Positions 1 through 39,669 of a DNA stretch of 39,669 nt are shown here, one piece after another. The notes under the pieces were generated by a model, which had not been told where the DNA came from, did not search any database, and worked only from the letters and a program-made list of their open reading frames with translations. The DNA is taken from NCBI GenBank assembly GCA_019694755.1, contig JAIBBI010000034.1, positions 1 to 39,669 on the forward strand. The letters are read 5' to 3'. The stretch is from Gemmataceae bacterium (GTDB lineage Bacteria; Planctomycetota; Planctomycetia; Gemmatales; Gemmataceae). Both the position numbers and the translations under genes were made by a program. Each line of letters opens with the position of its first letter. The stretch's first letter is position 1.

Positions 1-1
1 C

Positions 2-106
2 AGCGCACCCGGCGATTCATACAATGACAGTCACGGCGGAGACGACTTCGGGTCGGCGCCGTCGCCCGCGGCCGGCGGCCCGGCCGAAGAGAGTATCCCG
101 TTCTGA
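2..106 (+). CDS. ssb: Single-stranded DNA-binding protein, C-terminal tail only
   Basis: The frame starting at base 2 reads through a Gly/Asp/Pro-rich stretch and stops at 104-106 after the residues EESIPF. A flexible acidic tail ending in a short acidic-Ile-Pro-Phe tip is the hallmark of bacterial SSB; this tip recruits replication and repair partners. The OB-fold domain lies outside the window. The gene directly precedes rplI and dnaB, which matches the common order rpsF-ssb-rplI-dnaB. The assignment rests on the tail and the neighbours only. Confidence 0.75.
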   Translation, partial: SAPGDSYNDSHGGDDFGSAPSPAAGGPAEESIPF

Positions 107-140
107 TCCCCTGGCGTGAACCGCCTCAGGACCGTTTCCC

Positions 141-710
141 ATGGCGAAAGCAAAGACCAAATCCGCGGCCCCGAAGGTCGAAGCCAAGACCAAGCCGCAG
201 CCGAAGGTCAAGAAGCGTAACCAGATCCTCAAGGGCAAGCACGGCGGCCAGCTCGTGGTGCTCGTCGAAGACGTCACGCACCTCGGCCGGTCCGGCGATG
301 TGGTCGAAGTCCGCCCCGGCTACGCCCGCAACTATCTGTTGCCGTACAGCCTGGCGACCAACCCGTCGGCCCACAACCTGAAGCTGATCGAGCGGTACAA
401 GGTCCGCGTGCAGCAGGCCCGCGAGGCCCGCATCGCCGACCTGAAGGTGCTCGCCGAACAAATCCAGCGGGTGAACATCACCATCGAGGCGAACGCCAAC
501 GAGGAAGGGCATCTGTTCGGCTCGGTCGGGCCTCTGGAAATCTCGAAGGCCCTCAAGGCCCGCAACCTCCAGGTCGAGCCGGACATGGTCAAGACGGAAG
601 CACTCATCAAGGAGTGCGGTCTGTATGCCGTGAACCTGAACCTCGGCCACGACATCGCCAGCGAAGTCAAGGTGCTGGTCGTCAAGCCGGCCGAAGGTGG
701 CCGCCGCTAG
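141..710 (+). CDS. rplI: Large ribosomal subunit protein L9 (bL9)
   Basis: This 189-residue protein is a structural component of the 50S subunit that binds 23S rRNA near the L1 stalk. From about residue 36 it has the L9 N-domain: residues VVLVEDV, then LGRSGDVVEVRPGYARNYLLP, the family signature with Gly and Asn-Tyr-Leu-Pro. The C-domain follows to the end. The roughly 35 residues before the domain are rich in Lys, Ala and Pro and are additional to the usual length of about 150. The start ATG at 141 follows a weak TCAGGA Shine-Dalgarno; no ATG lies nearer the core domain, so the extension appears genuine. It sits 34 bp after ssb and is followed by a terminator before dnaB. Confidence 0.96.
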   Translation: MAKAKTKSAAPKVEAKTKPQPKVKKRNQILKGKHGGQLVVLVEDVTHLGRSGDVVEVRPGYARNYLLPYSLATNPSAHNLKLIERYKVRVQQAREARIADLKVLAEQIQRVNITIEANANEEGHLFGSVGPLEISKALKARNLQVEPDMVKTEALIKECGLYAVNLNLGHDIASEVKVLVVKPAEGGRR

Positions 711-744
711 GCCGCCGCGCGACTGCCCACAGATTATCAACACG

Positions 745-774
745 AAGAAGAAGAGTTTCCGGACTCTTCTTCTT
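745..774 (+). terminator. Hairpin after rplI, probable intrinsic terminator or attenuator
   Basis: A perfect 12-bp inverted repeat (745-756 against 763-774) with a six-base TTCCGG loop lies between the rplI stop (710) and dnaB (822). The stem is AAGAAGAAGAGT and its complement. The sequence after it is TGTCGTTT, so the T-tract is poor. It probably reduces read-through from the ribosomal genes into dnaB, but the weak T-tract leaves partial termination possible. Confidence 0.65.
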
Positions 775-821
775 GTCGTTTAGCGACCGATTCACGGCAG
801 CTTTTTGGAGGAACCCCGGCG

Positions 822-2171
822 ATGGACGGAGTCGAGCGTCTGCCGCCGCAGAGTCGCGAGGCCGAGCGGTGCGTGATCGGCAGTATGCTGCGCGACAACA
901 TCGTGATCGGCGATGTCATCAACATCATCAATCGCGATAACTTTTACGTCGACGCCCACCAGAAGGTCTTCGAGGCCGTCACCAGGCTGCACAACGACGG
1001 CATGCCCGTTGATCTGGTGGTTCTGGCCGAGTACCTGATGGCCCAAAAGCAGATCGACGATGTGGGCGGCCCCGCCTACCTCGCCGAACTGTGGGACGCA
1101 GCGCCGACCGCCGCCAACGCCGAGTATTATGCCCGCATCGTCCGCGACAAGGCGATCGTCCGAAGCCTGATCCACACCGGCAACGAGATCCTTCGCGACG
1201 CGTACGACAACATCGGCGCGGCCGAGGAAATGCTCGAGACGGCCGAGCGCAAGATTCTCGACATCGCCCAGTCCGGCGTTATCGGCCAGACGACGTCGCT
1301 CGACGAGGCCATGAAGGAGGCGTACGACCGCATCGACGCCCGGGCCAACAAGGAGTTTGCCCATACCGGGGTGATGACGGGTTACACCGACCTCGATGAA
1401 CTGACGGCCGGCCTGCACAACAACGAGTTAATCCTACTCGCGGCCCGGCCCTCGGTCGGCAAGACGGCCTTCGCGCTGAACCTGATCCGGCACGTCATTC
1501 TCGGGCGGGCGTCGGTGCCGCCGGCCCCCGTGTTCTTCGTCAGCCTCGAACAGTCGCGCACGGAAATCGCCGAGCGTCTGCTCATCGCCCATTCCAAGGT
1601 CGACAGCCATAAGCTTCGCAAGGGGTTCCTGTCGTCCGAAGACATGCAGCGGCTCATCGAGGCCGGCGACCGGTTGCGGCCTGCGAAGCTGTTTATCGAC
1701 GACACGCCTCAGCAGGGCATGCTCCGCATCGCGGCCAACGCCCGACGGCTTAAGAAGCGGGAGCAGATCGCGCTCGTGGTCATTGATTACCTCCAGCTCA
1801 TCGATCCGGAAAACAAGCGGGACAGCCGGCAGGAGCAGGTGGCGCAGATCTCCCGGCGGCTCAAGTTCCTCGCCCGCGAACTCAAGATCCCGGTGATGGC
1901 GCTGGCCCAGGTGAACCGGTCGAGCGAAGACCGGCAGGACCACCGGCCCCGGCTCGCCGACCTCCGCGAATCGGGCAGCCTCGAGCAGGATGCCGACACC
2001 GTGTTCATGCTCCACCGCCCCGCCAAGCACGACGGCGGCGCGGAAGACAACCTGATGGAGCTGATCGTGGCCAAGCAGCGCAACGGCCCGACTGGTGAAA
2101 TTAACCTGAGCTTCATCAAGGACTACATGCTCTACGAGAACCACGCTTTCGGCTCCGGGGGGTACATATGA
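822..2171 (+). CDS. dnaB: Replicative DNA helicase DnaB
   Basis: This 449-residue protein is the hexameric 5'-3' helicase that unwinds DNA at the fork and contacts primase through its N-terminal domain. The N-terminal all-helical domain (about 5-110) begins with the typical LPPQSREAERCVIGSML. The RecA-like domain follows: Walker A ARPSVGKT at 208-215, Walker B with VVIDYLQLI, and the later segments LADLRESGSLEQDAD and FMLHRP typical of DnaB. No intein is present, although dnaB is a frequent intein host. The start ATG at 822 has GGAGG at 807-811. Its TGA overlaps the ATG of ispF (ATGA), which suggests translational coupling. Confidence 0.97.
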   Translation: MDGVERLPPQSREAERCVIGSMLRDNIVIGDVINIINRDNFYVDAHQKVFEAVTRLHNDGMPVDLVVLAEYLMAQKQIDDVGGPAYLAELWDAAPTAANAEYYARIVRDKAIVRSLIHTGNEILRDAYDNIGAAEEMLETAERKILDIAQSGVIGQTTSLDEAMKEAYDRIDARANKEFAHTGVMTGYTDLDELTAGLHNNELILLAARPSVGKTAFALNLIRHVILGRASVPPAPVFFVSLEQSRTEIAERLLIAHSKVDSHKLRKGFLSSEDMQRLIEAGDRLRPAKLFIDDTPQQGMLRIAANARRLKKREQIALVVIDYLQLIDPENKRDSRQEQVAQISRRLKFLARELKIPVMALAQVNRSSEDRQDHRPRLADLRESGSLEQDADTVFMLHRPAKHDGGAEDNLMELIVAKQRNGPTGEINLSFIKDYMLYENHAFGSGGYI

Positions 2172-2653
2172 GCCGCTGGCGAGTCGGCTCGGGGCACGAC
2201 ACCCACCGCCTGGAAGCGGGCAGGCCGCTCATCCTCGCCGGCGTGCGCATCGAGTACCCGCGCGGGCTGGCCGGGCACTCCGACGCGGACGTTGTGCTGC
2301 ATGCAGTGACGGATGCGATCCTCGGGGCGGCCGGCCTGGGGGACATCGGCGAACACTTTCCAGATACCGACCCTCAGTGGAAGGGGGCCGACTCGGCCTT
2401 GTTTCTTGCGGCCGCGTTGGCGAAACTCGCCGGGCACGGCTGGCATGTCGGCAACGTCGACGTGACCGTCTTCGCCCAGGAGCCGAAGCTCTCGGTCCAC
2501 AAGCCGGCGATGGTCGCCAACCTGGCCCGGCTGCTCGGTGTCGAGCCTACCGCGGTCAACGTGAAGGCCAAGACGGGCGAGCGCGTCGGCCATATCGGCC
2601 GGGGCGAGGCGATCGGCTGCCACGCGGTGGTACTCATCGAGTCGAATCAGTAA
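2168..2653 (+). CDS. ispF: 2-C-methyl-D-erythritol 2,4-cyclodiphosphate synthase
   Basis: This 161-residue enzyme of the MEP isoprenoid pathway converts CDP-methylerythritol 2-phosphate into the cyclic diphosphate with loss of CMP. The metal-binding pattern GHDTHRL (Asp11, His13) and the following HSDAD and His45 are present. The C-terminal signature with KTGERVGHIGRGE closes the active site. The length is the family standard. The ATG overlaps the dnaB stop by four bases. The cysS gene follows 14 bp later, so dnaB-ispF-cysS likely form one transcript. Pairing of ispF with cysS recurs in other bacteria. Confidence 0.96.
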   Translation: MSRWRVGSGHDTHRLEAGRPLILAGVRIEYPRGLAGHSDADVVLHAVTDAILGAAGLGDIGEHFPDTDPQWKGADSALFLAAALAKLAGHGWHVGNVDVTVFAQEPKLSVHKPAMVANLARLLGVEPTAVNVKAKTGERVGHIGRGEAIGCHAVVLIESNQ

Positions 2654-2667
2654 TCGCAGGACGGGAC

Positions 2668-4107
2668 ATGGCTATCAAGGTCTACAACACGCTCACCCGC
2701 GAAAAGCAGGCGTTTCACAAGCAGCCCGGCGAACGGGTCACCATGTACGTCTGCGGCCCCACGGTGTACAAGCCGTCGCACATCGGGCACATGGTCGGCC
2801 CGGTCATCTTCGACACGGTGAAGCGGTTCCTCACCTATCGCGGCTACACCGTCGATTGGGTCGTCAACATCACCGACGTCGACGACAAGCTCATCAAGCG
2901 GGCGGCGGAGTTGGGCACGACAGTCCCAGCCCTCGCGGCCCAGATGACCCGCGATTACGAAGACTGCCTGAGGAAGCTGAACGTCACCGGCATCAACCAG
3001 ATGCCAAAAGCGACCGAACACATTGCCGGCATGATCGCGATGATCGGCCAACTGATCGGGAAGGGCTACGCCTACCCGGCCGGGGGCGACGTGTACTTCG
3101 ACGTGTCGAAGGATGCCGACTACGGCAAACTTTGCAATCGCGACCCGGAACAACTCGAAGCCGGGGCCCGCATCGAAGTCAGCGATCGCAAGAAGAACCC
3201 GGGCGACTTCGCACTGTGGAAAGGCGCGAAGCCGGGCGAGCCGAAGGACGTGGTCTGGGAAAGCCCGTGGGGCCCCGGCCGGCCGGGCTGGCACATCGAG
3301 TGCAGCGTGATGAGTGCGGCCGCGCTCGGCAAGACGATCGACATCCACGGCGGCGGGCTCGACCTCCAGTTCCCCCACCACGAGAACGAACTCGCCCAGA
3401 GCGAGTCGGCCAACGATCAGGAATTCGCCCGGGTCTGGATGCACAACGGCCTGCTGCGTATGGGCGGCGGCAAGATGGCCGGGTCGGTCGGAAACGTCGT
3501 CAACATCGCGGACCTGCTGCAGAAGCACAACCCGGAGACGGTCCGATTCCTTCTGCTCGGCACGCATTACCGCAGCCCGATCGAGTACTCCGACGACCGC
3601 CTGGCCGAGGTGGGGAGGTCGCTCCAGAGCTTCTACCGGTTCTTCGAGCGGTTCGAGCGGATGTCAGGCCAGAGCTTTCATGCGCTGCCGACCGCGCCGG
3701 TGACCGCGCCGGCATTCGTGGCCGGCCTCAAGGACAAGTTTCTGGAATGCCTCGACGACGACTTCAACACGGGTGGCGCAGTCGGTGTGCTATTTGAACT
3801 GCTGACTGCGTTGAACAAGTACGCCGACGAGCGAAAGCTGGAGAAGGACCCGCCGGCCGAGTTTCTCGCGGCTGTCGGCGTCATGCGCGAGTTGTCAAAC
3901 CTTCTGGGCCTGTTTTGGGCTCCGGTGGCCGCCCGGGCAGACGACGCCTTAGTCGGTGGACTAATGAAGCTGATTATCGATCTCCGCGCCGAGGCGCGGG
4001 CGTCGAAGAACTTCGCGACGGCCGACACGATCCGTAAGCGTCTCACCGAGTTGAAAGTCACGCTCGAAGACCGGCCGGGCGGCACGACCGACTGGCGCGT
4101 CGGCTAG
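2668..4107 (+). CDS. cysS: Cysteine--tRNA ligase
   Basis: This 479-residue class I aminoacyl-tRNA synthetase charges tRNA-Cys. The ATG at 2668 gives the usual N-terminus IKVYNTLTREKQ, whereas the frame upstream is only the read-through of ispF. The HIGH motif is at residues 38-41. Zinc ligands are visible as Cys29 (VCGPTVY), Cys212 (WHIECS), His237/238 and Glu239/241 (PHHENE). The KMSKS loop is unusual: residues 269-273 read KMAGS, so the second lysine is replaced by glycine. The C-terminal helical anticodon-binding domain is intact to the normal length. The gene ends the dnaB-ispF-cysS cluster. Confidence 0.95.
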   Translation: MAIKVYNTLTREKQAFHKQPGERVTMYVCGPTVYKPSHIGHMVGPVIFDTVKRFLTYRGYTVDWVVNITDVDDKLIKRAAELGTTVPALAAQMTRDYEDCLRKLNVTGINQMPKATEHIAGMIAMIGQLIGKGYAYPAGGDVYFDVSKDADYGKLCNRDPEQLEAGARIEVSDRKKNPGDFALWKGAKPGEPKDVVWESPWGPGRPGWHIECSVMSAAALGKTIDIHGGGLDLQFPHHENELAQSESANDQEFARVWMHNGLLRMGGGKMAGSVGNVVNIADLLQKHNPETVRFLLLGTHYRSPIEYSDDRLAEVGRSLQSFYRFFERFERMSGQSFHALPTAPVTAPAFVAGLKDKFLECLDDDFNTGGAVGVLFELLTALNKYADERKLEKDPPAEFLAAVGVMRELSNLLGLFWAPVAARADDALVGGLMKLIIDLRAEARASKNFATADTIRKRLTELKVTLEDRPGGTTDWRVG

Positions 4108-4156
4108 CGCGACTTGACTCCGGTCAATAAGACAATGTTCGGCGGAAGAGGGTTTC

Positions 4157-4468
4157 GTGGTGGAGCCGCCGGAACGGATCGACAGGTTCCGCGTCGTGGA
4201 GTACGGCTTCTTCGCGCAGCCGATTCTCCCGACCGGGTATGTCCCGCCGCCCGATGGCCGATCGTCAATGCGTCCGGTTCAAAACCTAGCGATCTGCACC
4301 GCGGAAGGGGTGGACGGGTACTACCTGCTGTTCTGCGAACCGGACTGGCAGTACGTGACGTACAGCTTCAACGAGACACTGGAGTGCACCAAGCGGTCGC
4401 CGCTGGTGGAGTTCGGGCAGAACGTGGCAGCGTGGCGCACGACAGGCCGAACCAGGCGCTGCACCTGA
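4157..4468 (+). CDS. Hypothetical small protein, possible cassette gene
   Basis: I do not recognise this family. The frame from GTG 4157 (or GTG 4160, after a GGAAGAGGG Shine-Dalgarno-like stretch) gives 103 residues, beginning VEPPERIDRFRVVEYGFF and rich in aromatic residues, with no signal peptide or membrane segment. The segment up to about residue 94 looks protein-like. The last residues read into the palindromic element that starts at 4446, and the stop (4466-4468) lies inside it, so the natural C-terminus may have been altered. The gene interrupts the interval between cysS and dapA and is flanked by GTTCG-type sites (4137 and 4502), as expected for an inserted single-gene cassette. It could be a decayed gene. 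Confidence 0.5.
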   Translation: MVEPPERIDRFRVVEYGFFAQPILPTGYVPPPDGRSSMRPVQNLAICTAEGVDGYYLLFCEPDWQYVTYSFNETLECTKRSPLVEFGQNVAAWRTTGRTRRCT

Positions 4469-4517
4469 ACGCCGCAAAGCCGGCGGCAGGTGAACTGGGT
4501 CGTTCGCGTCGTTGAAT
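4446..4517 (+). repeat. attC-like palindromic element (dispersed 'NQALHLN' repeat)
   Basis: The element starts with GCCGAAC (4446-4452). It contains CACCTG (4462-4467) pairing with CAGGTG (4487-4492), an inner CCGC/GCGG pair around an AAAGCCG loop, and ends with GTTCGCG (4502-4508) followed by GTTGAAT (4511-4517). This layout of an outer RYYYAAC-like / GTTRRRY-like pair around an imperfect hairpin resembles integron attC sites. One frame reads NQALHLNAAKPA, a string I recall as recurring behind small genes in Gemmata-like genomes. What is seen is the palindrome; the integron link is an inference. Confidence 0.55.
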
Positions 4518-4546
4518 CGAGAAGGATACTCGGGTTTCGTGATTTC

Positions 4547-5434
4547 ATGTCATTGAATGCTGAACAACTTCGGGGCACGTGCACGGCCCTCGTGACGCCG
4601 TTCGACGATTCGGCCGAACACATCGACGAAGCGTCGTTTCACCGGCTGATCGATCAACAGATTCAGGCCAAAGTCAGCGGTCTGGTCGTATGCGGCTCGA
4701 CCGGCGAGGCGTGCTGCCTCTCGCTCGCCGAATATGAACGGGCCATCGGGCTGGTGAAAGACCGTGTTGCCGGGAGGGTGCCGATCATCGCGGGGCTGTC
4801 GCTCAGCTCCACGGCGTGTGCCGTCGATGCCGGGCGGATCGCCCGAGGCGCGGGGGCCGACGCGCTGCTGATGGCCGCCCCGCCGTACAACAAGCCGTCG
4901 CAAGAGGGGATCTTTCGGCACACTCGGGCGGTGGCCGAGGCTACGGGACTGCCGATCATCGCTTACAACATCCCCGGCCGATCAGCCGTGGGCATGAGCC
5001 CGGCCACGATCGCCCGCATGGCGGAAGCCGGGTTCGTGATCGGGGCAAAGGACTCCACCGGCTCACTCGATTCCGTGCTCGACCTGCTGGCCGTTGCGCC
5101 ACCCGGTCTGCGCGTGCTATCGGGGGAAGACTCACTGGTCTGGCCGATCATGAGTTGCGGCGGCTTCGGGACGATCTCCGCGTCGGCCAATGTCGCACCG
5201 GACCGGTTTGTCGCCCTGACCGATGCGGCCCTGGCCGGCGACATCCCGAAGGCCCGGCGACTTCAACTGGAACTCCTGCCGCTGATCCGTGCGCTGTTCC
5301 TGGAATCGAACCCCGGGCCGGCGAAGGCCGCGCTGTGGCTCCAAGGTGTGATTGCGTCGCCGGCCGTGCGGATGCCCTTGCTCCGCGCCGGCGATGCCAC
5401 GATCGCACGGCTGAAGGAACTGCTTTCCGTTTAA
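4547..5434 (+). CDS. dapA: 4-hydroxy-tetrahydrodipicolinate synthase
   Basis: This 295-residue class I aldolase condenses pyruvate with aspartate semialdehyde at the entry of the lysine/diaminopimelate pathway. The Schiff-base lysine is Lys168 (IGAKDSTGS). The catalytic Tyr140 and Arg145 lie in AYNIPGRS, and the Ser51-Thr52 pair is in GSTGE, where many homologues have Thr-Thr. I chose ATG 4547 because the product then begins MSLNAEQLRGTCTALVTPF, matching family N-termini; an upstream ATG at 4490 lies inside the repeat. Shine-Dalgarno support for 4547 is weak. The gene converges on dapL, eight bases away, which supplies a later step of the same pathway. NAL-type family members are alternatives but fit the context less well. 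Confidence 0.9.
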   Translation: MSLNAEQLRGTCTALVTPFDDSAEHIDEASFHRLIDQQIQAKVSGLVVCGSTGEACCLSLAEYERAIGLVKDRVAGRVPIIAGLSLSSTACAVDAGRIARGAGADALLMAAPPYNKPSQEGIFRHTRAVAEATGLPIIAYNIPGRSAVGMSPATIARMAEAGFVIGAKDSTGSLDSVLDLLAVAPPGLRVLSGEDSLVWPIMSCGGFGTISASANVAPDRFVALTDAALAGDIPKARRLQLELLPLIRALFLESNPGPAKAALWLQGVIASPAVRMPLLRAGDATIARLKELLSV

Positions 5435-5442
5435 GGCGCCCG

Positions 5443-6669
5443 CTACAGCTTGCCGTGAACGAGTCGTGATTCCAGCGCGGCAAACACGGCGTCCTCGTCG
5501 GCGAAGTCGCGAGTTCCCACTTCAAACGTCATTGAGAATCGCAGGTGCGGGCCGGCCTCATCCCAGGGGACGGTGACGAGTCCGAATCGCGTGATCAGAT
5601 CGTCGGCCATCGCCTGAGCCGTCGGATACCTCCGGCCCTGAAACACCTCCGGCACCGGGACGTAAAGGTAAAACGTGCTCGGCGAAGCTTGGCAGGGGAT
5701 GCCCGCGGTAGTGAGAATTGCTGCCGTTCGCTCGAGTCGCCGCCGGTACCGCGCCCGATTAGCCTCAAGCAGGCCGCGGGATTTGTCGAGCGCCTCGATC
5801 CCGGCCATCTGGATCGCGATGAACTGGCCGTTGTCGGTATTGTCTTTGACGAGGGCAAAGGCCTTCACGAGCGGGGCTCCTCCGGCCACGAACCCGAGGC
5901 GATAGCCCTGCATGTTGTAGCTCTTCGACAGGGAGTACAACTCCAGACACACGTCTCTGCCGCCGGGCACTGTCAACGGTGAGTGGAATTCGCCGTCGAA
6001 TACGTAGTCGGCATAGGCCGCGTCCTGCACGATGACGAAGCGGTAGCGGTGGGCCAGTTCGACGACCCGGGTCATGAACTCCCGGGTCGCGACCGCACCG
6101 GTCGGGTTGTTCGGGTAGTTGAGCAGTAGCAGTTTGGGTGATCGGTTGCGAATGACCACTTCCAATTCCGCGAGGTCGGGCAAAAAGGCATGCCGGCGAT
6201 GGAGAAGCAATTGGATGACATCCGCGCCGAGCCATGAACACATCTTGGGCAGCACGGGGTAACCGGGTTCGGTGGCGATGACGGCGTCGCCGGGATTGCA
6301 GAAGGCGAGCGGGATCTGAGCCAGGGCGGTCTTCGTACCGATGCAGTGCATGATCTCGGTGGACGGGTCGAAGTCGCTTCGGAGCAATCGCTTCAGGTAT
6401 CGCGCGGCCGCCTCGCGGAACGGCATGACGCCGTTGCACGGGTAGATGCGATTGGCCCTCTCGCATACCGCGTCACTGAGGCGCGCGATGATATTGTCGC
6501 TCGGCAATTCCTCGGGTTCGCCGACGCCCATGTCGATGAGCTTGATGTCGGGGTACTTCGTAGCGAAGGCCCGCTTGGCGTCGTCGATGAGTGTGAATTT
6601 GAAGGTTTGCCCCGGCTGACCAAACTTGTGCCCGCCGATCCGCTCTGCGAACAAAGACCGCTCTGACAT
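5443..6669 (-). CDS. dapL: LL-diaminopimelate aminotransferase
   Basis: This 408-residue fold-type I PLP enzyme converts tetrahydrodipicolinate directly to LL-2,6-diaminopimelate with glutamate as donor, bypassing the succinyl and acetyl routes. The PLP lysine is Lys249 (SLSKSYNMQGYR). NYPNNPTG (184-191) and DAAYADYVF are the cofactor-binding segments. The N-terminal part, with RAFATKYPDIKLIDMGVGEPEE and RIYPCNGVMPFREA, is characteristic of the DapL group rather than aspartate aminotransferase. The ATG at 6669 follows GGGGAGAC. It faces dapA tail-to-tail with an eight-base gap. DapL is the typical planctomycete and chlamydial route to diaminopimelate for lysine and peptidoglycan. Confidence 0.9.
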   Translation of the reverse strand: MSERSLFAERIGGHKFGQPGQTFKFTLIDDAKRAFATKYPDIKLIDMGVGEPEELPSDNIIARLSDAVCERANRIYPCNGVMPFREAAARYLKRLLRSDFDPSTEIMHCIGTKTALAQIPLAFCNPGDAVIATEPGYPVLPKMCSWLGADVIQLLLHRRHAFLPDLAELEVVIRNRSPKLLLLNYPNNPTGAVATREFMTRVVELAHRYRFVIVQDAAYADYVFDGEFHSPLTVPGGRDVCLELYSLSKSYNMQGYRLGFVAGGAPLVKAFALVKDNTDNGQFIAIQMAGIEALDKSRGLLEANRARYRRRLERTAAILTTAGIPCQASPSTFYLYVPVPEVFQGRRYPTAQAMADDLITRFGLVTVPWDEAGPHLRFSMTFEVGTRDFADEDAVFAALESRLVHGKL

Positions 6670-6841
6670 GAATCACCGTCTCCCCGTGGCGAGAAGAGAT
6701 TTTAGTGATGCCCAACGGAACGGTACGCCTGGCGTCACGACCGGCGCGGACGGCCAAGTTTTCCCGACCGGAATGTGCTCCGCATCTCCCCCGGCGGTTT
6801 CGGTGGTCCGGGCCGACTCTTCCTATTCGGGAGCTTTTTCC

Positions 6842-6869
6842 TTGCAATTTTGCCGGAGTCAGGGACAAT
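6842..6869 (+). promoter_or_regulatory. Candidate sigma-70-type promoter for the haloperoxidase gene
   Basis: TTGCAA (6842-6847) is followed after 16 bases by GACAAT (6864-6869), 52 bp before the chosen ATG at 6922. Both boxes match the consensus at four of six positions. The dapL-haloperoxidase divergent gap (6670-6921) shows no other recognisable element. Confidence 0.35.
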
Positions 6870-6921
6870 TGGCGTACCCGTCACGTTTCGCACACTATCG
6901 GCAGTTGGCCAGGGTGATCCC

Positions 6922-9198
6922 ATGAGTCGTCGTAGCAGCAATTTCCGTACGCTCGGACTGATGCGGCTGGAAGAGCGGGCTGTCCCATCGACCAGCGTGA
7001 TCCGCTGGAACACGATCGCGCTCGACGCGGCCCGTGACGACCACGCGATCGGCGGTCCGGCCGCGCAGGCGGGGCCGACCAAGACATCGCGTGCCCTCGC
7101 CATCGTGCAGACGGCCGTGTACGACGCGGTCAACTCCATCGACGGGCATTTTCAGCCGTACAAATTCAGCGTGGCAGCCCCGGCCGGCGCGTCGATTCCC
7201 GCGGCCGTTGCTGCCGCTGCTCACGACACGCTGGTCGCGCTGTACCCGGCTTTCCAGTCGCGGTTCGACGCGGCTCTGGCTGCGGATCTGGCCGCGTTGC
7301 CGGCCGCCGCGGCCAATGCAGGCGCGACTGTCGGGCACACCGTTGCCGCACAGGTGCTGGCGAGCCGGGCCAGCGACGGCTCCACGAATAACACGCCCTA
7401 CACGTTCATCAATCAGCCCGGCTTCTGGTCGGTGGATCCGCTGCACCCGACGCAACAACCGCTCACGCCCAACTGGGGCGGCGTGACGCCGTTCACGATG
7501 ACCAGTGGAACCCAATTCCGATCCCCCGCGCCGCCCGCACTGAATAGCCCGGAGTACACGGCCGCCTACAACGAAGTGCTGGCCTACGGTGGCGACGGCA
7601 TCGGCACGCCGACGATTCGCAATGCCGAACAGACCGAGATCGGCATCTACTGGGGTTACGACGGACAGCCGGGCTTGTGCAGCCCGCCGCGGCTCTACAA
7701 TCAGATTGCGTCACAGATCGCTCAGGAGCGGGGCCTCACGGACGTGCAAGGCGCCCGTTACTTTGCACTCATCAACATGGCGATGGCCGACGCCGGGATC
7801 GCCGGGTGGGAAACCAAGTATTTCTACAACCTATGGCGGCCGGTCACGGCCATCCGCGACGCGGCAAACGATGGAAACCCGAACACTGTCGGCAATGCAA
7901 CCTGGAGCCCACTCGGTGCGCCGGCCAACAACGGCAACGGGACCAACTTCACGCCGCCGTTCCCGGCCTACGTATCGGGCCATGCCACATTCGGTGCGGC
8001 ATTATTCCGCACGATCGCTAATTACTTTGGTACCGATCACGTTCCGTTTACCTTCATCTCCGATGAATTCAATGGCTTGACTTTCGACATGAATGGCGTC
8101 GTGCGGCCGGTCCGGGCGCGGCACTTCGAGACACTGAGCCAGGCGGCCGAGGAGAATGGCCAGAGCCGGATCTACCTTGGCATCCACTGGTCGTTCGACA
8201 AGACGGCCGGGATCACACAGGGGACCGCGATTGCCGACAACGCCTTTGCTCACTTCCTTCGAGCCAAGCCTTCGACCCAGCGGTTCGTGACCGGAGCGGA
8301 CGCCGGCGGCGGTCCCCACGTCCGCGTGTTGGACGGTGCGGGAAACGTCATTCAGAGCTTCTTCGCATACTCCACGGGCTTCACCGGCGGCGTGCGAGTC
8401 GCTCAGGGTGACATCACCGGCGACGGCATTGCCGACGTCATCACCGGGCCCGGGCCCGGCGGCGGCCCGCACATCCGCGTGTTCGACGGCGTGACCGGTA
8501 GCCTCGTCCGCGAGTTTTTCGCTTACGATTCGGCGTTCCGAAGTGGTGTCTTCGTCGCGGCCGGCGATGTTAACGGCGACGGCAAGGCCGACATCATCAC
8601 CGGTGCGGACGCTGGTGGCGGCCCCCACGTTCGCGTCTTCAGTGGCGCGGACAACAGCATCATCCGCGAGTTCTTCGCCTACAGCGCGTCATTCCTCGGC
8701 GGCGTCCGCGTCGCGGCCGGCGATCTCGATGGCGACGGCAAAGAGGAAGTAATCACCGGGGCCGGGCCCGGCGGCGGACCGCATGTCCAGGCGTTCAATT
8801 CGCAGGGCTCCCCGGTTGTCAGCTTCTTCGCATACGACCCGTCGTTCCGCGGCGGCGTCAACGTCGCCTCGGGAGATTGCGACGGCGACGGCCGGGCCGA
8901 CATCGTGACCGGCGCGGGCGCGGGCGGCGGCCCTCACGTCCAGGTCTACAGCGGCAAAGGCGCATTGCTGCAAAGCTTCTTCGCCTTCGGACCGGTGGGC
9001 AACCCGACGACCAACGGCGTTCGCGTCGGCTGTGCGGATCTCGACGGCGACGGCCGGGCCGACCTCATCACCGCGGCCGGCAAGGGCGACGCCCCACTCG
9101 TCGAGTGCCGCGATGCCGCCGACCTGCACCAGATCGAGCGGTCGCTGGCCTACGATCCAACGTTCCTTGGCGGTGTGTTTGTCGGCGGGCCGGCTTAA
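6922..9198 (+). CDS. Exported vanadium-dependent haloperoxidase / PAP2-fold protein with FG-GAP repeats
   Basis: The 758-residue product starts at ATG 6922 with MSRRSSNFRTLGLMRLEERAVPS, resembling the short RLExRxVPS leader of planctomycete exported proteins; an in-frame start at 6775 would add an unrelated stretch. Residues about 25-445 form the vanadium chloroperoxidase/PAP2 helical domain with all three anion-binding motifs: KYFYNLWRP (Lys299, Arg306-Pro307), YVSGHATF (Ser352-Gly-His354) and SRIYLGIHWSFD (Arg416, His422, Asp426). From residue 454, six FG-GAP/VCBS units of about 52 residues carry DxDGDG-type calcium loops and form a beta-propeller. The enzyme would either oxidise halides with peroxide or hydrolyse phosphate esters; sequence alone does not decide. 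The stop overlaps that of the convergent oxidase by three bases. Confidence 0.85.
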   Translation: MSRRSSNFRTLGLMRLEERAVPSTSVIRWNTIALDAARDDHAIGGPAAQAGPTKTSRALAIVQTAVYDAVNSIDGHFQPYKFSVAAPAGASIPAAVAAAAHDTLVALYPAFQSRFDAALAADLAALPAAAANAGATVGHTVAAQVLASRASDGSTNNTPYTFINQPGFWSVDPLHPTQQPLTPNWGGVTPFTMTSGTQFRSPAPPALNSPEYTAAYNEVLAYGGDGIGTPTIRNAEQTEIGIYWGYDGQPGLCSPPRLYNQIASQIAQERGLTDVQGARYFALINMAMADAGIAGWETKYFYNLWRPVTAIRDAANDGNPNTVGNATWSPLGAPANNGNGTNFTPPFPAYVSGHATFGAALFRTIANYFGTDHVPFTFISDEFNGLTFDMNGVVRPVRARHFETLSQAAEENGQSRIYLGIHWSFDKTAGITQGTAIADNAFAHFLRAKPSTQRFVTGADAGGGPHVRVLDGAGNVIQSFFAYSTGFTGGVRVAQGDITGDGIADVITGPGPGGGPHIRVFDGVTGSLVREFFAYDSAFRSGVFVAAGDVNGDGKADIITGADAGGGPHVRVFSGADNSIIREFFAYSASFLGGVRVAAGDLDGDGKEEVITGAGPGGGPHVQAFNSQGSPVVSFFAYDPSFRGGVNVASGDCDGDGRADIVTGAGAGGGPHVQVYSGKGALLQSFFAFGPVGNPTTNGVRVGCADLDGDGRADLITAAGKGDAPLVECRDAADLHQIERSLAYDPTFLGGVFVGGPA
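8281..9195 (+). repeat. FG-GAP/VCBS repeat-coding block (six units)
   Basis: Six tandem units of about 156 bp encode the recurring pattern TGADAGGGPHVRVF, then FFAYDSAF, then GGV-VA-GD-DGDG-AD. Units 1-4 are very alike, unit 5 carries a small insertion (GPVGNPTTNG), and unit 6 is degenerate (GKGDAPLVE), as expected for the closing blade. The repeats form the calcium-binding propeller of the haloperoxidase. Confidence 0.85.
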
Positions 9199-10325
9199 AT
9201 CGTTTGGAATCGGCGGGCGGAGAACAGGCCGATCGGCCACTCCGTCCGCCCAGTCGTCACCAGGTCGGCCAGGGCCTCCCCGATCACCGGCGCGAACTTG
9301 AATCCGTGGCCCGAGAACCCGGCCGCGATCGCGACGCGCTCGTGGCCCGGGTGCCGATCGACCACGAAGTGCCGGTCGGGTGTCAACGTATACAGACACG
9401 TCGATCCATCAGTGCAGGGGCCTGCCGCATTGGGCAGATACTCGCGCAGAAACGCGCGGACGGGTTGCTCGTCTTCCAATGTCACTTCCCGGGAAACCTC
9501 GTCGGCATTCTCCAATTCCGGTGCAGCATAGTGCAGCGCTGCCTTGATGCCGCGGCTGTCGAGCATCGGTATCCCGTAGAAAGCCCCGCCCGGGAGATCG
9601 ACGAGAAAGATCGGGAACCTGTCCCGGCGGAAGTCGGCGGCCCGGTGCGGTCGGAACCAGAGCGGCGTCTGCCGCATCACTGTCAGCGGCAGATTCATAT
9701 CTGCCAGGATGGGCCGGGCCCACGGTCCCGCAGTGACGACCAGTGCGCCCGCCGAAAGGTTTTCCCACGCCGTCTTTACCGCGATGCCGCCCGGCTGCGA
9801 CTTCCACTCCAGCGCGGGTTCATGAAACCGGAGTTCCGCGCCGTGTCGGGCCGCATCATCCTGGAGCGCCCGGACGCAATCGTCGACGTACAGGAAGCCG
9901 GACGCCTGCTCGACAGCTCCCGTCATGTCGTCACCGAGTCGGAATTGCGGATACCGATTGCGCAGCTGACCCGGGTCGAGCAGTTCCAGCGACAGGCCAT
10001 GAGTTTCGGCGGCCGAGCGGACTCCCCGGATCAGTTCCGAGTCGGGTGTGCCGACGCTGAGGCAGGGGCAAGCGGTGAGCAGGTGTTGGCCGCGCCGTTG
10101 TTCGAGATCGTGCCATAGTCCGAACGCGGCCCGGCACAGCGGGACGTAATCCGGGTGCTCGTAGTACGCCGTCCGGATGATGCGGGTGTGGCCGTGGGAG
10201 CTACCAAGCGTGTGGCCGCGGTCGTGCCGGTCGAGGCCCAGCACCCGCAAGCCGCGGCGTGCCAGTACGGAAGCAGTCGCGGACCCCATTGCACCGAGGC
10301 CGAGCACGATCACGTCGAAGGTCAT
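9195..10325 (-). CDS. solA: FAD-dependent oxidase, N-methyl-L-tryptophan/sarcosine oxidase type
   Basis: This 376-residue flavoprotein belongs to the monomeric sarcosine oxidase family, which oxidatively demethylates N-methyl amino acids and releases formaldehyde and hydrogen peroxide. The Rossmann motif GLGAMG is at 9-14 and the second FAD segment follows at GLDRHD. Cys310 in CLYTLTPDRHF sits where family members attach FAD covalently (Cys308 in E. coli MTOX). The start is ATG 10325; the frame continues upstream without a stop, but that stretch shadows the next gene. The ATG overlaps the TGA of the upstream 1012-residue gene (ATGA), so translation is probably coupled. The exact substrate cannot be read from sequence. 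Confidence 0.82.
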   Translation of the reverse strand: MTFDVIVLGLGAMGSATASVLARRGLRVLGLDRHDRGHTLGSSHGHTRIIRTAYYEHPDYVPLCRAAFGLWHDLEQRRGQHLLTACPCLSVGTPDSELIRGVRSAAETHGLSLELLDPGQLRNRYPQFRLGDDMTGAVEQASGFLYVDDCVRALQDDAARHGAELRFHEPALEWKSQPGGIAVKTAWENLSAGALVVTAGPWARPILADMNLPLTVMRQTPLWFRPHRAADFRRDRFPIFLVDLPGGAFYGIPMLDSRGIKAALHYAAPELENADEVSREVTLEDEQPVRAFLREYLPNAAGPCTDGSTCLYTLTPDRHFVVDRHPGHERVAIAAGFSGHGFKFAPVIGEALADLVTTGRTEWPIGLFSARRFQTI

Positions 10326-13300
10326 ACGGACACCCGGGGAGTAGCGACGGCCGTCGAATTTCGGCGGTTGCGTGACGCGGTCGGCGGGGCGAACACGCGT
10401 GCCGGCGACACCCGCCTTCGTGACCGCTGCGTCAACCAGACGATCACCGGGAGTACAACGAGCCCCGGCGAGGCCGCCGCGAACACCTGGCCGGCCGGCC
10501 AGGGCCGAACCGCCGCCAGAATCGCCAGCCCAGCCGCCGCGAGGAGAAGTAACCCGGCCCGCCGCGCGGTCCACGGCATGCCGACCAGCAGCAGGCCCGT
10601 ACCCAGCGCGGCCAGCGACGCGATGACGCTGATGACGAACCGCGGCACGGTCACCCAGCCGACACTCGCCGACAGTTCCGAAAGCCCGGTCAGGCTGTCG
10701 GAACTGCCGCCGTCCGTCATGCGGTCCGCTCCCACCCACCGGTCGAGATCCCGAGTCGTCCATTCCGGTGACGGGCCGAGCAACGGACTGGCCCACCCCC
10801 ATCGCGAAGCAGGCGCAAGTCCGCCGGTGCAATCGAGGACGATCTTTCCAGCCGCCGGGGTGATCGACCAACGGATACGGTTGCCGACGATGTTCAGTAA
10901 CTCCGGGGCGGTGATCCCGGCGTACACGCTCGGCGGGAGTCGGCCCGCAATGGTAATCACGTGGCCTGCCGAATCGACCGGCACCGGGGCGGCGAACATG
11001 CCGGACGACTGAGAGTTGACGAGCCGATCATCCAGTCGCACGTCCACCTCACGCCAGTTGGCGGGCACGCGGACATTGACCGGTCGGGTCTGCCAGTTGC
11101 GGACACGATACTGCGCCCGCACCTGCCAGCCGTCGTTGTCTTCCCATGCCTCGACCCAGCCGCGGTCGAGAATACCGGCCGGCTCTTGTTCGTGGCGGGG
11201 GAATTCGAGCCGAAGAGGAACTCCGTTGCCCAATGTTCTGGCGGCCAGTGCCGGCCAGATCGGGAAATCAGGAATCGCACCGGGCACGATTTCGCTCCAG
11301 GCGCCTTCGGCGAGGACCGGTCGTCGGCCGGCCGTACTCCAGATACGCACGGTCGAATCGCACTGCACTGTCGCGTCCGGCCACAGTAGCGGTACCGTCA
11401 GCGACCCTGTCTCGGGGAACGCGGCGGCGTACTCGATGACGCAATCCGACGATGCCGGGGCGGCTTGGCATTGCCACTCGCCCGGGCCGATCGGTGTCAG
11501 CGTGCCACCATCGACGAGGCGGACCCGGCCAGTCAACTCGGCCGGGCCTCGGAGTACCATCGACTGATCGCCCGTGGGCATTCGTAAGGTGAGTCGCGCG
11601 CGGAGTTGCCGATCGCCGAGCGTGATGTCGAAATTCAGTTGGGCCGTGGACACCGCCTGATTCGAGTTCCGCGAATACTCGAGCCGAAGCGGCGCGCGCT
11701 CCGTACTGGCGACCCACTGACTCCCTCGAACATCCAGTGGGCGGTCTGAATCGCCGTCGTTGACAGTGCCGCGAAACGCGCCAAGCGGGCCGGCGACCGC
11801 AATCGATCCACCCCGGTCGTTGACCCCGACGGCGCAGGGGAGAGGCAGTGTGGACGGATGGCCACACCGGGCGGACAGTTCGAGAAAGAACGGCTTGCGC
11901 GACGATTCGTGAAGTCGCACGCCCAACACCCTGCCGGCGGGAGTTTCGCGAACCGCGGCCACGGATTCGATCACCTCTATCGGGCTGAACTGGACATCGT
12001 GCCACACGCCGGGGACTTCGAATTCAACACGATCGGTCCCGCGCTGATTCGGCTTGAGGTCCCATCGGCTCGTGAGCTTGACCTCCGACTCCGTGAAGTT
12101 CAATTGATGGGCGACGGTGGCGTCGAGTTCGGTCCGCGTGAGTTGCGGATCGAATTCGATTACGGTTCCGTTGCTGGGCGTCGCGGAGTAGGCGAAAGAA
12201 TCCCGGCGCATTCCGTCGGTCGGCGCGGGGCTCTCGGTCCGCACGAGATCGGGCCGGGCGACGATGTTTGGTCGGTACTTCGTCGCGTAAGAGATTGTCA
12301 CAGTCCCTCGCTGACCGAGCGACCCGACAACAGGGAACCCCGGCACCGCGATTGGCCGCCGGGCGACTGCCTGCTGCAACGTCAGGTTGAGGATTAGATC
12401 ATGTGCCGACGGCGTTCGCCGAATCGTCCAGATCGACTTCCGCGGATCACCGGGCGGCAAAATTTGGATTTGTGCGTCGGCCGGCTCGACGGCGATGCGT
12501 GTCGTCGCCGGCGCGGACACCTGGAATTCCCCTACGCTGCCTCGCAGTATCCGAACATGCAATCGAGCCGTCGTCTTCAGGCTCACATCATCAAACAGGG
12601 TCTCGACGGCCGACTCGACCGTCCACTGTGGGTCACCCGCGACGACGACCGGGGCCGTGTCCCACGTCACATCGAGCATGCGTGCTGGCCCGAGCGCCAT
12701 TGCGCTCTTTTCTCCGAGCCCGACGGGGATCAGCTGACCATTGGCGGAAGCGTGAAGTGAGCCGGCGGGCAATCGGGCTGATTCGAGGAGCGACACGGCT
12801 GAGCCCGGAAGGCCGAACTCGATCGACTGCCGACCGCGACCAGCTGCAGGCCGTACCGGGACATCGACTTCGACGGTCAACTCGTGTTCGCCGGGTTTGT
12901 CGACCACCAGTTGCAACCCGTCGTCGCGGGTTGACGGCAGCAGTGCGGGCGTACCGGCCCCGGCCAGCGTTGCGCTGATAGGGCGGGCCCTCTGCAAGCC
13001 GAGAAGGACGACTGCCCGCGGCTGATCCGTGCGGAACCGATATTGCACCGTCGCCCGAGCCGAGCCGGTGTCGACTCGCGAAATCTTCACCTGGCAGACG
13101 CTGGGCGGCTGCGGGCCGACCTGGCTACCACTCCTGGCTTTCTCTGTAGCTTCCAGTAACTTGCGGTACTCTTCAGGCGTCAGGAAGACACCTTCGATGT
13201 TCGCCGGCAGGTCTTTGGGATTGGGGACGACGAGTATCACCGTGCCGGGAGGCAGCCGGATCGGGTCGGTCGGCCTCGGCCTCGGCTCCTGGGCAGGCGA

Positions 13301-13360
13301 TGACGCCACGGCCAGCAAGGCCGCGACGATCATCCAGGAGAAGAAGGACCAAAAATGCAT
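10322..13360 (-). CDS. Large exported/membrane protein of unknown function (1012 aa)
   Basis: I do not recognise a named family. The product has an N-terminal hydrophobic signal segment (about residues 4-24, ending near SSPAQEP) and then a Pro-rich linker. A segment at about 50-75 (VFLTPEEYRKLLEATEKA) is followed by about 800 residues of beta-rich sequence without obvious repeats. Three hydrophobic segments lie near the C-terminus (about 908-928, 935-951 and 957-977), followed by a basic cytoplasmic tail. It is thus probably anchored in the inner membrane with a large periplasmic part. It overlaps the oxidase gene by four bases and lies 91 bp downstream of the small Tyr-rich exported protein on the same strand. 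A cell-envelope role is inference. Confidence 0.75.
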   Translation of the reverse strand: MHFWSFFSWMIVAALLAVASSPAQEPRPRPTDPIRLPPGTVILVVPNPKDLPANIEGVFLTPEEYRKLLEATEKARSGSQVGPQPPSVCQVKISRVDTGSARATVQYRFRTDQPRAVVLLGLQRARPISATLAGAGTPALLPSTRDDGLQLVVDKPGEHELTVEVDVPVRPAAGRGRQSIEFGLPGSAVSLLESARLPAGSLHASANGQLIPVGLGEKSAMALGPARMLDVTWDTAPVVVAGDPQWTVESAVETLFDDVSLKTTARLHVRILRGSVGEFQVSAPATTRIAVEPADAQIQILPPGDPRKSIWTIRRTPSAHDLILNLTLQQAVARRPIAVPGFPVVGSLGQRGTVTISYATKYRPNIVARPDLVRTESPAPTDGMRRDSFAYSATPSNGTVIEFDPQLTRTELDATVAHQLNFTESEVKLTSRWDLKPNQRGTDRVEFEVPGVWHDVQFSPIEVIESVAAVRETPAGRVLGVRLHESSRKPFFLELSARCGHPSTLPLPCAVGVNDRGGSIAVAGPLGAFRGTVNDGDSDRPLDVRGSQWVASTERAPLRLEYSRNSNQAVSTAQLNFDITLGDRQLRARLTLRMPTGDQSMVLRGPAELTGRVRLVDGGTLTPIGPGEWQCQAAPASSDCVIEYAAAFPETGSLTVPLLWPDATVQCDSTVRIWSTAGRRPVLAEGAWSEIVPGAIPDFPIWPALAARTLGNGVPLRLEFPRHEQEPAGILDRGWVEAWEDNDGWQVRAQYRVRNWQTRPVNVRVPANWREVDVRLDDRLVNSQSSGMFAAPVPVDSAGHVITIAGRLPPSVYAGITAPELLNIVGNRIRWSITPAAGKIVLDCTGGLAPASRWGWASPLLGPSPEWTTRDLDRWVGADRMTDGGSSDSLTGLSELSASVGWVTVPRFVISVIASLAALGTGLLLVGMPWTARRAGLLLLAAAGLAILAAVRPWPAGQVFAAASPGLVVLPVIVWLTQRSRRRVSPARVFAPPTASRNRRNSTAVATPRVSV

Positions 13361-13451
13361 CGACCGGGGCCCATCACGGCGGTCCCGTGATTGTACCCGG
13401 TCGATGGGTGCGGAAAAAAGTCATCTCGGTCGGTGGGCCCGACCCGGAAGA

Positions 13452-13754
13452 CTAGAACTGGTCCAGCCAGAAGTGGCTGCCGCGGTAATACTTGTGCGAC
13501 TCGAAAAGGTCGTAGCGCCATTTCTTCTCAAGGAATGGCGGGTAGGCCATGTAGGCCGGCGGACGCTGGTACGGCGATCCGCTCGCTTCCGGCCACTGCG
13601 GACTGTTCGTCGGCCAGTAGCTGTGCGGGTAGTAGTAGTACGGGTAGTAGTAAAACCGCGGGAGCTGCGGCTGGGGTTGCTGGGCCGCGGCCGGGCCACT
13701 GAATATCGTGACGCCCAGCATGGCGGCGGCCAGCGCGAGCAGACTGCGACGCAT
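13452..13754 (-). CDS. Small Tyr/Pro-rich exported protein
   Basis: The 100-residue product begins at ATG 13754 after a strong AGGAGGA Shine-Dalgarno; the frame is open further upstream, but that extension lies before the ribosome site. It has a clear signal peptide (MRRSLLALAAAMLGVTIFSGPAAA). The mature part starts with a Gln/Pro stretch and a tyrosine cluster (FYYYPYYYYPHSYW) and ends YRGSHFWLDQF. No family or catalytic motif is visible. Tyr-rich short secreted proteins are often structural or surface-associated, but that is inference only. No function is assigned. Confidence 0.75.
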   Translation of the reverse strand: MRRSLLALAAAMLGVTIFSGPAAAQQPQPQLPRFYYYPYYYYPHSYWPTNSPQWPEASGSPYQRPPAYMAYPPFLEKKWRYDLFESHKYYRGSHFWLDQF

Positions 13755-13884
13755 GTCATCCTCCTGCGACGGTGCGGTCGCCTCCGACCGCCGGCTTCCG
13801 ATCTCTCCGGACTTATCGGTCCCGCGTCGAGGCCCGGTTCCGCCGGATTGGGGCTCCCATCGGCATTCCCCGTCACCCCGCACC

Positions 13885-13924
13885 GGTCGTAACGGGTACA
13901 CGGGTCGTAATCGCCGTGTAAAGT
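13885..13924 (+). promoter_or_regulatory. purB upstream region: direct repeats and close -10 box
   Basis: GGTCGTAA occurs twice (13885-13892 and 13903-13910), offset by 18 bp. A -10-like TAAAGT lies at 13919-13924, with GGTACA (13895-13900) as a poor -35 box 18 bases upstream. The ATG at 13931 begins six bases after the -10 box and no Shine-Dalgarno is visible, so the transcript may be leaderless. The repeats flank the -35 region and could bind a regulator. Confidence 0.4.
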
Positions 13925-13930
13925 GACCCC

Positions 13931-15382
13931 ATGACCGATCACACCGCCTACGACAACCCGCTGATCACCCGGTACGCCTCCCGCCGGATGGCGGAACTCT
14001 GGGGGCCACAGCGGAAGCACTCGACCTGGCGCCGGCTCTGGCTCGCCCTCGCCGAGGCCCAAATGGAGCTTGGCCTCCCGGCGGTTGACGGCTTGCCGCG
14101 CATCCGCCCGGCCCAGATCGAAGAACTTCGCCAGCATCTCGACGACATCGACTTCGCCGCCGCGGCCGGGCACGAGAATCGCCTCCGGCACGATGTGATG
14201 GCCCATATCCACGCCCTGGGCGAGGTCGCCCCGGGCGTTCGCGACATCGTCCACCTCGGGGCGACCAGTTGCTACGTCACGGACAATGCCGACCTGATCC
14301 TGATGCGCGAGGCACTCGGACTGCTGCGCGACGCCCTAGTCGGCGTGATTGCTGGGCTGGCACAGTTCGCCCGTACCCACCGCGACCTCGCGTGCCTCGG
14401 CTACACCCACTTCCAGCCGGCCCAGTTGACGACCGTCGGCAAGCGGGCCTGCCTCTGGAGCTACGACTTCGTGCTCGATCTGGAGAACGTGGAATCCCGA
14501 ATTGCCTCGATGCCATTCCGCGGCGCGAAAGGGACGACGGGTACCCAGGCCAGCTTCCTGGAGCTGTTCCGCGGGGATCACGCCAAGGTCGTCGCTCTGG
14601 ACCGGCTCGTGGCACGGAAGATGGGTTTCGACAGCGTAATTCCTGTCTGCGGGCAGACTTACACTCGAAAAATCGACAGTTTCGTGATCGATGCGGTCTC
14701 CGGGATCGCCCAATCCGCCAGTAAGACGGCCAGCGACTGGCGGCTATTGGCCCACGAGCAGGAGTGGGACGAACCGTTTGAGACGAGCCAGGTCGGCTCG
14801 TCGGCGATGGCATACAAGCGGAACCCGATGAGGTCGGAGCGGGTCTGCGGCCTCGCCCGGTACGTCATGGGGCTACCGGCAATGGCGGCCCAGACGGCCG
14901 GCACCCAGTGGCTGGAGCGGACACTCGACGACTCGGCCATCCGAAGGCTGGTAATCCCGCAGGCCTTCCTCGGCGCGGATGCCATACTCCGGCTGGTCCT
15001 CAATGTGGTGGCCGGGATGCAGGTGAACCCGGCCGTGATCACCCGGAATGTGGCGTGGTCCCTGCCGTTCATGGCGACGGAGAACATCCTGATGGCGGGC
15101 GTCGCGGCCGGGGGCGACCGGCAGGAACTCCACGAGCGCATCCGCCAGTATTCGCATGAAGTTACGGCAGAAATGAAGCAGGGGGCCGAGCGGAACAACC
15201 TGCTCGATCGCCTCGCGGCCGACCCGGCTTTTGCCATGATCGACCTGGCCACGGTCCTCGAACCGCGACGTTACGTCGGACGGGCGCCGGAGCAGGTCGA
15301 CGAGTTCCTCGCGGGGGTGGTCGAACCGATCCGCCTGCGGTATCCTACGCTCCTCAGTCAGTCGGCCGAAGTTCATGTCTGA
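13931..15382 (+). CDS. purB: Adenylosuccinate lyase
   Basis: This 483-residue enzyme of the fumarase/aspartase superfamily cleaves SAICAR and adenylosuccinate in purine synthesis, releasing fumarate. The superfamily signature SSAMAYKRNP is at 290-299 and holds the mobile catalytic serine loop. HLGATSCYVTDNAD and GYTHFQPAQLTT are the other two conserved regions with catalytic histidines. Its length and the segment RGAKGTTGTQASFLELF resemble the longer, eukaryote-like purB group rather than the short E. coli type. The start follows no Shine-Dalgarno and sits six bases from a candidate -10 box. It stands alone between divergent and downstream genes. Confidence 0.94.
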   Translation: MTDHTAYDNPLITRYASRRMAELWGPQRKHSTWRRLWLALAEAQMELGLPAVDGLPRIRPAQIEELRQHLDDIDFAAAAGHENRLRHDVMAHIHALGEVAPGVRDIVHLGATSCYVTDNADLILMREALGLLRDALVGVIAGLAQFARTHRDLACLGYTHFQPAQLTTVGKRACLWSYDFVLDLENVESRIASMPFRGAKGTTGTQASFLELFRGDHAKVVALDRLVARKMGFDSVIPVCGQTYTRKIDSFVIDAVSGIAQSASKTASDWRLLAHEQEWDEPFETSQVGSSAMAYKRNPMRSERVCGLARYVMGLPAMAAQTAGTQWLERTLDDSAIRRLVIPQAFLGADAILRLVLNVVAGMQVNPAVITRNVAWSLPFMATENILMAGVAAGGDRQELHERIRQYSHEVTAEMKQGAERNNLLDRLAADPAFAMIDLATVLEPRRYVGRAPEQVDEFLAGVVEPIRLRYPTLLSQSAEVHV

Positions 15383-15597
15383 CGGCCAAGATGTTGTGAT
15401 ATCAGGATATTTACGCTGAATTTGCCGGTCGCGCAAAGTTTCACGAGTAAGTGAAAGTTGACGATTGGGTGGTTCGTAGTGGTTGTTATCGTTAGGGCAC
15501 CACCTATCAATTCGATACAGCCCCAATGGCGACCTGATTGCCCGGCAGGTCAATGCACACCAAAGTGTGACTTCTCTGAGGATGGAGGACGGATCGA

Positions 15598-16110
15598 ATG
15601 TACAGTATCGTTTTGGGCCTGGCTCTGGCAACGACTGCAAACAGCTCTGCCGCCAATCTGCCGACCTGGCAGACGGACTACCGGCAGGCCAAAGTCGTCG
15701 CCGCCCGCGATCACAAGCCGCTCGCGGTGGTGATCGGCAATGGGTCGGCCGGGTGGGAAGGTGTCGTCGCCGGCACGCTGAGCGAGAATGCCGCTCAGGT
15801 CCTGCGGAACGCCTACGTGTGTGTCTACATCGACGCCAATACCGAAGCGGGCAAGAAGCTCGCCGGTGAGTTCGAAGCGACCGGCACCCCGACCCTGGTC
15901 ATCAGCGACAAGACAGGCGAAAAGCAGGCCTACCGCCATGCCGGGTCGGTCAGCTCTGAACAGGTGGCCACCGTTCTGACCCGCTACGCGGAGCCGAACG
16001 TCACCGTGACCACGACGGAAGTCGGCAATCAGCCCGCCGCCCCGGCCGTGAACAACAGCCGGCCGTTCTACTACCCGGTGCAGAGCTCCTGCCCGAACTG
16101 CCGGAACTGA
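15598..16110 (+). CDS. Exported thioredoxin-fold protein without the active-site CXXC
   Basis: The 170-residue product starts at ATG 15598 after a GGATGGAGGA ribosome site. It has a short hydrophobic signal (about 1-20, MYSIVLGLALATTANSSAAN). A thioredoxin-like core follows, with strand VVIGNGSAGWEG where WCxxC would be expected, VCVYIDANT, and the cis-Pro loop GTPTLVISD. The redox CXXC is missing. The only cysteine pair is at the extreme C-terminus (SCPNCRN), with one more in NAYVCVY. The upstream gap (15383-15597) holds a TTTCAC/GTGAAA inverted repeat at 15439-15456 and a TTGACG box at 15458, without a well-spaced -10. Function is unknown; it may be a binding or chaperone-like domain. Confidence 0.7.
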   Translation: MYSIVLGLALATTANSSAANLPTWQTDYRQAKVVAARDHKPLAVVIGNGSAGWEGVVAGTLSENAAQVLRNAYVCVYIDANTEAGKKLAGEFEATGTPTLVISDKTGEKQAYRHAGSVSSEQVATVLTRYAEPNVTVTTTEVGNQPAAPAVNNSRPFYYPVQSSCPNCRN

Positions 16111-16135
16111 GTCCGGTTGATACCTGCCAACAACG

Positions 16136-16170
16136 AAGCCCGCCGGTCAAGACCGGCGGGCTTTCTTGTT
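16136..16170. terminator. Strong bidirectional rho-independent terminator
   Basis: A perfect 13-bp stem (AAGCCCGCCGGTC, 16136-16148, against 16151-16163) with a two-base AA centre is followed by TCTTGTTTTT. It lies between the stop of the thioredoxin-like gene (16110) and the stop of the convergent FKBP gene (16172). A run of A-rich sequence on the other side is absent, so it should work best for the plus strand. Confidence 0.9.
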
Positions 16171-16171
16171 T

Positions 16172-16510
16172 TTACGACACTTTGAGCAATTCCACTTCGA
16201 AGTGCAGCACGGCGTTCGGCGGGATCGCGCTGCCCGCCCCGCGGGCCCCGTAACCGAGGTCCGGCGGAATCACCAGCTTGCGGATGCCGCCAACCTTCAT
16301 GCCGGCAAAGCCCTGATCCCATCCCTGAATCACCTGCCCGGACCCGAGGCGGAACGAGAACGGCCGGCCCCGATCCCGGCTGGAATCGAACTTCTTCCCG
16401 TCCGGAAAGGTGCCGACGTAATGGACCTCGACGGTCTTCCCGGCCACCGCCTCGTCGCCGGTGCCCTCCTTCGTGTCGGTGATGTCCAGACCGTTTGGCA
16501 ATACTGGCAT
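16172..16510 (-). CDS. FKBP-type peptidyl-prolyl cis-trans isomerase
   Basis: This 112-residue single-domain FKBP catalyses proline isomerisation during protein folding. Characteristic segments are [44 protein letters not shown] and [10 protein letters not shown], which include the aromatic pocket residues (Tyr, Phe, Trp, Tyr, Phe). There is no signal peptide, so it should be cytoplasmic. I chose ATG 16510, with GGAG upstream; the frame stays open before it but lacks homology. It ends two bases from the shared terminator and lies 23 bp after upp on the same strand. Confidence 0.93.
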
Positions 16511-16533
16511 GACAATGCGTCTCCTTGGTGTGG

Positions 16534-17163
16534 CTACCCGCCCGTGCCGAACTGCCGGTCGCCGGCGTCGCCCAGGCCCGGGACGATGTAGCATTGATCG
16601 TTCAGGAATTCGTCGACCGCGGCCAGGTAGATGGCCACGTCCGGGTGGGCGGTGTGCAGAGCCTCGACCCCCTCCGGGGCGGCAATCAGGCCGAGGAACT
16701 GAATCCGCTTCATGCCCCAGTTCTTGAGAATCTCGATCGCAGCGATCGCCGACCCGCCGGAGGCGAGCATCGGGTCGAGCACGACGGCCCGGTCGATGGT
16801 CGGCACCGGGGGCAGTTTGTTGTAATAAGTGACGGGCCGGAGCGTCTCGTGATCGCGGTATAGCCCCAGGTGCCAGACTTGGGCGCCGGGTAACAGGTCC
16901 AGCACGGCCTCGGCCATGCCCAGCCCGGCCCGGAGGATGGGCAATAGGCCGACCCGCTCGGCAATCATCTGGCCGGGGTAGTCGGTGAGCGGCGTCCGCA
17001 CAGTGTGTTCTTCGAGCCGGAGGTCGGTCGCTGCCTCGAAGAACAGGAGTTGGGCCAGTTCGCGGACGAGGGCCCGGAAGGCCGGCGGGTCCGTCTGCAC
17101 CGAGCGCAGAAACGTCTGCTTGTGCCGGACGAGCGGGTGCTTCGAGATAATGACTTCGCCCAC
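16534..17163 (-). CDS. upp: Uracil phosphoribosyltransferase
   Basis: This 209-residue enzyme makes UMP from uracil and PRPP in pyrimidine salvage. The PRPP-binding loop is [12 protein letters not shown] (DPMLASGGS at 130-138). PILRAGLGM and the C-terminal uracil-binding segment [16 protein letters not shown] are intact. The start ATG at 17163 gives the standard length. It lies 25 bp downstream of the nucleoside transporter gene on the same strand, so uptake and salvage are probably co-expressed. Confidence 0.96.
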
Positions 17164-17188
17164 GATGTATCTCCCCGGTCGGCCGATG

Positions 17189-18652
17189 TCACTTCATAAG
17201 GATGCCGGCAAGCGAGGCGTTGATGAGCGTGGCCGTGAAGCCGGCGAACAGCGCCTTCATCCCCAGCTTGGCCAGGTCGCCGCGGCGTTCCGGGGCCATC
17301 GCGCCGATGCCGCCGATCTGGATGCCGATGGAGGCAAAATTGGCGAAGCCGGTGAGGGCGAAAGCCGCGAGTTGCTGGGACCGCGGCAGCAATTTGCCGG
17401 GGGTCAGGACTTCTTTGGTTACGGGGTCGAGTTTGTCGAAGAGCCCGTTAACCTTCGCGTCCAGAAACGCAAAATGCTCATTGACCGACAGTTTGGCCCC
17501 GAGGAGACTCCCGACCTTTTCCGTGTCCACCCAGTCCACGCCCATCAGGGCGGCCACCGGCGAGAACATCCAGCCGAAGATCTTGCGGAGCGTCAGACCG
17601 TCGAGCCAGGGCATCGCGTCTTCGCTCATCAGATGGAACGAGACGAGAGTCGGCTTGATTCCGCCCAGCATCATGTCGAACAGGGCGACGAAAGCGACGA
17701 AGACAATCAGCATGGCAGCGACGTTGAGAGCCAATTTCAGGCCATCCCCAGTGCCGGAGGCGGCGGCATCGATGGCGTTGACGTATTTCACGTCACCCGT
17801 GTCTGTCGGGGTCGATCCGAGCGTCTCCGGTCGGGTAATCTCCGGGAGCATCAGCTTGGCAATGTAAAGGCTGCACGGGCAGGCCATGATGCAGGTGGTA
17901 ATCACCGCCGTCGGGTTCGCTCCGTAATTGATGTAAACCACCATCATGCCGCCCGAGATGTGGGCCATGCCGCTGACCATGAGCGTGAACAACTCCGACT
18001 TCGTCATTCGCGGAACGTACGGCTTCACGATAAGTGGGGCCTCGGTCTGGCCCATGAAAACGTTGGCCGCGACGGAGAGAGTTTCCGCGCCGCTCGTGCC
18101 CATTACCACCATCATTACTTTGGCCATGATTCGGACGATGAACTGGAGTACGCCGAAGTAGTACAGGACCGTGAAAAACGCCGAAACGAACAAGATTGGC
18201 GGTAACGCCTTAAAGGCGAACATGAAAAGGAACTCTTTGCCCGGATTCAGGGCGATATCGCCCGGGCGGGCCAGGTTGCCGAACACGAATTCGGCTCCGC
18301 GGTCGGAGCAGTCGATAAACTTGGTGACGACATGCCCGACCCGGTCGATGGCGTTGTAAACGGAGTAGTGGACGCCATTAATCGTCCACTCGCCCCAAAG
18401 AACGAGAAACGCCAACAAAAGCTGCAGAACGAAACCTGCCACGAAGGTCCGCAGATTCACCCGACGGAGGTCGGACGAGAACGCCGCAACCAGGGAAATG
18501 AAGAACACAATACCGCAGCCGGCCCGGACCCGGGGGCCGAGCGAGTCGGGCAGGGTGTATACGGCAGCCACGGCGGCCGCGCAGATGACCAGGCAAAGGC
18601 CGCGCAGGGGCAGCGGGGTGCCCGAATAGGGATTAGCCGATTCGTTCTTCAT
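17189..18652 (-). CDS. Concentrative nucleoside transporter (CNT/NupC family)
   Basis: This 487-residue polytopic inner-membrane protein imports nucleosides with a cation gradient. Typical CNT segments are GAEFVFGNL, FMFAFKALPPILFVSAFFTVLYYFGVLQ, GTSGAETLSVAANVFMGQTEAPLIVKPY and the C-terminal ALTGFANFASIGIQIGG. About ten hydrophobic segments are visible. A loop insertion between the middle helices (about 325-385, VDTEKVGSLLGAKLSVNEHF) makes it longer than NupC (400), as in other bacterial relatives of the eukaryotic type. I chose ATG 18652, after GATGAAGAA; an upstream in-frame ATG at 18700 is less likely. upp follows directly, giving a pyrimidine salvage operon. Confidence 0.92.
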   Translation of the reverse strand: MKNESANPYSGTPLPLRGLCLVICAAAVAAVYTLPDSLGPRVRAGCGIVFFISLVAAFSSDLRRVNLRTFVAGFVLQLLLAFLVLWGEWTINGVHYSVYNAIDRVGHVVTKFIDCSDRGAEFVFGNLARPGDIALNPGKEFLFMFAFKALPPILFVSAFFTVLYYFGVLQFIVRIMAKVMMVVMGTSGAETLSVAANVFMGQTEAPLIVKPYVPRMTKSELFTLMVSGMAHISGGMMVVYINYGANPTAVITTCIMACPCSLYIAKLMLPEITRPETLGSTPTDTGDVKYVNAIDAAASGTGDGLKLALNVAAMLIVFVAFVALFDMMLGGIKPTLVSFHLMSEDAMPWLDGLTLRKIFGWMFSPVAALMGVDWVDTEKVGSLLGAKLSVNEHFAFLDAKVNGLFDKLDPVTKEVLTPGKLLPRSQQLAAFALTGFANFASIGIQIGGIGAMAPERRGDLAKLGMKALFAGFTATLINASLAGILMK

Positions 18653-18722
18653 TTCTTCATCCCGACGGGAGTTGATCCTCAGGCTACCCGGCGCGGCCAT
18701 GTTTCGCCAGTGTCACAACCTG

Positions 18723-18772
18723 CCCGGAAATCGATTTTCCCGGGTGACAAGCCGCTCCCGGCCGGTTACGAT
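18723..18772 (+). promoter_or_regulatory. Promoter with upstream palindrome for the NHL/PhnD/PQQ genes
   Basis: GTGACA (18744-18749) and TACGAT (18767-18772) are separated by exactly 17 bases, a good sigma-70-type arrangement 55 bp before the GTG start at 18828. Immediately upstream lies a palindrome, AAATCGATTT (18728-18737), flanked by CCCGG and TCCCGGG, which touches the -35 box and could be an operator. The gap separates this operon from the divergent transporter gene. Confidence 0.5.
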
Positions 18773-18827
18773 AGTCGGACAGCGGGACTCCTGTTGAGTC
18801 CTGCCCATGTCGAGCGGAGGTCTCATC

Positions 18828-20078
18828 GTGCGCCGCGTCGTTTTTGCCTTGGCCCTTCTGGTCGCCTGTCCCAGTCTCGTGACGGCTGACGATCTGCTTA
18901 CTGTCATCTTCGGTGGGGCCACGGCAGCCCCCGAAAAAGCTCCCAAACTGCCCACCGGTACCCACGAGACTTCCAAGACGATCGCCGTCAAGAGCGACGT
19001 CAAAGGCCTCAAGCTCCAAACTCTCGCCTCGGGCCCCGACGGCAACGTCTACGCCCTGCTCGGGTCTGATCGCTATGGCTCGAAGATCGACTCCGGGGAA
19101 GTCCAAGTTTACGACCCGGCCGGCGAGAAACTGCGCGGCTGGAAGGTCGGCTTTCAGTGCCAGGCGATCAACGTCGCCCCGGACGGCACGGTCTTTGTCG
19201 CTGGCGACGGCAAGGTCGCAGTCTTCGACGCGACCGGTTCCCCCAAGTCGGAACTCGAACTTCCCTTTATCGCCAACGTGCTGAAGGACTCGGAGAAACT
19301 CCGCAAGAAGGCCGAAGACCAGCAGAAGAGCGAAATCCAGTCGTACGAGGAAATGGTCAAGGATTCAAAGAATCAACTCGAAGAGCTGAAGAAGAAAGAC
19401 GAAGAAAAGCTGACCAAGACCGAAAAGGCTCAGATGAAGCAGTACGAGGCCATGGTCAAACAGTACGAGCAGATGCTGGAACGTGAAAAGAAGAAGAAGC
19501 CCGAAGACTATGTCAAGCAGATCGTATCCCGCGTGCGGGTCATCAACGCCGTCGCCGTCACCGAAAAAGACGTGTTCATCGTCTGCGGCGAGACGAAGGG
19601 CTACGGATTCGCCGTATGGCGAACCGACCGCAACTTCGAGAATGGCAAGCAGGTCATGGCGAGCCTCCGCGGGTGCTGCGGCCAGATGGACATCCAGGCG
19701 GCCGGCGACAACCTGCTCGTCGCCCAGAACTGCGAACACAACGTCGGCCGATTCGACCGCGACGGCAAGAAGATCTCGACCTTCGGCAAGCGCGGTCGGG
19801 AGAGCGAACCGGAGTGCTTCGGCGGCTGCTGCAACCCGATGAACGTCCGCGTTGGCCCGGCCGGCCGGGTCTACACCGCGGAATCCGAAGGCATCGTCCG
19901 CGCTTTCTCAGCCGAGGGTAAGCCGGAAGGGATCGTCGGCTCCGTCAAGATCACCGGTGGCTGCAAGAACGTCGCGATTGCCGCGTCGTCCGACGGCAAC
20001 ACCGTCTGGTTCTGTGACCAGCCCGGCTCGAAGATCCACGTGATGACCCGCAAGACGGAAGCGGCCAAGGGCCAATAA
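18828..20078 (+). CDS. Exported NHL-like beta-propeller protein with coiled-coil insert and Cys-rich blades
   Basis: I prefer GTG 18828, because a GGAGGT ribosome site ends seven bases before it; ATG 18807 is the alternative. The 416-residue product has a signal peptide (VRRVVFALALLVACPSLVTA). Propeller-type strands follow (ASGPDGNVYALLGSDRYG, INVAPDGTVFVAGDGKVAVFD). A charged coiled coil (about 152-225) rich in Lys and Glu interrupts the propeller, which resumes afterwards. The second half carries unusual cysteine clusters: RGCCGQMDIQ (283-284), NCEHN (302), ECFGGCCNPMN (330, 334-335), GGCKN (379) and WFCDQ (396). These could bind a metal or form disulfides. It lies 30 bp before the PhnD-like gene, probably the first gene of an operon. 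Function is unknown. Confidence 0.78.
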   Translation: MRRVVFALALLVACPSLVTADDLLTVIFGGATAAPEKAPKLPTGTHETSKTIAVKSDVKGLKLQTLASGPDGNVYALLGSDRYGSKIDSGEVQVYDPAGEKLRGWKVGFQCQAINVAPDGTVFVAGDGKVAVFDATGSPKSELELPFIANVLKDSEKLRKKAEDQQKSEIQSYEEMVKDSKNQLEELKKKDEEKLTKTEKAQMKQYEAMVKQYEQMLEREKKKKPEDYVKQIVSRVRVINAVAVTEKDVFIVCGETKGYGFAVWRTDRNFENGKQVMASLRGCCGQMDIQAAGDNLLVAQNCEHNVGRFDRDGKKISTFGKRGRESEPECFGGCCNPMNVRVGPAGRVYTAESEGIVRAFSAEGKPEGIVGSVKITGGCKNVAIAASSDGNTVWFCDQPGSKIHVMTRKTEAAKGQ

Positions 20079-20108
20079 TCTCTGCTGCCCCTCTCAGGAG
20101 GACCCTCG

Positions 20109-20936
20109 ATGCGTTTCCTGTCAATCGCCGTCGCCCTGTTCGCATCGTTCGCGGCAAGGGCGACCGAACCGACTCTGACCGTCGTGGTCATGGACCCGCT
20201 GGCCCTGCCGCTTTCGTGTCCGTGTGTGAAGGGCTACGCCCAGCGCGACTACGACAAGCTGGGCGAGCACCTCCAGAAGAAGCTCAATCGACCGGTCAAA
20301 GTCGTGTACTCGGAGTCGCTCGTCTCCGCGCTCAAGAACAAAACCGAGGGCAAGGCCGATGTTGTGATCGGCAAGCACTCGGTCGTGCTTCACGACGCGA
20401 AGCGGGCCGGTATTCCATTTACCACGGTCGCGTCGCTGACTGGCAAAGACGGGAAGACAACACAGACGGGCCTGGTCGTCGTTCTGAACGAAGACCCGGC
20501 CAAGTCGATCACCGACCTGAAGAACTACACGATTCTCTACGGTGACATCGAAGCCGAAGAGAAACACGGCGCGGTCATGAAGATGCTCAAGGGCCATCAG
20601 TTCGTGATCCCCGAGAAGCCGGCGACATGTGCCGCCTGCGACGAAGGGGCCACGAAACTCATGGACATGGGTAAGAAGGGTGAGAAAGGCGCGGCCGTGA
20701 TTTCCAGCTATGCCAAGCCGCTCCTCGAAGGGTGCGGCACCGTCCCGAAGGGCGCGCTCCGGGTCGTCGCCGAGACCGACCCGGTCCCGTTCGTCGAAGC
20801 GTTTGTCAACGAAGGGCTCGGCAAAGACCTGCGCGAGGTCATTGTCAAAGCCATCATGGAAGTAGGAGACGATTTGGAGCTCTGTAAGATCCTCGAGACG
20901 AAGAACGGCTTCGTCGCACCGCCAAAAAAAAAGTAG
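20109..20936 (+). CDS. PhnD-like periplasmic substrate-binding protein (short product of a frameshift gene)
   Basis: The 275-residue product starts at ATG 20109 after CAGGAGGA and has a signal peptide (MRFLSIAVALFASFAARA). It resembles the PhnD/SsuA/transferrin type binding fold: LTVVVMDPLALPLSCPCVK, HLQKKLNRPVKVVYS, KADVVIGKH, GLVVVLNEDPAKSITDLKNYTI and FVNEGLGKDLREVIVKA. Cysteines at 37 and 39 (CPC), 174 and 177 (CAAC), 209 and 259 are unusual for the family. They echo the Cys clusters of the preceding propeller protein. The natural ligand is unknown; oxyanions are typical for the family. Its last codons (PPKKK, then TAG) are the slippery sequence that can shift ribosomes into the following PQQ domain, so this is probably one of two products. 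Confidence 0.78.
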   Translation: MRFLSIAVALFASFAARATEPTLTVVVMDPLALPLSCPCVKGYAQRDYDKLGEHLQKKLNRPVKVVYSESLVSALKNKTEGKADVVIGKHSVVLHDAKRAGIPFTTVASLTGKDGKTTQTGLVVVLNEDPAKSITDLKNYTILYGDIEAEEKHGAVMKMLKGHQFVIPEKPATCAACDEGATKLMDMGKKGEKGAAVISSYAKPLLEGCGTVPKGALRVVAETDPVPFVEAFVNEGLGKDLREVIVKAIMEVGDDLELCKILETKNGFVAPPKKK

Positions 20937-20983
20937 TCGTTGACTGGCCCGGCTGGCGCGGCTCCGACCGCGCCGGCAGGGTC
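20924..20983 (+). promoter_or_regulatory. Candidate -1 frameshift / transcriptional slippage signal
   Basis: Nine A residues (20924-20932) followed by G end the PhnD-like frame. In the zero frame the heptamer A AAA AAG (20927-20933) is the dnaX-type slippery site, and TAG follows at once (20934-20936). Twelve bases later a GC-rich stem-loop begins. Bases 20952-20961 pair with 20968-20977 (one G-U) around a six-base loop. After one mismatch, 20946-20950 pair with 20979-20983. A -1 shift joins PPKKK to VVVDWPGWRG, the start of a PQQ propeller. The A9 run could instead cause RNA polymerase slippage, as known for Thermus dnaX. No Shine-Dalgarno-like stimulator is evident upstream. Confidence 0.65.
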
Positions 20984-22093
20984 TCATTTCTCCCAGATAA
21001 ACTCCCCGATCCGAAGAAGCCAATCTGGCGTGTTCCGCTGGCCAGCCCAGGTCTGGGCGGTGTCGCGGCGTCGGCCGGCGTAGTCATCGTCTCCAATCGC
21101 GAACTTCAGGATTCGACCGACGTCTGGCGGTGCTACGATGCCGATACCGGCAACCAACGCTGGTCGATCCGCTACCCGGCCACGGGGCATCTCGACTTCG
21201 GCAACTCGCCCCGGGCCACGCCCCTGATCCACGACGGGGTCGCCTACCTTGCGGGCGCGTTCGGCCACCTGCACGCTGTCGATATTGCGACGGGCAAGAT
21301 ACTCTGGAATCACGACACGCAGGCGGAGTTTGCAGCGCCGGGGGACCTGCCGTGGGGACACTGCGGATCGCCGATCATCGCCGGGGGCCGACTGCTCCAG
21401 TACGTCGGCGGCCCGGATGCCGCACTCGTTGCATTCCACCCGAAAACTGGCAAAGTCGAGTGGCAGACGAAAGGAGCCAGGCCGGGTTATGGCTCACTCC
21501 TGCTCGGAACGTTCGGTGGAGTGGAGCAAGTGATCGGTTACGACGAGTCGACGCTGGGCGGATGGGACGTGGCGACGGGGAAGCGACTTTGGAGCATCAC
21601 GCCCCCGCGGCCCAAGGACTTCAACGTGCCCACCGCTATCGCGTGGAACGACCGGATCGTCGTCAGCACCGAGAACAACGGCACGCGGATGTACCGCTTC
21701 GACGAACAGGGCCGGGCCGTACCGCAACCCGAAGCGACTTTCGGAGAACTTCGGCCGGACACGCACACGCCGGTCCGCGTCGGCGACCGTCTGTTCGGCG
21801 TTCACAACGGCCTGTACTGTCTCGACCTGAAGTCCGGTCTGAAGCCGGTCTGGCACTGGGACGACGAAGCGCTCAGCCATTACACTGCCGCGGTAGCTAG
21901 CGACACGCGGGTACTTCTGATAACCATGCTGGGCGAAGCGATCCTGCTCGACGCGACGGCCGACAAGCCGAAGGTGCTGGACCGAAAGGCAATCGCCGAC
22001 GACGAAAACGGTCTATACGCCCACCCGGCATTCGTCGGCAACCGGATGTACCTGCGCACGGCCGACGCGATTCAGTGTTACGAGCTCAAGTGA
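20933..22093 (+). CDS. PQQ-type beta-propeller domain, -1 frame extension of the PhnD-like gene
   Basis: The frame is open from 20888 to the stop at 22093 and encodes about 386 residues after the slip point. I read every codon to 21520 and found no stop and no ATG, GTG or TTG; the first is GTG 21521, inside the domain. The sequence begins DWPGWRGSDRAGRVS, the usual opening of planctomycete PQQ-propeller proteins. Repeated blade motifs follow: WRCYDADTGNQRW, LHAVDIATGKILW, LVAFHPKTGKVEW and GGWDVATGKRLW. There is no signal peptide of its own. It is therefore best read as the C-terminal half of a 661-residue exported fusion made by frameshifting. The last eight bases overlap the convergent permease gene. 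Confidence 0.7.
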   Translation, partial: VVVDWPGWRGSDRAGRVSFLPDKLPDPKKPIWRVPLASPGLGGVAASAGVVIVSNRELQDSTDVWRCYDADTGNQRWSIRYPATGHLDFGNSPRATPLIHDGVAYLAGAFGHLHAVDIATGKILWNHDTQAEFAAPGDLPWGHCGSPIIAGGRLLQYVGGPDAALVAFHPKTGKVEWQTKGARPGYGSLLLGTFGGVEQVIGYDESTLGGWDVATGKRLWSITPPRPKDFNVPTAIAWNDRIVVSTENNGTRMYRFDEQGRAVPQPEATFGELRPDTHTPVRVGDRLFGVHNGLYCLDLKSGLKPVWHWDDEALSHYTAAVASDTRVLLITMLGEAILLDATADKPKVLDRKAIADDENGLYAHPAFVGNRMYLRTADAIQCYELK

Positions 22094-22838
22094 AGTATCG
22101 CTTACCAAAATAGAACGCGCTCAACGTCAGGCCGATGCCGATCACGATGCCGCGAACGACCGAGCGGTTGAGCCTGCGGCCGTAATGCGCGCCGTAGTAG
22201 CCGCCGATGATCGCGGCGACGGCCATGATCAGGCTGTACTGCCAGACTACGAGATTAACGCGGATAAAGCCGATGGCCGCGACCACATTGATGACCACGG
22301 CCTGCACCGTCTTGACGGCATTCATGGTGTGAATGTCGGGCATGCCCATGAAGGCGTAGACCGCGAGCATCACGATGCCCATGCCCGCCCCGAAGTAGCC
22401 GCCGTAGATCGAGATGAGGAACTGCACCAGCAGCGCGAGCCACGTCGGCCAGGGCTTGTGCCCCGTGCGTGCGATGCGGGCGACGAGCGGCTGGGCGATG
22501 AACATCATCGTGGCGATGAGGATGAGCCACGGGACCAACTTGTCGAAGTAATTGGGGAACCGGATGACGAGTTCGACGCCGAGCAGGCCGCCGACAATGC
22601 TCGGCAGGCAAAGGATCGCCGCCCACCGCCGGACTTTCTGCAACTCCCGGCGGTAGCCGAGGATACTGGCAAACGAACCCGGCATCAGGGCGACGGTGCT
22701 GGTCCCGTTAGCGACGACGGCCGGGACGATGGCCGTGAGGGCGGGGAACGTGAGCAACGTGCCGCCACCGGCCAGGGCGTTGACGACCCCCGCGCCGGCG
22801 GCCGCGAGAATCAGCGAGAGGTAAGTGGTGAATTCCAT
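22086..22838 (-). CDS. TauE/SafE-family permease (sulfite exporter-like)
   Basis: This 250-residue inner-membrane protein has about eight hydrophobic segments in two halves. It carries the family motifs VVNALAGGGTLLTFPAL near the N-terminus and YGGYFGAGMGIVMLAVYAFMG in the second half, followed by NAVKTVQAVVINVVAA. The family (formerly DUF81) exports or imports sulfite, sulfoacetate and related organosulfonates; the substrate here is not indicated. ATG 22838 gives the full first helix. It converges on the PQQ-domain gene and overlaps it by eight bases. A dehydrogenase gene lies 24 bp upstream on the same strand. Confidence 0.9.
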   Translation of the reverse strand: MEFTTYLSLILAAAGAGVVNALAGGGTLLTFPALTAIVPAVVANGTSTVALMPGSFASILGYRRELQKVRRWAAILCLPSIVGGLLGVELVIRFPNYFDKLVPWLILIATMMFIAQPLVARIARTGHKPWPTWLALLVQFLISIYGGYFGAGMGIVMLAVYAFMGMPDIHTMNAVKTVQAVVINVVAAIGFIRVNLVVWQYSLIMAVAAIIGGYYGAHYGRRLNRSVVRGIVIGIGLTLSAFYFGKRYFT

Positions 22839-22862
22839 GTGTCGCGGCGCGGCTGCGCGTCG

Positions 22863-23909
22863 CTAGTTCCTCACCCAGTTGATGACCACGCCCAGGTGCG
22901 TTTCGCGCGAGTGGAGCAGGCCTTCGTACGCTTCTCGCAACTGATCGCCCGTGATACTGTGGGTGACGAGGCCGGCCAGGCTGAGCCGGCGGGAGGCGAG
23001 GGCGGCGATGAGCCACCGCTGGGCCTTGTCGATGTCCCACGCCCCGGCCAGGCGACTGTGCGATGATTCAAAGAGCATGTTGCCATGCGCGCCGGACACC
23101 TCCAGCGATCGGCGGTGCAAGTCATCGTAGAAGTTGACCTGACCCGCGACGCCCCGCGGACTGCCGACCACGATCACCTGCCCGGCGTCACAGGCGAGTC
23201 GCATCGCCTGCGGCACGCAGTCGGGAATCCCAGTCGCATCGACGACGACTTCCGCGCCAGTGCCGCCAAGCAGTCGGCGGATGCTATCACGCGGTTCCCC
23301 GGCCGACGGATCGATGACATGATCGGCCCCGCCGGCCTGGGCCGCCTGGCGACGGGCGGTAACGCGGTCGATGCCGATTACGGGATACGCACCGGCCGCG
23401 ACGAGGCCGCGGAGTGCAAACTGGCCGATCACGCCGAGGCCCAGCACGGCCGCGCTCCGCCCCAGCGTCAGCCCGGCTCGGATGGCCGCGCCGAAGCCGT
23501 AGCGGGCAATGCAGGCCCAAGCGGCATCTTCAAAGGTCAGCGAATCAGGGATGCGCCACAGTCGGCCGCGCTCGTGCCCGAGCGTCAGTAGCTCAGAAGA
23601 CGCGTGGTTGCCGGGGTAGCAGACGCGGTCGCCGGGTTTCCAATCCGGGACCTCGGAGCCGACGGCATCGACGACCCCGGCCGCACTGTAGCCGGGTCGA
23701 AACGGGAACTTCCAATCGGTCATGGCCGGGTCGCGTAGCCACTGATGCGTGCCGGTGTACACGGCCAACTCGGTGCCCGGACTGACTGCGGTAGCCAGCG
23801 TGCGGACGCGGATCTGGCTCGGCCCCGGGGCGGCCAGTTCACCGGTTCGCAGCGCAACCTTCCCGGCCTCGGTAATCTCAGCCCACTGATACGGCACCGG
23901 CCCGACCAT
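22863..23909 (-). CDS. Medium-chain (MDR) dehydrogenase, zinc-binding alcohol dehydrogenase-like
   Basis: The 348-residue product has the MDR architecture: a GroES-like domain with TAVSPGTELAVYTG and FPFRPGYSAAGVVDAVGSEV, then a Rossmann domain with AAVLGLGVIGQFALRGLVAAGA and the sugar-binding segment IGIDR. The catalytic-zinc cysteine found in classical alcohol dehydrogenases is replaced in this SPGTE type, and no structural-zinc four-Cys lobe is seen, so zinc-free catalysis is likely. The substrate is unknown. I chose ATG 23909 (MVGPVPYQWAEI) with GAAAGG upstream; the open frame before it is the antisense of ybeY. It is divergent from ybeY with 99 bp between start codons. Confidence 0.82.
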   Translation of the reverse strand: MVGPVPYQWAEITEAGKVALRTGELAAPGPSQIRVRTLATAVSPGTELAVYTGTHQWLRDPAMTDWKFPFRPGYSAAGVVDAVGSEVPDWKPGDRVCYPGNHASSELLTLGHERGRLWRIPDSLTFEDAAWACIARYGFGAAIRAGLTLGRSAAVLGLGVIGQFALRGLVAAGAYPVIGIDRVTARRQAAQAGGADHVIDPSAGEPRDSIRRLLGGTGAEVVVDATGIPDCVPQAMRLACDAGQVIVVGSPRGVAGQVNFYDDLHRRSLEVSGAHGNMLFESSHSRLAGAWDIDKAQRWLIAALASRRLSLAGLVTHSITGDQLREAYEGLLHSRETHLGVVINWVRN

Positions 23910-24008
23910 CGCGATTCGCCTTTCGTCGGCATTGCAGAGTTCGGACCATCCTACGACCGTGTGCGGCCGACGACCGCGTCCGTAACTTGGACGTGCAGGA
24001 GACCCGAC

Positions 24009-24452
24009 TTGCAGAACATCACCATCGCGATCGCCAATCGACAGAAGACCGTCCCCATCGACCGCGTCGTGCTGCGCCGTGCGGCCAAGATCGTACTGCG
24101 TGGTGAAGGCGTGACTTCCGCCGAGATCAGTCTCGCCTTTGTGGATGATCCGGAGAGCGCTCGGGTGAACTGGGAGTTCCTTCGGCACCGCGGACCGACG
24201 GATGTCATCACGTTTCCTCTGGGCAGTGATCCGCTGGTCGGGGAATTGGTGATCGGTGCGGAGGTGGCCGGGCGCGTGGCCGGCGAGCGCGGTCATGCGA
24301 CGGCCGACGAGCTTGCGCTCTACGTGATTCACGGCGTGCTGCACCTGTGCGGCTACGACGACAAGAAGGCCGGGCCGCGGAAGGTGATGCGCGGTCGGGA
24401 GGCCCATTACCTGGCCGCGCTCGGCCTGCCGGGCATCAACGAGCGGACGTAG
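24009..24452 (+). CDS. ybeY: Endoribonuclease YbeY (16S rRNA maturation)
   Basis: This 147-residue single-strand endoribonuclease acts in 16S rRNA 3'-end maturation and ribosome quality control. The TTG start at 24009 follows CAGGAG by eight bases and gives the usual N-terminus; in-frame starts further upstream run into the promoter region. Family segments are VDDPESARVNWEFLRHRGPTDVITFP and the metal site HGVLHLCGYDD (108-118). His108 and His112 are present, but the third ligand, normally His, is Asp118. It is followed 10 bp later by recO, the start of a ybeY-recO-lipoprotein cluster. Confidence 0.9.
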   Translation: MQNITIAIANRQKTVPIDRVVLRRAAKIVLRGEGVTSAEISLAFVDDPESARVNWEFLRHRGPTDVITFPLGSDPLVGELVIGAEVAGRVAGERGHATADELALYVIHGVLHLCGYDDKKAGPRKVMRGREAHYLAALGLPGINERT

Positions 24453-24462
24453 AACAGCCAGC

Positions 24463-25197
24463 ATGTCACTCGAGCAAGCCACCGCGCTCGTGGTCCGCGG
24501 GTCGGACTGGAGCGAATCGAGCCGGATCGTCACGCTGTGGACACGGGAGTTCGGCCGGGTGCGGGCGTTGGCCAAGGGCGGCCGACGGCTCAAGTCGAAT
24601 TTCGAGGTCGCGCTCGATCTGCTCACCGTCTGCAACATCGTCTTCATCCGCAAGTCGTCGGGCGGGCTCGACCTGCTGACCGAAGCCCAGGTCGAAGAGC
24701 GGTTCACGAACCTGCGGACCGACCTCCCGGCGTTCTACGCCGGGTGCTACGTCGCCGAGTTGCTCTCGGACCTCACGGAAGATTACGACCCGCACCCGGC
24801 GCTTTTCGACGAGGCGCTCACGACGCTGCGCGAGTTCGGCGGTCTGGGTAAATTGACGGGCCTGCGGTTGCTGTCCTTCGAGTTGACACTGCTGGGCGAA
24901 CTCGGATATAGCCCCGCCCTGCGCGGATGCGCTGTGTGCCAGAAGCCGGTGGAAGCCGGCTCGTTCGGCGCGACGGCCGGGGGCGTCTTGTGCCCGACCT
25001 GTCGACTGAAGGAACGCGACGCCCGCCCGCTGAGCCCGGGGGCGTGGTCGACGCTGGTGGCGCTGCAGGACGATCCGACGCAATGGCGGCGCGAACTGTC
25101 CGACCGGATTCGGACGGAGCTCCGGCAACATCTGGGACTGTACGTGAGCACCCGGCTCGGCCGGCGACCACGGCTGCTCCCGTACCTGACGGGATAG
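24463..25197 (+). CDS. recO: DNA repair protein RecO
   Basis: This 244-residue recombination mediator loads RecA onto SSB-coated DNA in the RecFOR pathway and anneals strands. The N-terminal OB-fold (about 1-80) includes ATALVVRGSDWSESSRIVTLWTREFGRV, and AKGGRRLKS follows. The helical C-terminal part carries a zinc finger, CAVCQKPVE plus GGVLCPTC. The length is normal. It sits between ybeY and the BamD-like lipoprotein gene with short gaps on both sides, so it is probably co-transcribed. Confidence 0.95.
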   Translation: MSLEQATALVVRGSDWSESSRIVTLWTREFGRVRALAKGGRRLKSNFEVALDLLTVCNIVFIRKSSGGLDLLTEAQVEERFTNLRTDLPAFYAGCYVAELLSDLTEDYDPHPALFDEALTTLREFGGLGKLTGLRLLSFELTLLGELGYSPALRGCAVCQKPVEAGSFGATAGGVLCPTCRLKERDARPLSPGAWSTLVALQDDPTQWRRELSDRIRTELRQHLGLYVSTRLGRRPRLLPYLTG

Positions 25198-25208
25198 CGA
25201 GGACCGAC

Positions 25209-26405
25209 ATGCCCCGCTGGATTCGATTGCTGGCCCCGGCGCTCATGATCGCCCCGACCGGCTGCGCCCTGCGGGATTACATCTGGGAGCCGCCCGTCCG
25301 GCCCATCCCCGATGCGATGTCGGTCCGCGGTCTGACCTCGGCATCGCCGAGCGAGCTCTCGCCGGACCTGGCCGCCGCCCACGAGAAGCTCCGGGCCGGC
25401 GATGTATCTGCGGCGTGCAAAGCCTATCACAAGATCGCTGACAATACGAAGAACCCGCCCACCGTCGCGGAAGAGGCCCGCTTCTTCGAGGCGGAGTGCC
25501 TTTACAAGCAGGACGACTGGCCCAAGGCCTGCGACACCTATCACAAGACTTTGCTCGACTTCCCCAACGGCCAGTATCGGGCCCAGTGCTGCCGGCGGAT
25601 GTTCGACATCGCCAACGTCTGGCTCGACGAAACGCGGACGGAGCAGGCCCGCAAGGAGAAGAAGGAAGGCAGCTTCTGGGAGATCACCCCGGTGGTCCAT
25701 TTCGAGAAGCAGAAGCCGTTCTTCGACATGGAGGGCCGGGCGCTGCAGGCGCTGGAGCAAGTCCACCTCAACGACATCGGCGGGCCGCTCGCGGACAAGG
25801 CGCTGTTCCTGGCCGGCGGCATCAAGTTCTATCGCGAAGATTATCGGGAAGCGGACTATTACTACACCCAGCTCACCGAGCAGCACCCGAACAGCCCGCT
25901 CGCGCCCAAAGCGATCGAACTGGCGATCATAAGCAAACACCTGAGCACCGGCGGAGCCGACTACGACGGCCGGAAGGTCGCGGAAGCCCGGCAGCTCGTC
26001 GACACGGCCATGCGGGCCTACCCCGAGCTGGCCCAGTCCAAGAGCGGCTTCCTCGAGCGTCAGCTTTACAGCATCAACTACCAGCAGGCGGAGAAGGACT
26101 ACAACACGGCCCTGTTCTACCTGCGTACGGGTCACCCCGGCTCGGCGTATTACTACCTCGAAATCGTCCGCCGGAGTTACCCGGGCTCGAAGTTCGCCAA
26201 CGACGCGACGCAGAAAATGCTCGACATCCGGCGCGACGTGGAAGCGGGCAAGTACGACAAGAAGGAAAAAGACTACTTCGAGAAGCTGGAAGAGCAGTGG
26301 GAAGGCCTCTTCGGCAAGTCCGAGGGGGGCCCCGGGCAACCACTCGCGGGTACGGGCGCTCCGCCAGCCGGGATGAACCCCGGTGGCATGATGCCCCGCC
26401 GGTAG
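25209..26405 (+). CDS. BamD-like TPR lipoprotein (outer-membrane assembly)
   Basis: The 398-residue product starts at ATG 25209, 11 bp after recO, with a lipoprotein-type signal (MPRWIRLLAPALMIAPTGCALRD; Cys19). TPR-like helices follow, with FFEAECLYKQDDWPKACDTYHKTLLDFPNGQYRAQ and YREDYREADYYYTQLTEQHPNSPLAPKA, and later YNTALFYLRTGHPGSAYYYLEIVRRSYPGSKFANDA, close to the BamD/YfiO pattern. The tail is Pro/Gly/Met-rich. BamD links beta-barrel precursors to BamA at the outer membrane. The protein is longer than E. coli BamD (about 245), and a general TPR lipoprotein remains possible. The lptE-like gene follows 17 bp later. Confidence 0.8.
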   Translation: MPRWIRLLAPALMIAPTGCALRDYIWEPPVRPIPDAMSVRGLTSASPSELSPDLAAAHEKLRAGDVSAACKAYHKIADNTKNPPTVAEEARFFEAECLYKQDDWPKACDTYHKTLLDFPNGQYRAQCCRRMFDIANVWLDETRTEQARKEKKEGSFWEITPVVHFEKQKPFFDMEGRALQALEQVHLNDIGGPLADKALFLAGGIKFYREDYREADYYYTQLTEQHPNSPLAPKAIELAIISKHLSTGGADYDGRKVAEARQLVDTAMRAYPELAQSKSGFLERQLYSINYQQAEKDYNTALFYLRTGHPGSAYYYLEIVRRSYPGSKFANDATQKMLDIRRDVEAGKYDKKEKDYFEKLEEQWEGLFGKSEGGPGQPLAGTGAPPAGMNPGGMMPRR

Positions 26406-26422
26406 TTCGAGGATCGCCCCTC

Positions 26423-27016
26423 ATGGAATTGAGCCGAACCATGCGCCGCCTGATCGTCATGCTTGCCGTCATGCTGCCGCTCGCCGGGTGCGAGTCGGGC
26501 GGGCATTTCAGCATGTTCGGCTACACGACCCGGCCCAATTACGACCCGTGCATCAAGACGGTTTACGTACCGATCTTCCAGAATAAGACCTTCGTCCGCG
26601 GACTGGAATTCGACCTGACCCGCTCGGTGATCCGCACGATCGAGGAGAAGACGCCGTTCAAGGTGGTCAGCGATCGCGACAAGGCGGATACGGAATTGCT
26701 CGGCACGATCGTGGCCTTCAACAAGAACATTCTCAACCGCAACCAGTTGAACGAACAGCGCGAGACGGAAACGGTGCTGACTGTGGCCGTGGTCTGGAAA
26801 GACATGCGGACCGGCGACACTCTCTCGGGTCCGAAGGTATCGCCGCCGCCGGGCGCGGTGGAACCCGGCGTGGCGCCTCCGCCCCCGCCGCCAGTCATGG
26901 TCACGTCGACGGCGAGTTTCATTCCGGAAGTCGGCCAGTCGATCACGACGGCGAAGCAGGTGAACACCAACAAACTGGCCACCCAGATCGTCGCCCTGAT
27001 GGAAAAGCCGTGGTAG
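26423..27016 (+). CDS. lptE: LptE-like outer-membrane lipoprotein
   Basis: The 197-residue product starts at ATG 26423 (or ATG 26441) and has a signal with the lipobox LPLAGC. The core reads GYTTRPNYDPCIKTVYVPIFQNKTFVRGLEFDLTRSVIRTIEEKTPFKVVSD, matching the LptE/RlpB pattern of an outer-membrane lipoprotein that plugs LptD during lipopolysaccharide insertion. A Pro-rich loop (PPPPPPVMV) interrupts the later strands. It follows the BamD-like gene by 17 bp; two outer-membrane assembly lipoproteins together suggest a functional pair. The weak similarity of this family keeps the assignment moderate. Confidence 0.78.
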   Translation: MELSRTMRRLIVMLAVMLPLAGCESGGHFSMFGYTTRPNYDPCIKTVYVPIFQNKTFVRGLEFDLTRSVIRTIEEKTPFKVVSDRDKADTELLGTIVAFNKNILNRNQLNEQRETETVLTVAVVWKDMRTGDTLSGPKVSPPPGAVEPGVAPPPPPPVMVTSTASFIPEVGQSITTAKQVNTNKLATQIVALMEKPW

Positions 27017-27152
27017 CCGGCCGGCGGGACGACATTCCCCCACAAAATACAGCCATTTCGTCACTTGCGGACGGTCGGACGCTTGCCCGACCGGTCCCGG
27101 AGGTCTAATCTGGCAGGAGACACCTGCCGCGAGACTCCCGGGAGTACGCACC

Positions 27153-27677
27153 ATGAATTCGCTCTTGCTGGCCCTGTCGCTGTTTGCCGTTGATCCGCCA
27201 GCCGAGAAGCCGATGCCGAAAGGCCCGGAGGCCCCGGCTGCCGATCTGAAGACCGTCATTGAGAAACTCGACGCGCTCGAAAAGAAGATCAACTCCATCA
27301 ACGAGCAGCACACGAAACTCGTCGACACGATGAGCCAGGAGATCCAGAAGGATCTCAACGACCTCAACCGTCGCGTGAAAAAGATCGAGGCCGACATGGA
27401 GTCGTCGCGTCGCCAGTCGACCTCGGCGAAGCCGGTCGAACCGGTGGCGACGCCCGCTCCCGGATCGGGCAACGCGACCGTGCTGCTGATCAACTCGCGA
27501 TTCGATGTCATGTTTGAGGCGGTAGTCAACGGCGTCACCTATTGGGTGCCGCCCGGCCAGAGCCGGACTGTGACGGTGCCCGCGGGCGCGGTCTCGACCG
27601 AACTGCTGACGACGCAGGAAGCGGCGAAGACGCGGACTCTGGTTGCGGGCGCGACTCACGTCGTCACTTTGCGATGA
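27153..27677 (+). CDS. Exported coiled-coil protein of unknown function
   Basis: The 174-residue product starts at ATG 27153 after GGGAG. It has a short hydrophobic N-terminus (MNSLLLALSLFAVDPPA). A heptad-rich coiled coil follows at about 30-90 (VIEKLDALEKKINSINEQH, DLNDLNRRVKKIEADME). After a Pro/Ala linker comes a compact beta-type C-terminal domain (about 104-174, VLLINSRFDVMFEAVVNGVTYWVPPGQ). No family is recognised. It lies 10 bp before cmk on the same strand. The 136-bp gap before it (27017-27152) shows no clear promoter. Confidence 0.72.
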   Translation: MNSLLLALSLFAVDPPAEKPMPKGPEAPAADLKTVIEKLDALEKKINSINEQHTKLVDTMSQEIQKDLNDLNRRVKKIEADMESSRRQSTSAKPVEPVATPAPGSGNATVLLINSRFDVMFEAVVNGVTYWVPPGQSRTVTVPAGAVSTELLTTQEAAKTRTLVAGATHVVTLR

Positions 27678-27687
27678 CGGGGCGCGG

Positions 27688-28377
27688 ATGATTGTCACTA
27701 TCGACGGCCCGGCCGGTGCGGGGAAATCCAGTGTGGCGCGGGCGCTCGCGGAGCACCTCGGTCTGCACTTTCTCGACACCGGCTCCATGTACCGTGCCGT
27801 CGCCTTTGCCATCCTGGAGGCCGGGATCGACCCTGCCGACGAGGAGGCCGTCGCCGCCCTCCTTCCGACCCTCGACTTTCATTTCGATGCCGGAATCACC
27901 CACCTGGCCGGCCGGGATCTGGCGGGCATCATCCGCACCCCTGAGATCACCCGGCTTTCGAGCTTCATCGCCAAGCAGAAGCAGGTCCGCGACTTTCTTG
28001 TGCCGATCCAGCGCGAGATCGCCCGGCACCACGACCTCGTCACCGAGGGGCGCGACCAGGGGACCATCGTGTTCCCGCGTGCCGAGGTGAAATTCTTCCT
28101 CACAGCCGACCGCGTGGAGCGGGCCCGCCGACGACTCAAGGACCTGATCGCCAAGGGCGCAGACATTACGCTCGAAGCGGTTCTCGAAGCCCAGGACCTG
28201 CGCGACAGGCAGGACACGGAACGCCACGACGGGCCGCTCGCGAGGGCCGAAGACGCACACCCGATCGACAGCACCGGCAAAGGCCTCACTGAAGTCATTG
28301 CTCAAATGGAGGCCATCGTCACCCGATGTCTGACACCGTCCACTGGCTCGCCTACGAGTTCACCGCTCAATTCCTGA
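27688..28377 (+). CDS. cmk: Cytidylate kinase
   Basis: This 229-residue enzyme phosphorylates CMP and dCMP with ATP. The P-loop GPAGAGKS is at residues 7-14, followed by the typical LDTGSMYRAVAF. GRDQGTIVFPRAEVKFFLTAD and RRLKDL-type segments are conserved; the classical GRDIGT is GRDQGT here. ATG 27688 is preceded by a weak GCGG. The 3' end overlaps plsC by 52 bases, so the last 17 or so residues share DNA with the plsC start. Pairing of cmk with plsC is common in bacteria. Confidence 0.95.
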   Translation: MIVTIDGPAGAGKSSVARALAEHLGLHFLDTGSMYRAVAFAILEAGIDPADEEAVAALLPTLDFHFDAGITHLAGRDLAGIIRTPEITRLSSFIAKQKQVRDFLVPIQREIARHHDLVTEGRDQGTIVFPRAEVKFFLTADRVERARRRLKDLIAKGADITLEAVLEAQDLRDRQDTERHDGPLARAEDAHPIDSTGKGLTEVIAQMEAIVTRCLTPSTGSPTSSPLNS

Positions 28378-29006
28378 CATTTGCGATGACGCTGGGCTGG
28401 AGCCTTCGGGTGACGGGCCGGCGGAATCTTCCCGTGAGCGGCCCCGCGCTCATCATTGCCAACCACCAGAGCTTTCTCGACCCGCCGACCATCGGCGTCG
28501 CCTGCAACCGCCATATTGCCTACCTCGCCCGCAAGACCTTGTTCAACAACCCCGCATTCGGCTTCCTGATCAAGACGCTCAATGCCGTGCCGATTGATCA
28601 GGAGGGGATCGCGAAGGACGGGATCAAGGGCATTCTCGCCCGGCTCGAATCGGGCCTCCCGGTGCTCGTGTTTCCCGAGGGGGCACGGAGTGAGAACGGC
28701 GGGATGCTGCCGCTCGCGCCGGGGATCTCCCTGCTCATCAAGCGGGTGCGCTGCCCGATCGTGCCCGTGGGGATTGCCGGGGCGTTTGCCGCGTGGAACC
28801 GGTACACGCCGCTGCCGAGAATGTCGCCGATCTTCCTCCCGGCGACGGACCGGACCATCGCGGTGGCCATCGGCGAGCCGCGCGACGCGGAGAGCGTGGC
28901 GGACCTGCCCCGAAACGAGATGATTGAAGTGCTGACGAAGGACATTGCGAAGATGCACGGCGAGGCCGAGCGGATTCGCCGGAAGCCGCGGCGTCACCGG
29001 CCGTAA
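28326..29006 (+). CDS. plsC: 1-acyl-sn-glycerol-3-phosphate acyltransferase
   Basis: This 226-residue enzyme adds the second acyl chain to lysophosphatidate in phospholipid synthesis at the inner membrane. The catalytic motif NHQSFLD (46-52) and the substrate motif VFPEGARS (about 118-125) are intact, and a hydrophobic N-terminal helix anchors the protein. The ATG at 28326 lies inside cmk, which suggests coupling. The stop overlaps the end of the convergent GTPase gene by 13 bases. The C-terminus is basic (RIRRKPRRHRP). Confidence 0.93.
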   Translation: MSDTVHWLAYEFTAQFLTFAMTLGWSLRVTGRRNLPVSGPALIIANHQSFLDPPTIGVACNRHIAYLARKTLFNNPAFGFLIKTLNAVPIDQEGIAKDGIKGILARLESGLPVLVFPEGARSENGGMLPLAPGISLLIKRVRCPIVPVGIAGAFAAWNRYTPLPRMSPIFLPATDRTIAVAIGEPRDAESVADLPRNEMIEVLTKDIAKMHGEAERIRRKPRRHRP

Positions 29007-30799
29007 AGCGCATCGATCCGGGCCGCCTGTCGGCGGGCGTTCAACAACTCCATCAGTTCGCTCACCTGCCCGATCAGGCCTTCCACTTTCTTCCGCTCGG
29101 CCGCCAGTTCGCCGGCCACCGCTTCCGGCGCGGGGAGGTAGGCCGCACCGATGCGCTCGCGGCCCTCCGCCGTCAATCGCCGGAGAAACTGCCCGCGGAT
29201 CGCCGGCCAGCGCAGGGGGAGTAGCAGCACGATCAGGATGTGGAACACCATCAGTACGGCCAGAGTCAGCACGAACGGCATGAGCGCGCTGCCCAGCGTC
29301 AGTGCATAGCCCTCCTTCATGAACCAGTACCAGAGCAACGAGAGCACCGCACCGACGAAGACCACTTCGGGCACGATGTTCGCGATGAACACCAGCCCGC
29401 TCTGCATGAGTTTCCGGCCGCCCTTGGGATTGGTCCAGTCACTCTCGACCGAGCTGAGCGCGGCACCGACCGCGCTGCGGAGTTGCCCGGGCCAGTCGAG
29501 GGCGGCGAGGTCGTCGAGGCGGGGCTTGAGCAGGTCGGGCGGGAAGCCGACGCCGTCGGCTGAGACGAGCATCCGGTCGGTCATCGTCTGCAACCGCGAC
29601 TGTAACCCGCGTCGGCCGGCGTCGGCCAGGATGCCCCGCGTGAGTCCGGTAACATCCCATTCGCGCTCGGCCGGCTCACCGGTCGAACCTGTGATCGCCC
29701 CCGCGGGGTTTCGCAGCCGGCTGCCGGCAAACTGCAACCATGTGATGAGTCCGAGGTACGCGGCCATCAAACGCTGAAACCGCTGCTGACCCGTCACGCG
29801 GAAGTGGTGCTCGATCTCCCTCTGTTGCGGGTCGAGTGTGTTGACGAGTGATTCGGCCAGGTCCTCGGACTCGGTGTCGAGCAGCTTTTCCCAGACGGGC
29901 CGGGTCGCCCGGGCCGGCTCCGCGAGGTCCGGCGGCTTCGCCTGTTCGAGCCCGGCAATCACCTGCTCCATCAGTTGCTCGACCCCGCGGGCCTTCAGCG
30001 CTTCGATCTCCAGCCGGGTCAGACCTTCTTCCAGCCAACGGACCAGCTCCGGAAACTGCTCCCCCTCGGGCGGAGGACCGGACTTGTCGACCCAGTATTG
30101 GGCGGCCGTGCGGAAGATCAGCGGCTCGGCGAATCCCTCGTCGATCAGGTCGCGGCGCAGGTCCTCGTCGGGACGGAGGCCGCCGTCCACGGGCCGGCTG
30201 CACCGGTCCCACTTGTTCAGGACGAACGCGAAGGCACGTCGCTGGCGCTGGGCTTTGAACAGGTCCCATCCCAGCCGGTCGTGGTACTTCTCCTGTGAGC
30301 CGACGTACAACACCACGTCCGCGGTTGGTAGCACGGCCAGCAAACGTTCGCGGTTCTCTTCCTCGTTGCTGTCGAGGTCCGGCGTGTCGACGAGCACCTT
30401 TTCGCGCAGTTCCTCGCGGTCGTGCGCGACGAGCCGGCAGCGGCGCAGGGCCGGGTCGAGTCGCTCGGGCTTGATCGAGTTGTGGTGATACACCACGGGG
30501 TCGCGCGTGGTGGGGCGGGTGAACGACGCTTGGGCGATCGCCGAGCCGGCGAGGGCGTTGAGGAGTGTCGACTTTCCGACGCCGGTTCCGCCCATGAACA
30601 CGACGACGAGCAGCGGCTGATCGCCGTCGAGGTCTTCGGCCCGGCGGCGGAGGTCGTCACGGAGGCCCTCGAGGTTGGCGCGGACGAGCGGGGCCAGCGG
30701 CCGGCGTGTGGGTGAAGCTATCCATTCGCCGACGCCGCGCTCGAGGCCGCGGAGCGCGGGGACCAGCGTACGGAGCAGGGGCCCGGCCGGCGCGGTCAT
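28994..30799 (-). CDS. Dynamin-like membrane GTPase (second of a pair)
   Basis: The 601-residue product has a dynamin/YfjP-type GTPase domain: G1 GGTGVGKST (70-78), a threonine-rich switch (FTRPTTRD), G3 DTPD (138-141) and G4 NKWD (195-198). A long helical region follows. Two transmembrane segments (about 469-494 and 508-529) form a hairpin, followed by a helical C-terminal tail of about 70 residues. This architecture (GTPase, helical stalk, membrane hairpin) resembles bacterial dynamin-like proteins that bind and remodel membranes. The start ATG at 30799 overlaps the stop of the preceding GTPase gene (ATGA), indicating coupled synthesis and probably a hetero-oligomer. The cellular process is unknown. 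Confidence 0.83.
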   Translation of the reverse strand: MTAPAGPLLRTLVPALRGLERGVGEWIASPTRRPLAPLVRANLEGLRDDLRRRAEDLDGDQPLLVVVFMGGTGVGKSTLLNALAGSAIAQASFTRPTTRDPVVYHHNSIKPERLDPALRRCRLVAHDREELREKVLVDTPDLDSNEEENRERLLAVLPTADVVLYVGSQEKYHDRLGWDLFKAQRQRRAFAFVLNKWDRCSRPVDGGLRPDEDLRRDLIDEGFAEPLIFRTAAQYWVDKSGPPPEGEQFPELVRWLEEGLTRLEIEALKARGVEQLMEQVIAGLEQAKPPDLAEPARATRPVWEKLLDTESEDLAESLVNTLDPQQREIEHHFRVTGQQRFQRLMAAYLGLITWLQFAGSRLRNPAGAITGSTGEPAEREWDVTGLTRGILADAGRRGLQSRLQTMTDRMLVSADGVGFPPDLLKPRLDDLAALDWPGQLRSAVGAALSSVESDWTNPKGGRKLMQSGLVFIANIVPEVVFVGAVLSLLWYWFMKEGYALTLGSALMPFVLTLAVLMVFHILIVLLLPLRWPAIRGQFLRRLTAEGRERIGAAYLPAPEAVAGELAAERKKVEGLIGQVSELMELLNARRQAARIDALYGR

Positions 30800-32553
30800 G
30801 GTTGCAGCGCCTCCACGAGGCGGTCGAGGCTCGGCGGAATGCGGTTGAGCGCGAGTTGCAGGCGTTCGAACTCCGTGCCGCCCGTCGCGGGCCATTGCGT
30901 CAGCCAGGAGGCGAGCGGATCGGCGATGTGGCGGGCGATCAACTCCTGTTGACGGGTCCGGGCCTTCTCCTTCTGCAACTCGACGTAGCCCGCACCGAGC
31001 CACTCGACGAGTTGGTGCGAGATCCCGGCCGCGAGCGGGACGAGGACCAAGTCCTGGACAGGAGTACCGCCCATCGCGACTGTCCCTGCGATGGCCGCCA
31101 CGTCGAGGGCGAACTTGCTGCCGCGGAGCGCGTTGAGCGTGCCGGGCGATTGCTCGAGGTCTTCGTAGATCGCCCGGGCTGTCGCATCGATCTCCGCCCG
31201 CTGACTGCCTTGAAACGCGGCCATGCCGGTGCGGAAGTGCTCGTGCATCTGCTTGCCGAAATCGCTTTCAAACGCCTGAGCGACGCGGGCCCACAACTCG
31301 TGCTGCTTCTCGGCCGTCAGGGCGGTGGCGCGGATCTGGTCGCTCCACGCCTGGAAGCCGTCTTCGAGCACGGGTTGTTCGGGGATCGACGCGACGGCCG
31401 GCGTGCCGAACATGTTGCCGAGCAGTCCCTTCACGAGCCGGTACGGCGTCCGCACGACGAACAGCGCGGACGACAGGAACTTTCCGACGCCCGGGAAGTC
31501 GAGCATCTCTACGAGCTTGACCAGGGCTTCGTCGAAGCGGTGAAACTTCGCCCCGGTGAGGTACTCCCGGCGGTAGCGGTCGAGGAACTCGGATCGGCCG
31601 CGCTCGACGAGCCGGCGCCAATCCTCGAGGGCGGCCACGTCGTCGCGGGCCACGGAGAGCAGAGCGTCGCTGTGTTGACGGAGGTGCTTCGCGGCCACGC
31701 CAGCCGACTGCCGGCGGAGCAGCCCGGCATCCTCGCCAAGTACTGCGAACTGGTTGATGAGCGGGATGCGGTAACGTGTCGCTCGGGTGGCCGGGTCTTC
31801 CAACTCCTCGGCCGTGAGGAATGGCACGGCCAGTACCGTCACCCGACCGCGTGGCAGGTGCCCGAGCACTTCCTTCTTGAAGTGCGCGATCAGCGGCTCG
31901 GACTGATCCGGCTTCATCTTCGTGAGCACCACGACGATCGGCTTGCCGGCATCGAGGAACAGTTTGAGGTAACGCGTTGGCGCGGCGTCGTTGTAGCGTT
32001 CGTCGGAAGCGACGTAGACGATCACGTCGGCGAGGCCCGCGACTTCGAGCAGGCGGGGCGCGTAGCCTGCCGCCGCCCAGGTCGTCATGTCCGGGCAATC
32101 CCAGACGATAAAACGATCGAGCAGACCGGCATCGGCAGGCACGGGGCGGATCTGGTAGACGTCTTCGTCGATGTTGGAAGGCCCCGGCTGCGCCATCCGC
32201 GTCAGTGGGCCGAGGACGCCGTCGGAGGGTTGCCAGGCGGGTGTGCTCGCGTGGCGATAAGCGACGGGGTGGCGGGTGTAGCCGGCCTGCGGGTTGGCTT
32301 CGGCGATGCTCGAACCGACGAGCAGATTGGCGACGGTGCTCTTGCCCGTGCCCGCCCCGCCGACGACGGCGATGTGCAACGGCGTGGGCGGCTCACCGGC
32401 CAGCGTCGGGCCCGCGGCATTGCGGACGAGGGCGGCTGCGAACCGAAGTGGAACCGCGCCCTCGGCCCGGTCCGGCCGCTTGAGGGCGTGACGCTCCAGC
32501 CAGCCGAAATCCTCGGCGAGGGTCGCGATAAACAGGCGGTCCGACTCTGGCAT
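30796..32553 (-). CDS. Dynamin-like GTPase (first of a pair) with altered G4
   Basis: The 585-residue product has G1 GGAGTGKS (65-72), G3 WDCPDM (151-156) and TKMK (211-214) where G4 (N/TKxD) is expected. The guanine-specificity Asp is thus replaced by Lys, so nucleotide specificity may be changed. A long helical region follows. Moderately hydrophobic segments near 495-530 (VAAIAGTVAMGG, LVLVPLAAGISHQLVEWLGAGYV) could insert into a membrane. The gene ends in an ATGA overlap with the second GTPase gene and starts 23 bp after thiO. Coupled pairs of unequal dynamin-like GTPases are known in other bacteria. No Shine-Dalgarno is visible before ATG 32553. Confidence 0.78.
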   Translation of the reverse strand: MPESDRLFIATLAEDFGWLERHALKRPDRAEGAVPLRFAAALVRNAAGPTLAGEPPTPLHIAVVGGAGTGKSTVANLLVGSSIAEANPQAGYTRHPVAYRHASTPAWQPSDGVLGPLTRMAQPGPSNIDEDVYQIRPVPADAGLLDRFIVWDCPDMTTWAAAGYAPRLLEVAGLADVIVYVASDERYNDAAPTRYLKLFLDAGKPIVVVLTKMKPDQSEPLIAHFKKEVLGHLPRGRVTVLAVPFLTAEELEDPATRATRYRIPLINQFAVLGEDAGLLRRQSAGVAAKHLRQHSDALLSVARDDVAALEDWRRLVERGRSEFLDRYRREYLTGAKFHRFDEALVKLVEMLDFPGVGKFLSSALFVVRTPYRLVKGLLGNMFGTPAVASIPEQPVLEDGFQAWSDQIRATALTAEKQHELWARVAQAFESDFGKQMHEHFRTGMAAFQGSQRAEIDATARAIYEDLEQSPGTLNALRGSKFALDVAAIAGTVAMGGTPVQDLVLVPLAAGISHQLVEWLGAGYVELQKEKARTRQQELIARHIADPLASWLTQWPATGGTEFERLQLALNRIPPSLDRLVEALQP

Positions 32554-32576
32554 GCGGCGATTCTACCGTTTCTGCT

Positions 32577-33641
32577 TCAGGACCGGAACGCGGGTCGGGC
32601 CGGGGGGCCGGCCGGTCGGTCGGGTCGGAACGAATCCAGCGGTATGAAGGGCGTCCGGCCTATCAGAAGCTCGGCGAGCAGCCGACCGGTAGCCGGTGAG
32701 AGCTGCACTCCCGCCCGAAAATGCCCGGTCGCCACGCAAAGATTCCGGTAGCCGGGCACCCGGCCGAGCGTCGGCCGATTGTCCGCGCTGCCGGGCCGGA
32801 GCCCCGCCCAAGTCGCTTCGACGGTCGCGCCCCGCAGCGCGGGCCAATGCGACTCGGCAAACTCGCGCAGGCCCCGGATGCCTTCTTCAGTCGTCGAGGC
32901 GTCGAAGCCGACGAGTTCCTCGGTGGAGCCCGCCAGGACCAGGCCGTCGCCGCGCGGCACGAGGTACTGCTTGTCCCATACGTGGATGTGCTCGGGGCCG
33001 CCCGCAGCGATGCGGTAGGCGACTATCTGGCCGCGGACGGGGAACACGGCCGTGCCCGGACCGAGCAGGCGTTCGCTCCACGCGCCGCCGCACACGAGGT
33101 ATTCGCCGGCGGCGACCCTTCCTTGATTCGTCTCCACGGCGGCGACGCGGTCGCCGTCGCGCTGCCAACCGGTGACTTCGCACTGCGTCCGGATCGTGCC
33201 GCCGAGTTGAGCGACGGCCGCGACAAGTGCGCGCAGGAGCCAGGGATTGCGGACCTGGGCCATGCCGGGAAAGAAAAAGGCGGTCTGATCCGGATCAAAA
33301 TGGTGTTCGATCCCCTCGGACGACCATGCCGGGTCCGCGTCGGCGACGTGTTCGAAGCCACCGCACCGGCGATAGCCGGTCGGTAGGCCGGTCAGCGCGG
33401 TAAGTTCGTCGGCAAGCGCGGGCCAGCGGGCCGCGCTCTCGGCCCGCAGACGGTCGTCGGGAAGATTGGCCCGGTCGGGGTTGCCCGGCGCGATGATGCC
33501 CGCGCCGGCCCAACTCGCGGCCCGGCCGGGTTCGCCACGCTCGAGGAGCGTTACGCGCGTACCGCGGCGCAGGAGTTCGTAGGCCACCGCGAGGCCGACC
33601 ACCCCGGCCCCGACGATCGCCACGTCCGCCAATGGAGTCAT
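32577..33641 (-). CDS. thiO: Glycine oxidase ThiO-type FAD enzyme
   Basis: This 354-residue flavoprotein of the D-amino-acid oxidase superfamily has the FAD motif VGAGVVGLAVAYELLRRG (GAGVVG 11-16). The ThiO-type segments SWAGAGIIAPGNPD and LWVRGQIVAY-like VFPVRGQIVAYR are present, as is the closing ATGHFRAGVQLSPATGRLLAELL. ThiO oxidises glycine to the imine used for the thiazole of thiamine. No other thiamine gene is nearby, so a related amine oxidase is possible. ATG 33641 lies only 11 bp from the start of the divergent zincin gene, and no Shine-Dalgarno is visible. The two GTPase genes follow on the same strand. Confidence 0.87.
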   Translation of the reverse strand: MTPLADVAIVGAGVVGLAVAYELLRRGTRVTLLERGEPGRAASWAGAGIIAPGNPDRANLPDDRLRAESAARWPALADELTALTGLPTGYRRCGGFEHVADADPAWSSEGIEHHFDPDQTAFFFPGMAQVRNPWLLRALVAAVAQLGGTIRTQCEVTGWQRDGDRVAAVETNQGRVAAGEYLVCGGAWSERLLGPGTAVFPVRGQIVAYRIAAGGPEHIHVWDKQYLVPRGDGLVLAGSTEELVGFDASTTEEGIRGLREFAESHWPALRGATVEATWAGLRPGSADNRPTLGRVPGYRNLCVATGHFRAGVQLSPATGRLLAELLIGRTPFIPLDSFRPDRPAGPPARPAFRS

Positions 33642-33652
33642 ACTTTTGATCT

Positions 33653-34072
33653 ATGATGAACCGCCTCCAGTTCGACCGCTGTGTCGCCCGGGTGATGGAG
33701 TCGCTGCCCGAGGCGTTTGCACCGTATCTCGACAACCTCGTCGTGGACGTGGAGGACGAGGCCGACGAGGCGACGTTGCGCGACGTCGGGTTGACCGACG
33801 ACGAGATTGCCGACGGCGACACGATCTACGGGCTGTTCATTCCGTCGGAGTTCGACTCGGGCGACGGCCTGGGCGGTGTCGATGGCCACGACCAGCCGCC
33901 GCACAGGATCGTGATCTATCGGCGACCATTGCTCGAGGACTTCCCGGACCGCCGGGACCTGCGCATCGAGATCCGCAAGACGGTCGTCCACGAGTTGGCC
34001 CATCATTTTGGCTGGACGGACCGGGATCTGGAGGGATTCGACAACGATCCGGATCCGTTTGGAGATGAGTGA
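33653..34072 (+). CDS. Small zincin-type metallopeptidase-family protein
   Basis: The 139-residue acidic product contains HELAHHFG (113-120), an HExxHxxG zinc motif, then WTDRD with a possible third ligand. The length, acidic N-terminal part and placement of the motif near the C-terminus match the minimal zincin family formerly called DUF1025. Its physiological substrate is unknown. The start is ATG 33653 or the adjacent ATG 33656. Eleven bases separate it from the divergent thiO start codon, so its promoter must lie inside thiO or the message is leaderless. No signal peptide is seen. Confidence 0.85.
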   Translation: MMNRLQFDRCVARVMESLPEAFAPYLDNLVVDVEDEADEATLRDVGLTDDEIADGDTIYGLFIPSEFDSGDGLGGVDGHDQPPHRIVIYRRPLLEDFPDRRDLRIEIRKTVVHELAHHFGWTDRDLEGFDNDPDPFGDE

Positions 34073-34396
34073 GAGAGTGGGGGAGTGAGGGGGGCGATTC
34101 GTTTCGTTGCCTTGAAAATAGCTCCTCCTATTGAACCTATTTTCATCCGCGCAGGAGACCGACGCGTCATGAGGGTTTCATTTCATTTCACGGACACACG
34201 TTTCGTTTCACTAGTCAGTGATCTCGCTGTAAACTGTTACAAGCAATAGTTATGAAGCACGAACTACTGTGATGGACGATTCAAGGCAGGGACAGAAAGC
34301 TGCCATTTTGGCGGCAATTTTGGGCCAGTCCCACCTGTTGTTCTGTCCCACCTTGTGGTAAAGTGGGTGCGGTATGGCGAGAAAGAGAAGGACCAG
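34073..34396. other. AT-richer intergenic region before the toxin-antitoxin pair
   Basis: No gene is supported in these 324 bases. The composition is visibly lower in GC than the neighbourhood and includes pyrimidine-rich copies of TTTCATTTCATTTCAC and GTTTCGTTTCAC around 34168-34211. The 3' end carries the repeats and promoter described separately. Such composition suggests that the toxin-antitoxin unit arrived by transfer. Confidence 0.5.
34289..34364 (+). promoter_or_regulatory. Candidate operator and promoter of the toxin-antitoxin operon
   Basis: A perfect nine-base inverted repeat GGGACAGAA (34289-34297) / TTCTGTCCC (34341-34349) spans the region. GTCCCACCT occurs twice as a direct repeat (34328-34336 and 34345-34353, offset 17). 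An extended -10 box TGGTAAAGT has its hexamer at 34359-34364, with TTGTTC (34338-34343) as a weak -35 at a short spacing of 15. The start of the antitoxin is 33 bp downstream. The arrangement fits autorepression by the antitoxin complex; this is inference. Confidence 0.4.
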
Positions 34397-34675
34397 ATGT
34401 TAACAGAGACGCGAACAACGGATGCCAAGGGGAGGCTGGTTTTGCCGAAGTCATTCGCCAACGCCACGGTCATCATTGAACAGGTCAGTGACACGGAGAT
34501 CCGCGTCCGGCGGGCGAAGGTCATAGCCGAGGACGACCTGCCCTTTGAAGAGGAAGTGGCGACGCTCCTATCCGACCGCGATCGCGACCGGTTCCTGGAG
34601 TTGCTGGCGAATCCGCCAGAACCGACGCCGGCGATGATTGCCGCGGCCGAGCGCCATAAGGCCCGCCGTGGCTGA
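34397..34675 (+). CDS. Antitoxin with AbrB/SpoVT-like DNA-binding domain
   Basis: The 92-residue product starts at ATG 34397 after AGAAGGA. Residues about 5-40 read TRTTDAKGRLVLPKSFANATVIIEQVSDTEIRVRRA, the swapped-hairpin (AbrB) pattern with the KGRLVLP turn. The acidic and helical C-terminal half (DDLPFEEEVATLL, FLELLANPP) would cover the toxin. Its last eight bases overlap the GTG start of the GNAT toxin gene. AbrB-type antitoxins normally bind their own operator, and repeats are present upstream. Confidence 0.75.
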   Translation: MLTETRTTDAKGRLVLPKSFANATVIIEQVSDTEIRVRRAKVIAEDDLPFEEEVATLLSDRDRDRFLELLANPPEPTPAMIAAAERHKARRG

Positions 34676-35171
34676 GTGGCGAATCGAGCCGTTCGCGACC
34701 GAACACGAGCGCGGTGCATTCTCATGCGGCCAACCTGCGCTCGACGATTTCATTCGCGATCGGGTCCGTCAGTACGAACGACGACACCTCGGCAAGACTA
34801 TGGTGGCCGTGACCCCCGGTACCAGGACGGTCGTCGGTTATTACACGGTCGCGGCCGGCGCCATCTCGTTTACAAACATGCCAGTCTATTCCGCGAGAAA
34901 GCTACCGCGGCACCCCGTGCCTGTTGTACTTCTGGCTCGCCTGGCAGTAGATCTATCGGTTCAGGGAATGAAGTTGGGTGAAGCCCTGTTGTTCAACGCC
35001 CTGCAGCGAACGCTCGACCTGTCCACGAGCTTGGGCATCCATGCCGTCGAAGCCCACGCGATCGACAACTCCGCGACCGGCTTCTACTGCAAGTACGGCT
35101 TCGCACCACTTCTCGATAACGCGAGGCACTTGTTCCTTCCGGTCTCGATCATTTCAAAATTGCTGGCTTGA
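34668..35171 (+). CDS. GNAT-family acetyltransferase toxin
   Basis: The 167-residue product is placed at GTG 34668 (VAEWRIEPF), because an ATG at 34638 would lie deep in the antitoxin gene. It has the toxin-type GNAT layout: GAFSCGQPALDDFIRDRVRQYERR, TRTVVGYYTVAAGAIS, LLARLAVDLSVQGMKLGEALL with the acetyl-CoA loop Q-G-x-x-L-G, and the C-terminal ATGFYCKYGFAPL with the catalytic tyrosine (FYxKxGF). TacT/AtaT-like members acetylate aminoacyl-tRNAs and stop translation. The usual partner is a DUF1778 antitoxin; here it is AbrB-like. The fold and operon arrangement strongly support a toxin-antitoxin pair. Confidence 0.83.
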   Translation: MAEWRIEPFATEHERGAFSCGQPALDDFIRDRVRQYERRHLGKTMVAVTPGTRTVVGYYTVAAGAISFTNMPVYSARKLPRHPVPVVLLARLAVDLSVQGMKLGEALLFNALQRTLDLSTSLGIHAVEAHAIDNSATGFYCKYGFAPLLDNARHLFLPVSIISKLLA

Positions 35172-35238
35172 GTGAACCTTCCGGGCGTCTGAATGGCATG
35201 GTCTGTGGCAGACGAAGATGGGTAACGTGACCCCTCCG

Positions 35239-35250
35239 CTTCGATCGAAG
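35239..35250. promoter_or_regulatory. Perfect 12-bp palindrome, possible operator
   Basis: CTTCGATCGAAG lies in the 216-bp gap between the toxin and the next membrane protein gene. It is the only clear symmetric element in that gap. A regulator site is possible, but nothing else supports it. Confidence 0.25.
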
Positions 35251-35387
35251 TCATCGAATGTCCCGCCGATGAGAATGGCGGAATCAGGCTGTCGCACGCC
35301 AGCCAAACGGACCTCATATCATGTCGACATACTGGCCGACGGCAGTGCCGGTCGGATTTGGTGCCGCAACGAATCTCAGGCGACACG

Positions 35388-35942
35388 ATGAGCGAACCTG
35401 CACCAGTCACCGTTGATGCCCGCTCGGTTGTCCTGCCCCGGTCGTGGAAGATCGGGCTCGGGGCGGCCGTGGTCATGGTCCTGCTCGCGATCCTGGGCAT
35501 CGGCCTTTCGACGACCAACCGGGCGATCGCGCCAAAGTACTGGCTCGGCCTCGTCCCCGTGTACGGCATGCTCTGCGTCGGCACAGCGTGGTACCGGGCC
35601 CGACACGGGCAGGGCGGGCGAACGCAGATCATCCAGCAGGTGGTCCACTGGCTCGCCATCGCGGCCGCCATCGGCCTCGATTTTCTGATCCGGAGCACCG
35701 GCGAAGATTCCAATGTTGCGGCCGGCTTCAACGCACTGCTGTTGCTCGCGCTCGGGTGCTTCCTCGCCGGCATACATCTCGAGTGGATGTTCATGCTCGT
35801 CGGCGTCCTGCTCGCGCTGACGCTCGTGGTCGCCGTCAAGGCGGAGCAATATCTGTGGCTGCTCGTCCTGGCGGGTATCGCCGTCATTGCCGTCATGTTC
35901 ATCGGGCGTCGATTGAAGAGCCGATTCGGCGGAGACCAGTAA
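35388..35942 (+). CDS. Integral membrane protein of unknown function
   Basis: The 184-residue product starts at ATG 35388 after CTCAGG. It shows five hydrophobic segments: about 22-42 (IGLGAAVVMVLLAILGIGL), 51-68, 84-100, 113-131 and 135-176 in two close helices (MFMLVGVLLALTLVVAV, LWLLVLAGIAVIAVMFIG). A cytoplasmic basic C-terminus follows (RRLKSRFGGDQ). No family motif is recognised. It is 36 bp upstream of the AI-2E-family transporter on the same strand and may be co-transcribed with it. Confidence 0.72.
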   Translation: MSEPAPVTVDARSVVLPRSWKIGLGAAVVMVLLAILGIGLSTTNRAIAPKYWLGLVPVYGMLCVGTAWYRARHGQGGRTQIIQQVVHWLAIAAAIGLDFLIRSTGEDSNVAAGFNALLLLALGCFLAGIHLEWMFMLVGVLLALTLVVAVKAEQYLWLLVLAGIAVIAVMFIGRRLKSRFGGDQ

Positions 35943-35978
35943 GCCGGGCCGGGGAATCGAACATTCGGGGTTTCATTG

Positions 35979-37754
35979 ATGCCGCCTGCTGATCCCGTGC
36001 CATCTTCTCCGCGGTCGTGGCAGGCGGTGGCCCAGCGACTGGCCATCTGGGGCGGGTTCTTTGTCCTGCTCCGGCTGACGCGTGACTTCTTTTTCATCGG
36101 CTTCATGACGTTTCTGTTTTCGTACCTCGCGCTGACAATCATCGGCCGGGCGATGAGCCGGCTGTCGCCCGACCGGGATCGACCCGTGGTGCGGAAGCTG
36201 ATGACGGTAGCGCTGTTTCTCCTGGCGCCGCTTGGTTTGCTGGTGGTCGGGAGCATCGTCGGACCGCGGCTCATTGCCGAGGTGCAACACCTGGCCGGCT
36301 GGGTGACCGACGTCAGCCCGACGACGGCGACGGCCGGGGTGCTCGAGCAATGGATCGGGCCGATGGAGTTTCGCCGGGCCTACCACGGACCGGAGGATCC
36401 GAAGTACCGGGAGGATTTCGCCGAATTTCAGAAGAAAGGCGTCGGTGGGGTGCAGGCTTACAACGACTTCCCGTCTATCGAGGCGTGGGTCGAAGGCCAG
36501 TTCCGCAAGAAATTCCAACAGGCGGAAGTCGAGCGCCTCCGGCTGGAACTGCAACGCGAAGGTACGTCGAGCCAGTCGTTCACGAACTGGTTCCTCTCCA
36601 AAAAATACCCCGCGCTGCAGGAGCAGGCCCGCCGGGTTAAGCCCGCGGCCGAGGACGCGCTGCTCGTCCGCGCGGCGGCCGGGGAGCCGGCGGAAGTCGC
36701 CCTCAAGGGCGTCCGGCAAAGCCCCACGCAGTTGGCCGGGCTGCAGGCAGAGTGGATTCAATATGCCGTCGATCAGGCATTGCCCGGCCTTTGGCGATCG
36801 CCGGAGTATCACAAGCAACTGCACGAGACCTACGACACAATGCGGCTCCGACGGCCGTCGGCGATTCCGTACACCTTCGAGCAGTATCAGACGCTGCAAC
36901 GCGCGCGGGCCCAGGGGCCGGCCGCGTTTAGCCAGGCGTTCGACGCGATTCAGCCGAAGGCTTCGGAATCGATCGCCGGCGCGATCCAGGGCGACTTCGA
37001 GGCGGCGCGGAAGCACGAATTGTTTCAGCGATGGTGGACCACCAACGCCTTTGCCGGGTTTCTCCGCGATCAGTTGGAGAACCGCCTCAGCGGTCCGATT
37101 GGCGAGTGGCTGCGAAAGGCACTGTCGGCTTTCGTCGATGTGCCGATCGATATCGGGACAGCGCTCCTGCTCAGCTTTTTCATCTGCATCGACTTTCCCA
37201 ACCTGAGGGCGGGCTTCCGCGGGCTGCGCGAAACCTGGCTGCGGAGCGTCTTCGACGAGATCGTGCCCGCGCTGGCCGATCTCGGCCGATTGGTCGCCCG
37301 GGCCCTGATCGCACAGGGGCTGATCGCCCTGTGCAATGCCACGATGGTGTTCGTCGCCCTGACGATGCTGGGCGTCGAGCACGAGGTACTGCTGGCGACG
37401 ATGACGTTTGTCCTGTGCCTGATTCCGACTCTGGGAGCGTGCATCGCGCTGGTCGTCATTTCACTCTTCGCGCTATTGCAATTCGGCGGAGGCGTGTCGC
37501 TCGCGCTGAAGGCGGCCGGGGCGGTGACGGTCGTGCTGATCATCGAGAGCTTCGTGCTCAGCCCGCGGATTCTCGGCAAGATGATGGAACTCCACCCGGT
37601 GCTGATCGTCGCACTCCTGCCCGTCGCACAATACTTCTTCGGCATCTGGGGCCTGATCCTGGCCGCGCCGGTGTCGGTCTATGTGATCAACGTCATCATT
37701 TTCAACCGGGGTCTGCCGGGCGAGCACGCTCATGCGCCGCCCGCGGCCGGCTAG
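35979..37754 (+). CDS. AI-2E-family (UPF0118) transporter with a large soluble insertion
   Basis: The 591-residue product starts at ATG 35979. Two N-terminal hydrophobic segments (about 21-58 and 74-98) precede a helical, charged region of about 240 residues (105-345). The membrane domain follows (385-585) with the family features LGRLVARALIAQGLIALCNATMVFVALTMLGVEHEV, LCLIPTLGACIALVVISLFALLQFG, SFVLSPRILGKMMELHPVLIV and FGIWGLILAAPVSVYVINVI. Members are usually about 350 residues and export or take up signal molecules or ions (AI-2, Na+/H+). The insertion replaces the normal short extracellular segment. It is followed 10 bp later by the ThuA-like gene. The substrate is unknown. Confidence 0.85.
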   Translation: MPPADPVPSSPRSWQAVAQRLAIWGGFFVLLRLTRDFFFIGFMTFLFSYLALTIIGRAMSRLSPDRDRPVVRKLMTVALFLLAPLGLLVVGSIVGPRLIAEVQHLAGWVTDVSPTTATAGVLEQWIGPMEFRRAYHGPEDPKYREDFAEFQKKGVGGVQAYNDFPSIEAWVEGQFRKKFQQAEVERLRLELQREGTSSQSFTNWFLSKKYPALQEQARRVKPAAEDALLVRAAAGEPAEVALKGVRQSPTQLAGLQAEWIQYAVDQALPGLWRSPEYHKQLHETYDTMRLRRPSAIPYTFEQYQTLQRARAQGPAAFSQAFDAIQPKASESIAGAIQGDFEAARKHELFQRWWTTNAFAGFLRDQLENRLSGPIGEWLRKALSAFVDVPIDIGTALLLSFFICIDFPNLRAGFRGLRETWLRSVFDEIVPALADLGRLVARALIAQGLIALCNATMVFVALTMLGVEHEVLLATMTFVLCLIPTLGACIALVVISLFALLQFGGGVSLALKAAGAVTVVLIIESFVLSPRILGKMMELHPVLIVALLPVAQYFFGIWGLILAAPVSVYVINVIIFNRGLPGEHAHAPPAAG

Positions 37755-37764
37755 GGGACGGGTC

Positions 37765-38538
37765 ATGCGAGTCGTCATGTTTGCGGGATTGCTGATGCTC
37801 GGCGCGGTGGTCGTCGCGGCGGACCCGCCGGCCAGGCCGCGGATCGATCCGGGGCGGGAGGCGCTCGGGCAGACGGGGCGCGTCCCCGTGCTGGTCATCT
37901 CCGGCAACGATTCGTTTCACCGGTGGAAGGAAACGACGCCGCTGATGCGTACGCACCTCGAGGCGGCGGGGCGGATGGAAACGCGGATCGTCGAGGACTT
38001 TTACATTCTCGAATCGCCGGCCGCGCTGGCCCGGTACAAAGCCATCGTGCTCAGCGGGCAGGTCGCGACCTCGACGCCGGCGATGCGGAAAAATCTGGAG
38101 GAATACGTCCGCGGGGGCGGCGGCCTGGTGGCGATCCACTGGGCCATCGATAGTTTCGGCGATTGGCCGGAATTCGTAAACCTGCTCGGCCGGCGGTGGA
38201 AGGAGGGGACATCGGGCGAGGAGCACGGGATGTTCTCTGTCACGGTGCGGGATCGCAAGCACCCGATCACCCGAACCATGGAGGATTTCCGAACTCCGGA
38301 GCAGGAGGCGATCCACTTTGATCTCGACGGCGCGGCCGAGATTCAGGTGCTGGCCACGGCGCATCTGCCGAAGGTGAAGAAGGATGTCGCGGTGGCGTAT
38401 GCGTACACGCCCGGCAAGGGTCGTGTGGTGTTCACGCCGCTGGGCCATTCTCTGAAAAGTCGGGATGACCCGGGCTTTCAGAAGCTGATCTCGCGGGCCG
38501 TCGAGTGGGCCGCGACGGGGGACGTGGTGGAAAAGTAG
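37765..38538 (+). CDS. Exported ThuA-like domain protein
   Basis: The 257-residue product starts at ATG 37765 after AGGGGACGGG. It has a signal peptide (MRVVMFAGLLMLGAVVVAAD). A ThuA/trehalose-utilisation domain (glutamine-amidotransferase-like fold) follows, with VLVISGNDSFHRWKETTPLMR, YKAIVLSGQ, EYVRGGGGLVAIHWAIDSFGDW and the C-terminal GKGRVVFTPLGHS. Planctomycetes carry many exported ThuA domains, thought to act on sugars, but the reaction is unproven. It closes a run with the AI-2E-family gene (10 bp gap). Confidence 0.86.
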   Translation: MRVVMFAGLLMLGAVVVAADPPARPRIDPGREALGQTGRVPVLVISGNDSFHRWKETTPLMRTHLEAAGRMETRIVEDFYILESPAALARYKAIVLSGQVATSTPAMRKNLEEYVRGGGGLVAIHWAIDSFGDWPEFVNLLGRRWKEGTSGEEHGMFSVTVRDRKHPITRTMEDFRTPEQEAIHFDLDGAAEIQVLATAHLPKVKKDVAVAYAYTPGKGRVVFTPLGHSLKSRDDPGFQKLISRAVEWAATGDVVEK

Positions 38539-38547
38539 GTTGTCTGC

Positions 38548-38589
38548 TATCCGCTATCCGCTACCCGCATTCCGCTTTCCGCAATCCGC
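38548..38589. repeat. Six tandem 7-bp units (WWYCCGC)
   Basis: TATCCGC, TATCCGC, TACCCGC, ATTCCGC, TTTCCGC and AATCCGC follow one another without gap. A shorter related series (GATCCGC, TTTTCGC, AATCTGC) occurs at 39120-39140, downstream of the DUF559 gene, so the flanks of that gene carry related direct repeats. Confidence 0.7.
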
Positions 38590-38621
38590 CAGATTGGACT
38601 GTGCGTGATGTGAGCGCGCGG

Positions 38622-38663
38622 CGGCTACCCCCCCCCATCCCTCCCCCGCAAGGGGAGAGGGAG
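38622..38663 (+). repeat. G/C-run palindromic repeat, copy 1 (left flank of DUF559 gene)
   Basis: The sequence CGGCTACC, a C-run, then CCCTCCCCCGCAAGGGGAGAGGGAG can fold into a hairpin around CGCAA. It is inverted relative to copy 2 (39074-39113) and in the same orientation as copy 3 (39175-39244). A REP-like, probably mobile, repeat is inferred. Confidence 0.6.
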
Positions 38664-38673
38664 TCAGAATGCT

Positions 38674-38690
38674 CCGCCACTTCGTGGCGG
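38674..38690 (+). promoter_or_regulatory. Hairpin beside the ribosome site of the DUF559 gene
   Basis: CCGCCAC (38674-38680) pairs with GTGGCGG (38684-38690) across a TTC loop, immediately before AAGGAAG, the likely Shine-Dalgarno of the gene starting at 38706. It may restrict translation initiation. Confidence 0.45.
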
Positions 38691-38705
38691 AAGGAAGTTG
38701 TTGAG

Positions 38706-39101
38706 ATGGCCAACGAGTTTGCCCGGCACCTTCGCCGGAATATGACGGATGCCGAGCGGCGGCTGTGGTCATTGTTGCGTGACCGACAGTTGACGGGTTG
38801 GAAGTTTCGTCGCCAGGTGCCGGTGGGGCCTTACGTAGCGGACTTTGCCTGTTTGGAACGGAGATTGATCGTCGAACTCGATGGCAGCCAGCACGTGGAA
38901 CAATCGGACTACGATGCCGAGCGGTCAACGTGGTTGGTGGAGCAGGGGTTCGCAGTTGTCCGGTTCTGGAATCATCAGGTATTTGAGGAGCCGGATGCGG
39001 TTGTTGAGGCGATCTGGCAGGCACTCGGCGCGACGGCGCATCCGCAATATCCGGCGCACGAGCGGCTTCCGGTTCCCTCCCCCCTTGCGGGGGAGGGTTA
39101 G
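38706..39101 (+). CDS. DUF559 endonuclease-domain protein
   Basis: The 131-residue product starts at ATG 38706. It has MTDAERRLWSLLRDRQLTGWKFRRQVPVGPYVADFACLERRLIVELDGSQH, the DUF559 pattern related to Vsr-like PD-(D/E)xK nucleases; Asp46, Glu57, Asp59 and His63 are the likely metal and catalytic residues. The domain ends near residue 118. The last residues (PSPLAGEG) and the stop codon come from the flanking repeat at 39074. The gene is flanked by inverted copies of a G/C-run repeat and by related direct repeats. DUF559 genes commonly occur beside such repeats; the biological role is not established. Confidence 0.8.
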   Translation: MANEFARHLRRNMTDAERRLWSLLRDRQLTGWKFRRQVPVGPYVADFACLERRLIVELDGSQHVEQSDYDAERSTWLVEQGFAVVRFWNHQVFEEPDAVVEAIWQALGATAHPQYPAHERLPVPSPLAGEG

Positions 39102-39113
39102 GGTGGGGGGTGG
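39074..39113 (+). repeat. G/C-run palindromic repeat, copy 2 (inverted; contains the DUF559 stop)
   Basis: TCCCTCCCCCCTTGCGGGGGAGGG followed by TTAGGGTGGGGGGTGG is nearly the reverse complement of copy 1. CCCTCCCCC can pair with GGGGGAGGG. It begins inside the DUF559 reading frame and supplies its stop codon (39099-39101). Confidence 0.65.
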
Positions 39114-39174
39114 AAGCCGCGATCCGCTTTTCGCAATCTGCCGGATGGTTGAGTGGGAAGTTGTTGTCGCCCGG

Positions 39175-39244
39175 CGGCTACCCCCCACCCCGGCCCTCCC
39201 CCACAAGGGGGGAGGGAGACAGAGACTCTCCCTTGCGGGGGAGA
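39175..39244 (+). repeat. G/C-run palindromic repeat, copy 3 (double)
   Basis: CGGCTACCCCCCACCCC, then CCCTCCCCCACAAGGGGGGAGGG, then a second smaller palindrome CTCTCCCTTGCGGGGGAG. It has the orientation of copy 1 and lies between the DUF559 gene and the convergent pilT-like gene. No gene is supported in 39102-39265. Confidence 0.65.
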
Positions 39245-39265
39245 CGTGAAGATTGATCGAGGGGC

Positions 39266-39669
39266 CTACAGAATACCCGGCGCGGCGACCTTGATGCCCT
39301 TGAGCGCCATCTTGAGGGCTTCGGGGTTCGGGGCGGATTCGACGGCGACTTCCTTGGCGACGAGGTCGGCTTCGCAGAGGCGGCGGAGGCTTTCCGTAAA
39401 GTCGAGCATGCCTTCGAGGAAGCCGATCTTGATCGCGTCGGCGATCTTCTTGTCTTCCTGCTTGATGATGAGTTCTCGGATGGTCGGGTTGACGATCATA
39501 ATCTCGTTGGTGGGCACGCGCTGCACGCCGGGCTTGATCGATGGGATCAGCTTCTGCGCGACCACCGACTTTAGGTTGAACGCGAGCGCCTGCCGGATGG
39601 CGGCGGGCATGTCGGCGGGGAACACGTCGAGGATGCGGCCGAGCGTGCTGGCCGCCGTGGAGGCATGGA
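39266..39669 (-). CDS. pilT: PilT-like type IV pilus retraction ATPase, C-terminal part
   Basis: The gene runs off the right edge; only the last 134 or so residues are seen. The frame reads HASTAASTLGRILDVFPADMPAAIRQALAFNLKSVVAQKLIPSI. This resembles the PilT region beginning HTNSA...IDR-IDVFP, followed by Q-L-A-LK-VV-Q-L. It continues with EIMIVNPTIRELI and a helical C-terminus ending GIKVAAPGIL. PilT hydrolyses ATP to retract type IV pili, and PilB or another GspE-type ATPase is a less likely alternative. The Walker motifs lie outside the window. Confidence 0.82.
   Translation of the reverse strand, partial: HASTAASTLGRILDVFPADMPAAIRQALAFNLKSVVAQKLIPSIKPGVQRVPTNEIMIVNPTIRELIIKQEDKKIADAIKIGFLEGMLDFTESLRRLCEADLVAKEVAVESAPNPEALKMALKGIKVAAPGIL

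Follow-up and report, generated by a model that had tools for sequence, protein, structure and literature searches.

A planctomycete gene is probably recoded by programmed slippage at a conserved A8/A9 run to give a PhnD-like protein and its fusion with a beta-propeller

The DNA analyzed here is a 39,669-nucleotide stretch from a Gemmataceae bacterium (the window), in which the reading frame of a PhnD-like protein (20109–20936) ends in zero frame as CCA AAA AAA AAG TAG and a PQQ-type beta-propeller follows in the -1 frame. Comparison with homologous loci indicates that this gene is almost certainly recoded and that transcription is likely to be the main step of the recoding. The explanation that we favor, and consider likely, is that one gene uses programmed slippage to produce two exported proteins at a fixed ratio. 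The features of the locus are as follows.

18807–20078, plus strand: exported NHL-like propeller protein containing a coiled coil plus the motifs CCGQMD and CCNPMN; a homologue is conserved directly upstream in relatives.
20109–20936, plus strand: PhnD-like exported substrate-binding protein, the short product of 275 aa in zero frame (PF12974, 5e-16, and homologues).
20924–20932, plus strand: A9 run, putative slippage site, with the heptamer A AAA AAG inside at 20927–20933; A8 or A9 lies at the equivalent junction in 60/60 -1-frame relatives.
20934–20936, plus strand: TAG stop of the short product, immediately after KKK.
20941–20943, plus strand: TGA, a third-frame stop at which A8 or A11 transcripts would terminate (PPKKSSR*); near third-frame stops are enriched in relatives.
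20933–22093, plus strand: PQQ-type beta-propeller part, encoded in the -1 frame and lacking its own start codon, which adds 386 residues downstream of the shift (PF13360, 3e-41; 47% identity to a single-frame fusion along its entire length).
20946–20983, plus strand: RNA hairpin of 5 bp, a mismatch and 10 bp, a possible local stimulator that is not conserved in most relatives.

In the proposed mechanism, RNA polymerase would slip at the A9 run. Translation of transcripts with nine A would end at KKK-TAG and yield the free 275-aa PhnD-like protein, those with ten (or seven) A would be read into the propeller and give the 661-aa fusion, and those with other run lengths would stop within a few codons and thereby give the short form as well. 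The ratio of the two products would be fixed by slippage. In terms of function, we infer an envelope complex in which the binding protein occurs in free and tethered forms, the tethered part being held to the propeller as a scaffold.

The sequence was re-read at the junction, and the description in the first-pass annotation proved exact to the base: the A9 run is followed by G at 20933, A AAA AAG lies in zero frame, and TAG is adjacent. The -1 frame is open from 20888 to 22093 and its earliest ATG, GTG or TTG is the GTG at 21521, as had also been stated, and the claimed sizes of 275 residues and, for the predicted fusion, 661 residues were both reproduced. The junction run is the sole run of at least eight A in the window, where 0.13 would be expected, and pattern searches of the draft assembly (5.64 Mb, 335 contigs) found just 12 runs of at least nine A.

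The identities proposed for the two protein parts, PhnD-like and PQQ propeller, were borne out by matches to the Pfam families Phosphonate-bd (5e-16) and PQQ_2 (3e-41). The PhnD-like protein carries an N-terminal signal peptide, read by eye as MRFLSIAVALFASFAARA, and four invariant cysteines. Its membership of the PhnD/PtxB family rests on sequence matches (PF12974, 5e-16; 5jvb, 6e-12), and by the NCBI models TIGR01098 and TIGR03431 it scores too low for true PhnD, so that binding of, or specificity for, phosphonate should not be assumed; no ABC permease or transport ATPase was found among the neighboring genes whose domains were checked. The fold of the C-terminal domain is BamB-like by fold comparison, and the propeller scores far below the equivalog cut-offs for BamB and PQQ dehydrogenase. 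For L117, a fused relative, the AlphaFold model consists of two confident domains, and its sole internal stretch with pLDDT below 50, residues 254–265, contains the KKK at 258–260. According to this model, the A-run encodes a flexible linker joining the two domains, in which case the short and the fused products would both be folded proteins. Almost every large locus (the cluster comprises 39 loci) has a homologue of the NHL-like gene immediately 5' of the PhnD-propeller gene and in the same orientation, and the two genes probably share an operon. The NHL-like protein itself has a long coiled coil and the double-cysteine motifs GCCGQMD and GCCNPMN, and falls in no named family.

Homologue searches through the family, relatives and phylum, plus 84,980 species, yielded 101 distinct loci. 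In 60 of these, all from Planctomycetota, the -1 frame carries the propeller, and the PhnD frame ends in A8 in 15 of them and in A9 in 45; this count includes L095 and L106, which the script had put in another frame downstream and which were assigned by reading the junction. Single-frame fusions with no run of eight or more A at the junction make up 31 of the 101 loci (including L162, which has an in-frame TAG), and the remainder consists of three single-frame loci with A10, one single-frame locus with A8, two +1-frame loci with A8 or A10, and four loci with no readable propeller. The first-pass annotation had asked for homologues with either single-frame fusions or conserved A-runs, and both are present. 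The association between an A8/A9 run and the -1 state gives a Fisher value of 5e-21 when the kinship of the loci is ignored, and since the loci are related by descent, such raw p-values overstate the case.

The single-frame fusions occur in several classes, and one of them (G127) is a 724-aa open frame with 47% identity across residues 19–660. Their existence indicates that the complete product comprises PhnD and propeller fused together. The three A10 in-frame loci (L041, L115 and L117) each branch from within groups of A9 relatives, and A9 at these loci would give KKK-TAG; the A10 genomes are relatives and do not correct the window sequence to a single frame. A tree built from 97 loci requires 9 to 11 changes between the recoded state and the fused one. 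The recoded state is widespread, and judging from this tree, exchange between recoding and plain fusion appears to have occurred several times. The first-pass proposal that one gene gives two exported proteins is therefore strongly supported at the level of sequence, by the A8/A9 runs of the -1 loci, by the existing fusions and by the nesting of A10 within A9 clades.

Several properties of the junctions bear on the mechanism. No recoded locus has a run shorter than eight A, and runs of six and seven were never seen, whereas A AAA AAG requires only six. In 41 of the 60 loci the run is lengthened to A9 by an A in the third position of the preceding codon, a position at which A is found in 15% of cases elsewhere in these genes. 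The lysine codons within the run are AAA, and the share of AAA among lysine codons elsewhere is 38%. Three phases of the run occur among the -1 loci, one of them dominant, the following base varies, and the last codon at the run may be AAG, AAC or AAA. The direction of the shift is not uniform either, as the A10 loci are in frame and L099 is in +1. The median distance from the run to the first third-frame stop is 3 codons; the corresponding values are 27 within the same genes and 64 for the fused homologues. When the loci were thinned to 33 below 62% identity and the fusion-frame codons were shuffled, a third-frame stop within 10 codons was found in 22 of 33 loci against 12.9 expected (p ~0.001).

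The dnaX genes of the same genomes were also considered. In the window genome, dnaX (L171, G000:C145) has A10 at 53067–53076 on the minus strand, the ATPase frame stops 13 codons further on, and tau is continued in the -1 frame; this gene is of the slippage type of the GeneTack survey. Among the compared planctomycetes (L231–L259), 26 dnaX genes were readable, and 24 of them have an A9/A10 run at the gamma/tau boundary, mostly in frame as in Thermus. By analogy, these runs make productive slippage by the polymerases of these organisms plausible. The dnaX genes of the Gimesia-like genus g51 contain A9 and A10 runs a few codons apart (L254, L255, L258 and L259).

The E. coli RNA polymerase slips weakly on A8, and the A8 loci would depend on a slippage-prone polymerase or on a ribosomal contribution; every run of at least eight A also holds a ribosomal slippery heptamer. 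In Deinococcus, A8 is regarded as productive (PMC1088944). In an earlier survey, A-runs longer than seven were treated as slippage sites, and measured frameshifting climbed with run length, from 10% at 7 A to 40% at 9 A and 63% at 11 A (PMC3711429).

Programmed -1 frameshifting by the ribosome at A AAA AAG, helped by the hairpin, would yield both proteins from a single mRNA, and we consider this unlikely, though it is the best placed of the alternatives. A correctly phased heptamer and an immediate stop are present in most loci, and in the window the zero-frame X XXY YYZ heptamer at 20927–20933 is followed, as claimed, by a stem of 5 bp, a mismatch and 10 bp after 12 bases, at 20946–20983. The fold of this hairpin is strong (-33.7 kcal/mol, z -3.6), but it begins 12 nt past the heptamer and is not conserved. 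Downstream folding shows a slight surplus in recoded over fused loci (mean z -0.89 vs -0.18, p 0.028), and no upstream folding signal was found in recoded loci with the fused homologues as a control. A conserved stimulatory structure at ~5–8 nt was not found, given the 12-nt spacer and the mean z of -0.89 across loci, and no SD-like element was seen by eye before the run in the window gene. Because downstream folding is only slightly above that of the fused controls, the hairpin is best regarded as a local feature that may help and not as a conserved signal. The first-pass title placed its emphasis on the heptamer and hairpin; both exist, but they are less conserved than the homopolymer length and the double stops.

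Other observations argue against a ribosomal shift. Runs of at least eight A are always present where six would suffice, the phase and last codon are inconstant, and L099 and the A10 in-frame loci would require an opposite or zero shift. Since a -1 ribosomal shift never enters the third frame, the early third-frame stops are left unaccounted for. E. coli has no tRNA-Lys(CUU), which contributes to the working of its dnaX heptamer, as AAG is held weakly. In the window genome, tRNA-Lys with both UUU and CUU anticodons is present (CTT in L209), contrary to the absence of tRNA-Lys(CUU) expected for a shift of the ribosomal kind. Three sequence features expected of the Thermus dnaX kind, namely a conserved homopolymer of about eight or more, double stops, and independence from phase and direction, were all found. 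The runs of at least eight A, their varied phase and next base, the double stops, the tRNA-Lys(CUU) and the A9/A10 runs in dnaX together suggest that the gene is recoded by slippage during RNA synthesis. The preference of the first-pass annotation for slippage over a classical ribosomal shift is supported by the conservation of homopolymer length and of stops in both other frames.

The remaining alternatives are less probable. Phase variation, in which replication slippage would toggle the genomic run between A9 (short form) and A10 (fusion) from cell to cell, is very unlikely: the relatives do include both A9 and A10, but switching would be expected to scatter lengths and states, whereas 60 of the 66 A-run loci are in one -1 state and one clade is uniformly A8 in the -1 state across many species. 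Even more improbable is the production of two separate proteins by reinitiation at the propeller. GTGA overlaps occur at two loci (L023 and L024), but 46 of 53 -1 loci have no ATG, GTG or TTG in the interval from the run to the propeller's W..WRG motif (7 of 53 do), no homologue was found whose propeller has its own start and signal peptide, and single-frame fusions exist elsewhere; an independent propeller start was rejected on the lack of start codons in most loci. Sequencing error or a decaying pseudogene, which a homopolymer in a draft assembly might suggest, is refuted by the identical state of 60 independent loci, single-contig genomes included, in which both parts are kept as protein at ~43–60% identity and which are therefore not pseudogenes.

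To our knowledge, well-supported cellular genes with transcriptional slippage are few, dnaX being foremost among them, and most cases are insertion sequences. The PhnD-propeller gene is similar to Thermus thermophilus dnaX (PMC1088944, PMC5009743) in its A9 run, its predicted transcriptional slippage to products that differ at the C terminus, and its near-run stops in both non-fusion frames. It differs in being another gene with exported products, and in having the short product in zero frame, where in Thermus it is the long one. The two-ORF dnaX cluster with A7–A10 (Antonov et al. 2013, PMC3711429), to whose kind the window genome's own A10 dnaX belongs, likewise has a -1 break at an A-run and needs slippage for the long product, but encodes an unrelated protein, and the PhnD-propeller genes have A8 or A9. 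E. coli dnaX, with its -1 ribosomal frameshift, shares with the window gene the heptamer A AAA AAG, the lysine codons and a downstream hairpin; the differences are a run of 6 compared to 8–9 in the PhnD-propeller loci, the distance and conservation of the hairpin, and the tRNA-Lys(CUU) of the window genome. The magnesium chelatase fs-genes are also cellular genes with a -1 break, at A7–A11, and fused relatives, and longer A-runs gave them higher frameshift efficiency when assayed in E. coli (PMC3711429); they belong to another family that is not exported, and slippage in the PhnD-propeller gene is a prediction from sequence. The literature found on planctomycete slippage consists of the GeneTack survey, which covers two planctomycete genomes and whose main text does not mention the PhnD-propeller gene. 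The gene thus appears to be a new case among programmed-slippage genes, no earlier report having been found.

More broadly, we lean towards the view that Planctomycetota use polymerase slippage as a standing tool beyond dnaX: a phylum-wide envelope gene would be kept broken at A8/A9, the polymerase would set the ratio of free to propeller-tethered protein, and this state would be exchanged repeatedly with plain fusion. If true, this would provide a conserved, non-mobile and exported example of slippage across a phylum, and the roughly 100 natural variants (A8, A9, A10 and plain fusion) would form a series for measuring run length, phase and context against product ratio. In many planctomycetes, a real fusion is likely to be annotated as two genes or labeled a pseudogene.

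Individual loci and other A-runs gave minor observations. At L087 and L099 the propeller lies in the +1 frame. With its A8, L087 would give the fusion at A7 or A10, whereas L099 carries A10 and would do so at A9; both states fit slippage but could also be assembly slips. L162 (G472) has an in-frame TAG ~9 bases past the PhnD domain, with no A-run and no ATG, GTG or TTG between this TAG and the propeller, and is a single odd case of readthrough, mutation or error; a second recoding route through this TAG was rejected, as other members of the same family whose frames stay open over a long distance are plain fusions. In the window genome, in-frame A9 runs are found mid-gene in a TPR-like protein (L174, G000:C169:6978-6986, minus strand) and in a VgrG-like spike (L178, G000:C297:16004-16012), where slippage would shorten part of the product. 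Finally, L143 and L148 are stand-alone PhnD-like paralogues without a propeller, and the recoded gene is present in the same genomes.
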